Shown here one piece after another: positions 1-42,962 of a stretch of 42,962 bases of DNA (the first letter of the stretch is position 1; each line of letters begins with the position of its first letter). Position numbers and translations under genes: made by a program. The DNA comes from Chloroflexota bacterium (GTDB lineage Bacteria > Chloroflexota > Dehalococcoidia > Lucifugimonadales > Lucifugimonadaceae): NCBI GenBank assembly GCA_027618835.1, contig JAQCHZ010000021.1, forward strand, positions 1 through 42,962, written 5' to 3'. Below the pieces are notes generated by a model. That model was given only the letters and a program-made list of their open reading frames with translations. It made no database searches and had not been told where the DNA came from.

Positions 1-73
1 TCCGCATGGTTCTGTTAGAACTCAGTGTCGGGGCAGAATAGCATCATTCCTCATTTCCTGAGGAGATCTATTT

Positions 74-247
74 ATGGTCTGCCCACACTGCCTGTCTACG
101 TCCGTATCCAAGAGACAACATCGGACCTCACTGGGTTACCGGACTTTCTATTGTGGGGACTGCGATAGACGTTTCAACGAACGATCGGGGACACCCTTCA
201 ACGATCTTCAGTTTCCGAACGATATAATCCCATTGGCCTCAAGGTAG
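74..247 (+). pseudogene. Truncated IS transposase, N-terminal zinc-ribbon fragment
   Basis: This 57-codon reading frame starts with ATG after a good ribosome binding site (AGGAG at 61-65). It reads MVCPHC at the N-terminus, then a YxTFYCGDCDRRFNERSGTPFN-like stretch. The two CxxC pairs and the RFNERSGTPFN segment match, from memory, the N-terminal zinc ribbon of DDE transposases common in Chloroflexi and other bacteria (IS6-like). The frame stops at TAG exactly where the catalytic domain should begin, and no DDE motifs are seen after it. I therefore read it as an insertion-sequence remnant. It lies inside the probable integrative element that ends at the tRNA fragment near 895. Confidence 0.6.
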
Positions 248-370
248 CCCACTGTTCAAACACGTTCTGCTCACCGTACTTCAGGCGTAGGTAGAGCACG
301 GAATTAGTCTGCACAAAGGTGCAAGACGAGTCAGGTTGTCTGAGGCTGTTGACCTGAGCTGGATGAATTG

Positions 371-712
371 ATGCGTATGCAAACCAACCCACCTCATAAC
401 AGGGACGGAACAGGTCGCTTCCTAGCAGGACAAAGCGGTAATCCTGGCGGTCGTCCCGTGGGCTTCCACAACTACATTCAGGAACGTACCTCAGACGGTA
501 GCGAGCTGACCGACTTCGTTCTAAGCGTGTTCCGTGACGAGAACGCTTCCAACAAGGAGCGCATGGACGCTGCTACGTGGCTTGCAGACCGAGGCTTCGG
601 GAAGCCGACAGTGAATGCAGCTGCACAGGCTCCGGGCATCGGCGACTTCACCATCGTCATTGGTGACCATGACGCAAGAGGTAACCCGATCAACGATATG
701 CCCAGAGATTGA
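371..712 (+). CDS. DUF5681 domain-containing protein
   Basis: A small hydrophilic protein of about 113 residues. Its N-terminus has the signature GQSGNPGGRP (about residues 20-29), followed by a helical segment ending in RMDAATWLADRGFGKP, the typical layout of DUF5681. This family is usually found in phage-like or integrative elements, often near terminase-type genes; its molecular role is unknown. TTG at 368, ATG at 371 and ATG at 377 are all possible starts, and no strong Shine-Dalgarno decides between them. The neighbours are an IS remnant upstream and a 3' tRNA fragment downstream, which supports a mobile-element origin. The family assignment is fairly sure; the function is not. Confidence 0.65.
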   Translation: MRMQTNPPHNRDGTGRFLAGQSGNPGGRPVGFHNYIQERTSDGSELTDFVLSVFRDENASNKERMDAATWLADRGFGKPTVNAAAQAPGIGDFTIVIGDHDARGNPINDMPRD

Positions 713-862
713 GGCTGTTTGTTGTAAATTTGTTGTAACGGACGCTCTGAAACAGCCTGAGGCAGTGTGGGGCAGTTTCTAACGGCTTCCAGTACGAATC
801 CAACTGCGCGAATGGTGCATCAGGGACTGTCTGGGGAAGGGTTGATTTAATTCCCAAGCAAA

Positions 863-895
863 GGGTAGCGGGTTCAATTCTCGTCTTCCGCTCCA
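863..895 (+). other. 3' fragment of tRNA-Gly (probable attR of an integrative element)
   Basis: Bases 868-884 form a T-arm (GCGGG stem, TTCAATT loop, CTCGT stem with G-U pairs). Bases 885-891 (CTTCCGC), discriminator T892 and CCA 893-895 complete the 3' end of a tRNA whose 5' acceptor strand would be GCGGAAG, as in bacterial tRNA-Gly(GCC). No GCGGAAG, D-arm or anticodon arm precedes it, so this is not a complete tRNA. A 3' tRNA fragment next to phage- or IS-like genes is the classic trace of tyrosine-recombinase integration into a tRNA gene. Its orientation predicts that the element extends to the left, out of the window. Confidence 0.6.
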
Positions 896-1110
896 GGTTT
901 CGTTAGGTTGATGATTCCGGTAGATAATTTGCGCTCATGGGCTGATACTGCAGGCTGTCGGTTGTAACGACCTAATCTCAAAGTGAGGTCGCCCTCGCTT
1001 GCTGGCCCAGTGGCTACCTTCGAATAGGCAGTTGCCGTCACAAGAGAACTAAACAACTCTTCAAATTATCGATATCGTTTACGACTTATCAGAATCAAGG
1101 AGCATTACTC

Positions 1111-2034
1111 ATGGGCAGCGGTTTACCAACTACTGTGCTTGGCAGTACCAACATCGAGGTAACTCGGCTAGGGTACGGTGCCATGTAGATTCGAGGCGTT
1201 CCCAGAGGGCGTGATGTGACATCGGCCGAGGCTGACGCTATCCTCAACGCTGTGCTCGACTCAGGGATTAATTACATAGATACATCTATTGATTATGGGT
1301 TGAGCGAAGGGTTCATTGGACAGTTCATTTCTAACCGCAGAGATGAATTCATACTCGCTTCAAAATGCGGATGCCTTGTCAACGGACCAACGGTTCCTTC
1401 GGGTCCGCAACCGCATATTTACACTAGAGAGAACATCATCTCCGGTATCGAAGAGAGCCTTAGACGGATGAAAACCGAGTATCTCGACGTCGTACAGTTC
1501 CATGGAAGCCCATCGCATGAAACTCTCGAAGAGGATGGCGCAATCGACACCCTTTTGGAGCTCAAAGATCAAGGCAAGATCCGTCACGTAGGAATATCTG
1601 GAACTCTGCCAAATTTGCCTGGGCAGATCGATATGGGTGTTTTCGAGGTTCTTCAAATACCTTACTCAGCGCTCGAGCGTAGACACGAAGACATAATTGC
1701 GAATGCAGCGAACGCCGGAATAGGAAATGTCATTCGGGGCGGCGTGGCAAAAGGCGAACCTAGCCAGTCAGGTGTTCCGCAGCCCGATCCGTGGGAGACG
1801 TTTGAAAAAGCTGGACTCAACGATCTCATTGACGAAGGTGAGACTCCTACTGACTTTCTCTTGAGATTCACCCTGAGTCATCCGGGAATGCACACGACGA
1901 TTGTTGGGACACTTAATCACGATCACCTCGCCCGGAACGTCGCCACCGCAAGTAAGGGTTCTCTTGCTCACGACGTTTATGAGGAAGCAAAAAAACGACT
2001 AGATGCAATTGGTGAAACATCGGCACGAACATGA
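1111..2034 (+). pseudogene. Aldo/keto reductase with in-frame amber stop at codon 26
   Basis: Starting at ATG 1111 (AGGAG at 1098-1102, 8-base spacing), the frame encodes an NADP-dependent aldo/keto reductase of 307 residues. It has the N-terminal strand TVLGSTNIEVTRLGYGAM, catalytic Asp/Tyr region DTSIDYGLSE, Lys in LASKCGC, His in VQFHG, and the C-terminal cofactor region TTIVGT. A TAG at 1186-1188 interrupts it directly after GYGAM, and the frame stays open on both sides. A GTG at 1216 could restart translation but would lose the first beta strand and part of the cofactor site. Related proteins, as I recall, have Glu at this position (GAG to TAG would be one G-to-T change). Either a young pseudogene or a base error; the substrate is unknown. 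Confidence 0.75.
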
Positions 2035-2252
2035 TTCGAATTACGGCAGATAACTGCTTGCACCCTGTTCAATCGCTGTGATTTGGGCTGAGATCGATCT
2101 AGGCACGAGGCAGGTGCCGACGCGAGCTGTTCCACCAACAACCACAACTCGCATTCATCGATCCTTTCGCATTACTGCACTAGTTGTAATACTTGTAAAA
2201 CGTCTCGATAGTAAGAGCCAGCAAGTCGTGACCTAACCTAGGAGCCCTCGAA

Positions 2253-3368
2253 ATTAGCAAGCTATTCACCCCCATCGAACTTCGAGGGGTCACCATCACA
2301 AACCGTGTCTTCTATTCTCCAATGTGCGAGTACTCGTGCGAAGCCGATGGCCTCGCTACGCCTTGGCACATGGTGCATCTAGGTTCGAAGGCGGTGGGCG
2401 GCGCAGGACTTGTTATGGCCGAAGCAACCGCGGTGACTCCCATCGGCAGGCTCACCCCGAGCTGCCCAGGTATTTGGTCTGACGCACACGTCGATGCATG
2501 GCGTCCGATCACACAGTTCATTTCGGATCAAGGTTCTGTCCCGGCGATCCAGATCGCTCACGGCGGTCGAAAGGCTTCCTATACGACGCCTGGGGACACG
2601 CCGAAACGAAATTTGAATGAGAGTGAAGGCGGATGGCAGATTGTTGGCCCTAGTTCAATTCAGTTCGACGAATCGTATGGCGTACCAAAAGAACTGACCA
2701 AACAAGAGATCGCTGAAACCACTCAGCAGTTCGTAGATGGCGCCCTCTACTCACTTGAAGCCGGATTCGAAGTAGTTGAACTGCATTTTGCTCACGGCTA
2801 TCTAGCTAGTTCGTTCATGTCACCAATCTCGAATCAGCGGACCGATGAATATGGTGGTTCGCTGGAAAATCGCTGCCGATTTGCACTCGAAACTATCACG
2901 GCGATTCGGAAGGCCATCCCGGAGTCTGCTCCATTGATTGTGAGAATCTCATCTTCAGAATGGGTTGAAGGCGGTTGGAATATAGACGACTCTGTTCAGC
3001 TTGCGAAATGGATGAAAGACGCCGGAGTGGATCTCGTCGATGCTTCCGCTGGTGGAAATAATCCAAATCAGGTGTTGGATCCAACACCGGGCTACCAAGT
3101 TCCTTTCGCTGACGCGATTCGGAATCAAGCAGGAATTATGACCGGAGCGGTCGGGCTCATAACCGATGCGCAGCAGGCTGAGGATATTCTTCAGGCTGGT
3201 CAGGCCGATGCCATATTCATCGGACGAGAAATAATGCGGAACCCATACTGGCCTTTGTATGCCCAAGCACAATTGGACGGTGAGTCCGAAAACTGGCCTA
3301 AACAGTACCGACAGGCTTCGCTCGATTTTGCTTACATGGGACCTGTGGGACAGGACGTTACTGGTTAG
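2253..3368 (+). CDS. NADH:flavin oxidoreductase (Old Yellow Enzyme family), apparent ATT start
   Basis: An FMN-dependent TIM-barrel ene-reductase/xenobiotic reductase of about 371 residues. The N-terminus SKLFTPIELRGVTITNRVFYSPMCEYS is the standard OYE opening. Further motifs are the substrate-binding HGGRKA, HFAHGYLASSFMSPISNQRTDEYGGSLENRCRF, and the phosphate-binding end TGAVGLIT...ADAIFIGREIMRNP. The first ATG (2322) would remove the conserved N-terminal strand. In frame upstream there is no ATG/GTG/TTG, but ATT at 2253 lies 8 bases after AGGAG (2240-2244), and the next stop is TGA 2229-2231. I therefore place the start at ATT, a rare start codon, or an ATG altered to ATT. The enzyme would reduce activated C=C bonds; the substrate is unknown. 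Confidence 0.85.
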   Translation: MSKLFTPIELRGVTITNRVFYSPMCEYSCEADGLATPWHMVHLGSKAVGGAGLVMAEATAVTPIGRLTPSCPGIWSDAHVDAWRPITQFISDQGSVPAIQIAHGGRKASYTTPGDTPKRNLNESEGGWQIVGPSSIQFDESYGVPKELTKQEIAETTQQFVDGALYSLEAGFEVVELHFAHGYLASSFMSPISNQRTDEYGGSLENRCRFALETITAIRKAIPESAPLIVRISSSEWVEGGWNIDDSVQLAKWMKDAGVDLVDASAGGNNPNQVLDPTPGYQVPFADAIRNQAGIMTGAVGLITDAQQAEDILQAGQADAIFIGREIMRNPYWPLYAQAQLDGESENWPKQYRQASLDFAYMGPVGQDVTG

Positions 3369-3515
3369 GTGCTAATCGCTGATTGCTAGTGCGGATTCGG
3401 CGCTTCAATCAAGTTCTAGCACCAATTTATTTAGTGCTCAGCGTGTTGGTGTCGTCCTTGGAACGACGCTATACTCCGTTGCCGCACGATCAACAGGAAT
3501 ATTAGGAGAACCGGC

Positions 3516-4274
3516 TTGCCAATCAACCGTATTTTCGCGGCGAACAATGAAGGTCGAAAAGCGCACTTTTTGCAGATGCACTTTCCTTCGACAGAGCTGG
3601 TTGAGCTTGCCTATAACGCAGGCATGGACGGGGTAGATCTCGACGGAGAACAAGGGCATTTCGATCTTTCAGAAATAGACGAAATTTGCCGTGTTGCCAA
3701 CGCTGCCGGGATGACTGTTACAGCTCGTGTTCCTTCGGTTGATCCCGTCCCCATCAAGCAGTATTTGGCGCGTGGAGTGCAAGGGATTCAAGGACCGGGA
3801 GTTGAAAGCGGCGAGCAGGCCCAAACTCTGTCGGATTCCTGCTACTACACACCAGCAGGAAAGCGATCTTGGGGGCCGGGTCGAGGGCACTACTACGATT
3901 ATTTGCCAACGATGAACGACAAGTTCGGCGGCAACAAGGGCTATATAGCCGATGCCAACGAAAACATGTTTGTGATCGCCCAGCTCGAGAGTCAGAAGAG
4001 CATCGATAATTTGGACGATATCGTTTCAGTGCCGGGAATACACTGCATAACTTTTGGGCAAAACGACATGGCGTCGTCACTTGGTGTGCCGGGTGAGCCG
4101 GGTCACGATAAAGTCAACGCTGCTCATGCAGATCTCGAACGACGAGCGCGGGTGGCTGGCAAGCATTTGCTCTCCGATCGTGTGAGCTACGTAAGAGCAA
4201 CTGTGGCGCTTCTCGATACTATGCGAGGTCATTTGGCAGATCATCGAAACGACCCGATTGGTCAGATCGATTAG
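3516..4274 (+). CDS. HpcH/HpaI aldolase family protein
   Basis: A 252-residue class II aldolase-like (alpha/beta)8 protein starting at TTG, with TAGGAG a few bases upstream. It aligns with the 2-keto-3-deoxy acid aldolases: GVDLDGEQGHFD (metal/pocket loop), ARVPSVDP (pyruvate-binding Arg), IAQLES (metal Glu) and FGQNDMASSLGVPG (metal Asp). The usual catalytic His of the EHG/EHA motif is Gln here (E-Q-G), although a His follows two residues later. Family members cleave or form 2-oxo-3-deoxy sugar acids. The family is clear; activity and substrate are uncertain because of this substitution. Convergent with the broken hydrolase gene, with only 7 bases between them. Confidence 0.8.
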   Translation: MPINRIFAANNEGRKAHFLQMHFPSTELVELAYNAGMDGVDLDGEQGHFDLSEIDEICRVANAAGMTVTARVPSVDPVPIKQYLARGVQGIQGPGVESGEQAQTLSDSCYYTPAGKRSWGPGRGHYYDYLPTMNDKFGGNKGYIADANENMFVIAQLESQKSIDNLDDIVSVPGIHCITFGQNDMASSLGVPGEPGHDKVNAAHADLERRARVAGKHLLSDRVSYVRATVALLDTMRGHLADHRNDPIGQID

Positions 4275-4281
4275 CCGTTAG

Positions 4282-5195
4282 CTAATGACGATGAATGTGC
4301 GGGTGCGCTTTGGGACCGGCGATCGGATTGTCGTGGCTGTGGTCGTGTTTTTGCCAGTCGTACGTTTCTAGTTCGTCGGTCAAAGTAACTTGGCCATCAA
4401 AAACGGATTTCACCTCGGCGATTCCACGTTCACGGTTTTAGGGTGCTGATAAATCGGACCCGACGTGAACTGAAAATAGTTCTTTCACACCTGCTTCGGC
4501 CGCCATTTCGGCTGCTCCGAGCGTGCCAGTCTGACCAATATCACCGACGCGGGCGTCGTACACCGATTGGAAGTTTCCGCACATGGACACGAGAGCATCG
4601 GCACCACGAGCTAAGTCGACGACTCTTTCACATGGTTCGGTATCACCAGTAAAAACGATCGATCCCTCGGATGTGTCTAGCCGATACGCCAGCGAGTCGT
4701 GATACGGCTCAACATGTTCAGCAGGTGCGGCGGTGACTTCGAAGTCGTTCCCAGTCCAACATCACGTGCTATTACGTTCATCCTGGATCTAGGAAGTACG
4801 CCGCCTCGAAGCTCGTACGTCGATTTGCTCAGAGGGTGGTTGGTGCGAGCGTTGATGTCGTATGCAAAGGCACATTCTTCCCCTACGAGCCTTTCTGTAA
4901 TCGACTCTGTGTTGTTGGGTCCGAAGGCATGCAATGGACTTTCTTTGCCTACGCTTTCGTCCCAGCGCGTCATCATGAAGCACGGGTAGTCGACATCGTG
5001 GTCGAAGTGGTGGTGAGTGAAGAACAGATAGTCGATGTCGAGCGGGTGCAGATCCATTTGCGCCATCTTGTAGGTAGTAGCAGGACCACAATCTAACTTG
5101 ATGTTCCTGCCGCCCACATCAACGACGTGCGAGGAACCAAATCGAGCCTTTATTGGTCTAGGTCCACCCGATCCCAGCACATGTAATTTCGCCAA
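4282..5195 (-). pseudogene. MBL-fold metallohydrolase, frameshifted and with an in-frame stop
   Basis: The frame starts at TTG 5195 (AAGGAA 5 bases upstream) and has the metal motif THHHFDHD (about residues 60-67) typical of RNase Z/arylsulfatase-like metallo-beta-lactamase folds. Around 4752-4764 the coding frame shifts. The continuation NDFEVTAAPAEHVEPYHDSLAYRLDT, TGDTEPCERVVDLARGADALV and ELFSVHVGSD is in another frame and supplies the remaining metal ligands (AEH, TGD, VHVG). A TAA at 4438-4440 then interrupts this second frame before the natural His-rich C-terminus HPHIHRH. Two independent lesions make a pseudogene likely, unless the assembly is poor here. It lies 95 bases downstream of the tetR gene on the same strand. 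Confidence 0.75.
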
Positions 5196-5290
5196 GATTT
5201 GTTCCTTTGCTCATCGCTGCTCACCAGAACTGACAATCTTGGTAAACCCCTGTTCAGCATGCAACTTCTGGACCAATGAGACTGAACGTC

Positions 5291-5914
5291 TTATTTCTTC
5301 GAAAAGAACATCTCAACGAAACTGCCTGCAATTTCTGATAGCTGTTCTCCGGTTGCACCTGCTCGTGCGCGAGTCTTGATGCTGTGGATGACCGAGTGAA
5401 CCATCTGCGCCAGAGTGTCGGGGTCGAGCCCTTCAGGCAGGCGACCTGATTCTTCATCGGCACGGAATCTGCGTGCAATACCCTCGTCAGTTTGATCGAA
5501 CATATTCGCAAGCTTGGTACGAAGCAGCTCATCGTTCTCAGCAGCGCCAGTCGCGACATTTGCAATCATGCAGCCACGAGGTTTGCCCTCCTCAGTTGCG
5601 CAACTAATGCTCATTTTGAAAAAATCTGAAACAACTTGGCGCGGTTCGTTGTCGTGTTGCAACACTCCAAACTCAAGGCCACCGCGCGTTGACGCGTACC
5701 TTTCGATAGCGGCTTCGAATAGTCCACGTTTATTACCGAACGCGGCGTACAAACTCGGGCGCTTTATACCCATCGCCTCTGTGAGATTGTCGAGTGATGA
5801 GCCGTCGTACCCTTTCTCCCAGAAAACCAATACTGCTGCATCAAGAACATTGTCTCGATCGAACAATACGGGTCGACCTCGGGCACGTTTTCCGGAAGAT
5901 TCTTTAGATTTCAT
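5291..5914 (-). CDS. TetR/AcrR family transcriptional regulator
   Basis: A 207-residue repressor-type regulator. Residues about 15-65 form the TetR HTH: GRPVLFDRDNVLDAAVLVFWEKGYDG, then SSLDNLTEAMGIKRPSLYAAFGNKRGLFEAAIERY. The C-terminal ligand domain has the RGCMIANVATGAAENDELLRT segment seen in TetR proteins that control oxidoreductase or xenobiotic genes. It is transcribed divergently from the ABM-like gene at 6060, and the 145-base gap carries an inverted repeat over a probable promoter, so it likely regulates itself and that gene. The ligand cannot be predicted. Confidence 0.9.
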   Translation of the reverse strand: MKSKESSGKRARGRPVLFDRDNVLDAAVLVFWEKGYDGSSLDNLTEAMGIKRPSLYAAFGNKRGLFEAAIERYASTRGGLEFGVLQHDNEPRQVVSDFFKMSISCATEEGKPRGCMIANVATGAAENDELLRTKLANMFDQTDEGIARRFRADEESGRLPEGLDPDTLAQMVHSVIHSIKTRARAGATGEQLSEIAGSFVEMFFSKK

Positions 5915-5934
5915 ACTGAACGGTACATAAATGC

Positions 5935-5969
5935 TTGACGTTGTGTTGTTGGTTTATTATTGTACCAAT
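5935..5969 (+). promoter_or_regulatory. Promoter with overlapping inverted repeat (candidate TetR operator)
   Basis: TTGACG at 5935-5940 and TATTGT at 5958-5963 are 17 bases apart and point toward the gene at 6060. The inverted repeat TTGGT (5949-5953) / ACCAA (5964-5968) covers the spacer and the -10, and a second short repeat ATTG-TAC-CAAT lies at 5959-5969. Position and symmetry fit a TetR operator; binding is inferred only. Confidence 0.5.
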
Positions 5970-6059
5970 CAGTAGATAAATCAACCGGTGAACTTGCTCC
6001 GGATGATTGATTGGTGAAATTCCATGTGCACGACGAACAGATGACGCGATAGAAAGAAC

Positions 6060-6929
6060 ATGACTACACCGACTGAACCGATGCCTGATTTCCTATCAGA
6101 ACCGAGCAAGATCAATACAGAGATCAGCATCACTGGGAAATGGATCCCGACGAAAAAAGGCGGACTGTTCAGAAAGTCAGCTGAAGCAAAAGAAATGCTG
6201 AAAGAGTGGGAAGATATCCATGCGGGAGCCCAGGCTGCGCCCGGAGTTTTGTCGACAGAAATCAATCATGCGGTCGGCGAAGATTCCGTCCTCGTCCATC
6301 ATGTTTTCGAAAATGATGAAGCTCTGATTAACTATTTCTCGACTACAGCAACCCAACATATGGGTGCGTTGCTGAAAGTTGCAAAGCCGGACACGCATTT
6401 GGTTCGTGGTGCGAATATTTCACAAGCGGTTCGGGATGCCATCTCGGCGAAGCATGTATCTGCGGTGTTCGGTGAGTATCTCTTTGGGTACGTAAGAGAC
6501 GATTACAAGCGACCTGATCAGGAAACGGCGATCAACGTCACTGCGAAGTGGATTTGCAAGCCGAGTGATTCGTCTCGGTTGGACGAGCTCAAATACTGGT
6601 GGCAGCGCGTTGGGACTGATGCCCATTCGATTGAAGAAGGACTTCACAGGTTTGAGGTCTACCAAGCGGCTGGCGAGGATGCTCTCATCATTCACGAGGT
6701 TTTCGAAGATACCGTCGTGCTTAAATTCCACCTGACAAAAGGTACTACCAAAATATACAAGAAGGAGATCGACCAAGTTGCCGAGGCAGATCGATATTTC
6801 TTCCGTGGACCCGTTTCGTGGTTGATACACACGTACTCCACGTTCTTGCATTTACCTGCGACTTATTCCAGTTTGGGCAGCAATTTCGCTCGACCAGGGG
6901 GCAGTATGAGTGACGGGTCGTTCGAGTAG
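6060..6929 (+). CDS. Tandem ABM-like (antibiotic biosynthesis monooxygenase fold) protein
   Basis: A 289-residue protein with no clear named homologue. Two copies of a ferredoxin-like alpha+beta unit can be seen. The first, about residues 20-105, runs ITGKWIP...LKEWEDIHAGAQAAPGVLSTEINHAVGEDSVLVHHVFENDEALINYF. The second, about 155-240, runs VTAKWICK...LKYWWQRVGTDAHSIEEGLHRFEVYQAAGEDALIIHEVFEDTVVLKFHL. The repeated GEDxLxxHxVFE motif shows internal duplication. Such dimeric-barrel domains occur in small monooxygenases and stress proteins. Transcribed divergently from the TetR gene and probably controlled by it. The fold is inferred from pattern; the activity is unknown. Confidence 0.65.
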   Translation: MTTPTEPMPDFLSEPSKINTEISITGKWIPTKKGGLFRKSAEAKEMLKEWEDIHAGAQAAPGVLSTEINHAVGEDSVLVHHVFENDEALINYFSTTATQHMGALLKVAKPDTHLVRGANISQAVRDAISAKHVSAVFGEYLFGYVRDDYKRPDQETAINVTAKWICKPSDSSRLDELKYWWQRVGTDAHSIEEGLHRFEVYQAAGEDALIIHEVFEDTVVLKFHLTKGTTKIYKKEIDQVAEADRYFFRGPVSWLIHTYSTFLHLPATYSSLGSNFARPGGSMSDGSFE

Positions 6930-7025
6930 TTGGCTCGTGGAAATAGTCGTCCAATAAGTTGGGAACGGATTAAAGTGCGATGCGTACTTACATTGCACCT
7001 TGTTACAACGTGAAAGCCGCTGCCG

Positions 7026-7775
7026 ATGATTATCAAGACTCCCATTCCTAAAATCGATATTGAACGACCTTCAAAGGACTTGATCAAGCGACTTGAAGGT
7101 ATTGGGAGCGCCACGGCTTCAGGCGAACTTCGCAAACTTGGAATCAAGGCCGCTGTCATAGACGGTCTGACATCTTTCGTTCCGGGGAAGAGCGTTGTGG
7201 GCCCCGCGATCACGCTCCAATACATGCCAAAAAGGGAAGATCAGTTTCCGGAGGGTGAATACCGCGATCCAGAATCGCAAGTTCACCGGCACGCGCTGTA
7301 TCACGTTCAGTCTGGCGACATCATAGTCGTCGACGGACGAGGCGAAATCAGCAGTGGTGTGTTCGGCGAAATGATGCTGACTTACCTCAAAGGCAAGGGC
7401 GGACTCGGTATCGTGATCGACGGAGCTATTCGTGACTACGGCGACTCCAAAGAACTCGGTTTGGGTATGTGGATGAAGGGTGTTACGCCGTATCCACACA
7501 CTCAGACGGTGCAGTTCCCGTACGCCTACAACGTGCCGATCGATTGTGCTGGAACGTTGGTAATGCCGGGCGACATCATCATTGCTGACGACGATGGTGC
7601 GGTGGTCGTTCCGGCTCAACTCGCCGAGCAGCTGGCAGAAGTTGGCGGCGAACATGCGGAGTGGGAAGTGTTTGTGAGGATCAAACTCGCCGAGGGTGGC
7701 GATCTTCGCAAGTACTACCCGATGACAAATGAGGCTCGAGCTGAGTACGAAGTGTGGAAAAAGACGAACGGCTAG
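7026..7775 (+). CDS. RraA family protein (HMG aldolase/dimethylmenaquinone methyltransferase-like)
   Basis: A 249-residue member of the RraA-like superfamily, which includes 4-hydroxy-4-methyl-2-oxoglutarate aldolase and oxaloacetate decarboxylase. Visible are the N-terminal IGSATASGELRKLGI, GDIIVVDGRGEISSGVFGEMMLTYLKGKGGLGIVIDGAIRDYGD (substrate Arg/Asp of the GxxRD type) and GDIIIADDDGAVVVP near the C-terminus. The C-terminal tail (EWEVFVRIKLAEGGDLRKYYPM) is longer than in the shortest RraA proteins, as in Chloroflexota/alphaproteobacterial paralogues. An aldolase or decarboxylase acting on a 2-oxo acid is likely; true RNase E inhibition is unlikely. Convergent with the next gene, with a 12-base gap. 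Confidence 0.85.
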   Translation: MIIKTPIPKIDIERPSKDLIKRLEGIGSATASGELRKLGIKAAVIDGLTSFVPGKSVVGPAITLQYMPKREDQFPEGEYRDPESQVHRHALYHVQSGDIIVVDGRGEISSGVFGEMMLTYLKGKGGLGIVIDGAIRDYGDSKELGLGMWMKGVTPYPHTQTVQFPYAYNVPIDCAGTLVMPGDIIIADDDGAVVVPAQLAEQLAEVGGEHAEWEVFVRIKLAEGGDLRKYYPMTNEARAEYEVWKKTNG

Positions 7776-7787
7776 CGTTCGGACTGA

Positions 7788-8195
7788 CTAGACTGAGATT
7801 TCTACTCGACCAGTAATTTCGTCAAGAACCTTGGCTTTGAATGCGTTGTGATCGAGCACCGGGTGAATCTGCACCGTGTTCCATCGGTGCACGTCGGTCG
7901 AGAAGAACGTGTCAGTGACGTCTTGTGCATCTCTCGCGCTAACCACGTACCAAAGCTTGTGACCAATCGGGAACGCCCAACCGTTCACTATGTCGACTCC
8001 GTGCTTGTAGGCAATTTGTTGGATCTCGCCTAGCAGCTCGGCATGGTGCTCACGATCGCTCGAACCGGGAGAAGATATACAGGTCTCAGGGCTATGTGTG
8101 AGTTCAACCATGAATTGCATTTTCGTTGCTTTCGTTACTGATGGGGTGTGTTCTGGCAAGGCGAGCGGTGTTTCAATAGTTGTCATTTGGACCAT
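7788..8195 (-). CDS. Small conserved hypothetical protein, ferredoxin-like fold suspected
   Basis: A 135-residue protein of unknown function. After a variable N-terminus it reads MQFMVELTHSPETC, then GWAFPIGHKLWYVVSARDAQDVTDTFF, then a C-terminal HPVLDHNAFKAKVLDE. The beta-alpha-beta pattern with a strand, a helix around GEIQQIAYKHGVDI and a second strand WYVVSA resembles small alpha+beta proteins such as DUF3303/muconolactone-isomerase-like folds. It starts inside the upstream winged-helix gene (23-base overlap), so the two are translated from one mRNA and the regulator may respond to its function. Confidence 0.6.
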   Translation of the reverse strand: MVQMTTIETPLALPEHTPSVTKATKMQFMVELTHSPETCISSPGSSDREHHAELLGEIQQIAYKHGVDIVNGWAFPIGHKLWYVVSARDAQDVTDTFFSTDVHRWNTVQIHPVLDHNAFKAKVLDEITGRVEISV

Positions 8196-8484
8196 CCGCC
8201 GAGAGCATTTCGAGTAGTTCGCTTACCGTGCGGTGCTGCTCCAAGGGGTGGCGCAGTGGAATATCGGAAGTAACCGAGTAGCGATTCTCTCGGCCGATCT
8301 TTTCGATGCTGATAAACCCGGCGTCGTTCAATTCGCTGATGATCCTGAGAACCGCTCGTTCAGTCACGCCGACAAGATCGGAAATCTCACGGACTTTGAT
8401 GCCCGGAGTTTTCGAGATTGCCAACAAGACATGCGAATGGTTCGTTAGGAAGGTCCAGGTTGTTGTTGCGTCGGCCAAGGTCAC
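8173..8484 (-). CDS. Winged-helix transcriptional regulator (ArsR/MarR-like)
   Basis: A 103-residue DNA-binding protein starting at GTG 8484. Residues about 15-70 form a winged helix: HVLLAISKTPGIKVREISDLVGVTERAVLRIISELNDAGFISIEKIGRENRYSV, with a recognition helix (ERAVLRIISELNDAG) and a wing (GRENRYSV). The short C-terminus probably mediates dimerisation. The gene overlaps the next one by 23 bases. A palindrome over its own -10 (8514-8537) suggests autoregulation. No metal-binding cysteines are seen, so a metal sensor is not supported. Confidence 0.8.
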   Translation of the reverse strand: MTLADATTTWTFLTNHSHVLLAISKTPGIKVREISDLVGVTERAVLRIISELNDAGFISIEKIGRENRYSVTSDIPLRHPLEQHRTVSELLEMLSADGPNDNY

Positions 8485-8513
8485 TACTCACGTTGCAGAA
8501 ACAGTGAAGTTCG

Positions 8514-8537
8514 ATACATGAATTATAATACATGTAT
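8514..8537 (-). promoter_or_regulatory. Palindromic operator over the -10 of the winged-helix gene
   Basis: Perfect inverted repeat ATACATG (8514-8520) and CATGTAT (8531-8537) with a 10-base AT-only spacer. On the minus strand the spacer contains TATAAT (8527 to 8522), a consensus -10 about 40 bases before the GTG start at 8484. A weak -35 only is visible. This is a good candidate for the autoregulatory site. Confidence 0.55.
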
Positions 8538-8625
8538 TTGTTCGCATGTGTTAACAAACTATTAAGTGATTGTTTCAGTTCAATGAATTCCAATTGTTGT
8601 GAGCCGAGCAATGAACCTAGTTGGG

Positions 8626-8970
8626 TTATTCAGACCATTCTGAATCGAAAACGGCTGGTATTCGACGCCACAATTCGCCGTCGTTCGCCTCTGGAACCTT
8701 TTGTAGCAGCGTCGACATGATGTCTTGCCATTCCTGATTTCGTGGAGTCGGTTTGAATCCGTTGAAATCGTTTTCGAAGTCGAAATCATCGGGCGCCGTT
8801 ATGTACATGAATAGGTGATTTCCAGTACGGAAAATTTCCATCCGTTCTATGCCAATCGCCTTTTGTTTTTCTCGTACTTCCGGCCACGCTTTGCGGTGGT
8901 ATTCCTCGTACTTTGCGATGACTTCTAGATCATCTACCAGATCGGCAACTTGAGCGATTGATTTGGACAT
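8626..8970 (-). CDS. rhaM: L-rhamnose mutarotase (RhaM-like)
   Basis: A small dimeric alpha/beta-barrel enzyme of about 114 residues that interconverts alpha and beta anomers of L-rhamnose or a related 6-deoxy sugar. Diagnostic parts are DDLEVIAKYEEYHRKAWPEV at the N-terminus (active-site His in YHR), IGIERMEIFRTGNHLFMYI and the C-terminal WQDIMSTL...W. I prefer ATG 8970 because it lies 19 bases past the end of the sulfatase gene and directly before the domain; a longer start at 9045 would overlap the sulfatase. Co-transcription with the sulfatase suggests work on sulfated deoxy-sugars. Confidence 0.85.
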   Translation of the reverse strand: MSKSIAQVADLVDDLEVIAKYEEYHRKAWPEVREKQKAIGIERMEIFRTGNHLFMYITAPDDFDFENDFNGFKPTPRNQEWQDIMSTLLQKVPEANDGELWRRIPAVFDSEWSE

Positions 8971-8989
8971 GAAACTCGCCTGTAACCCT

Positions 8990-10387
8990 CTACCCGCGTT
9001 CGGCTTTGTCGTATTCAGCGTAGATGTAGGGGTGCTCTGGATCATAGTGAGTGAGGGTGTCGGGGTTGGAGACTCGACCAGCAGGCCGGACGTCGTTTCC
9101 TTCGATTCCGTTCACTTTGTCACCAAGGTCGATGCGGCACTCTTCAATGAGCCCTGTAAGGCGAGCAACGATATCAGGGTGGCTATTGAACACGTTTACC
9201 GTTTCACCCTTGTCGGATTCGAGATCGTATAGCTCGTTGATCTCTTCATCGCCCTTGTGAACGTGTAACTTCCACTTGCCGTCTCTCACTGCCTCAAGAG
9301 TATTTCCCTCGTAGTAGAAGAACTCGCTACGAGGCGATTCAGTTGGATTCGTTTCGAACATTAGCGGTGACACGTCGACCCCGTCAGTAGTTCGATCTTG
9401 CGGAACTTGAGCGCCGGTTAGTCCGGCGATAGTCGGGAAGAAATCGATAGATGACATAAGTCCGTTTCGGACTTCTCCTGCTGGAATCTTGCCGGGCCAT
9501 CGCATGATGCACGGTACGCGTTGACCGCCTTCCCAAGTAGTACCTTTCTTGCCGCGAAGTTCGCCATTGCTGCCACCCTGATCGTCCAGACGAGAGCCGT
9601 TGTCGCTTGTGAAGATAACGAGAGTGTTGTCGTCTAGACCACGTCGTTTGAGTTCATCAAACAGCACCCGAGCGACCCAGTCGACTCCGGCAACACATGC
9701 GCCATAGTCGCCATTTTCGGATTCATTCACGAGGTTTTCCGGTGCGTATAGCGGAAGGTGAACGTACATGTGGGCGAAATAGAGGAAGAAAGGATTTTCC
9801 GAATTTCCACGAATGAATCGAACTGCTTCTTCTGCGTAGCGCTCGGTTAAGGCGCGGAGATCAGGCTGTTCCTGAATGACTTCTTCGTCTCGAATGAGTG
9901 GCAAAGGTGGTCGTTTACGAAGCTGCTCTTTTCGATCGTGATCATCGATGGTCGGATCCTCAACCTGACGACCCATGTCGTTGCTGTAGGGCAGACCAAA
10001 ATAGCTATCGAAACCGTGGTTGGTGGGTAGGAACTCTTCCTGATCGCCGCAGTGCCACTTTCCAATGATTTTGGTCGAGTAGCCAGCGTCTTTGAGTGCG
10101 CCTGCGATCGTCGTTTCGTCGGGGTTTAGTCCAATTCCGTCACCCGGGAATAGCACTCGGAAGCCGTCGAATTCGCCAAAACCAATCCGCTGCGGGTAGC
10201 AACCTGTGAGCAACGCTCCTCGGGAAGGCGAGCAAACACCTGAGGCAACGTAGAAATCGGTGAACATCACGCCCTCGGCTGCCATCTTGTCGAGTGCAGG
10301 AGTCTTGTTGATTGTCGACCCGTACACTCCCAGGTCGCCATATCCCAGATCATCGCAGTTTATAAGTACGATATTTGGCTTTGACAT
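8990..10387 (-). CDS. Arylsulfatase A-type sulfatase, cytosolic
   Basis: A 465-residue type I sulfatase. Residues C52-S-P-S-R56 form the CxPxR signature in which Cys is oxidised to formylglycine. D12-D13 (NCDD) and the later TSDNG are calcium ligands, and GKWHCG provides the Lys/His of the active site. Only the usual N-terminal strand (MSKPNIVLINCDDLG) precedes the domain; no signal peptide is seen, so it should act in the cytoplasm. The C-terminal ELYDLESDKGETVNV region is typical. It is followed on the same strand by rhamnose mutarotase, which hints at desulfation of a rhamnose-like sugar ester. Substrate not proven. Maturation needs a sulfatase-modifying enzyme, not seen in this window. 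Confidence 0.93.
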   Translation of the reverse strand: MSKPNIVLINCDDLGYGDLGVYGSTINKTPALDKMAAEGVMFTDFYVASGVCSPSRGALLTGCYPQRIGFGEFDGFRVLFPGDGIGLNPDETTIAGALKDAGYSTKIIGKWHCGDQEEFLPTNHGFDSYFGLPYSNDMGRQVEDPTIDDHDRKEQLRKRPPLPLIRDEEVIQEQPDLRALTERYAEEAVRFIRGNSENPFFLYFAHMYVHLPLYAPENLVNESENGDYGACVAGVDWVARVLFDELKRRGLDDNTLVIFTSDNGSRLDDQGGSNGELRGKKGTTWEGGQRVPCIMRWPGKIPAGEVRNGLMSSIDFFPTIAGLTGAQVPQDRTTDGVDVSPLMFETNPTESPRSEFFYYEGNTLEAVRDGKWKLHVHKGDEEINELYDLESDKGETVNVFNSHPDIVARLTGLIEECRIDLGDKVNGIEGNDVRPAGRVSNPDTLTHYDPEHPYIYAEYDKAERG

Positions 10388-10586
10388 CGACGTTTCCGTT
10401 CTAGTTCGTTATTGGTATTGTTGCCCCGAAATTACCGGTCAGTTTGCACGTATTTTTGTTGTTTCACTAGCGACACCTAACTCAATTTCAACGTAACCCG
10501 CTGAAGTGAAGTTGAATCTGAGATATGGTCTGTCGCAACCGATAATTCGAGAAACGCCTTGCAACTGAACTTCTGGAGCCTATTTA

Positions 10587-10925
10587 ATGCTGTTCTTCCT
10601 TCTAGCTAACCTGACCGATGAAGGACTTCAGGCGTGCGTAGAAAATCCCGATGCATTTGCTGAGGCGTGCGACAGCATTCATGTTCCTGGTGCTCGATTG
10701 CTCTCTCGATACGCGACTTTGGGTCAGTACGACTTCGTGGTGCTGGTAGAGGCAGATTCAGCACAGACGATGTCACGACTTTCGGTTGTACTTGGGGCGA
10801 ATGCTCACGTTCACATTGAGTCGATGCAGGCGATCACAGCCCACCTGATGTCGGAGCGTGAAGAGCAGATCATCATGTCTGAAACGCCCAGTGAAAATCC
10901 CGAACCAGCGGGAGCTGCCAGCTGA
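10587..10925 (+). CDS. GYD domain-containing protein
   Basis: A 112-residue protein with the short ferredoxin-like GYD domain: FLLANLTDEGLQACVENPDAF at the start, then GARLLSRYATLGQYDFVVLVEADS with the name-giving G-Q-Y-D motif, and a helix-strand end with MSRLSVVLGANAHVHIESMQAI. The last 25 residues (SETPSENPEPAGAAS) are a flexible acidic tail. GYD proteins are widespread and of unknown function. Divergent from the sulfatase, with a 199-base gap in which I see nothing else convincing. Confidence 0.8.
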   Translation: MLFFLLANLTDEGLQACVENPDAFAEACDSIHVPGARLLSRYATLGQYDFVVLVEADSAQTMSRLSVVLGANAHVHIESMQAITAHLMSEREEQIIMSETPSENPEPAGAAS

Positions 10926-11144
10926 GATTGTTTCGATATTGATTAATTCAGCGGTGCCGTCGTGAACACTACCTGGAACGGCTGACAGTAGATCATCACT
11001 GCGTCGTAGATCGTGGCGTCGGCGTCAGCGGGCACTGTGATTGCCGATATTGCCCTTTCGATTCAGTCGTCTTACAACAATCTACGACATTGTTCGATGG
11101 TTGGACGTTGCAATACGGAATCTGCCGATTCGGATTCTGGCAGG

Positions 11145-12074
11145 ATGCACTGTGGTTTGAAGATGTTCTCATTACGGAATCACGCGAAATATTTGATCAT
11201 GCTAGCGTCAGCACTAACGATGCTTCTGGTCGTTGCTTGCACCGCAAGCAACGACGGTTATCGAGATGATCCTCGCGTCGGAGGCCAGTCGAATGATCTG
11301 AATCCGGTGGACGAATCCCAAAACGATTTCGCCGCTGATCCGCCGGTAGAAGATTCCTCTCAACCGGCAGCCAGTGGCGATTAAGCGGATATTCCGGAGT
11401 TTGATGGCCAATTGCCGGGACGAGATCACGGCGACAAAACTCATGGAATCTGGCCACAGGTATGGTCACAGCATGCTCCGAACATCCAGAGTTGGGAATA
11501 CAAGGTCAATTGCGGCGAGGCGTCATCACACACAGATCATTGCTTCCTGTCGGATATGACTTCCGTTGCGGTCACAACTCCGTCCGGTGGTGTCATTGAG
11601 CTTGAAAAGGACTTCAACACGAACGAATTCTCTGGGGAGATAACTCGCCGCTGGGTTTTATACGGTCCTGCAGACGGTGATTTACCCGCAAAAGGCGACT
11701 ACGTGTTCAGCTACTCACAGGGCGCAGAACTCGTTTACGAGCAGGTAATACCATACGATTCAGGCGTAGTTTCTTATCCGACCGAAGTTGAATGGAAGCG
11801 TGACGGTCGTGACATCGTCGTGAAATGGTATCCGCCTGCCGAAGCTTCCAAATACATGCACTACCAGGCTATGATCTTCCAACTGGAAGACACCCCTGAA
11901 GTGTTCATATCAAACGTGTTCAACTGGGATGTCGATACAGCGGTGCTGCGAGACGTGCCATTAATCGTCGGTGGAAGATATTCGCTGAACGTGGGGATCT
12001 ATTTCGAAGATGGCTACGCCTACAGCGAATACGTCATATTCGATTGGCCCGAACCCGGAGACACCGGATACTAG
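11145..12074 (+). pseudogene. Secreted lipoprotein with in-frame ochre stop at codon 80
   Basis: From ATG 11145 (or ATG 11163) the frame has a basic start (FSLRNHAKY), a hydrophobic segment and the lipobox VVAC (about residues 34-37), so the product is a lipid-anchored protein. A Pro/Asp/Ser-rich linker follows. TAA at 11382-11384 interrupts the linker, but the frame stays open for 230 more codons. The second half runs DGQLPGRDHGDKTHGIWPQVWSQHAPNIQSW and then beta-rich sequence with VVKWYPPAEASKYMHYQAMIF, like a fibronectin-type beta sandwich. No Met near 11385 fits a new gene (TTG 11412 only). Function unknown. Either a short lipoprotein plus a decayed tail or a single base error. Confidence 0.6.
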
Positions 12075-12143
12075 GTGACACGTACACGTTCGTTTAATCG
12101 CCGATTAACGCCATTCGATCCATTCAATTCGTATACTCAATAT

Positions 12144-13133
12144 ATGTTTATTGGCAATGTTGAAGTAAAAGGGCTGGCGAGACTGGCCCCGATGGCTGGA
12201 ATTTCTAACGCTGCGTACCGCACGGTCGCTCGCGAGTGCGGAAGCGCGCTTACGACCAGCGAAGAGATCGACGCAACTGGTCTGACTCGGAAGAACACGA
12301 AGACCCGATACGACATTGCAAAGTACCTTCCCGAAGAGAAACCGATCGCTCTTCAGATCCTAGGATCAAACGCCGAAACGCTAGTTCCGGGTGCGCAGTG
12401 GTTGCAGGATCAAGGCGCTGACATCATCGACCTCAACATGGGTTGCCCTGTTCAGAAGATCACAAAAACTGGTCGCGGTTCAGCGATGATGAAAGATGTC
12501 GAGAAGACCGCCAAAATCCTCGAGGCGATGCGTGCTGTACTGACGATTCCATTCACGATCAAGATTCGTAGCGGATGGGACGAAATGCATCTCAATGCAG
12601 TTGAAGTCGCTAAGATGGCGGAAGACGTCGGCGTGGATGCGATTACAGTTCACCCTCGAACTCGTTCTCAGCAATTCTCAGGTCTATCGAAGTGGGACAT
12701 GATTTCGCAGGTCGTTGATGCTGTGAACATACCTGTCACCGGAAACGGTGACGTGAAGTCGATGTCGGATGCAAGACGTATGGCAGCTGAAACCGGCGTT
12801 GAGTCGGTGATGATCGGTCGAGGAGCCATGGGCAAGCCATGGGTATTCGACGAGTCGTTTGAAAATCTTTCGCCAGCTGGTAAATATGAGTACCAGTCGC
12901 GGGTCATTGATCGTCACATGCCGCTGATTATGGATCACTTCCCTGAAAAAGTCGGGCTGATTCAGATGCAGCGACACTTGTCTTGGTACGCAGGTGGCCG
13001 AGATCGGGTACGCACATTCAGAGTCGAACTTTTTGGTGCAGAGAGCTACCAAGAGACTCGAGACGTATTCGACCGATACTGGGCGTCGGTCGACCCCTCG
13101 GTTTCCGAACAGCCAAACGTGGTGATTGTTTAG
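12144..13133 (+). CDS. dusB: tRNA-dihydrouridine synthase (DusB-type)
   Basis: An FMN-dependent enzyme of about 329 residues that reduces uridine to dihydrouridine in the tRNA D-loop. Signatures: LARLAPMAGISNAAYRTVARECGSALTTSEEI at the N-terminus, QILGSNAE, DLNMGCPVQKITKTGRGSAMM with the catalytic Cys, IKIRSGWD, ITVHPRTRSQQFSG, PVTGNGDV and MIGRGAMGKPWVF. ATG 12144 is preferred because the FMN barrel begins right after it; the GTG at 12075 would add 23 residues with no domain character. The gene begins about 70 bases after the lipoprotein stop, with TATACT (12132-12137) as a possible -10. Confidence 0.93.
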   Translation: MFIGNVEVKGLARLAPMAGISNAAYRTVARECGSALTTSEEIDATGLTRKNTKTRYDIAKYLPEEKPIALQILGSNAETLVPGAQWLQDQGADIIDLNMGCPVQKITKTGRGSAMMKDVEKTAKILEAMRAVLTIPFTIKIRSGWDEMHLNAVEVAKMAEDVGVDAITVHPRTRSQQFSGLSKWDMISQVVDAVNIPVTGNGDVKSMSDARRMAAETGVESVMIGRGAMGKPWVFDESFENLSPAGKYEYQSRVIDRHMPLIMDHFPEKVGLIQMQRHLSWYAGGRDRVRTFRVELFGAESYQETRDVFDRYWASVDPSVSEQPNVVIV

Positions 13134-13170
13134 CTAGCGGCGCTTTTTGGATAGCGATTCTTTCGAGTCG

Positions 13171-13257
13171 CTAGAAATTCCAAACGACTTGGATCATCAA
13201 AAGTAGAAGGATGATTAGTGTCGTTGCTGCGGCCGGTACAGCGATTAGTCTGCTCAT
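13171..13257 (-). CDS. Possible 28-residue single-pass membrane peptide
   Basis: A short frame MSRLIAVPAAATTLIILLLLMIQVVWNF with a basic start and one clear hydrophobic helix, ending in TAG. It lies in the gap between the dus and ogt genes on the opposite strand. No convincing Shine-Dalgarno is seen, and chance is a real alternative. Listed because the composition is strikingly membrane-like. Confidence 0.25.
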   Translation of the reverse strand: MSRLIAVPAAATTLIILLLLMIQVVWNF

Positions 13258-13427
13258 ATATTCAGCGTCGGAATTTTCCTGTTTCAGGGTGAATTGTTCC
13301 TCTACGTGTTAACTCCACACCTGCCAGTGCGTGGTTACGCGTGTGTGTAATTAGCGTTTGGAGATTTCAGGTCATCCCAGCTAATGTGGACGAACTAATT
13401 GGTAGCTTGAGAAAGAGAACACGCGAT

Positions 13428-13937
13428 ATGACCGATGATCGACACTACTCCACCACTGTGGACAGCCAGTTCGGCAAACTGACGTTGATTGCGACCGATG
13501 TTGGTCTGCGGGCGTTGATTTGGCCAGATGACTCGACATCTCGGGTGCCTCTGCCTTCTGAGTTGGTTGCTGATGTCGATCATTCGGTGCTTTCAGCCGC
13601 ATATCTTCAGGTCGAAGAGTATTTAGCTGGTGGCCGCACCGAGTTCGATCTCACGTTCGATTTGAGAGGGACTGCGTTCCAGCAGGAAGTGTGGCTCGGA
13701 CTAGCATCGATTCAGCTTGGCGAAACCTCGACCTACGGCGAGCTGGCAATGCGAATCGGTCGACCGAAAGCGGTTCGTGCGGTTGGAGCAGCAATTGGTA
13801 GGAATCCGATATCGATTATATTGCCGTGCCATCGCGTTATTGGTGCTTCGGGTGATCTAACGGGATTCGCTGGCGGAATCGAAACCAAGCGGAGCATGCT
13901 GGCATTTGAGCGGGCGGCGATCGGGTCGCTAGCTTGA
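13428..13937 (+). CDS. ogt: Methylated-DNA--[protein]-cysteine S-methyltransferase
   Basis: A 169-residue suicide DNA-repair protein that transfers the methyl group from O6-methylguanine to its own Cys. The active-site motif ILPCHRVIG (about residues 134-142), the helix-turn-helix part YGELAMRIGRPKAVRAVGAAIGRNP and the C-terminal GFAGGIETKRSML are all present. ATG 13428 is preferred; the upstream GTG/ATG options add a non-homologous N-terminus. Unlinked to its neighbours by function. Confidence 0.92.
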   Translation: MTDDRHYSTTVDSQFGKLTLIATDVGLRALIWPDDSTSRVPLPSELVADVDHSVLSAAYLQVEEYLAGGRTEFDLTFDLRGTAFQQEVWLGLASIQLGETSTYGELAMRIGRPKAVRAVGAAIGRNPISIILPCHRVIGASGDLTGFAGGIETKRSMLAFERAAIGSLA

Positions 13938-14035
13938 ACTGTCGTTGAGTGCCGGGAACGACCCTTCGACGGGGCTCATGATCATGTTGCGAGTGGCTGG
14001 CTGAGTGGCTGTGAAGATTCTTAGTCCACGGTTCA

Positions 14036-14083
14036 CGATTTCACCCTCACCCCAGCCATCTCCCACTTGGAGAGAGAGTTTGG
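14036..14083. repeat. Dispersed palindromic repeat, copy A
   Basis: The sequence begins CGATTTCACCCTCACCCC and continues with a degenerate CTCCC...GAGAG palindrome. It matches copy B (17319-17364) in its first 18 bases, then diverges slightly. It lies between the convergent ogt and sulfatase genes. Similar CCCTCACCCC...CTCTCCC repeats are widespread in bacterial genomes. Confidence 0.6.
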
Positions 14084-14093
14084 ACAGGAGCAG

Positions 14094-15566
14094 CTATACA
14101 GTCGGTAGCGCCATGTCGTCACGAGTTTCGTCTTGCCAAATCCTTATTCGAGCCGCCATTTGGCGGATTCGGTCTTTGTGCTCCGTCTTGTTGAATAAGT
14201 TATTGAGTTCAGCAGGATCTGAATTCAGGTCGTATAGCTCGCATTGATCACCGGGCGACAAGTTCAGGTTCCAGCGATCTCCGGTAACTACACCACGCCA
14301 CGGAATCGAAACCATTCGGTTGATATCAGGAGATCCGAGATTGCGATCGCCCATTCCGTTCCACTGGATGAATACGTCGTTGTCTGAAAGGTCTTCTTCA
14401 CCACGAAGCACTGAACGTAGCGATTTTCCTTCGATGTGATCAGGAATTTCGCTACCTGAAAGATCTAGAAGCGTAGGTACAAGGTCGACTTGTCCAACGG
14501 AACCTGCGATACGTGTTTGTTGGTCATTACTCAGCCAAGGGACGTACATAAGGAACGGTACGTTCGACGCCTCTTCGTGCAAAGATCGTTTTTCGAGCAT
14601 GCCGTGATCGCCAGCCATCTCGCCATGCTCGCTCGTGAATACGATGATCGTATTGTCGGCCTGTCCGCTTTCTTCGAGCGACTCGAATATTTTTCCGAGT
14701 TGCGTATCGACCAGCGTCACGTTGGCGAAATACTGAGCGCGCAGCTTGCGGAAGCCTTCTTCGTTAGTCGTGTCATGAACGTCACCACCGGCTTAGCCCA
14801 CCGGATTGTTTCCTCCGCCCATGTAGTAGTCAGATCTCAATCGATTTACGAGTGATCCTGAATCCGGGCGAACGCGAAATCCGGGACCAACGTCAATTTC
14901 GTTGGGGTCGTAAAGATCGTTCAACGGTCCGGTATACGGTGGGTGCGGCTCGAAAAAGTTCACGTATAGTATCCAAGGCTGATCGGTGTGATCGCCTTCA
15001 GGGAACTCCCTGATGAACTCAGATGCCTTGTGTCCTAAGAATCCGGTCTGGGTCTGCTCTTCGGTGAGCTCAGCGACTCCCACCCAGCCTTCGTAAGACA
15101 TCGACATAGATGGAGGTTCAACTCCGTGGTCACGCAGCCACTGGTTGTAAGGAGCTTCCTGATATCGATATTCCTTGCGAGTGATGCGCACTCGTTGGAA
15201 ATCTTCTACGGCTTCCCAAGTATCGAAACCGTGCTGAGCCGTCATGTCATCGCCCAAGTGCCACTTGCCCATGTGGGCGTTGTAGTACTCGTCGTCGATC
15301 ATGTTGCCAATCGTCGGAATATCTCGTGACAACGGAATATTGTTTCGTTGCAGCCCAGTTGCGTACGGGTACAGGCCAGTCATGATCGATGCTCGGGCAG
15401 GAGTGCAGACCGGCTGCGTGACGTATGCGTTTTCGAATACGAAGCTCTTATCGGCAAGCTTGCCGAGGTTTGGGGTTTTGATCCATTCATTGCCGTAAGC
15501 TCGCATCGAATCTCGACGCTGCTGGTCGGTGAGAATGAAAAGAATGTTGGGCTTGCGATCTTGCAT
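14094..15566 (-). pseudogene. Sulfatase interrupted by in-frame ochre stop at codon 258
   Basis: The frame encodes a 490-residue type I sulfatase: NILFILTDQQRRDSM with D14 as metal ligand, C54-T-P-A-R58 formylglycine signature, MGKWHLGDD, then after the lesion FTSEHGEMAGDHGMLEKRSLHEEA and a C-terminal QCELYDLNSDPAELNNL. TAA at 14795-14793 splits it between PVG and AGGDVHDTTNEEGF. Both sides are in the same frame and form one continuous domain, so the two halves were one gene. The C-terminal half alone lacks the nucleophile. No signal peptide. Recent decay or a single base error are both possible. It is more like choline/iduronate-type sulfatases than the sulfatase at 8990. Confidence 0.8.
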
Positions 15567-15652
15567 CGTTGATTTGTGCCTGTGACTGCGTTTGCGAATT
15601 GGTCATACTGGGCGTTCTTAGAGCGTCGATTTAGACTGCGGAGGGGATGATC

Positions 15653-16204
15653 GTGGGCGATCCCGCGTTGCTCCGAACGGAATCTCGACTCCTATTCCCT
15701 GATCCGTTCCGATTGCCACCGATGATGATGGATGACTATCTCACGGCCATTTCACAGCGATTGCGCTACGAGACGTCGCAAGTGGGCTGGTGGGGCTGGA
15801 TGTTCTTAGAAAAAGAATCTCGAAAAGTGTTGGGTACGGTAGGCGTTAGTGGTCCACCAGGTGACACTGGCGCTGTTGGAATTGCTTTCTCGATCTACGA
15901 GTATCAAGAGAACAAGGGCTACACCAAAGAGGCGACCAAGGCTGTGGTCGATTGGATATTGGCCCAAGTGGGTGTGAAGTCACTTCGTATGACGATCCAC
16001 CCAAAGAACTTCGCTGCCGTTCGAGTAGCTCAACACTCTAAGTTCGAGCTAAAAGGAACCGTTCAGGACGAAGTGGTGGGCGAAGTTCACCTTTACGAAG
16101 CTAAGAAACGTGTGATTCTTCCCCCCGCCTTCGACGCTGGTTTAGGCGTTTTGATTGGTGCTCTCGGATACTCGTACGCTTTGGCCCGACTACTTCGTGA
16201 TTGA
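15653..16204 (+). CDS. GNAT family N-acetyltransferase
   Basis: A 183-residue RimJ/RimL-like acetyltransferase. It shows the N-terminal LRTESRLLFP, a central WMFLEKESRKVLGTVGVSGPPGDTGAVGIAFSIYEYQENKGYTKEATKAVVDWIL (the acetyl-CoA pyrophosphate loop is the degenerate QENKGYTKEA), and SLRMTIHPKNFAAVRVAQHSKFELKG. I prefer GTG 15653, seven bases after GGAGGG (15640-15645), over the ATG at 15647 that touches the ribosome binding site. The C-terminal 20 residues (AGLGVLIGALGYSYALARLL) are hydrophobic. Substrate unknown. Confidence 0.8.
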   Translation: MGDPALLRTESRLLFPDPFRLPPMMMDDYLTAISQRLRYETSQVGWWGWMFLEKESRKVLGTVGVSGPPGDTGAVGIAFSIYEYQENKGYTKEATKAVVDWILAQVGVKSLRMTIHPKNFAAVRVAQHSKFELKGTVQDEVVGEVHLYEAKKRVILPPAFDAGLGVLIGALGYSYALARLLRD

Positions 16205-16300
16205 CGGATTCCATTCGTGACCTAGAGTCGCTTTGGCAATAGAATTGCTAGATCATCTTTTTATTCCTTTGGATATTGCCAACCAGTCGGAGATTCTCGC

Positions 16301-16717
16301 GTGCCGGATAATTCGGAATCTAATTCACCAGACATTAGTTCAGAAGTGAAGTTCGAAACTGCTACGAAGAAAAAACGTGAGACTCGACCGTGGGGTTCGT
16401 ACGAGATTCTGACTAGCGGTCCCGGTTTTCAGACGAAGCGACTGACGGTGACGTCCGAAAAGCGACTTTCGCTTCAGTGGCATCGACACCGTGACGAAAC
16501 TTGGGTTGTCGCACGTGGAACGGCTCGGGTGACTGTTGGCGAAGAGCAGCACACGCTGGGTCGTGGCGAATCGATTTTCGTCGCTCGCAATGTGCACCAC
16601 CGAATCGAGAACATCTCTTCGGTCGAGCCGCTAGAGATCATCGAGATCCAGACCGGCGACTATCTTGGCGAAGACGACATCGTCCGAGTAGAAGACGACT
16701 TCGGTCGGGCTGAGTAG
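16301..16717 (+). CDS. Mannose-6-phosphate isomerase, type II cupin (stand-alone)
   Basis: A 138-residue single cupin domain, starting at GTG with GGAG upstream. It equals the C-terminal isomerase domain of bifunctional mannose-1-phosphate guanylyltransferase/PMI: RPWGSYEIL, LSLQWHRHRDETWVVARGTARVTVG (metal His/Glu set) and IEIQTGDYLGEDDIVRVEDDFGR. The nucleotidyltransferase half is absent. It should interconvert mannose-6-phosphate and fructose-6-phosphate or act on a related sugar phosphate. About 35 residues of charged N-terminal extension precede the domain. Confidence 0.85.
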   Translation: MPDNSESNSPDISSEVKFETATKKKRETRPWGSYEILTSGPGFQTKRLTVTSEKRLSLQWHRHRDETWVVARGTARVTVGEEQHTLGRGESIFVARNVHHRIENISSVEPLEIIEIQTGDYLGEDDIVRVEDDFGRAE

Positions 16718-16805
16718 GGCACTCCTAGCATCCTTCCGGAAAAGTCTTGCATCTGATAGCGTCGACGTGGATCAAATCTACTTATCTACTTGTGGGAGAA
16801 ACCGA

Positions 16806-17276
16806 ATGGAAATGCTTGTACCGGATGATCAATTTCCGGACATTGAACTAGATATTGCTGGTGGCGGTTCGGTTTCGCTTCCGGGCGACGTCGCTGGGCA
16901 TTGGACGTACGTTCTGTTCTACCGCGGTGGTTGGTGACCATACTGCACTCGGCAGTTAGCTGAGGTGGAAGAATGGTTCGAACGACTTCAAGAGTTCGAT
17001 ATTAAAATCGTTGCTGGCAATACCGATGGTGATTCCGATACGGCTGAAACTCATGCCAATCACGATCTTTCGTTCCCGATAGCACACAGTGTTCCAGTCG
17101 AAATAGTTGAGAAGCTAGGTGCGTGGGTTGGTGAACGGCAGGGCAAAGCCATGGTTCAGCCTTGCGAGTTCGTTATCAGGCCCGACGGGACGGTAGCGGC
17201 ATCTATGTACGCGACAACCCAGCTCGGGCGTATGAAGCCTGAGGAAATCTGGAACTTTGTGAAGGCGCGAATTTAG
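16806..17276 (+). CDS. Candidate selenocysteine peroxiredoxin (AhpC/TSA family)
   Basis: The frame from ATG 16806 (GGGAGA upstream, short spacing) to TAG 17276 encodes 156 residues if TGA at 16935-16937 is read as Sec at position 44. Residues 36-47 read VLFYRGGW-U-PYC, where peroxiredoxins have VLFYRGGWCPYC; the TGA sits exactly at the peroxidatic Cys and the resolving-type Cys47 is kept. The rest fits the thioredoxin fold of the family: LAEVEEWFERLQEFDIKIVAGNTD, then FPIAHSV, and FVIRPDGTVAASMYA. A hairpin directly after the TGA has the form of a bacterial SECIS. The protein would reduce peroxides with thiols. Starting after the TGA would lose the active site, so a normal stop would make the gene useless. 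A Cys-to-stop base error remains possible. Confidence 0.7.
16938..16976 (+). promoter_or_regulatory. bSECIS-like hairpin after the TGA codon
   Basis: CTCGGC (16948-16953) pairs with GCTGAG (16959-16964), six pairs with one G-U, closing an AGTTA loop. CA 16946-16947 pairs with TG 16966-16967 over a bulged G16965, and CCAT 16938-16941 can pair with ATGG 16973-16976. The loop G (16955) is 18 bases after the TGA, within the spacing known for bacterial SECIS elements, which need a small loop with an early G. Pairing was worked out by eye. Confidence 0.55.
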
Positions 17277-17318
17277 GCGAGCGACTGATCTGCGGGGCGT
17301 GGGTATTATTCCGCTTGG

Positions 17319-17364
17319 CGATTTCACCCTCACCCCAACCCTCTCCCACTGGTGAGAGGGGGTT
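17319..17364. repeat. Dispersed palindromic repeat, copy B
   Basis: Begins CGATTTCACCCTCACCCC and forms CCCTCTC...GAGAGGG, a 7-bp stem with an 8-base loop. Shares its first 18 bases with copy A at 14036. It lies between the convergent peroxiredoxin and enolase-superfamily genes and may act as a transcription end. Confidence 0.65.
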
Positions 17365-17384
17365 ATTTCAACATGAGACGCCGC

Positions 17385-18521
17385 CTACTTCAGCGCCACG
17401 CTTCCGTCTTCTCGGATGGGTGGTGCTACTAGAGCTGGGTCGAACGGGTGCATTGCTGGGGCGTCTTCGTTGAAGATGACTCCGAGTCCGGGCTTCTCGG
17501 AAGGCGTGTACCAGCCGTTTTCTAGCTTGATAATCACGTCGGTCATGTCACGACGTGGCGGTATTTCCTCTTGCACCGATTCCTGAACGTCCCAAGAAGG
17601 CGACGCCGTGCCAATGGCAATACATGCGGCGGTTGCGATGGGGCCCTGGAAATTGTGTGGACAGATCTTTATGTGATGAGCTTCGGCAATCGTTGCGATC
17701 TTCTTAACACCGGTAATTCCGCCAGCCACAGCGATGTCGGGCTTGAAGAACGCCGGTTTTGCCAGCTGGGCGTACTCTCGGAACTCCCAAATGCCCATGT
17801 TGCGTTCACCAACGGCAAGCGGCAATCGCATTTTTGCTGCGACATCTCCCATTGCCACGACGGAGTCGGGAACGATCGGGTCTTCTATGAAGTATGGCCT
17901 TAGTTTGGCGACTTCGTCACAGAACACGATCGCTTCGTGCGGCTGCATGTTTCTGTGAATCTCAATTCCAATATCGAAATCCCAGCCAACGGTTTCTCGA
18001 ACGGCTTCGACCATCTCGACTGCTAGGCCGATCATCTTCGTATAAGTGAGTTCAGCCCAGTTTTTAGGCATTGGCGTGAACTTCAAAGCGGAGAAGCCTT
18101 GATCGAGAGCTTTCTTTGCACCAACTGCACACTCTTCGGGAGTGTTGCCGCCGATTCCTTGTGCGATGCCACGGATTTTTTGGCGAACCTTGCCGCCAAG
18201 TAAATCCCAGACGGGTGCCTGAAGTCGTTTGCCTTTGATGTCCCAGAGCGCCATGTCGATAGCGCTAATCGCACCGCCGATGCTGTTGCCACGGAACGCC
18301 GAGTTGTACCGCCAGAGATAGCTCCAAATGTGCTCGATGTCACCGGCGTCCATGCCGATGATTGCGTCGGCGAAGCCGTGAACAGTCGCTTCGGCGGCTT
18401 TCGGATACGACCAGTAGCACGATTCGCCGATGCCTTCAGTTCCATCTTCAGTCGTGACTTTAACGACGAGGTACCGGGCTACAAAAAACGTTTCAATCTT
18501 CGCAATTTTCATTGTTTTCAT
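17385..18521 (-). CDS. Enolase-superfamily (MR/MLE) sugar acid dehydratase-like protein
   Basis: A 378-residue mandelate racemase/muconate lactonizing enzyme family protein. The capping domain carries TTEDGTEGIGE and SAIDMALWDIKGKRL. Barrel metal ligands appear as E187 in EIHR, E213 in FIEDP and E239 in VGERN; H289 in CPHN is the likely general acid/base, and H189 follows the first ligand. The EIHR...ER...PHN pattern resembles galactonate/mannonate dehydratases rather than racemases, though the first ligand is Glu instead of Asp. Probably dehydrates an aldonic acid to a 2-keto-3-deoxy acid. Same strand and motif spacing as the gene at 19923, with a Gfo/Idh oxidoreductase between them. Confidence 0.85.
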   Translation of the reverse strand: MKTMKIAKIETFFVARYLVVKVTTEDGTEGIGESCYWSYPKAAEATVHGFADAIIGMDAGDIEHIWSYLWRYNSAFRGNSIGGAISAIDMALWDIKGKRLQAPVWDLLGGKVRQKIRGIAQGIGGNTPEECAVGAKKALDQGFSALKFTPMPKNWAELTYTKMIGLAVEMVEAVRETVGWDFDIGIEIHRNMQPHEAIVFCDEVAKLRPYFIEDPIVPDSVVAMGDVAAKMRLPLAVGERNMGIWEFREYAQLAKPAFFKPDIAVAGGITGVKKIATIAEAHHIKICPHNFQGPIATAACIAIGTASPSWDVQESVQEEIPPRRDMTDVIIKLENGWYTPSEKPGLGVIFNEDAPAMHPFDPALVAPPIREDGSVALK

Positions 18522-18586
18522 TTCAGGGTGGGGAGGAGGGTCCGCAAATGGTTGATTATTAGGGATTCGTGCTCAGGTTACGAGGA

Positions 18587-19837
18587 TTAAATATTCCAGT
18601 GGGCGTTGATGCTTGCTTCGTACTCGGCAGTTTCTTCGTTCTCGATTTCTTCGATAGTAACGGGTCGACCCAGTACCGAAGATTCGAGAGCTGCGTTGCA
18701 AACTGCGAGGTCTTTTCTGCCGACATAAGCGTCTACTTCTGGCTTCGTCCCGTCGGCGATGCATTGTCCGAGTTCGTAGTACTCAAGTGCCACTAGGAAG
18801 CGGTCGGCATCTTCGAACGGCGTGTCATAAGAGCCAAGTCGATCACTACCAAAAAGCCGGGCAGGTAGTTCGTCCAAATGGAAATCAGGGACTAGTTCGA
18901 GAACGGCGTCGCCTGAAACCTCTCCGACACCGTCGATAGTCAGCTTTAGCGGATCGCCTCGGCGCTGCTTGGCTGGCGCCATCGATCCCTTGCTGCCGTA
19001 GATCATGGCGTACTCTGTGGTTTCGCCGTGAGCAGCCCAGAACGAGGTCCATTGACCGACCGCACCGTTTTTGAATTTCAGTGTTGAAATGACCATATCT
19101 TCGGCTGTAGCGTCGATTTCGTCGGGTACTTCGTTGGCCCAGTGTTCGTAAAAGTTTGCAACGCCGATCTTTTCGCCTTTATATCGCTTCGGCTCCCAGA
19201 TTTTCGATACGGCGTAGACTTCTTCGATATCGCCGAGATAGTACATCATCTGATCGACAGCATGAACGCCAGCATCGACGAAAATACCGCCGATGTTTTT
19301 GTAGTGGCGCCACGGCCAAATGATGATGTCGTTACCGCCGCGAGCCGATCCGAGCAGGAAACTATAGGGGTCGCCAATAGCACCAGAATCGAGAAGTGCC
19401 TTGTTGAGGCGAACCATCGGGTCGCGTCGTTCTTGCTCACCGACGCTTAGAACTTTGCCGCTACGTTTCCAGGCGTCGATCACCCGGTTGCAGCCTCGAA
19501 TTGTTAGCGAAAGTGGCTTCTCGCAAAGAACGTTGTAGCCAAGATCAAACGCCATCTCGGCGACGAGGTGATGTGAGCCAGAATCGGTCGTGATGTCGAC
19601 CGCTTCGATATCGGGTCGCTTCTTGTTCATTACTTCCATCGAAGTGAAGATATCGGGTCGACTTCCTAGCATTTCCTCAGCTTTGTCGGCGAGGTGAATT
19701 GCGTTCTCTTCGCGGGTGTCGCAGACGGCGACAAGTTCGACGTTCGCCATGCCGCTTTCGTAAAGAGCTCCGAGCGCCCGCAAATGACGGCCACCCATGC
19801 CACCTGCTCCGACGATTGCGATAGGAATATTGACCAC
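18587..19837 (-). CDS. Gfo/Idh/MocA family NAD(P)-dependent oxidoreductase
   Basis: A 416-residue sugar dehydrogenase. Its Rossmann domain starts IPIAIVGAGGMGGRHLRAL, with LVAVCDTREENA as the second strand, and has VLCEKPLSL with the conserved EKP lysine. The C-terminal domain includes the segment FVDAGVHAVDQMMYYLGDIEEVYAV, with the catalytic-type Asp/His pair. The GTG start at 19837 follows GGAG at good spacing. Lying between two dehydratase-like enolase-superfamily genes on the same strand, it probably oxidises the sugar or inositol-like compound that feeds them. Confidence 0.9.
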   Translation of the reverse strand: MVNIPIAIVGAGGMGGRHLRALGALYESGMANVELVAVCDTREENAIHLADKAEEMLGSRPDIFTSMEVMNKKRPDIEAVDITTDSGSHHLVAEMAFDLGYNVLCEKPLSLTIRGCNRVIDAWKRSGKVLSVGEQERRDPMVRLNKALLDSGAIGDPYSFLLGSARGGNDIIIWPWRHYKNIGGIFVDAGVHAVDQMMYYLGDIEEVYAVSKIWEPKRYKGEKIGVANFYEHWANEVPDEIDATAEDMVISTLKFKNGAVGQWTSFWAAHGETTEYAMIYGSKGSMAPAKQRRGDPLKLTIDGVGEVSGDAVLELVPDFHLDELPARLFGSDRLGSYDTPFEDADRFLVALEYYELGQCIADGTKPEVDAYVGRKDLAVCNAALESSVLGRPVTIEEIENEETAEYEASINAHWNI

Positions 19838-19922
19838 TATTTAGCTCCAGAATCTTTTGTTTAGCCCGACCCGAATCAGGCACGTTGGCAGTACACCATC
19901 ACCCAGCGGTGTGGGGATGTGA

Positions 19923-21056
19923 CTACCGATCCTGAACGCTGCCATCAAAGCCGATCGGGGTGTCGAGTACTTTTGGATTTTCTGGGCCAGTGAGTGCGGC
20001 TTCGTTTAGTTCAATGCCGAGTCCGGGTCCTTCAGGAACGATGAGGTAGCCATCGACAAGTTTTAGCGGTGTCACCAGCAGATCGCTCTTAGGCGGCTCC
20101 GATTCGCCGGTGTACTCCTGAAGAGCGAAATTCGGAATGCAGGCGTCGAGCTGAACACAAGCAGCGGTGCTCACAGGCGAAAGCGGATTGTGCGGAATTA
20201 CTTTCACGTGCTTCGCTTCAGCCATAGCTGCAACTTTTTTCGATCCTGAAAGTCCGCCGCACAGACAAACATCAGGTCGTATGTACGATGCCGCGTTTGC
20301 TTCGAGAAGCTGCTCGTATTCGAAAATTGTGGTGAAACGCTCGCCGGTAGCGATTGGAATATTGCAGTGATCGGCGACTTCGGCCATTCGCGCTGGGCTA
20401 TCGGGCAGCATTGGGTCTTCGTAGAAGAACGGGTTGAACTGCTCAAGACGTCGACCCAGCCAAATGCTTTCCGCTGGAGCCATCTGTCGGTGAATCTCGA
20501 CACATATGTCGACGTCCCCACCGACCGCTTCTTTCACAGCCCCAACTCGATCAACCGCTTCGTCTGCCCATTCTGTGTACGACTTGTGCAGGTAGTAGTC
20601 GGGAGCGAACGGTGTAAATCTAACCGCCGTGAAACCGTCTTTGGCGGCGGCGACAGCACTCGCTACGAGATCGTCTTTGGTTGCGCCACCAACGTGCATG
20701 TAACAACGTACTTTGTCGCGAGTCTTGCCGCCCATGAGGTCATAAATCGGTACGTCGAGTCGCTTCCCCTTGATGTCCCAAAGAGCGATGTCGATCGCAG
20801 AAAGCGCACCTTGAACTACCGATCCCATGAAGTGCGATGAACGATAGAGCCACTGGTAATGATGCTCGATGTAGTCGGGGTTTTTACCTTTGAGGTACTC
20901 CGCCATCGTGTCGACCATCGTCTTGGTCGGTCGCTGCCAGCCATGAACGCCTCCCTCACCAATCCCAACAGTTCCGTCTTCGCAGTAAATGCGAATCAGC
21001 AGCCAGCGATCCCAAAGTATAGTTTCGACTCGTTCGATCTTGGTTGGTGCTGGCAT
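19923..21056 (-). CDS. Enolase-superfamily (MR/MLE) galactonate dehydratase-like protein
   Basis: A 377-residue paralogue of the gene at 17385. The catalytic pattern is at identical positions: E187 and H189 in VEIHRQ, E213 in FYEDP, E239 in TGERF, H289 in IPHN. The capping domain shows YCEDGTVGIGEGG and SAIDIALWDIKGKRLDVPIYDLMGG. The family dehydrates acid sugars by abstracting the proton alpha to the carboxylate. First gene of a leftward set (19923, 18587, 17385) with gaps of about 85 and 65 bases; likely one operon. The exact substrate cannot be named. Confidence 0.87.
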   Translation of the reverse strand: MPAPTKIERVETILWDRWLLIRIYCEDGTVGIGEGGVHGWQRPTKTMVDTMAEYLKGKNPDYIEHHYQWLYRSSHFMGSVVQGALSAIDIALWDIKGKRLDVPIYDLMGGKTRDKVRCYMHVGGATKDDLVASAVAAAKDGFTAVRFTPFAPDYYLHKSYTEWADEAVDRVGAVKEAVGGDVDICVEIHRQMAPAESIWLGRRLEQFNPFFYEDPMLPDSPARMAEVADHCNIPIATGERFTTIFEYEQLLEANAASYIRPDVCLCGGLSGSKKVAAMAEAKHVKVIPHNPLSPVSTAACVQLDACIPNFALQEYTGESEPPKSDLLVTPLKLVDGYLIVPEGPGLGIELNEAALTGPENPKVLDTPIGFDGSVQDR

Positions 21057-21292
21057 ATTGGCGTGATCCGTTTGCTGAGGAAGAGGTTGGCGAGTGCAGA
21101 AGCACTCAAGCTGAAATCGTTCGTTAGCCGAGAAGGTAGCGCGTAATTGATGCGGTTACAAGATCAATTCGGTTTGTGTTGGGCTCTTTGTGGAGTTATA
21201 ACGACGGAACAAGCGGATATCGGCGTTCATTGTTCGATCTAATCGAGCGCCTGACAGAACTGAACCTTAGCCACTGGAAAGTGAACTGAAAC

Positions 21293-22789
21293 TTGCTCGA
21301 TCTAATAATCAAAGGTGCGACCGTCATCGATGGCTCCGGCTCTGTAGGAACGATTATCGATGTAGCGATCGACGGTGATCGGATTGTTTCAATTGCACCA
21401 AACATCGAAGCTGAATCGGCGAAAATATTGGACGCTACTGGCTTGGTGTTGTCGCCTGGATTCATCGATGTTCATTCGCACGATGATTTTCACGTGCTGA
21501 TCGAACCTGAAGTTCGCCACAACATCTTGCAGGGCATTACAACCGTGATAGTCGGTAACTGCGGATTCGGGGCGGCAGGCTCAGATGCTGGCAAGATTCA
21601 GATGAGGGCGATCAACGAGCCCAGTGCCGATCTTCCAGATTGGGCTGGCTACGCCGGATATCTTGAAGAAGTCGATAAAACATCTCCTGCGCTGAACGTC
21701 GCCGCACTAATCGGACATCACACAGCGCGCCGAGAGGCGATGGGTGGAGTTGCCGATCGCCCGCCCAGCGACTCGGAACTGGCGGGGATGTTGGCGAACG
21801 TGACCGAAGGCATGGAGGCTGGGGCGGTCGGATTGTCGACGGGTCTGGTCTACGAACCGGGGCGGTACGCCACTACTGAAGAAGTCGTCGCATTGTCTAA
21901 GGTGGTTGGTAAGCACGGCGGGCTTTACGTTTCGCATATGCGGGACGAGGGATCGGGACTTCTTGATTCGGTTCAGGAAACCTTGCACATCGGTGAAGCG
22001 AGCGGGACTGCTGTAGAGATTTCTCACCACAAATCGGTCGGTAAAACTAACTGGGGCATGGTCACTCAGTCGCTTGAGATGATCGAGGAAGCAATCGCTC
22101 AGGGTCGTGACGTAACCGCCGATCAGTATCCGTACACCGCTCGCAGCACAATGTTGTTCGCACTGATTCAAAACGGAACATTCAACGACAGCGAAGGCGG
22201 TGCCATGGGCAAGTCGGAACCTTCGGAAGTGCTGTTGTGTTCGGTTCCAGGGCATGAAGATTATGAGGGTCGCACGTTACAAAGCTTCGTCGATGAATTC
22301 GATCTACCGGGTGAAGAAGCAGCGAACAAGCTGCTTAGCGATTATTCAGACTCGATACTGGTCGCAGCATTCGGCATGGACGAAGGCGATGTGCGAATGG
22401 TGATGGCGCACTCGTCGACGATGATCGGCACTGACGGTCTGGACCGTGGATCGAAGCCTCATCCAAGGGCATGGGGAACCTACCCACGGGTTCTCGGCAA
22501 GTACGTTCGTGAAGAGGGTGTTATCTCGCTTGAGAACGCCATCTACAAGATGACGCATATGCCAGCTGCCAAGTTCGGAATCGCCAATAGAGGTCTGGTC
22601 AAAGAAGGCTATTTCGCCGATCTAGTGTTGTTCGATCCTGACACTGTCATTGACCGTGCGACGTACGAAAATTCTCGGATAGGTCCGGCGGGCATGCCGC
22701 ATGTAATCGTGAACGGAAAGTTCGCTGTGAAGGATGGCGAGCACGCCGGATCACGATCAGGTCGAGCATTACGTAGAGGTCAGGTTTAG
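21293..22789 (+). CDS. N-acyl-D-amino acid deacylase / D-aminoacylase family amidohydrolase
   Basis: A 498-residue metal-dependent amidohydrolase starting at TTG. Motifs: LDLIIKGATVIDGSG, SPGFIDVHSHDDF (HxH metal site), TTVIVGNCGFG (metal-bridging Cys typical of D-aminoacylases), GLVYEPGRYATTEEVVAL, LYVSHMRDEGSGLLDSV, ISHHKSVG, and the late metal Asp in SSTMIGTDGL followed by HPRAWGTYPRVLGKYVREEG. Family members remove acyl groups from D-amino acids or hydrolyse related amides. It opens the rightward operon 21293-26343 and is divergent from the 21056 gene, sharing a 236-base regulatory gap. Confidence 0.87.
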   Translation: MLDLIIKGATVIDGSGSVGTIIDVAIDGDRIVSIAPNIEAESAKILDATGLVLSPGFIDVHSHDDFHVLIEPEVRHNILQGITTVIVGNCGFGAAGSDAGKIQMRAINEPSADLPDWAGYAGYLEEVDKTSPALNVAALIGHHTARREAMGGVADRPPSDSELAGMLANVTEGMEAGAVGLSTGLVYEPGRYATTEEVVALSKVVGKHGGLYVSHMRDEGSGLLDSVQETLHIGEASGTAVEISHHKSVGKTNWGMVTQSLEMIEEAIAQGRDVTADQYPYTARSTMLFALIQNGTFNDSEGGAMGKSEPSEVLLCSVPGHEDYEGRTLQSFVDEFDLPGEEAANKLLSDYSDSILVAAFGMDEGDVRMVMAHSSTMIGTDGLDRGSKPHPRAWGTYPRVLGKYVREEGVISLENAIYKMTHMPAAKFGIANRGLVKEGYFADLVLFDPDTVIDRATYENSRIGPAGMPHVIVNGKFAVKDGEHAGSRSGRALRRGQV

Positions 22790-22862
22790 CCACTCAGGGT
22801 GAACTATGAGAGTAGACTGCGCCCGCGCTTGTGTTGGATTGACCAAGGAACGTTAGGAATCT

Positions 22863-24053
22863 ATGTCGTCAGAAATCATCGAATCGGTATCGGTAACACC
22901 GATCCCATCTAACTATCGAAAAGAACTCGGTAAAAACGCGTATATCGACAACATTGGCACGCAGCGGCTCGAATGGGTCGTGCGTGCTAGGAGTTCGAGC
23001 GGTGCCGAGGGCATTTCCATCGCCAATCGCATGATGCGAGAAGGCAGCGTCGAGAGCATGCTGGCGTACATAAAGGGCGCACTGCTTGGACGCGAAGTCG
23101 ACCAGCTGTTGGAGATTTCTGAAGGTGTCGTAACTGGCGCGGGACCGGGCATGGACCACTGGTACAGGCATAACGGCTGGATGACCATTCTGGCGTTCGA
23201 TCTAGTCGGAAAAATTCGCGGTGTGTCCGCTATCGATCTCCTTGGCGGCAAGAAGCACGATTCAGTTCCTGCCTACGACACAACGCTCTATTTCCAAGAT
23301 TTCTTAAACCCAACGCGTGGGGCTTTGCAGGTTGGTGATGAAGCGGCTCGAGCTGTTGCCGATGGTTGGCGGGCGATCAAGATCAAGCTGGGTCGTGGCG
23401 GCAGGTGGATGTTGCCCGAAGACGGCATGAGACGCGATATCGAAGTTGTACTTGGTACTCGCGAAGCCGTCGGACCTGACGTGACAATCTACGTAGATGC
23501 GAATTTCGGTTACGACGGTCATCTTGATTTGTTGGATCAACTCATCAAGGAAGTTACACCGGCGGATATTTTCTGGTTCGAAGAGATGATTACGCACAAC
23601 GTCGATGGCTACAAGGCGATGCGTGAATCGCTAGCCAAGTACAGCTCGAAGGCGCTACTGACTTGTGGCGAAGTCGACCGTGATCCGATCTCAGAGGTGT
23701 TCCAAGATTTGATCGATAGCGGTCTTATCGATGGCTACCAGCCCGACATTGTTGGGCACGGCTATCTAGGCTGGATGGATCTCGAACGTCAGCTCGAAGG
23801 AACCGGAGTTCGAACGATTCCACACAACTTCGGCAACGGATCGTTCGGAAGCTACGCCAGCATCGTTTGGGGAGCAGCTTCCGAGTCTTACGTTTCGCTT
23901 GAAGACGAACGAGTCATTCCGCACTATCTCACTGTCTTGCCCGAGTTCAAAAACGGAGCGTATGCGCTACCAACGGGGCCCGGATTGGGAACGGATATCG
24001 ACGAAGCCGGTTACGCCCCCCATGCCAAGCATGAGAACAGGATGGAGGCGTAA
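22863..24053 (+). CDS. Enolase-superfamily (MR/MLE) protein, KxK-type, first of pair
   Basis: A 396-residue member with the KxK motif (K173 and K175 in AIKIKLGRGG), metal ligands D212 (VDAN), E240 or E241 (FEEM) and E270 (CGEV), and H321 in IPHNFGNGS. These place it with racemase/dehydratase-type MR/MLE proteins having a Lys base on one face and a His on the other. AGGA lies 6 bases upstream of ATG. The next gene starts 2 bases after its stop and encodes a paralogue, so both are translated together. It differs clearly from the EIHR-type pair at 17385 and 19923. Confidence 0.85.
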   Translation: MSSEIIESVSVTPIPSNYRKELGKNAYIDNIGTQRLEWVVRARSSSGAEGISIANRMMREGSVESMLAYIKGALLGREVDQLLEISEGVVTGAGPGMDHWYRHNGWMTILAFDLVGKIRGVSAIDLLGGKKHDSVPAYDTTLYFQDFLNPTRGALQVGDEAARAVADGWRAIKIKLGRGGRWMLPEDGMRRDIEVVLGTREAVGPDVTIYVDANFGYDGHLDLLDQLIKEVTPADIFWFEEMITHNVDGYKAMRESLAKYSSKALLTCGEVDRDPISEVFQDLIDSGLIDGYQPDIVGHGYLGWMDLERQLEGTGVRTIPHNFGNGSFGSYASIVWGAASESYVSLEDERVIPHYLTVLPEFKNGAYALPTGPGLGTDIDEAGYAPHAKHENRMEA

Positions 24054-24055
24054 CG

Positions 24056-25279
24056 ATGGCAAATTCAAGCCTCGATGGCCACATCATCAATAAAATTACG
24101 ATTACGCCGGTTGAGAACTACTTTGGTTCGCCCCGTAAGGGTCGAATCGTTGGTCGCAACGCCAAGATGGAGAACTACGGAATCAACCAGCGAGAGTGGT
24201 TGCTTCAGGTTTCGACCGATTCGGGATTGACCGGATTGAGCAATGCTCGACCCGCCATGAACAAAGGTTCGATTGAAGGCCTTGTCAATGATTTTCAAGA
24301 TCTTATCGGCAAGAAACTTTCCGGATTCTTCAATGTGTCCGGCGGACGAGTGACGAGCGTTAATCCTCGTTGGTCGGATTTGATAGATCGCTATGGATTC
24401 CTAGACGTCGCTCTGTTCGATCTGATCGGACAGGCACTAGGCCAACCTGCCTACAGCCTCCTTGGCGACAAGGTTCGAGACAAGGTCGAGGGCTACGATT
24501 CAAGTTTGTATTTCCAAGACTTGGTGAACCCTGCCGAAGGTGCTAACGCAGTTGCGATCGAAGCCGCTGAGGCAGTCGAAAAAGGCTGGAGAGCCGTGAA
24601 GCTCAAACTAGGTCGACCCGGAAAGTGGTTCGAGCCGCATGCTGGCACACGTCGCGACATCGAGGTCGTCGAGTCGGTGCGAGCGACGGTTGGCGACGAC
24701 ATCAAAATTCTTGTTGACGCCAATAACGGTTACGACGGTCGAATGGATCTTCTTGAAGACTTCGTACGAGGCATTGGTGATCTGAATGTTTTGTGGATGG
24801 AAGAGATGGTCACCGAGAATATCGCTGACTATCGCAAGCTGAACGAATGGCGAGACAAGTACACGCCAAAGACGATGATCGTTGATGGCGAGAGCCATAA
24901 AGGTCGCCAAACAATCTACTGGCAACTCATGGAAGAGGGTCTTCTCGACGCGATTCAACCAGACATGCTTCACATGGGATTTTGGCAGTTCCACGTACTA
25001 GCTAGAGACATCGAAAAATCGGGTGTCGATACGCTCATTGCTCCTCACAACTACAATGCTGCCTATCTTGGCTTGCGGGCTGATATCCAGTTCGGGGCAG
25101 CGACTTCAAGGTTCGTCATCGCAGAGGATTCGACCTTGGATTTCGAGTTATATAAGGGTGCTGAGTACGTGTTCGAAGATGGAAAATACGCGGTCCCTGA
25201 TTCACCAGGTTTGGCCGTGAGTATCGATCAGGATCTTTACGATCGCGTTTACAAGCAGCACGAAACCGTAATCAACTAG
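24056..25279 (+). CDS. Enolase-superfamily (MR/MLE) protein, KxK-type, second of pair
   Basis: A 407-residue paralogue of the preceding gene, starting 2 bases after it with GGAGG in the preceding coding end. Residues: K182 and K184 (VKLKLGRPG), D221 and N223 (VDANNGYDG), E249 or E250 (MEEM), E279 (DGES), H331 (APHNYNAAY). The pair may form a hetero-oligomer or act on two related substrates. Shared landmarks with its neighbour include GYDSSLYFQDLVNP versus AYDTTLYFQDFLNP, which show tandem duplication. Confidence 0.85.
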   Translation: MANSSLDGHIINKITITPVENYFGSPRKGRIVGRNAKMENYGINQREWLLQVSTDSGLTGLSNARPAMNKGSIEGLVNDFQDLIGKKLSGFFNVSGGRVTSVNPRWSDLIDRYGFLDVALFDLIGQALGQPAYSLLGDKVRDKVEGYDSSLYFQDLVNPAEGANAVAIEAAEAVEKGWRAVKLKLGRPGKWFEPHAGTRRDIEVVESVRATVGDDIKILVDANNGYDGRMDLLEDFVRGIGDLNVLWMEEMVTENIADYRKLNEWRDKYTPKTMIVDGESHKGRQTIYWQLMEEGLLDAIQPDMLHMGFWQFHVLARDIEKSGVDTLIAPHNYNAAYLGLRADIQFGAATSRFVIAEDSTLDFELYKGAEYVFEDGKYAVPDSPGLAVSIDQDLYDRVYKQHETVIN

Positions 25280-25311
25280 TCTACGAATTAATTTAGGAAT
25301 TCAACGTAACT

Positions 25312-26343
25312 ATGAAGGTTCTAATAACGGGAATTACGGGTCGAGTCGGTGCAAACATTGCCCAAAACTTTCTCGACCGCGGGCACGATGTTCGAGGATT
25401 CGTATGGCCGGGCGACCGACAGGCAGAAAAGATGAAAGCTGTCGGTGCGGAGATCGTTGAAGGCGATCTGGCGAGCTCGGCTGACGTGAACGCTGCTGTC
25501 GATGGTCGGGAAGTAATTCTTCACCTTGGTGCAGCGTTTCAGGCAGGTGGTCCTTTTACTCCCGAGCAGTATTTCGATACGAACGTGAAGGGTACATTCA
25601 ATGTTCTGGAAGCGTCGAAAAATCTTGGCAACCAGCTGAAGCACGTGCTTATCACAAGCACCGATGCCACGATGTTTAAGTACCCGGAAGGCGGAATCGT
25701 AAAGCCGATTGCCGAGGACTCGTTGCCGCTATCGACTACCGATTGGTACGGCTATTCAAAGGTGCTTTGCGAGAGTCTGCTGAATCGATATCGAGCGCAG
25801 GACGATCTTAGCGGAACGATAATTCGTTTCGCCAACGTCTGGGGAGCTGGCGAAATATTGAACTTTGGCCAGTTCCATCTGAGTCATTTCTTGAAGCAGT
25901 TCGAAGGCCGAACCGACGATGCAGGAAAGGCGACCTACGAAGTTCTTCAATCTGAAAATGCCAAGAGCGATGGTGGTCCGAGACTGATCGTTGCACGTGA
26001 TGTGAACGGTCGACCGTGGAAGAAGCACCAAGTTGAAGTTCGTGATCTTGTTCATGCCTACGATCAGGCGGTTGGTAATCCGGCGACGTTCGGCAACGTG
26101 TATCAGCTTGGATCTAAAGAACCGTTCACGTGGGACGTTCTGATTCCTTACATCTCAGAGAAGACGGGAATTCCGTATTCAACGGTTGATTTGGCGACGA
26201 ATCCGACGTTCTACGAATACGATCTGTCGGCTGCGAAGAATGACTTTGGGTACGCTCCAACGCTGACGTTGACAGACATGGTTGACGAGGCGATTCGCTA
26301 CAACACTGAAGGTGGCGGCGGAATTATTCCGACGAGCGTTTAG
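25312..26343 (+). CDS. NAD-dependent epimerase/dehydratase (extended SDR)
   Basis: A 343-residue extended short-chain dehydrogenase. The cofactor loop is GITGRVGANIAQ (TGxxGxxG type), then GDLAS, LHLGAAFQ, TSTDATMF with the catalytic Ser/Thr, and Y-G-Y-S-K (YxxxK) at about residue 148. Likely converts a sugar, sugar acid or nucleotide-sugar. It follows the two enolase-superfamily genes on the same strand with a 32-base gap (AGGAA upstream of the ATG), so it probably belongs to the same pathway. It ends 15 bases before the convergent B-box gene. Confidence 0.87.
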   Translation: MKVLITGITGRVGANIAQNFLDRGHDVRGFVWPGDRQAEKMKAVGAEIVEGDLASSADVNAAVDGREVILHLGAAFQAGGPFTPEQYFDTNVKGTFNVLEASKNLGNQLKHVLITSTDATMFKYPEGGIVKPIAEDSLPLSTTDWYGYSKVLCESLLNRYRAQDDLSGTIIRFANVWGAGEILNFGQFHLSHFLKQFEGRTDDAGKATYEVLQSENAKSDGGPRLIVARDVNGRPWKKHQVEVRDLVHAYDQAVGNPATFGNVYQLGSKEPFTWDVLIPYISEKTGIPYSTVDLATNPTFYEYDLSAAKNDFGYAPTLTLTDMVDEAIRYNTEGGGGIIPTSV

Positions 26344-26358
26344 AATCGGGTTTGGTCG

Positions 26359-26901
26359 CTACGGCCTGACGCGGTTCATAGCGACGTAGATGCCTACGCC
26401 CAAGCCTATATAGGCGACGATGTTGCGGAACACTCCGTTCCACACGCCTAGCATCTCTGATCCGACGGTAAAGCCGACCATCCAGATCAGCAGCATGGTC
26501 ACAGCGGCGACGATTCGTAATCGAGCGTCGAGTTTGTTTTTTCCTACTCGTCTGACGAAATCGCCAACGGGCGCACCGGAGAGTGCGATGATGAACGACG
26601 CGGCGACGTTGCCGATCATGAAGCCGAGCGGTAGCACCCAAAGTACCCAAACGACGACTGCGTATGCGACACCGAAACCGATCGCTGCAACCAGCGAAAG
26701 AACGATTGTTGAAGCAAACTCCGTAGGAGTCGATCGAAAGATCGGTGCTTGTCCGATGTTGGCGCAATCAGGACAACGGGCGCCTACAGGCGACTGCACC
26801 ATGCACTGAGGACAGATGAGATCGCCGCACCGGCTGCAACCGAGGTTGGAAGCAGTGTCGGGGTGGCGTAGGCAGGTGCTATCGAAGGTGTCGTTTGTCA
26901 T
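26359..26901 (-). CDS. B-box zinc-finger-like membrane protein
   Basis: A 180-residue protein. Residues about 10-46 contain a zinc-binding series TCLRHPDTASNLGCSRCG-DLICPQCMVQSPVGARCPDC (Cys/His ligands of the B-box/rhomboid-associated type). After a short linker there are three to four hydrophobic segments (about 63-90, 92-106, 128-149, 155-174) typical of membrane spans. Rhomboid proteases in some bacteria carry such an N-terminus, but no rhomboid catalytic motif is seen here. Function unknown. Confidence 0.7.
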   Translation of the reverse strand: MTNDTFDSTCLRHPDTASNLGCSRCGDLICPQCMVQSPVGARCPDCANIGQAPIFRSTPTEFASTIVLSLVAAIGFGVAYAVVVWVLWVLPLGFMIGNVAASFIIALSGAPVGDFVRRVGKNKLDARLRIVAAVTMLLIWMVGFTVGSEMLGVWNGVFRNIVAYIGLGVGIYVAMNRVRP

Positions 26902-26970
26902 AGGCGGTACAGGATACCCAAAAAATGTGGTGATTTATTGTGAGACATCAGCGGGTATTTTGGTGAATTG

Positions 26971-27639
26971 CTACTGTCCGACCCACTCGGAACGGTTCTT
27001 GATGTCTCGGTCGAAGACTAAGCGATTCCAAAGAAGCGTTGCCGAAATCGTTCCATCAGCACCACGCAAAGAGTTGGATGTCATCCGCTTCAATAAAGTC
27101 ACAATGATTAGCGCTATCGAGAACCAGATGATTTCGTTGGGAAGGCCTAAGAGTAGAACCCACACTGGAACAGCTAATGTCGCAATTAGCCACCAAACTG
27201 CGGAATCCTTCCAAGGGCTCACCAGAACTGCCAACGCGGGTAGCGCTGGATATGCGAACGCCAGTGGCAAGCTGAGTACGATAATCGCCCCTTCAGTTGT
27301 CGCAATTCCACGTCCTCCACGGAATTTGAGGAAGACAGACCAATCGTGACCTATCACGCTCGCTATGCCGACAGCCACCTGAATGCCTAACCCGAGTCCA
27401 AGAACAGTATCTGAGGCGATGAAAACTGGAATCGAGCCTTTTATGAACACATCGATGATGACTACGAACCCGGCCCAGCGTGAACCAAGTTGAGAGTATG
27501 CGTTCGACGCTCCGATATTTTTCGATCCGACTTCAGTAAGGTCGGCATCACCGATGTATTTTCCGACTAGATAAGCCGTCGGAATAGACCCGATGAGATA
27601 GGCGATAACTACGGCTGCTGCTGCATCGATGCTGGGCAT
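26971..27639 (-). CDS. plsY: Glycerol-3-phosphate acyltransferase PlsY
   Basis: A 222-residue integral membrane enzyme that acylates glycerol-3-phosphate with acyl-phosphate, the first step of phospholipid synthesis. All three family motifs are present: GSIPTAYLVGK (about 17-27), GSKNIGASNAYSQLG (about 38-52) and GHDWSVFLKFRGGRGIATTEG (about 97-117). About six membrane spans. It follows the PHP gene by 5 bases and is co-transcribed with it. Confidence 0.95.
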   Translation of the reverse strand: MPSIDAAAAVVIAYLIGSIPTAYLVGKYIGDADLTEVGSKNIGASNAYSQLGSRWAGFVVIIDVFIKGSIPVFIASDTVLGLGLGIQVAVGIASVIGHDWSVFLKFRGGRGIATTEGAIIVLSLPLAFAYPALPALAVLVSPWKDSAVWWLIATLAVPVWVLLLGLPNEIIWFSIALIIVTLLKRMTSNSLRGADGTISATLLWNRLVFDRDIKNRSEWVGQ

Positions 27640-27644
27640 TGCGG

Positions 27645-28586
27645 CTACGTCAGTTCCGCGGGAAGGTTGCCAACGTTTGACCCGTGTTTTTGTATTGCCC
27701 GTTCGACTAATTCTTTGACCGTGTTTGGTGGAGGTCCGTTGGTTCCGGGCATTGTTTCGTTCTTGGCCCCGAGAGCGTGGTAGTCAGTACCGCCGGTTGG
27801 CACTAGATCGTACCGGGTTGCAATATCGATGTATGAATCACGACGGTCGTTGTTGTACTTCTCGGCGTAGACCTCAATTCCGACCAGCCCGGCTTCGACT
27901 AATTCATCAACGAGTGGCTTCAGGTTCCGTACGGTGCTGGGATGAGCGATCGACCCTATTCCACCTACGGAGTGGATTAGTTTGAGAGCATCGACTGGGT
28001 GAAGCTTTGGTCGGGTGACCCGAGCTACTCCTTTTTCTCCAAGAAATCGATCGAACGCTTCGGCTACAGTTTCGACGTGACCCGCTTCGACCATGGCTCT
28101 TGCGATGTGGGGTCGCCCAACAGATCCACTCGCCATCTCTACAATTCGTTCCCATGAAACTGGACGTTTTATCTCTTCGAGTTTGTCGACCATCGCCCGG
28201 GCGGCATCGACTCGTTCGGAGCGGAATTGTTCGAGAATTTTCTGTAACTCAGGATGGTCAATATCTATGAAATAACCGAGCAGGTGAATCTCTGAATCTT
28301 CATTCTCGGTACCAAGCTCGATTCCTGGAATTACGGTGAGATTCGAGGAAGCGTTCGCCGCTTCGATAGCCTCTGCGACTCCCTCTGTTGAGTCGTGATC
28401 GGTGATGGCGACAGTTCGAAGGTTTGTTGATGAAATCTGTTCGATGAGCTGTGTCGGCGTCAGCGTTCCATCGGATGCGGTCGTGTGGAGATGAAGATCT
28501 ACTTCGACGGGCCATTCTGGATGAACCGCTGGCATCTTGGAGTCGTAACGGCTTCCCTGAACGTTTTGACCGGTTGAATCGCTCAA
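27645..28586 (-). CDS. PHP domain metal-dependent phosphoesterase
   Basis: A 313-residue polymerase-and-histidinol-phosphatase domain protein, resembling 3',5'-nucleoside bisphosphate phosphatase (RnaAM/YciV). Motifs: VDLHLHTTASDGTLTP, VAITDHDST, IPGIELGTE, SIAHPSTVR and a C-terminal TGGTDYHAL. These give the trinuclear metal site. It starts at TTG within TTGA, overlapping the end of the ymdB-like gene by 4 bases (translational coupling). Possible nucleic-acid-fragment or nucleotide turnover, which fits next to RNase Y and YmdB. Confidence 0.88.
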   Translation of the reverse strand: MSDSTGQNVQGSRYDSKMPAVHPEWPVEVDLHLHTTASDGTLTPTQLIEQISSTNLRTVAITDHDSTEGVAEAIEAANASSNLTVIPGIELGTENEDSEIHLLGYFIDIDHPELQKILEQFRSERVDAARAMVDKLEEIKRPVSWERIVEMASGSVGRPHIARAMVEAGHVETVAEAFDRFLGEKGVARVTRPKLHPVDALKLIHSVGGIGSIAHPSTVRNLKPLVDELVEAGLVGIEVYAEKYNNDRRDSYIDIATRYDLVPTGGTDYHALGAKNETMPGTNGPPPNTVKELVERAIQKHGSNVGNLPAELT

Positions 28587-29362
28587 ACTTCGACTTGCCT
28601 GTCGACTCGTTCTACGGATGTAGCGAGACCTGTCGAATCATCGATATCGATTAATACCGAGTTGAAATTGATCAGGCCGCTTCGGACGGGCTGCATGCGT
28701 TGACGACGGCCTGATAGGAAGCGAGCCAGTGAGCCTTCAACTTCGACGCCGAGTATCGAATCGACTGCTCCAACCATGCCTAGGTCGGTTACGAAACCTG
28801 TGCCATCGGGTAGGACTTTACAGTCGGCGGTTGGAACGTGGGTGTGTGTTCCGACAACCGCTGCTACGCGTCCATCGAGGTGCCATGCTAGGGCTGCTTT
28901 TTCAGATGTAGCTTCGGCGTGGAAGTCGACCACGATCGGCTTGCCTTGTCCGAATCCACCAGCGAGTAGATCGTCGATCACGGCGAACGGTGAGTCGAAC
29001 TCGCCGACCCACACTCGCCCTATCAAGCTAATTACGGCTACAGGGCCTGAATCATCGCTTGCACCGCGGCCTGGGTTGTCGGTGGGGTAGTTGAGTGGGC
29101 GCAGAACAGGCAAGAACGGATCATCGAGGTGGTCGATGAATTCTCGTTTGTCCCAAACGTGGTTGCCGGTTGTAATTACGTCGGCACCGGCTTCGAGCAT
29201 TTCGGTGACAGTTTCTACGGTGAGTCCAATCCCAGCGGCGAGGTTTTCGCCCTGAAGGGTGACAAAGTCTATATTCAGTTCGGATCTCAGATCCTTAAGC
29301 AGGCTCGTAACGGCTTTTCGCCCGCCACTGCCCACAACATCACCGATCATCAATACACGCAT
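28583..29362 (-). CDS. ymdB: YmdB-type metallophosphoesterase (TIGR00282 family)
   Basis: A 259-residue cyclic-nucleotide phosphodiesterase-like protein. Visible motifs: MRVLMIGDVVGSGGRKAV, FVTLQGENLAAGIGLT, VITTGNHVWDKRE, VDFHAEATSEKAALAWHLDGRVAAVVGTHTHVPTAD and GFVTDLGMVG. In Bacillus ymdB lies next to rny, and the same pair occurs here with rny upstream on the same strand. It likely hydrolyses 2',3'-cyclic nucleotides and affects RNA turnover. Confidence 0.93.
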   Translation of the reverse strand: MRVLMIGDVVGSGGRKAVTSLLKDLRSELNIDFVTLQGENLAAGIGLTVETVTEMLEAGADVITTGNHVWDKREFIDHLDDPFLPVLRPLNYPTDNPGRGASDDSGPVAVISLIGRVWVGEFDSPFAVIDDLLAGGFGQGKPIVVDFHAEATSEKAALAWHLDGRVAAVVGTHTHVPTADCKVLPDGTGFVTDLGMVGAVDSILGVEVEGSLARFLSGRRQRMQPVRSGLINFNSVLIDIDDSTGLATSVERVDRQVEV

Positions 29363-29486
29363 GCGAGTCTTTCTAGTGTTTCGTTCGACCGTTAGCGCTC
29401 ATAACGGTGTCGATCGCTGAACGCACAATCAACAATGCGGGAATGAGTCGTCGAATTCAAGCTGGTGTTGATCGTAGGAGTTCTAA

Positions 29487-29525
29487 ATGGAACGACCCAG
29501 CGACAGTATCGCTGGGTCGTTCCAT
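29487..29525. terminator. 17-bp perfect hairpin between rny and ymdB
   Basis: Bases 29487-29503 and 29509-29525 are exact inverted repeats with a CAGTA loop. On the minus strand, the direction of rny, no U-run follows; on the plus strand there is CTTTT. Likely a transcription end or an mRNA-stabilising stem at the end of rny. Confidence 0.55.
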
Positions 29526-29550
29526 GCTTTTGACGAGTACCAAGGCGCCG

Positions 29551-31080
29551 TTACTGAGCGACTTCGATCGATCGGGACTCCCTGATTACGACTACCTTGA
29601 TTTGACCGGGGTAGGCGAGGGTTTCTTCGATTTTTGCCACGATGTCTCTTGCGAGAGTTGCAGCGGATATGTCATCGACGTTTTCAGGGTCGACGAGAAC
29701 TCGAACTTCACGTCCTGCTTGAATAGCGAAAACACGTTCTACACCGTCGAATCCCTTGGCGACTTCTTCAAGCGCTTCGAGTCTCTTGATGTAGTTTTCG
29801 ACCGTGTCGTGTCTTGCACCAGGTCGAGCTGCACTAATCGCATCGGCAGCGGCAACAAGGAACGATTCGACCGTTGTCATTTCACGATCGTGATGTTCTC
29901 GAATAGCCGTTACTACACGATCTTTTTGACCGTAGCGTTTTGCGATGTCGGCACCGATTTCAGCGTGAGGCCCATCGACTTCATGCGTGAGTGCTTTACC
30001 GATGTCGTGCAAGAATCCTGCCGTCTTGGCGATCTGGGAATCTGCCCCAATCTCAGAAGCTAGAATCCCCGCGACAAGCCCGACTTCAACCGAGTGCTGA
30101 AGCACGTTCTCGCCGTAGCTATATCGATATTTCAGCCGACCCACAAGTTTCACCAGTTCTGGATGCAGACCTTTTACATCGACATCGAAAGTGGCTGATT
30201 GTCCGGCTTTACGAACCGTTTCATCGACTTCCGTACGTGCTTTTTCTACCGACTCTTCGATGCGTGCGGGATGAATCCTGCCGTCTTGAATCAGCTTGTC
30301 GAGAGCTATGCGTGCGACTTCGCGTCGGATAGGGTCGAAACATGAAATCGTGATTGCTTCAGGTACGTCGTCGATGATTAGATCGACTCCGGTAGCTGCT
30401 TCAATGGCTCTGATGTTCCTGCCTTCTCGTCCGATCAGTCGACCTTTCATTTCGTCGTTTGGCAACGAAATGCTGGTTACTGTAGCTTCTGAAACCACTT
30501 CAGCCGCGAGTCGTTGCATGCTCGCTGAGAGAATAACGCGAGCTTTATCGTCAGCTTCGTCCTGTGCCTCTAGTTCGGCATCCCTGTATCGGCGTGCCAG
30601 TTCGAACTGGATATCTTCTTCAGCTTGATCGAGCAGCTGTTGCCTTGCATCGGCTAATGAAAGTCCCGAAACAGTTTCGAGTCTTTCACTGGCTTGAAGT
30701 CTCAAATCTTCGGCCGCCGAGATTTCCACGGCGATCTGATCCTTTTGAGTCTTCAAGCCCGATTCGAGTTCTTTTGTCGAATCGGTCCTGCTTTGTAGAG
30801 TTTCTTCTCGTGCTTCGAGACGACTCTGTTGGCGTTGTATTTCTAACTTCTGCTCGCTGAGCTTTGCTTCTGTATCACTTCGTACTTGAAGCGCTTGCTC
30901 TTTAGCTTCTAGAAGAATCTCCTTACTTCGAGCGTTGGACCTGCGCATTTGCTGCGCCGATGCTTCTTCAACTGCTCGCTGTGATTTTGCCGAAAGGATG
31001 TTGTGAAGTTGGAAGCCTATTCCGCTTCCGATCACAACCATAACTAGGGCTACTAGGACGGCTATGAGGATGGTGTCCAT
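29551..31080 (-). CDS. rny: Ribonuclease Y
   Basis: A 509-residue membrane-anchored endoribonuclease that starts mRNA decay. Order: N-terminal TM (ILIAVLVALVMVVIGSGIGF), long coiled coil (about 30-200, rich in Glu/Gln/Arg), KH domain with MKGRLIGREGRNIRAIEAATGVDLIIDD, HD domain with YSYGENVLQHSVEVGLVAGILA and FLHDIGKALTHEVDGPHAEIGA, and a C-terminal PGQIKVVVIRESRSIEVAQ. ATG 31080 is preferred over the upstream 31212: it has AGGAGG five bases away and begins directly with the TM. Full length and intact. Confidence 0.96.
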   Translation of the reverse strand: MDTILIAVLVALVMVVIGSGIGFQLHNILSAKSQRAVEEASAQQMRRSNARSKEILLEAKEQALQVRSDTEAKLSEQKLEIQRQQSRLEAREETLQSRTDSTKELESGLKTQKDQIAVEISAAEDLRLQASERLETVSGLSLADARQQLLDQAEEDIQFELARRYRDAELEAQDEADDKARVILSASMQRLAAEVVSEATVTSISLPNDEMKGRLIGREGRNIRAIEAATGVDLIIDDVPEAITISCFDPIRREVARIALDKLIQDGRIHPARIEESVEKARTEVDETVRKAGQSATFDVDVKGLHPELVKLVGRLKYRYSYGENVLQHSVEVGLVAGILASEIGADSQIAKTAGFLHDIGKALTHEVDGPHAEIGADIAKRYGQKDRVVTAIREHHDREMTTVESFLVAAADAISAARPGARHDTVENYIKRLEALEEVAKGFDGVERVFAIQAGREVRVLVDPENVDDISAATLARDIVAKIEETLAYPGQIKVVVIRESRSIEVAQ

Positions 31081-31233
31081 CCGTGCCTCCTGTGCCTTTG
31101 AGTATTTAGTTTTTAGTGCGCAAGCCGAGACGAATCGCCTCGCTTCGCGAGTAAATAGTAAGTTCGTATGGAATTTCGTGCAAGGAGTTGAACTCGGAAT
31201 CCGGTTCAGCATTGATGTTGGAGAGCATAAAAA

Positions 31234-31266
31234 AACGCCGCAACCAATGGCTGTGGCGTTTTTTGT
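31234..31266 (-). terminator. rplY: Rho-independent terminator after rplY
   Basis: AACGCC (31234-31239) pairs with GGCGTT (31255-31260), with inner GC..GC pairs around CCAATGG. A-run on one side and T-run on the other give a U-tract in both directions. On the minus strand it ends the rplY transcript 45 bases after the stop. Confidence 0.85.
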
Positions 31267-31314
31267 AATTTCGGTTCGAAGTATTCGAACGTCGATAAAG
31301 AGTGGCTACTCTTC

Positions 31315-31983
31315 TTAGCCGTCTCCTGTTTCTTCTGAGTCTCCGTCGTCAGCGTCTTCGCTGTCTTCGCCTTCAGCAACAGCAGCATCAGCAGCGGCAT
31401 CATCGTCAGCCGATACTCTTGGTGGCTGAATCCATGCGATTCGATCGTCTGCTGGACCAACTAGCGTTACGCCGGCAGGCAACTTGATTTCGCCAGCCAG
31501 AATTGCTGAATCGATTTTCATCAAGCCTGAGCAGTCGACAACGATTTCGTGCGGAACATCGAATGGCTTTGCTCGAACGAGAATTTCGAACGAACCCTGC
31601 GTAACAACACCTGCACCACCGGATGTACCAGGAGCTGCTTCCTGACCCGTCAGCGAGACTGGTACTGGAGTTTGAACTTCCTGCTGGACATCGACTCGTT
31701 GGAAGTCAACGTGCTGAACATCACCGGAAACTGCGTGTCGGGCAATCTCTCGAACGATAGTTATAGTTTCTTTTCCGCCGGAAACCTTAAGGGTTACTGG
31801 TGTAGTTCGGCCTGCGGCTCGTAGAACAGATATAAGCTCTCGGTCGTTTGCTTGAAGCGACTCTGAATCTTCGTTAAGACCGTAGATGTGAACAGGAGTA
31901 ATTCCCTGGCGTCGGAGCGCTCGGTTCTTTTTACCGAGAGCAGTGCGTAAATCTACGCTGAGTGTTATCGAGGCTTCTGCCAT
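31315..31983 (-). CDS. rplY: 50S ribosomal protein L25/general stress protein Ctc
   Basis: A 222-residue 5S-rRNA-binding protein of the long (Ctc) form. The N-terminal L25 domain has VDLRTALGKKNRALRRQGITPVHIYGLN, and the C-terminal beta domain has VVTQGSFEILVRAKPFDVPHEIVVDCSGL and LPAGVTLVGPADDRIAWI. The last 35 residues are an acidic Ala/Asp/Glu tail, common in this family. It is closed by a strong terminator, so it is transcribed separately from rny. Confidence 0.95.
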   Translation of the reverse strand: MAEASITLSVDLRTALGKKNRALRRQGITPVHIYGLNEDSESLQANDRELISVLRAAGRTTPVTLKVSGGKETITIVREIARHAVSGDVQHVDFQRVDVQQEVQTPVPVSLTGQEAAPGTSGGAGVVTQGSFEILVRAKPFDVPHEIVVDCSGLMKIDSAILAGEIKLPAGVTLVGPADDRIAWIQPPRVSADDDAAADAAVAEGEDSEDADDGDSEETGDG

Positions 31984-32316
31984 TGCGAGAATCTCCCATT
32001 TCTAGTCGGGGACCGAAAACCGGTCTTTCCTGTTGTTTGCAGTTCAATAAATAGTGGCATTGAGGCACGAAACCTCGTCTGCACAGCTATTAACCGTACC
32101 ACCAAGTAGTCGATTCGTATTGAGTTCGTGACTACGAATTATTCCTGAGAACGGCGCGTCGCCAAAAGTCGACCGTTTAGGTCAGGAATGTCTTCTCGGT
32201 GATATGATTGAGATGCGCGAGAGTTCGATCTCAATTTGAACTCATGTTGGATGTGGCCTATCACGGCGTACGGGCATTTTGCCTCGTATTCTGTATCGAT
32301 TGCTGGAGACCTAGTC
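31984..32316. promoter_or_regulatory. Divergent intergenic region with two inverted repeats
   Basis: This 333-base gap holds no gene I can support. It carries two inverted repeats with 7-base arms and 13-base spacers: ATTCGTA/TACGAAT (32113-32119/32133-32139) and TTGAGAT/ATCTCAA (32208-32214/32228-32234). TATGAT at 32203-32208 could be a -10 for the Rrf2 gene, placing the second repeat at the transcription start. Size (27 bases) fits dimeric Rrf2 operators; inferred only. Confidence 0.45.
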
Positions 32317-32763
32317 ATGCTTGTACCGATGAAGGTGGATTACGGGGTTCGCACTCTTGTTTACCTCGCTCAACAAGATGGTTCGGTATTCACTTCCACC
32401 TCCGATATCGGTCGTGCTCAGCACATTCCTGAACCTTACTTGTTGAGAATCTGCTCAGAGTTACAAAAATCTGGGTTAATCGAATCTCGCAGAGGTCCCC
32501 AGGGCGGTCATAAGCTCGCAAAGCCCTCCGAAGATATTTCGGTGAGTGACGTTGTGAGCTCGGTTGATTACTCTTTAGCTCCTGTCGACTGTGTCGAAGA
32601 ACCTGATGGCTGTAGGCTCTCTGGGGCTTGTTCGCAGCGCGAGCTCTGGAGTGATGTCGAGACCATGCTGCTAGAGCACTTGAGCAAAGTACGAATCAGT
32701 GAGTTGAAGGACCAGCAGATGGCAATGTCAGCGGCTGGGGCTCCAGTAAAAACGAACTTCTAG
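32317..32763 (+). CDS. Rrf2 family transcriptional regulator, probable Fe-S type
   Basis: A 148-residue regulator with the Rrf2 winged helix MKVDYGVRTLVYLAQQDGS...TSDIGRAQHIPEPYLLRICSELQKSGLIESRRGPQGGHKLA and three cysteines spaced C-x6-C-x5-C (CVEEPDGCRLSGAC), close to the IscR/NsrR cluster arrangement. GGAG lies 8 bases before ATG 32317. It precedes moeB and cysK on the same strand, so it likely controls cysteine/Fe-S sulfur supply, like CymR or IscR. The ligand is inferred from the cysteines. Confidence 0.9.
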   Translation: MLVPMKVDYGVRTLVYLAQQDGSVFTSTSDIGRAQHIPEPYLLRICSELQKSGLIESRRGPQGGHKLAKPSEDISVSDVVSSVDYSLAPVDCVEEPDGCRLSGACSQRELWSDVETMLLEHLSKVRISELKDQQMAMSAAGAPVKTNF

Positions 32764-32989
32764 GTTCTAAGCCGGAAATAGGCTGCATCTAGATCGTTCG
32801 TACTGAATCTAACTTCTCAGTTAGCTGCTTGAACATCCGCATTGGCGCGCCAAATCTTAAATGTGATGCGATTTGCGTCGATCTGCGGAGTAGAATTCAT
32901 AGGCATTGCCCCGATTGATCTCGGTTTACGTGTACGAAAAATGTTTATTTCGGTATCGATCGGAAATAGTAAGAGGGAAATTGAGGGAC

Positions 32990-33847
32990 ATGGTAGAGAC
33001 CAACGGCTTCACGCCACTCACGCCCGGGCAGGTTCAGCGATACAGTCGCCACCTGATCATGGACGGCGTTGGCAGCGTAGGCCAGCGAAAATTGATCGAT
33101 TCGAAGGTGCTTATCGTAGGTGCTGGTGGGCTTGGCTCACCTGTTGCGCTTTACCTTGCACTGGCTGGAGTTGGAACGCTCGGTATCGTAGATTTCGACA
33201 CCGTCGATGTTTCAAACTTGCAGCGCCAAATTTTGCACACAGATGCAGACGTTGGGCGCCCGAAGGTTATTTCGGCTAAAGAGACGATCAACGCACACAA
33301 CCCGGAAACGAACGTAATCCTCCACGAGGAACCGATTAATTCCGACAACGCGATGGACATCATCCCCAACTACGACATCATCGTAAACGGGGCGGATAAC
33401 TTCGCAACTCGATATCTTGTAAACGATGCATCCTTCTTGGCTGGCAAACCGCTTGTTGATGGCGCCATTTTGGTATTCGACGGACAGGCGACGACTTATC
33501 AGCCGGGTAGTGGTTGCTACCGTTGCATGTTCCCCGATCCTCCACCTCCGGGTGAAGTTCCCAACTGTTCAGAAGCCGGCGTAATTGGCGCACTCCCTGG
33601 ACTCGTTGGTTCGATTCAGGCGTTAGAAGTAATCAAGCTCGTTATGGGTGTTGGTGAAACACTTACGGGCCGAATGCTTCTGATCGACGCTTTGACGATG
33701 GACTTCCGTGAGATCAAAATTCGCCAAAACCCAGATTGCAAACTTTGCGGAGCAAACCCGGAAGTCACAGAATTGATCGATTACGAGATTTTCTGCGGAA
33801 TCCTTCCTCCAGTTTCAGTTGAAGAGCAGATGGTGTCGGCCGACTAA
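32990..33847 (+). CDS. moeB: MoeB/ThiF-like sulfur-carrier adenylyltransferase
   Basis: A 285-residue E1-like enzyme that adenylates the C-terminus of a small sulfur-carrier protein. Motifs: RYSRHLIMDGVGSVGQRKL, VLIVGAGGLGSPVALYLALAGVG (ATP loop), DFDTVDVSNLQRQILH, GADNFATRYLVND, zinc pairs CYRC and CKLC, and PNCSEAGVIG with a catalytic-type Cys. The rhodanese domain of longer MoeB/MOCS3 proteins is missing. ATG 32990 fits the domain start. The next gene is cysK, suggesting it supports carrier-protein-dependent cysteine or cofactor synthesis. Confidence 0.9.
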   Translation: MVETNGFTPLTPGQVQRYSRHLIMDGVGSVGQRKLIDSKVLIVGAGGLGSPVALYLALAGVGTLGIVDFDTVDVSNLQRQILHTDADVGRPKVISAKETINAHNPETNVILHEEPINSDNAMDIIPNYDIIVNGADNFATRYLVNDASFLAGKPLVDGAILVFDGQATTYQPGSGCYRCMFPDPPPPGEVPNCSEAGVIGALPGLVGSIQALEVIKLVMGVGETLTGRMLLIDALTMDFREIKIRQNPDCKLCGANPEVTELIDYEIFCGILPPVSVEEQMVSAD

Positions 33848-33887
33848 TTAGTTGGTTCTTCGCCTCTGGTCGGAAGACCACAATCGC

Positions 33888-33936
33888 ACCTATGAGCTGT
33901 GCGTCTCGATTTTCTCGTGACGCACAGCTCATAGGT
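33888..33936. terminator. 18-bp perfect hairpin between moeB and cysK
   Basis: Bases 33888-33905 (starting ACCTATGAGCTG) and 33919-33936 are exact inverted repeats around a 13-base loop. No U-run follows on the plus strand. It separates moeB from cysK and may end or attenuate transcription or bind a regulator. Confidence 0.5.
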
Positions 33937-33988
33937 CGAAACACTTAGAAATTAGTCAATAAATCACTTACTTACGAAAGATATTTTC

Positions 33989-34966
33989 GTGGCCTCAACA
34001 TTTGTCGCACCGTTTACAGTGGTGAAAACAGACGCACTCTCAGCCATCGGTAACACACCGTTGGTCGACGTGTCGATCCTGAGCCCAGACCCCAAGATTA
34101 AAATCTACGGCAAGCTCGAGTCGGTAAACCCAACTGGTTCGGTGAAAGATCGTGCCGCTCGTTCGCTTATTGAGACCGCCGAAAAAGAAGGCCTGATAAA
34201 GCCAGGCGACACGATTCTCGAACCCACTTCCGGAAACACGGGACTCGGTTTGGCGATGATAGGGCGAATCAAGGGTTACAACGTAAAAGTTGTTATGCCT
34301 GCAAGCGTTCCGCCTGAACGAGTTCATCTTCTAGAAGCGTTCGGGGCAGAAGTGATTCTGTCGCACAAGGACAAAGGCACGAACGAGTCGATTCTCGTCG
34401 CTAAGCAGATGGCAGAAGAGAATCCTTCGTATTACATGCCGTACCAGTACGGTAACCTCGCCAACCCGAGAGCTCACTACGAGACGACGGGTCCTGAGAT
34501 TGCCCGTGATATGCCGGACGTCAACGCGTTCGTTGCAGGTCTTGGTACGGGTGGCACCCTTATGGGCGTTGGTAAGGCTCTACGTGAGCACAACCCCGAC
34601 ATCGAGATTATTGCGACGGCTCCGCACCCCGACGATAAAGTGCAGGGTTTGCGATCAATCGAACACGGATTTATTCCACCCATCCTCGACCTCGATAAGC
34701 TCGACAGTCGCATTCTTGTCGACGGTGAAGAGGCGTTCTACTGGACACGACGTCTACTGACCGATGCCGGTTACTTTGTCGGTGTTTCGTCGGGAGCGAC
34801 GTTCGCCACGGCTCGTAAAGTCGCTCAGAAATGGTCGAAAGAAGGCCGTGAAGGCAAGATTGTTTGTATGTTCGCTGACGGCGGTTGGAAATACCTTTCA
34901 ACCGGAATTTACGGTGAAGATTTCAAGTTCAAGCAATCGGAAATCGAAGGCAAGACCTGGTGGTAG
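33989..34966 (+). CDS. cysK: Cysteine synthase (PLP-dependent, CysK/CBS family)
   Basis: A 325-residue PLP enzyme making cysteine from activated serine and a sulfur donor. K53 in NPTGSVKDRAA binds PLP; EPTSGNTGLGLAMIGRIKGY is the substrate loop; GLGTGGTLMGVGKAL binds the PLP phosphate; GVSSGA is also conserved. The start is GTG 33989. The donor may be sulfide or a thiocarboxylated carrier protein, since a MoeB-like gene lies directly upstream. Cystathionine beta-synthase activity is a less likely alternative; no CBS regulatory domains are present. Confidence 0.92.
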   Translation: MASTFVAPFTVVKTDALSAIGNTPLVDVSILSPDPKIKIYGKLESVNPTGSVKDRAARSLIETAEKEGLIKPGDTILEPTSGNTGLGLAMIGRIKGYNVKVVMPASVPPERVHLLEAFGAEVILSHKDKGTNESILVAKQMAEENPSYYMPYQYGNLANPRAHYETTGPEIARDMPDVNAFVAGLGTGGTLMGVGKALREHNPDIEIIATAPHPDDKVQGLRSIEHGFIPPILDLDKLDSRILVDGEEAFYWTRRLLTDAGYFVGVSSGATFATARKVAQKWSKEGREGKIVCMFADGGWKYLSTGIYGEDFKFKQSEIEGKTWW

Positions 34967-34997
34967 CCGCTTGGCTGCCCAAATTCTCGTAAATAGA

Positions 34998-35048
34998 GTT
35001 ACCAAAACGACCCCCAATCGTTTTTCGATTGGGGGTCGTTTTGGTAAC
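34998..35048. terminator. cysK: 23-bp perfect hairpin after cysK
   Basis: Bases 34998-35020 and 35026-35048 are exact inverted repeats with a T5 loop. It begins 31 bases after the cysK stop. No clear U-run follows, only GGTGGCACGTTTTC. Very stable; probably the end of the cysK transcript. Confidence 0.7.
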
Positions 35049-35096
35049 GGTGGCACGTTTTCTTATTGTTGTTGGCGATATTGGGGGTTGTAGACA

Positions 35097-36527
35097 TTGG
35101 CACATAGTTCTTTGAGTTCTGAGTTGGTGTTTAAGACTGCTCGTGAGCAGGCGAAGTTGATAGCTGACGGCGATATATTGTCCGAAGAGCTAGTAAATGC
35201 TCATTTGGATCAAATCGAACGTGTGAATCCGGTGGTCAACGCAATGGTCACTATGGTTGCTGAATCGGCTTTGGAACAAGCGTGCGAAGCAGATATGGCT
35301 CGTATGGCTGGCGAAGATATGGGGCCTCTATACGGCCTTCCGATCGCCATCAAAGATCTTCAGAACACCAAAGGGATTCTCACGACTCAGGGATCACCGA
35401 TATACAAAGATTTCGTGCCTGAGTCAGACGCATTGATCGTTGAGCGGGTGAAAAAAGCAGGCGCAATCGTAATTGGTAAGTCGAACACTCCCGAGTTCGG
35501 AGCTGGATCGCAGACGTTCAATGCTGTGTTCGGTTCGACCAAGAATCCGTACGACGTGAGCAAGACCTGTGGCGGTAGCTCAGGTGGGGCTGGTGTGGCT
35601 CTTGCGACTGGAATGACGACTCTCGCGACCGGTTCAGACTTGGGTGGTTCTTTGAGAAATCCCGCAGCGTGGTCGAACGTGGTTGGCATTCGACCCAGTC
35701 CGGGTCGAGTTCCTTCGGTTGGAGGCGACCTAGGCTGGCTAAATCTTTCTACAGACGGTCCGATGGGTCGTACCGTCGACGATGTTGCACTTCAACTCAG
35801 CGTTATGGCGGGTGACGACCCTCGTTCGCCGTTGTCGCTTCGAGAGTCGGGTGCGGGCTACGCCGGTTCACTCGGACGAGATTTCAAAGACGTTCGTATT
35901 GCGTGGAGCAAAGACCTTGGCGGTCGACCAATCGACGCAGAAAACAGTCGGGTCACAGAGTCGGTAAAGCATGTATTCGATGATCTGGGCTTGATCGTGG
36001 ATGATGACGAGCCAGACTTTTCAACTACCGACGAAATTTTTCAAGTGCTGCGGGCTTATAGTTTCGCTATCAAGCACGAAACTCACCTTCGAGATCATCC
36101 CGAAAAGCTAAAAGAAACGGTTCGATGGAACGCCGAGCAAGGCCTGAAGCAATCGGCGATCGACATTGCTCATGCAGAGCGACTCCGAACTCGATTGTGG
36201 GAGCAGCTTTTGGGCTTCTTCGACAAGTACGAATTCCTCGCAATGCCGGTGACTTCGGTGCCGCCGTTCTCTATCGATCTGGAGTACCCGAACGATATCA
36301 ATGGTGTAGTGCCAGAAACGTATCTCGACTGGATGTGGCCGTGCTACACCGTGTCGGTAACGGGCCTGCCTGCGATGTCCGTTCCGGCAGGCTTCACAAA
36401 AGATGGTTTGCCCGTTGGATTGCAGCTGGTGGGTCGACCTCGCGACGAGATTGCACTGCTTCAGTTAGCAAGTGCCTTCGAGGGCGAAACGAATTTTTGG
36501 AAACAACGACCGGGTGTGATTGGGTAA
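35097..36527 (+). CDS. Amidase (amidase signature family)
   Basis: A 476-residue serine amidase starting at TTG. The Ser-cisSer-Lys triad is visible: K86 in AIKDLQ, S161 in CGGSSGGAG and S185 in GSDLGGSLRNPA. Spacing matches the family. The C-terminal GLPAMSVPAGFTKDGLPVGLQLVGRP segment is typical. Members hydrolyse amides including acylated amines and nitrile-derived amides; GatA is unlikely as no gatB/gatC is nearby. The SDR gene starts 27 bases downstream, so they may be co-transcribed. Confidence 0.92.
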   Translation: MAHSSLSSELVFKTAREQAKLIADGDILSEELVNAHLDQIERVNPVVNAMVTMVAESALEQACEADMARMAGEDMGPLYGLPIAIKDLQNTKGILTTQGSPIYKDFVPESDALIVERVKKAGAIVIGKSNTPEFGAGSQTFNAVFGSTKNPYDVSKTCGGSSGGAGVALATGMTTLATGSDLGGSLRNPAAWSNVVGIRPSPGRVPSVGGDLGWLNLSTDGPMGRTVDDVALQLSVMAGDDPRSPLSLRESGAGYAGSLGRDFKDVRIAWSKDLGGRPIDAENSRVTESVKHVFDDLGLIVDDDEPDFSTTDEIFQVLRAYSFAIKHETHLRDHPEKLKETVRWNAEQGLKQSAIDIAHAERLRTRLWEQLLGFFDKYEFLAMPVTSVPPFSIDLEYPNDINGVVPETYLDWMWPCYTVSVTGLPAMSVPAGFTKDGLPVGLQLVGRPRDEIALLQLASAFEGETNFWKQRPGVIG

Positions 36528-36554
36528 CGTCATTTCGAGATAGGAATCAACGAT

Positions 36555-37355
36555 ATGGATCTCAAACTTATAGGTAAGCGTGCGGTGGTTACGGGTGGTA
36601 GCCGAGGAATTGGCAAGGCGATAGCGCGAACTCTGGCGGAAGAGGGCGTGTCGGTTGTGATATCGGCTCGTGGGAAGGAAGCGCTCGATGCGACTGCCGA
36701 GGAACTCACGAACGAGACAGGTTCGACCGTTACTGGAGTAGTCGCCGATACGGGGTCAGACGACAGCGTGCGCAATTTGATCGCCGAAGCCAAGTCGGTT
36801 CTTGGCGGCATCGATATTCTGGTCAACTGCGCAGCTCGTCCCGGCGGACAAAGCACAGTACCTACTCTCGCGGGGGTCACGACCGAAGAGTTCAACGATC
36901 AGATGAACGTAAAAGTTATGGGCTATTTGAGGTGTGCGCGTGAAGTTGCGCCTTTGATGACCGAGCAGGGCTGGGGACGGATCATCAACATTTCAGGAAT
37001 GGCATCTCGCAACACTGGAACGGTTATCGGATCGATGCGAAATGTTGCAGTAACGGCGATGACGAAAAACCTCGCAGCCGAACTCGGCACGCACGGCATA
37101 AACGTCACCGTTATTCATCCTGGAATGACTCGCACGGAGGCGACCGAAGGCGTTATCGCCAAGCGTGCCGCTTCCGAGGGCATTACCGAGGCGGAAGTTG
37201 AACAAAAGCTGGCTCAGGGCAATTTATCAGCCACGATCATCGATGCTGCCGACATCGCATACGTGGTCACAATGCTGGCTTCACCTCTTTCGATTGCAAT
37301 AAATGGCGATGGAATTGCAGCCGGTGGCGGAGTCGGAACGGCAATCTACTACTAG
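36555..37355 (+). CDS. Atypical short-chain dehydrogenase/reductase lacking Tyr/Lys
   Basis: A 266-residue SDR with an intact NAD(P) site (VVTGGSRGIGKAIA, residues about 11-24), NCAARPGG and the Ser of INISGMASRN. At the YxxxK position the sequence is GSMRNVAVTAMTKNLAAEL: aligning with the usual YSASKAAVxxLTKNLAAEL, Tyr is Gly and Lys is Asn. The C-terminal VIHPGMTRTE and substrate loop are normal. It may catalyse by other residues or act as a non-enzymatic binding protein. Follows the amidase closely. Confidence 0.85.
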   Translation: MDLKLIGKRAVVTGGSRGIGKAIARTLAEEGVSVVISARGKEALDATAEELTNETGSTVTGVVADTGSDDSVRNLIAEAKSVLGGIDILVNCAARPGGQSTVPTLAGVTTEEFNDQMNVKVMGYLRCAREVAPLMTEQGWGRIINISGMASRNTGTVIGSMRNVAVTAMTKNLAAELGTHGINVTVIHPGMTRTEATEGVIAKRAASEGITEAEVEQKLAQGNLSATIIDAADIAYVVTMLASPLSIAINGDGIAAGGGVGTAIYY

Positions 37356-37515
37356 ATTGAGCGGGTGCGTGGCGAACTCTGAAGTGTGTACGTCGGTTGC
37401 CCGGTGCGCTGCTACGGAGCGTATCTCGTCGACAAGAGTGAATCACCAAGTATGATTGTGTGTCTCCGGCGTCGAGTCTGTGTTCTTAGCGCCCGACAAT
37501 GAAGAGACGAAATTA

Positions 37516-37527
37516 GTAACTAGTTAC
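37516..37527. promoter_or_regulatory. 12-bp perfect palindrome before the first hyi-like gene
   Basis: GTAACTAGTTAC reads the same on both strands and ends 23 bases before ATG 37551. A repressor site or promoter element is possible; no protein can be assigned. Confidence 0.25.
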
Positions 37528-37550
37528 GACTGCACGGAGAACTTCGCCAA

Positions 37551-38327
37551 ATGACCAAGCTTGCCGCCAACCTTTCGATGATGTTCAATGAGTTCGACTT
37601 TCTCGACCGATTCGAAGCGGCCGCAAAAGCCGGGTTCAAGGGAGTCGAGTATCTATTTCCGTACGACTACCCGGCTGAGCAGATCAAAGAAAAGCTCGAC
37701 AAGTACGACCTGACTCAGGTTCTATTCGACTTTCCTGCTGGCGATTGGGCTGCTGGAGACCGTGGTTGTGCAGTGTTTCCAGGCCGCGTCGGCGAGTTCC
37801 AAGATGGCGTTGGAACCGCGGTTGAATATGCGAAGGTTCTGGATTGCGAGCGACTGACGGTTCTTGCGGGTAAAGCGGTTTCCGGCGTAAGCGCTACTGA
37901 AATGCACGACACGCTGATCGACAACATGAAGTTTGCTTCAAAAGCCGTCGATGGTACTGACATCACTGTGCTGCTCGAAGCGATCAACACTATTGATATT
38001 CCTGGCTACTCGGTGTTCCGCACGAACCAGAGCCGAGCCGCTGTTGAGGCGACTGGTGCCGACAACGTGAAAGTTCAGTACGACATCTACCACATGCAGA
38101 TCATGGAAGGCGATGTGACTCGGGCGATTGAAGCGAACCTCGATGTTATCGGTCACTTCCAGCTTGCCGACAATCCGGGTCGACACGAACCTGGTACTGG
38201 CGAGATCAATTACGACTTCCTGTTGCCGCACATCGACTCACTTGGCTACGAAGGCTGGATTGGGTGTGAGTACGCTCCGGCTGGCGACACCGTTGCCGGA
38301 CTCGAATGGGCTGCGAAGTACCTCTAG
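37551..38327 (+). CDS. hyi: Hydroxypyruvate isomerase-like TIM-barrel protein, copy 1
   Basis: A 258-residue xylose-isomerase-like barrel close to Hyi. The start MTKLAANLSMMFNEFDFLDRFEAAAKAGFKGVEYLFPYDYP is diagnostic. Metal ligands appear as Glu in LLEAINTIDIPGY, Asp in YDIYHMQIMEGD, the Gln/His region HFQLADNPGRHEPGTGEINYDF and Glu in GCEYAPAGDT. The enzyme would interconvert hydroxypyruvate and tartronate semialdehyde, or epimerise a related keto sugar. A paralogue follows at 38439. Confidence 0.87.
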   Translation: MTKLAANLSMMFNEFDFLDRFEAAAKAGFKGVEYLFPYDYPAEQIKEKLDKYDLTQVLFDFPAGDWAAGDRGCAVFPGRVGEFQDGVGTAVEYAKVLDCERLTVLAGKAVSGVSATEMHDTLIDNMKFASKAVDGTDITVLLEAINTIDIPGYSVFRTNQSRAAVEATGADNVKVQYDIYHMQIMEGDVTRAIEANLDVIGHFQLADNPGRHEPGTGEINYDFLLPHIDSLGYEGWIGCEYAPAGDTVAGLEWAAKYL

Positions 38328-38438
38328 TACAAATCAGCTCGTATAAATCGATTAGTCGAAGTGGGCGCACTCGTTTCGGCTGGAATATTAGTGGGCACGC
38401 CAGGTTTGTATCGAAATCGGAACGTGAAAGGATCGTAA

Positions 38439-39212
38439 ATGCCGAAGCTTGAAGCAAATTTGCAGTGGATGTTCAACGAGTACGATCTCATTGATCGATA
38501 CGATGCTGCTGCGCGAGCAGGGTTCAAGGGCGTTGAACTACAGGCTCCGTACTCTCTCGAAATCGACCAAATCGTCGAGCGGCTCGAACGAAATTCACTA
38601 AAGCACGTAATAATCAACTCTCCTGTTGCCGATCCTGACAGCAATGTGAACAACATCGCTCTTCGTGCTGATCGCAAAGATCTGTACGCAGAACGAACTG
38701 CGCTCGCTGCCAAGTACGCTTCAGGCCTCGGTTGCATCGGTGTGAACATCGGTTGCGGGCCAATCGGTGATGTCGATCCCGACGAAGCGCACGAGACGTT
38801 TATCTACAACATTCGTCATGCCGCTGAAGAGCTTGGAAAAGTCGGCGTAATTGCGTTGGTCGAACCTATAAATACACGCGACCAGCCGGGATTTTTCGTA
38901 AACACCTCGAAGGGTGGATTAGCAGCGATCGCCGAGGCAGATCATCCGAACCTAGCGCTGCTGTACGACTTTTACCACATGCAAATTATGCAAGGTGAAC
39001 TGTCGCTTACAGTGAAAGAAAACCTTTCATCTATCAAACACATTCAGATCGCCGATAACCCCGGTCGACACGAACCGGGCACTGGCGAGATCAACTACAA
39101 CCATATCCTGCCGTATCTTGATGAAATCGGGTATGACGGTTGGGTTGGTTGTGAGTACGGCCCGAGCGGCAACACCGAACAGACGCTTGGCTGGGCTTCG
39201 GCCTGGCTGTAA
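38439..39212 (+). CDS. hyi: Hydroxypyruvate isomerase-like TIM-barrel protein, copy 2
   Basis: A 257-residue paralogue of the preceding gene: LEANLQWMFNEYDLIDRYDAAARAGFKGVE at the start, LVEPINTRDQPGF, YDFYHMQIMQGEL, HIQIADNPGRHEPGTGEINYNH and GCEYGPSGNTEQTL. Metal ligands are all kept. It differs from copy 1 in the loop around residues 45-80 (NSPVADPDSNVNNIALRADRKD), which lines the substrate pocket, so it may act on a different substrate. A 111-base gap separates the two. Confidence 0.87.
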   Translation: MPKLEANLQWMFNEYDLIDRYDAAARAGFKGVELQAPYSLEIDQIVERLERNSLKHVIINSPVADPDSNVNNIALRADRKDLYAERTALAAKYASGLGCIGVNIGCGPIGDVDPDEAHETFIYNIRHAAEELGKVGVIALVEPINTRDQPGFFVNTSKGGLAAIAEADHPNLALLYDFYHMQIMQGELSLTVKENLSSIKHIQIADNPGRHEPGTGEINYNHILPYLDEIGYDGWVGCEYGPSGNTEQTLGWASAWL

Positions 39213-39253
39213 CCGAATCAGAGAAACTTTTACTCCTGAGGTCGACTCCTAAC

Positions 39254-42016
39254 ATGAGCACACAAGACTTAACCCAATTCGACAGTGAAGATGCCGACCT
39301 GCGCGCAGATATTCGTCGAATGGGTGACATGCTTGGCGAGACATTACGGAACCTCTGGGGGGAAGAAATTTTCGAGATGGTCGAGTACGTTCGTGCTTCG
39401 ACTCGAACGTTGCGAGAATCGCCTAACCCTGAACTACGAGACGAACTTTTCAAGAAGCTCGACGAGTCGTCGCTCTGGATGGTTATCCGTACTGTTCGAG
39501 CGTTCACCAGTTATTTTCATCTTGCGAACGTAGCCGAGCAGCACCACCGAATCGAATTCAAGGGCGTTGCTGGAGCGCGTAGGGAGTGGCTTAAAGAGGC
39601 GTTTGATCGAATTCGTGATGCCGACATTTCGGTAGAAGAGATCACTGATGTCGTGAATCGTCTGGAAGTTCGACCCGTCTACACCGCACACCCAACTGAA
39701 GCTGCACGACGTTCGATTTTGAACAAGCTACGCCGGGTTGGTGAACTGCTTACCGAGCGATCGAACCCAAGGCTGTTGGAATCGGAAACTCGTCGAATCG
39801 ATCGACGATTGTCCGAAGTGGTCGAGGAGATTCTTCAGACTGACGAACTGCGTCACCAACGTCCGGCACCGACCGACGAAGCTCGCAACATCATGTACTA
39901 CATGGAGGACATGTTTAAGTTCGCCATTGCTGAAGTCGAAGAGGCGCTCGACGATCAATTGGAGACGTTCGGAATTTATCGAACTCCAACTACTAGATCG
40001 ATGCAGTTCGGAACGTGGGTTGGTGGCGATCGTGACGGAAACCCGAACGTTACCCACGAACTAACTCATCAGATACTCGATTTACAGCACGAGCGGGCAT
40101 TGAAGATGTTCGCCCCGGCAATTAAGACTCTCGCACAGACGCTTAGCCAATCGACTCGAATCGTTGATATATCAGAAGAGCTCAAAGAATCTCTCGAAAA
40201 GGATCGCGCTGAACTACCATCAGTTTGGGATGAGTTTTGGAATCTCGACGCCGACGAGCCGTACCGCCTGAAATGCGCATTTATTTACGAACGAGTGCTG
40301 AACGGTATTTCTGCGACCGAAGGTTCACTCAAAGATAAGCCGAGTTATTCAAACGTTGAGTCGCTGTTGGCTGATCTTGAACTCATGCTCGACTCGCTCG
40401 CAGCTAATCAGAGCGGTGCAGCGGCGAACGGCGAGGTTCGACGTGTGATGCAACGAATCTCGGCATTCGGTATGACTCTCGCCACCATGGATATTCGACA
40501 GCACGCCGAAGTGACCGGTACTGCTGTGAACGAACTCATTGATCGGGTGGAGTCGATTGAAGGCGGATTTGGAAGTCTGTCGATGGACGAACGATCGGCA
40601 CGGTTGATCGAGGAATTGAATTCCAAGCGAATTCTTAGTTCCAGAGCCGCTTCGTACTCACCTGCAACCACTGAAGTGCTCGATCTGGTCGACACGGTTC
40701 GCCAGGCGCAAGACGACTACGGTAATCAAGTCATCGAGAGCTGGATCGTGGCGATGACACGCGACATCGACGATCTGCTCGCGGTGTTGGTGCTCGCCAA
40801 AGAGGCAGGACTTGTGGTTCCTGAAGAAGGTATTTCACGAATCTCGGTAGTTCCTTTATTTGAAGAGATTGAAGACCTTCGACGTAGCCACGAAGTGATG
40901 GATAGCTTTCTGTCGATTCCCGAGATCAAGTCATTGGTAGAGGCTTCAGGCGGAGTCGTTGAAGTTATGCTCGGGTACTCCGATTCCAACAAAGACGGCG
41001 GAATTACCACGTCGCAATGGGAGCTTTACAAGGCTCAACGCGAACTGCGAACGATTGCCCAAAAGCACGGAGTTGCGATTCGGCTGTTTCACGGTCGAGG
41101 TGGCACAGTAGGTCGTGGTGGCGGACCCACCAAAGACGCAATCATGGCCCAGCCATACGCAACCGTAGATGGTCGAATTAAAATCACTGAACAGGGTGAG
41201 GTGATTTCCGACAAATACGGTCTCCCCGAACTCGCTAGAAATCACTTAGAGCTATCGGTTGCCGCTGTGATTGAGGCGACTCTGCTCCATGATGAACCAC
41301 GTTATACCGACGAAAAACTTGAAGAGTGGTTCGCCGCTATGGATTGGATTTCGGAACGAGCTTACGCGAAATATCGCAGCTTGATAGAGACCGAAGGGTT
41401 CGTCGATTATTTTATGGATTCGACGCCGGTTGAAGAACTTGCAGGAATGAACATTGGATCACGACCTGCGCGCCGGGCTTCAGCAGATGGAAAGCGGAGT
41501 ATCGACGATCTTCGGGCTATTCCGTGGGTGTTCGGTTGGATGCAGAGTCGACAGGTTGTTCCGGGTTACTACGGTGTTGGACAGGCGCTTTGCGAGGCTC
41601 ACGAGGCGGGAATGGGAGATGTTCTCACCGAGATGTACAACGAGTGGGCGTTCTTCAGTACGTTCATCTCTAACGTAGAAATGACGCTTGTGAAATCGAG
41701 CATGGAGATTGCGAGTCGATACGTCGAAACTCTTGTAGATCCGAGCTTGCATCACATATTTGAAGACATCAAAGAAGAGCGAAACAAGGCGTTGCAGGAG
41801 CTGCTTCGAATAACCGAGCAAGAAAATCTATTGGATCGTCAGCCGGTTCTGAAACGAACTCTAGCGGTGCGCGAATATTATGTCGACCCTCTCAACTATC
41901 TGCAGGTTTCATTGCTGGCACGCCGTCGTTCATCCGAAGAGACCGATCCTTCCGTTGAGCGAGCATTGCTATTGTCGATCAACGGCGTTGCCGCTGGTCT
42001 GAAGAACACGGGATAG
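39254..42016 (+). CDS. ppc: Phosphoenolpyruvate carboxylase
   Basis: A 920-residue enzyme that fixes bicarbonate onto PEP to give oxaloacetate, refilling the TCA cycle. Catalytic signatures: VYTAHPTEAARR (H146), GTWVGGDRDGNPNVTHE, MLGYSDSNKDGGITTSQWELYKAQ, and the FHGRGGTVGRGGGP loop, followed by PPC-type SRPARR. The C-terminus ends in SINGVAAGLKNTG, as is normal (NGIAAGMRNTG). Full length and intact. PgpA begins 5 bases downstream. Confidence 0.97.
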   Translation: MSTQDLTQFDSEDADLRADIRRMGDMLGETLRNLWGEEIFEMVEYVRASTRTLRESPNPELRDELFKKLDESSLWMVIRTVRAFTSYFHLANVAEQHHRIEFKGVAGARREWLKEAFDRIRDADISVEEITDVVNRLEVRPVYTAHPTEAARRSILNKLRRVGELLTERSNPRLLESETRRIDRRLSEVVEEILQTDELRHQRPAPTDEARNIMYYMEDMFKFAIAEVEEALDDQLETFGIYRTPTTRSMQFGTWVGGDRDGNPNVTHELTHQILDLQHERALKMFAPAIKTLAQTLSQSTRIVDISEELKESLEKDRAELPSVWDEFWNLDADEPYRLKCAFIYERVLNGISATEGSLKDKPSYSNVESLLADLELMLDSLAANQSGAAANGEVRRVMQRISAFGMTLATMDIRQHAEVTGTAVNELIDRVESIEGGFGSLSMDERSARLIEELNSKRILSSRAASYSPATTEVLDLVDTVRQAQDDYGNQVIESWIVAMTRDIDDLLAVLVLAKEAGLVVPEEGISRISVVPLFEEIEDLRRSHEVMDSFLSIPEIKSLVEASGGVVEVMLGYSDSNKDGGITTSQWELYKAQRELRTIAQKHGVAIRLFHGRGGTVGRGGGPTKDAIMAQPYATVDGRIKITEQGEVISDKYGLPELARNHLELSVAAVIEATLLHDEPRYTDEKLEEWFAAMDWISERAYAKYRSLIETEGFVDYFMDSTPVEELAGMNIGSRPARRASADGKRSIDDLRAIPWVFGWMQSRQVVPGYYGVGQALCEAHEAGMGDVLTEMYNEWAFFSTFISNVEMTLVKSSMEIASRYVETLVDPSLHHIFEDIKEERNKALQELLRITEQENLLDRQPVLKRTLAVREYYVDPLNYLQVSLLARRRSSEETDPSVERALLLSINGVAAGLKNTG

Positions 42017-42021
42017 CAGCA

Positions 42022-42528
42022 TTGGCAACTTCTTCTCGGTCACAAAAAAATCCTGTTGTTTCGTTCGTAGCAGAAACGATAGCAACTGGATTTGGCTCTG
42101 GTAACTGGCCATTCGTCGCACCTGCGACTGTGGGCACGTTTGCCGCTCTAATTGCGTACTGGCTACTCGATGTCTTGGTGTTTGGTGGCGATGGCGACTC
42201 TGTTTGGTTCTTCGCGTTGATAGCTATCGTGACGGCGGTCGGAATATGGGCGACCGACTACATCGACAATGAAGATGACCATGATCCGAAACGCGGCGTA
42301 ATCGACGAGTGGGTTGGTGTTTGGGTGACGGTTCTGTTTTTACCCGCCACTTGGCCGTGGATGATCGCTGGATTCTTCGTTTTCAGGGCTTTAGATATTT
42401 ACAAGCCATTGGGCGTTCGCAAAATTGAAGCTTGGCCCGGCGGATGGGGCATCATGTTCGACGATGTCGCGGCGGGCGTTATCGGTGCGGTGATACTGAA
42501 CGCAGTGCGGCTGATCTTCTTCGCTTAG
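42022..42528 (+). CDS. pgpA: Phosphatidylglycerophosphatase A
   Basis: A 168-residue membrane enzyme that dephosphorylates phosphatidylglycerophosphate. Motifs: TGFGSGNWPFVAPATVGT, DPKRGVIDEWVGVWVT, FVFRALDIYKPLGVRKIE and PGGWGIMFDDVAAG. Four hydrophobic segments. It starts at TTG 42022, 5 bases after the ppc stop, so it is probably translated from the same mRNA. Links with plsY elsewhere in the window only by lipid metabolism. Confidence 0.93.
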   Translation: MATSSRSQKNPVVSFVAETIATGFGSGNWPFVAPATVGTFAALIAYWLLDVLVFGGDGDSVWFFALIAIVTAVGIWATDYIDNEDDHDPKRGVIDEWVGVWVTVLFLPATWPWMIAGFFVFRALDIYKPLGVRKIEAWPGGWGIMFDDVAAGVIGAVILNAVRLIFFA

Positions 42529-42551
42529 GCCTTAGGATTTAGTACCCGGCT

Positions 42552-42735
42552 CTGTCATTGCGAGGAGTTCGACGACATGGCAATCAGTGATCACGAGCAA
42601 AGCTATCGTCTACCCACGGTGTTACTTTCTAAGAGTTGACATTTCGCCGTGCTCAGTGAAGCCTAAATCGATAACCGCGTTGCGATCGGTGGCTGATTGC
42701 CACGTCGCCTGAGGGCAGGCTTCTCGCAATGACAG
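42552..42735. mobile_element. Inverted-repeat (MITE/REP-like) element
   Basis: CTGTCATTGCGAG at 42552-42564 is the exact reverse complement of CTCGCAATGACAG at 42723-42735. The arms extend inward to GGCAATCAG (42579-42587) and CTGATTGCC (42693-42701). The unit is 184 bp with no gene. Motifs of the kind TCATTGCGAGG...GGCAATC are known dispersed repeats of bacterial genomes. It lies between the convergent pgpA and hydrolase fragment. Confidence 0.65.
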
Positions 42736-42739
42736 TTGC

Positions 42740-42907
42740 TTAGGCTTTCGCTAGCTTCCTGAGGATTTGTACGAACAACGCGTTCACAAGCTGGACGAAT
42801 CGTTCGGGCTCGGCATGGTGCATGCCATGGCCGACATCATCCCACTTCACATAGCGACCGTTTGTCAGTAAGAGGTGGTTCCGGTTGTCTGGACAGTGTT
42901 CCCGGTT
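42740..42907 (-). pseudogene. Alpha/beta-hydrolase C-terminal fragment
   Basis: The minus-strand frame ending at TAA 42742-42740 reads NHLLLTNGRYVKWDDVGHGMHHAEPERFVQLVNALF. The GHGMHHAEP segment is the catalytic His motif of alpha/beta hydrolases near their C-terminus. An in-frame TAA at 42910-42908 precedes it and no hydrolase core is seen in the remaining 52 bases, so it is either a decayed gene or has a frameshift near the window edge. Confidence 0.5.
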
Positions 42908-42962
42908 TTATAAGTGGAATCACTGCATCATGCTTTAGGCCGCCGCGGGTGTCGGCAGCGCT

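Follow-up and report, generated by a model that had tools for sequence, protein, structure and literature searches.

Selenoproteins of the peroxiredoxin (Prx) fold have been described in more than one form. In the accessible text of the survey of GOS sequences, a family 'Prx-like 1' belongs to pfam00578, carries the motif UxxC (U, selenocysteine or Sec) and counts 225 sequences (PMC2398784), and a catalogue of 2026 has, in its available part, a class called 'Prx-like thiol:disulfide oxidoreductase' (PMC13188914). In the available portion of a 2007 paper, TxxU and UxxC are homologous and differ in where Sec stands (PMC1914089). For Chloroflexi, the available section of a survey of 2006 gives three selenoproteins in three families (PMC1794560), and an excerpt of a SAR202-related paper places SelA and SelB COGs in bins of sponge symbionts. 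How does a Chloroflexota gene with a stop codon in its active site compare with these?

The window, that is, the whole stretch of DNA that was analysed, is one contig of 42,962 nucleotides from a Chloroflexota genome of 2.4 Mb that is 89% complete. An open frame runs for 43 codons from the ATG at 16806 to a TGA and then for 112 codons up to the TAG at 17274-17276, as delimited in a first-pass annotation of this DNA, whose placement of the TGA was exact. The motif around the TGA is VLFYRGGW-U-PYC, and the 156-residue product matches Pfam AhpC-TSA with an E-value of 4.5e-21. We are highly confident that this is a functional selenoprotein gene, in which SelB and a hairpin would direct Sec to the TGA and whose product would be a redoxin of the peroxiredoxin fold with a UxxC motif. 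What looks at first like a damaged gene of the antioxidant type very probably encodes an undamaged selenium enzyme, with selenocysteine as the most likely reading of the internal stop codon. What computation provides as the basis is the Sec machinery, a conserved TGA, a covarying hairpin, purifying selection, the fold and the residue register. Positions are collected in Table 1.

Table 1. Features of the selenoprotein locus in the window, and other TGA-bearing redoxin genes of the same genome
Feature	Position	Strand	Locus	Remark
Putative selenoprotein gene	16806..17276	+		156-residue AhpC/TSA-fold protein; TGA44 predicted as Sec
In-frame TGA, predicted Sec44 (first residue of UxxC)	16935..16937	+		Same codon in relatives
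Cys47 codon TGC (second UxxC residue)	16944..16946	+		Aligns with canonical Prx peroxidatic Cys
GGGAG, probable ribosome-binding site (judged from the sequence)	16794..16798	+		7 bases 5' of ATG
Predicted bSECIS hairpin	16948..16964	+		6-bp core 16948-16953/16959-16964; loop AGTTA 16954-16958; loop G 16955
AhpC/TSA gene, PASFTGGU (PxxxTxxU)	G000:C10:64791-65183		L123	TGA at redox motif
AhpC/TSA gene, PKDFARGU (PxxxAxxU)	G000:C4:8507-8878		L124	TGA at redox motif
AhpC/TSA gene, YRAYWUTFC (UxxC)	G000:C12:12563-12937		L126	TGA at redox motif
AhpC/TSA gene, WASWUACR (UxC)	G000:C39:48401-48748		L127	TGA at redox motif
Thioredoxin, YC-TGA-INC = CUINC	G000:C6:71837-72526		L133, L134	Pfam Thioredoxin_8 + AhpC-TSA

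How would such a protein be made and how would it work? We infer that SelB with Sec-tRNA-Sec binds the hairpin and inserts Sec at the TGA. The active site U44-x-x-C47 would stand at the N-terminus of the first helix, comparable to the CxxC of thioredoxin; Sec44 would most likely attack a hydroperoxide, or else an oxidised thiol of a protein, as its substrate, Cys47 would resolve Sec44 as an intramolecular selenenylsulfide, and a cellular thiol system would then reduce this selenenylsulfide. If Sec is inserted, peroxide has a little better than an even chance of being the main substrate, while disulfide exchange is the less probable but still sizeable option; peroxide reduction, and with it a role in peroxide defence, is plausible.

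The AlphaFold model, made with Cys in place of Sec, has a mean pLDDT of 90 and a pTM of 0.87 and shows the peroxiredoxin fold. The best solved match of this predicted model is peroxiredoxin Bcp4 of Sulfolobus (3hjp, TM 0.90), and the family profile likewise matches peroxiredoxins and AhpC best, all of which speaks against the idea that the protein is chiefly a thiol-disulfide oxidoreductase with the chemistry of ResA or thioredoxin and not a peroxidase. In favour of that idea are the UxxC at the helix N-terminus, which is the thioredoxin register, the replacement of the canonical Prx Thr by Sec, the ResA chains among the profile and fold matches, and the term 'Prx-like thiol:disulfide oxidoreductase' given to UxxC relatives in the accessible parts of two papers (PMC1794560, PMC13188914); on balance we regard it as possible but tentative. 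The protein has both the PF00578 match and the UxxC motif, and it reaches no cut-off of NCBIfam (best 37.1 bits vs 211; AhpC 32.7 vs 272; PrxU 32.6 vs 270); the NCBIfam models matched by the 30 members of the family are the same few, with cut-offs known for the first member only.

The motif YRGGWUPYC aligns without gaps on PxxxTxxC, with Arg40 on Pro, Sec44 on Thr and Cys47 on the peroxidatic Cys, and Sec44 falls on Thr in all three printed single-protein alignments and all five family-profile alignments to solved Prx/AhpC chains, eight alignments that represent six distinct chains, namely an archaeal Prx together with five AhpC that hardly differ from each other, so that the base is narrower than their number suggests. 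The first-pass annotation had the TGA replace the peroxidatic Cys, and this part of it has to be given up, while Sec at the TGA, the bSECIS and the full machinery stand. That the protein is nevertheless a canonical peroxiredoxin with Sec44 in the peroxidatic role, as the family name AhpC/TSA might suggest, is quite improbable: all eight alignments put Cys47 there, the canonical motif PxxxTxxU/C with Sec or Cys at the peroxidatic position is absent from the window protein, and in the PASFTGGU paralogue of the same genome it is the true peroxidatic position that would carry Sec. Even so, an attack on peroxide by Sec44 is conceivable in spite of its non-peroxidatic register. Thus, the protein may be described as a UxxC Prx-like selenoprotein, perhaps working as a peroxidase, and not as a canonical Sec-peroxiredoxin.

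This reading of the TGA as Sec can be followed among relatives. When the genome and 99 relatives were searched at E <= 1e-10, 40 of the 100 genomes gave 53 matches, and exactly one in-frame TGA was present in 49 of them; of the four matches without TGA, two are partial and start 3' of the site, one has Ser there, and L108 is of the canonical PrxQ type. The TGA occupies the same codon, W-TGA-x-Y-C, in all 30 best loci (L031-L060, our own included). Close relatives that all have TGC had been named beforehand as a ground for abandoning Sec; the close relatives have TGA. In a sample of the phylum, 35 of 400 genomes were matched at E <= 1e-15, a TGA is found in 23 of the 46 listed matches, one of them also with a TAG, and the 12 non-TGA loci read at the site all have Cys. 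Against two close relatives, whose DNA is 84 and 86% identical here, the codons 3' of the TGA have 26 and 24 synonymous and 2 and 4 nonsynonymous changes, computed values that bear the signature of purifying selection after the TGA. Invariant in the 30-row alignment (A1, whose printout shows C for U) are P11, P26, R40, W43, U44, Y46, C47, R49, Q50, L51, P119 and E121, and most rows share the active site FYRGxWUxYCxRQL. Among viral contigs, 20 stretches matched the search pattern and none was confirmed. Genome contigs gave 24 stretches and two relatives, both from Chloroflexi MAGs; L009/L010 evidently represent the genes already listed as L032/L033, and each enters the counts a single time. One locus, L104 (G052:C165:133-1333), has two adjoining redoxin frames, YRGYFUGIC and FRAWWUTFC, with a TGA in each.

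As for the gene neighbourhood, the cupin-like and GNAT-like genes that lie upstream, so called by eye, recur only in L031-L036, the six closest loci, and an enolase-superfamily gene lies near the redoxin in nine of the 30 loci; the window holds several enolase-superfamily genes, also named by eye, which may point to a lineage of the SAR202 type. No partner gene was inferred from the neighbourhood of the 30 loci, where other clusters are partly antisense frames or Prx pieces.

The hairpin 3' of the TGA is as first described, with its AGTTA loop and with the loop G 18 bases 3' of the TGA. Its stem CTCGGC/GCTGAG includes one G-U pair, and a strict inverted-repeat search therefore misses it. Folding of 16930-16985, which had been proposed as a check, gives -20.6 kcal/mol compared with -12.6 +/- 2.7 in dinucleotide shuffles (z -3.0; 1 of 200 as good). 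According to the accessible text of the 2026 catalogue, a bSECIS has a loop of 3-9 nt, a stem of 4-16 bp, a G in the first two loop positions, a spacing of 16-37 nt and an MFE <= -7.5 (PMC13188914), and the window hairpin, with its loop AGTTA, a spacing of 16 and -13.8 kcal/mol, falls within these limits. It is to be noted that this generic model is lax, as 54 of 58 Sec rows but also nine of 15 Cys rows pass, so that the SECIS argument rests on register, loop and covariation. As to the register, the best model hairpin lies at spacing 16 in 37 of the 58 Sec rows and in none of the 15 Cys rows. These rows come from a widened set of 58 Sec, 15 Cys and one Ser distinct rows, which misses IYR rows such as L091 and L092, as does the 81-row tree below; in both, the pattern covered Cys, Ser or a stop at the site only.

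Covariation was examined in 38 aligned Sec sequences (A2), taken without near-identical copies, without L041 and L042 (same register), and without the FFRG-type (L060, L097-L100) and QLGELQ-type (L102-L106, L109, L113) rows, in which the hairpin register differs. Among them neither the TGA nor the loop bases A20 G21 T22 T23 vary. In the stem, 48 cells have changed on both sides, a number reached by none of 500 shuffles, which give 24.7, nor by the slid controls (1-23); the covariation score is 0.421 against 0.174 in shuffles (again 0 of 500) and 0.02-0.15 in slid controls, and 82.7% of stem cells are paired against 70.6% in shuffles, all of these shuffles ignoring the relatedness of rows. The number of pairs with double-sided change (4) is not above shuffles, of which 143 in 500 reach it. 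G-C, C-G and U-A are all found at pair 14-30 and again at 15-29, and pair 18-26 is G-C, U-A or A-U; pair 13-31 is formed in just 10 rows, and broken pairs are seen at 14-30 in seven rows and at 16-28 and 18-26 in five each. RNAalifold returns the same helix minus pair 16-28.

The loop leaves its mark on the codons as well. A Gln codon ends in G21, and the T22-T23 that follow leave TTA or TTG as the only choice for Leu; one of these two stands in all 38 aligned rows, compared with 175 of 800 leucines (22%) in 26 long frames of the window; at the same Leu, TTA/TTG is used by four of 15 Cys homologues, and by 45 of 52 rows in a wider Sec set with RQL that includes subfamilies with the hairpin elsewhere. 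Relative to synonymous recoding, RNA stability has a mean z of -1.94 in 53 Sec rows and -0.63 in 14 Cys rows, with p <= 0.05 in just 31 of the 53 and in one of the 14; the pattern for this set, F/Y before YR and a stop inside the locus, missed L033, L035, L041, L042, L045 and L048 among others. In our own genome, a covariance model of the hairpin finds the window match (3.6e-10), then nothing of note (next E 0.30), and hence the hairpin is family-specific. That it serves as the bSECIS of a Sec gene is strongly supported by these sequence comparisons.

The organism was predicted to need the Sec machinery, and a genome without it was to count against the proposal; SelA (513 bits, cut-off 268), SelB (318, cut-off 242), SelD (366, cut-off 125) and, by ARAGORN, a tRNA-Sec with anticodon UCA are all present. 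A second match of the tRNA-Sec model, 48.4 bits and just above the cut-off, is a tRNA-Ser according to ARAGORN. The SelD gene itself has one in-frame TGA; at this gene (G000:C41:13971-14897, L026) there is a hairpin CTTGCCCA-GGTTT-TGGGCAAG with spacing 32 and loop GGTTT. Of the 100 genomes, 79 have SelA and 34 of these show a TGA-bearing match, compared with three of the 21 that lack SelA (Fisher p 0.021), the latter three being 82, 74 and 81% complete, and 45 of the 79 SelA-bearing genomes have no TGA-bearing match. SelA is also present in the Cys-form genomes G146, G375, G416, G452 and G457. Therefore, the machinery alone does not decide between Sec and Cys.

Could the TGA be something else than a Sec codon? 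A scan of the whole window for stops flanked in the same frame by 30 or more open codons on each side found 272, which were ranked by the coding-likeness of their flanks. Only 10 have a positive coding score on both, and the TGA in question ranks third and is the sole TGA among them, in line with the earlier argument that chance would hardly put a stop at the Sec-favoured codon. The remaining nine are TAA or TAG: TAA 4438-4440, TAA 14793-14795 and seven more, some of which are ordinary gene ends; a coding-like frame is also split by TAG 1186-1188. The caution of the first-pass annotation about stray stops in the window was fair, but none of the other interruptions that resemble broken genes is a TGA. 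On the minus strand, a sulfatase-like gene (14094-15566, named by eye) is split by the single in-frame TAA 14793-14795 and TAA 4438-4440 lies between two coding-like frames; on the plus strand, TAG 1186-1188 lies close to the beginning of a frame that by eye resembles an aldo/keto reductase.

Such splits at 4438-4440, 14793-14795 and 1186-1188 are what would favour an ordinary nonsense mutation, a sequencing error or a pseudogene, a reading that is rejected with near certainty because the stop is conserved among relatives: it is a TGA and not TAA or TAG, it sits at one active-site codon in all 30 loci read, which come from many separate assemblies, selection appears to be purifying 3' of it, and the hairpin covaries. 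No more credible is a TGA read as Trp or another amino acid in a recoded genome or by general read-through, which would account for the open frame and the conserved protein beyond it, since other frames end in TGA (four of the 33 open frames of at least 200 codons on either strand of the window, not every one of which need be a gene), so that TGA is still a stop codon here and not reassigned wholesale; moreover, the genome has tRNA-Sec(UCA) with SelA, SelB and SelD, the site is Cys in 15 and Ser in one of the rows of homologues without TGA, as read under a pattern limited to Cys, Ser and stop, and the adjoining Trp43 codon is TGG.

Read as Sec, the TGA is not alone in this genome. Its 14 AhpC/TSA matches include six with one in-frame TGA, the window gene and five others (Table 1). 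The CUINC gene, which we take from its CCINC-type motif to be an NHLRC2-like thioredoxin, has a 7-bp hairpin CTTCCGC-AGTT-GCGGAAG 3' of the TGA, with a loop like that of the window gene. In its family, at least one TGA occurs in the best 25 of 71 listed matches (40 genomes), five of the 25 having a second stop, and the CUINC site was read in 10 of 10 loci, our own included. A literature search for selenocysteine in NHLRC2 found no related paper, and the term 'NHL' is absent from the 2026 review. It seems rather probable that these Chloroflexota rely on selenium for much of the redox chemistry of the thioredoxin fold: one genome has six TGA-bearing AhpC/TSA genes (UxxC, UxC, PxxxTxxU, PxxxAxxU, CUINC), two of them with the same presumably SelB-recognisable AGTT loop, and the window gene would belong to an unnamed UxxC subfamily spread across several families of Chloroflexota and apparently lost once to Cys and once to Ser.

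A tree of 81 homologues, of which 65 have Sec, 15 Cys and one Ser, shows in part how these forms replaced each other; five changes of the residue label are needed on it. L062, a Cys copy, and the Ser copy are both nested within a Sec clade whose support is good but not uniform, which suggests that both are losses of Sec, although it is possible that the Cys copy came by transfer instead. The Ser copy, whose codon is TCA, has lost the loop G (CAATTA, where aligned Sec copies have CAGTT[AG]), and L111 (G027:C43:47716-49117) carries Sec and Ser redoxin copies in tandem. A Cys group from large Chloroflexota genomes, together with a copy on a Deinococcus plasmid (98/53), is the long-branch sister of another Sec clade. 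The tree is taken as unrooted and includes a number of long Cys branches, which limits what it can say on whether Sec or Cys came first.

What is new, then? The broad UxxC Prx-like class is already known; the lineage, the measured covariation of the SECIS and the spread across Chloroflexota are the additions, and no description of these Chloroflexota genes came up in searches of open-licence papers. Because no NCBIfam cut-off is reached, automatic annotation would probably call the gene truncated. Its recognition gives a marine 'Prx-like' Sec class a phylum, and Chloroflexota a SECIS supported by covariation. Paralogues of one genome have a TGA at two neighbouring active-site positions (TxxU, UxxC), and the apparent natural replacements of Sec by Ser and by Cys in one clade offer a possible test of the benefit of Sec.

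Compared with known systems, the window family comes closest to the 'Prx-like' selenoproteins of the GOS and Sargasso sets, which, in the available text, are likewise of the AhpC/TSA type with Sec (PMC2398784, PMC1088965, PMC1794560, PMC13188914). In those accessible parts, the UxxC motif is shared with the GOS and 2026 tables, a bSECIS directly 3' of the UGA is common to the GOS/Sargasso class and the window gene, and the GOS and Sargasso sets are of marine origin; the difference, judged from descriptions, is that here the family is assigned to Chloroflexota, with machinery and lineage known. PrxU (TxxU) likewise has the peroxiredoxin fold and SelB-dependent Sec at its redox motif, but Sec in the window protein would stand three residues earlier, at the Thr position. 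The Cys redoxins with YRGxWCPxC, found in large Chloroflexota genomes and on plasmids including those of Deinococcus, Mycobacterium and Agrobacterium, are similar in length and motif, but have TGC or TGT at the site and the model hairpin at spacing 16 in none of 15 rows. Thioredoxin and ResA (CxxC) also have the redox pair at the helix N-terminus, from which the window protein differs by the predicted Sec for the first Cys, by its Prx-like fold and length, and by having Bcp4 as its best structural match.
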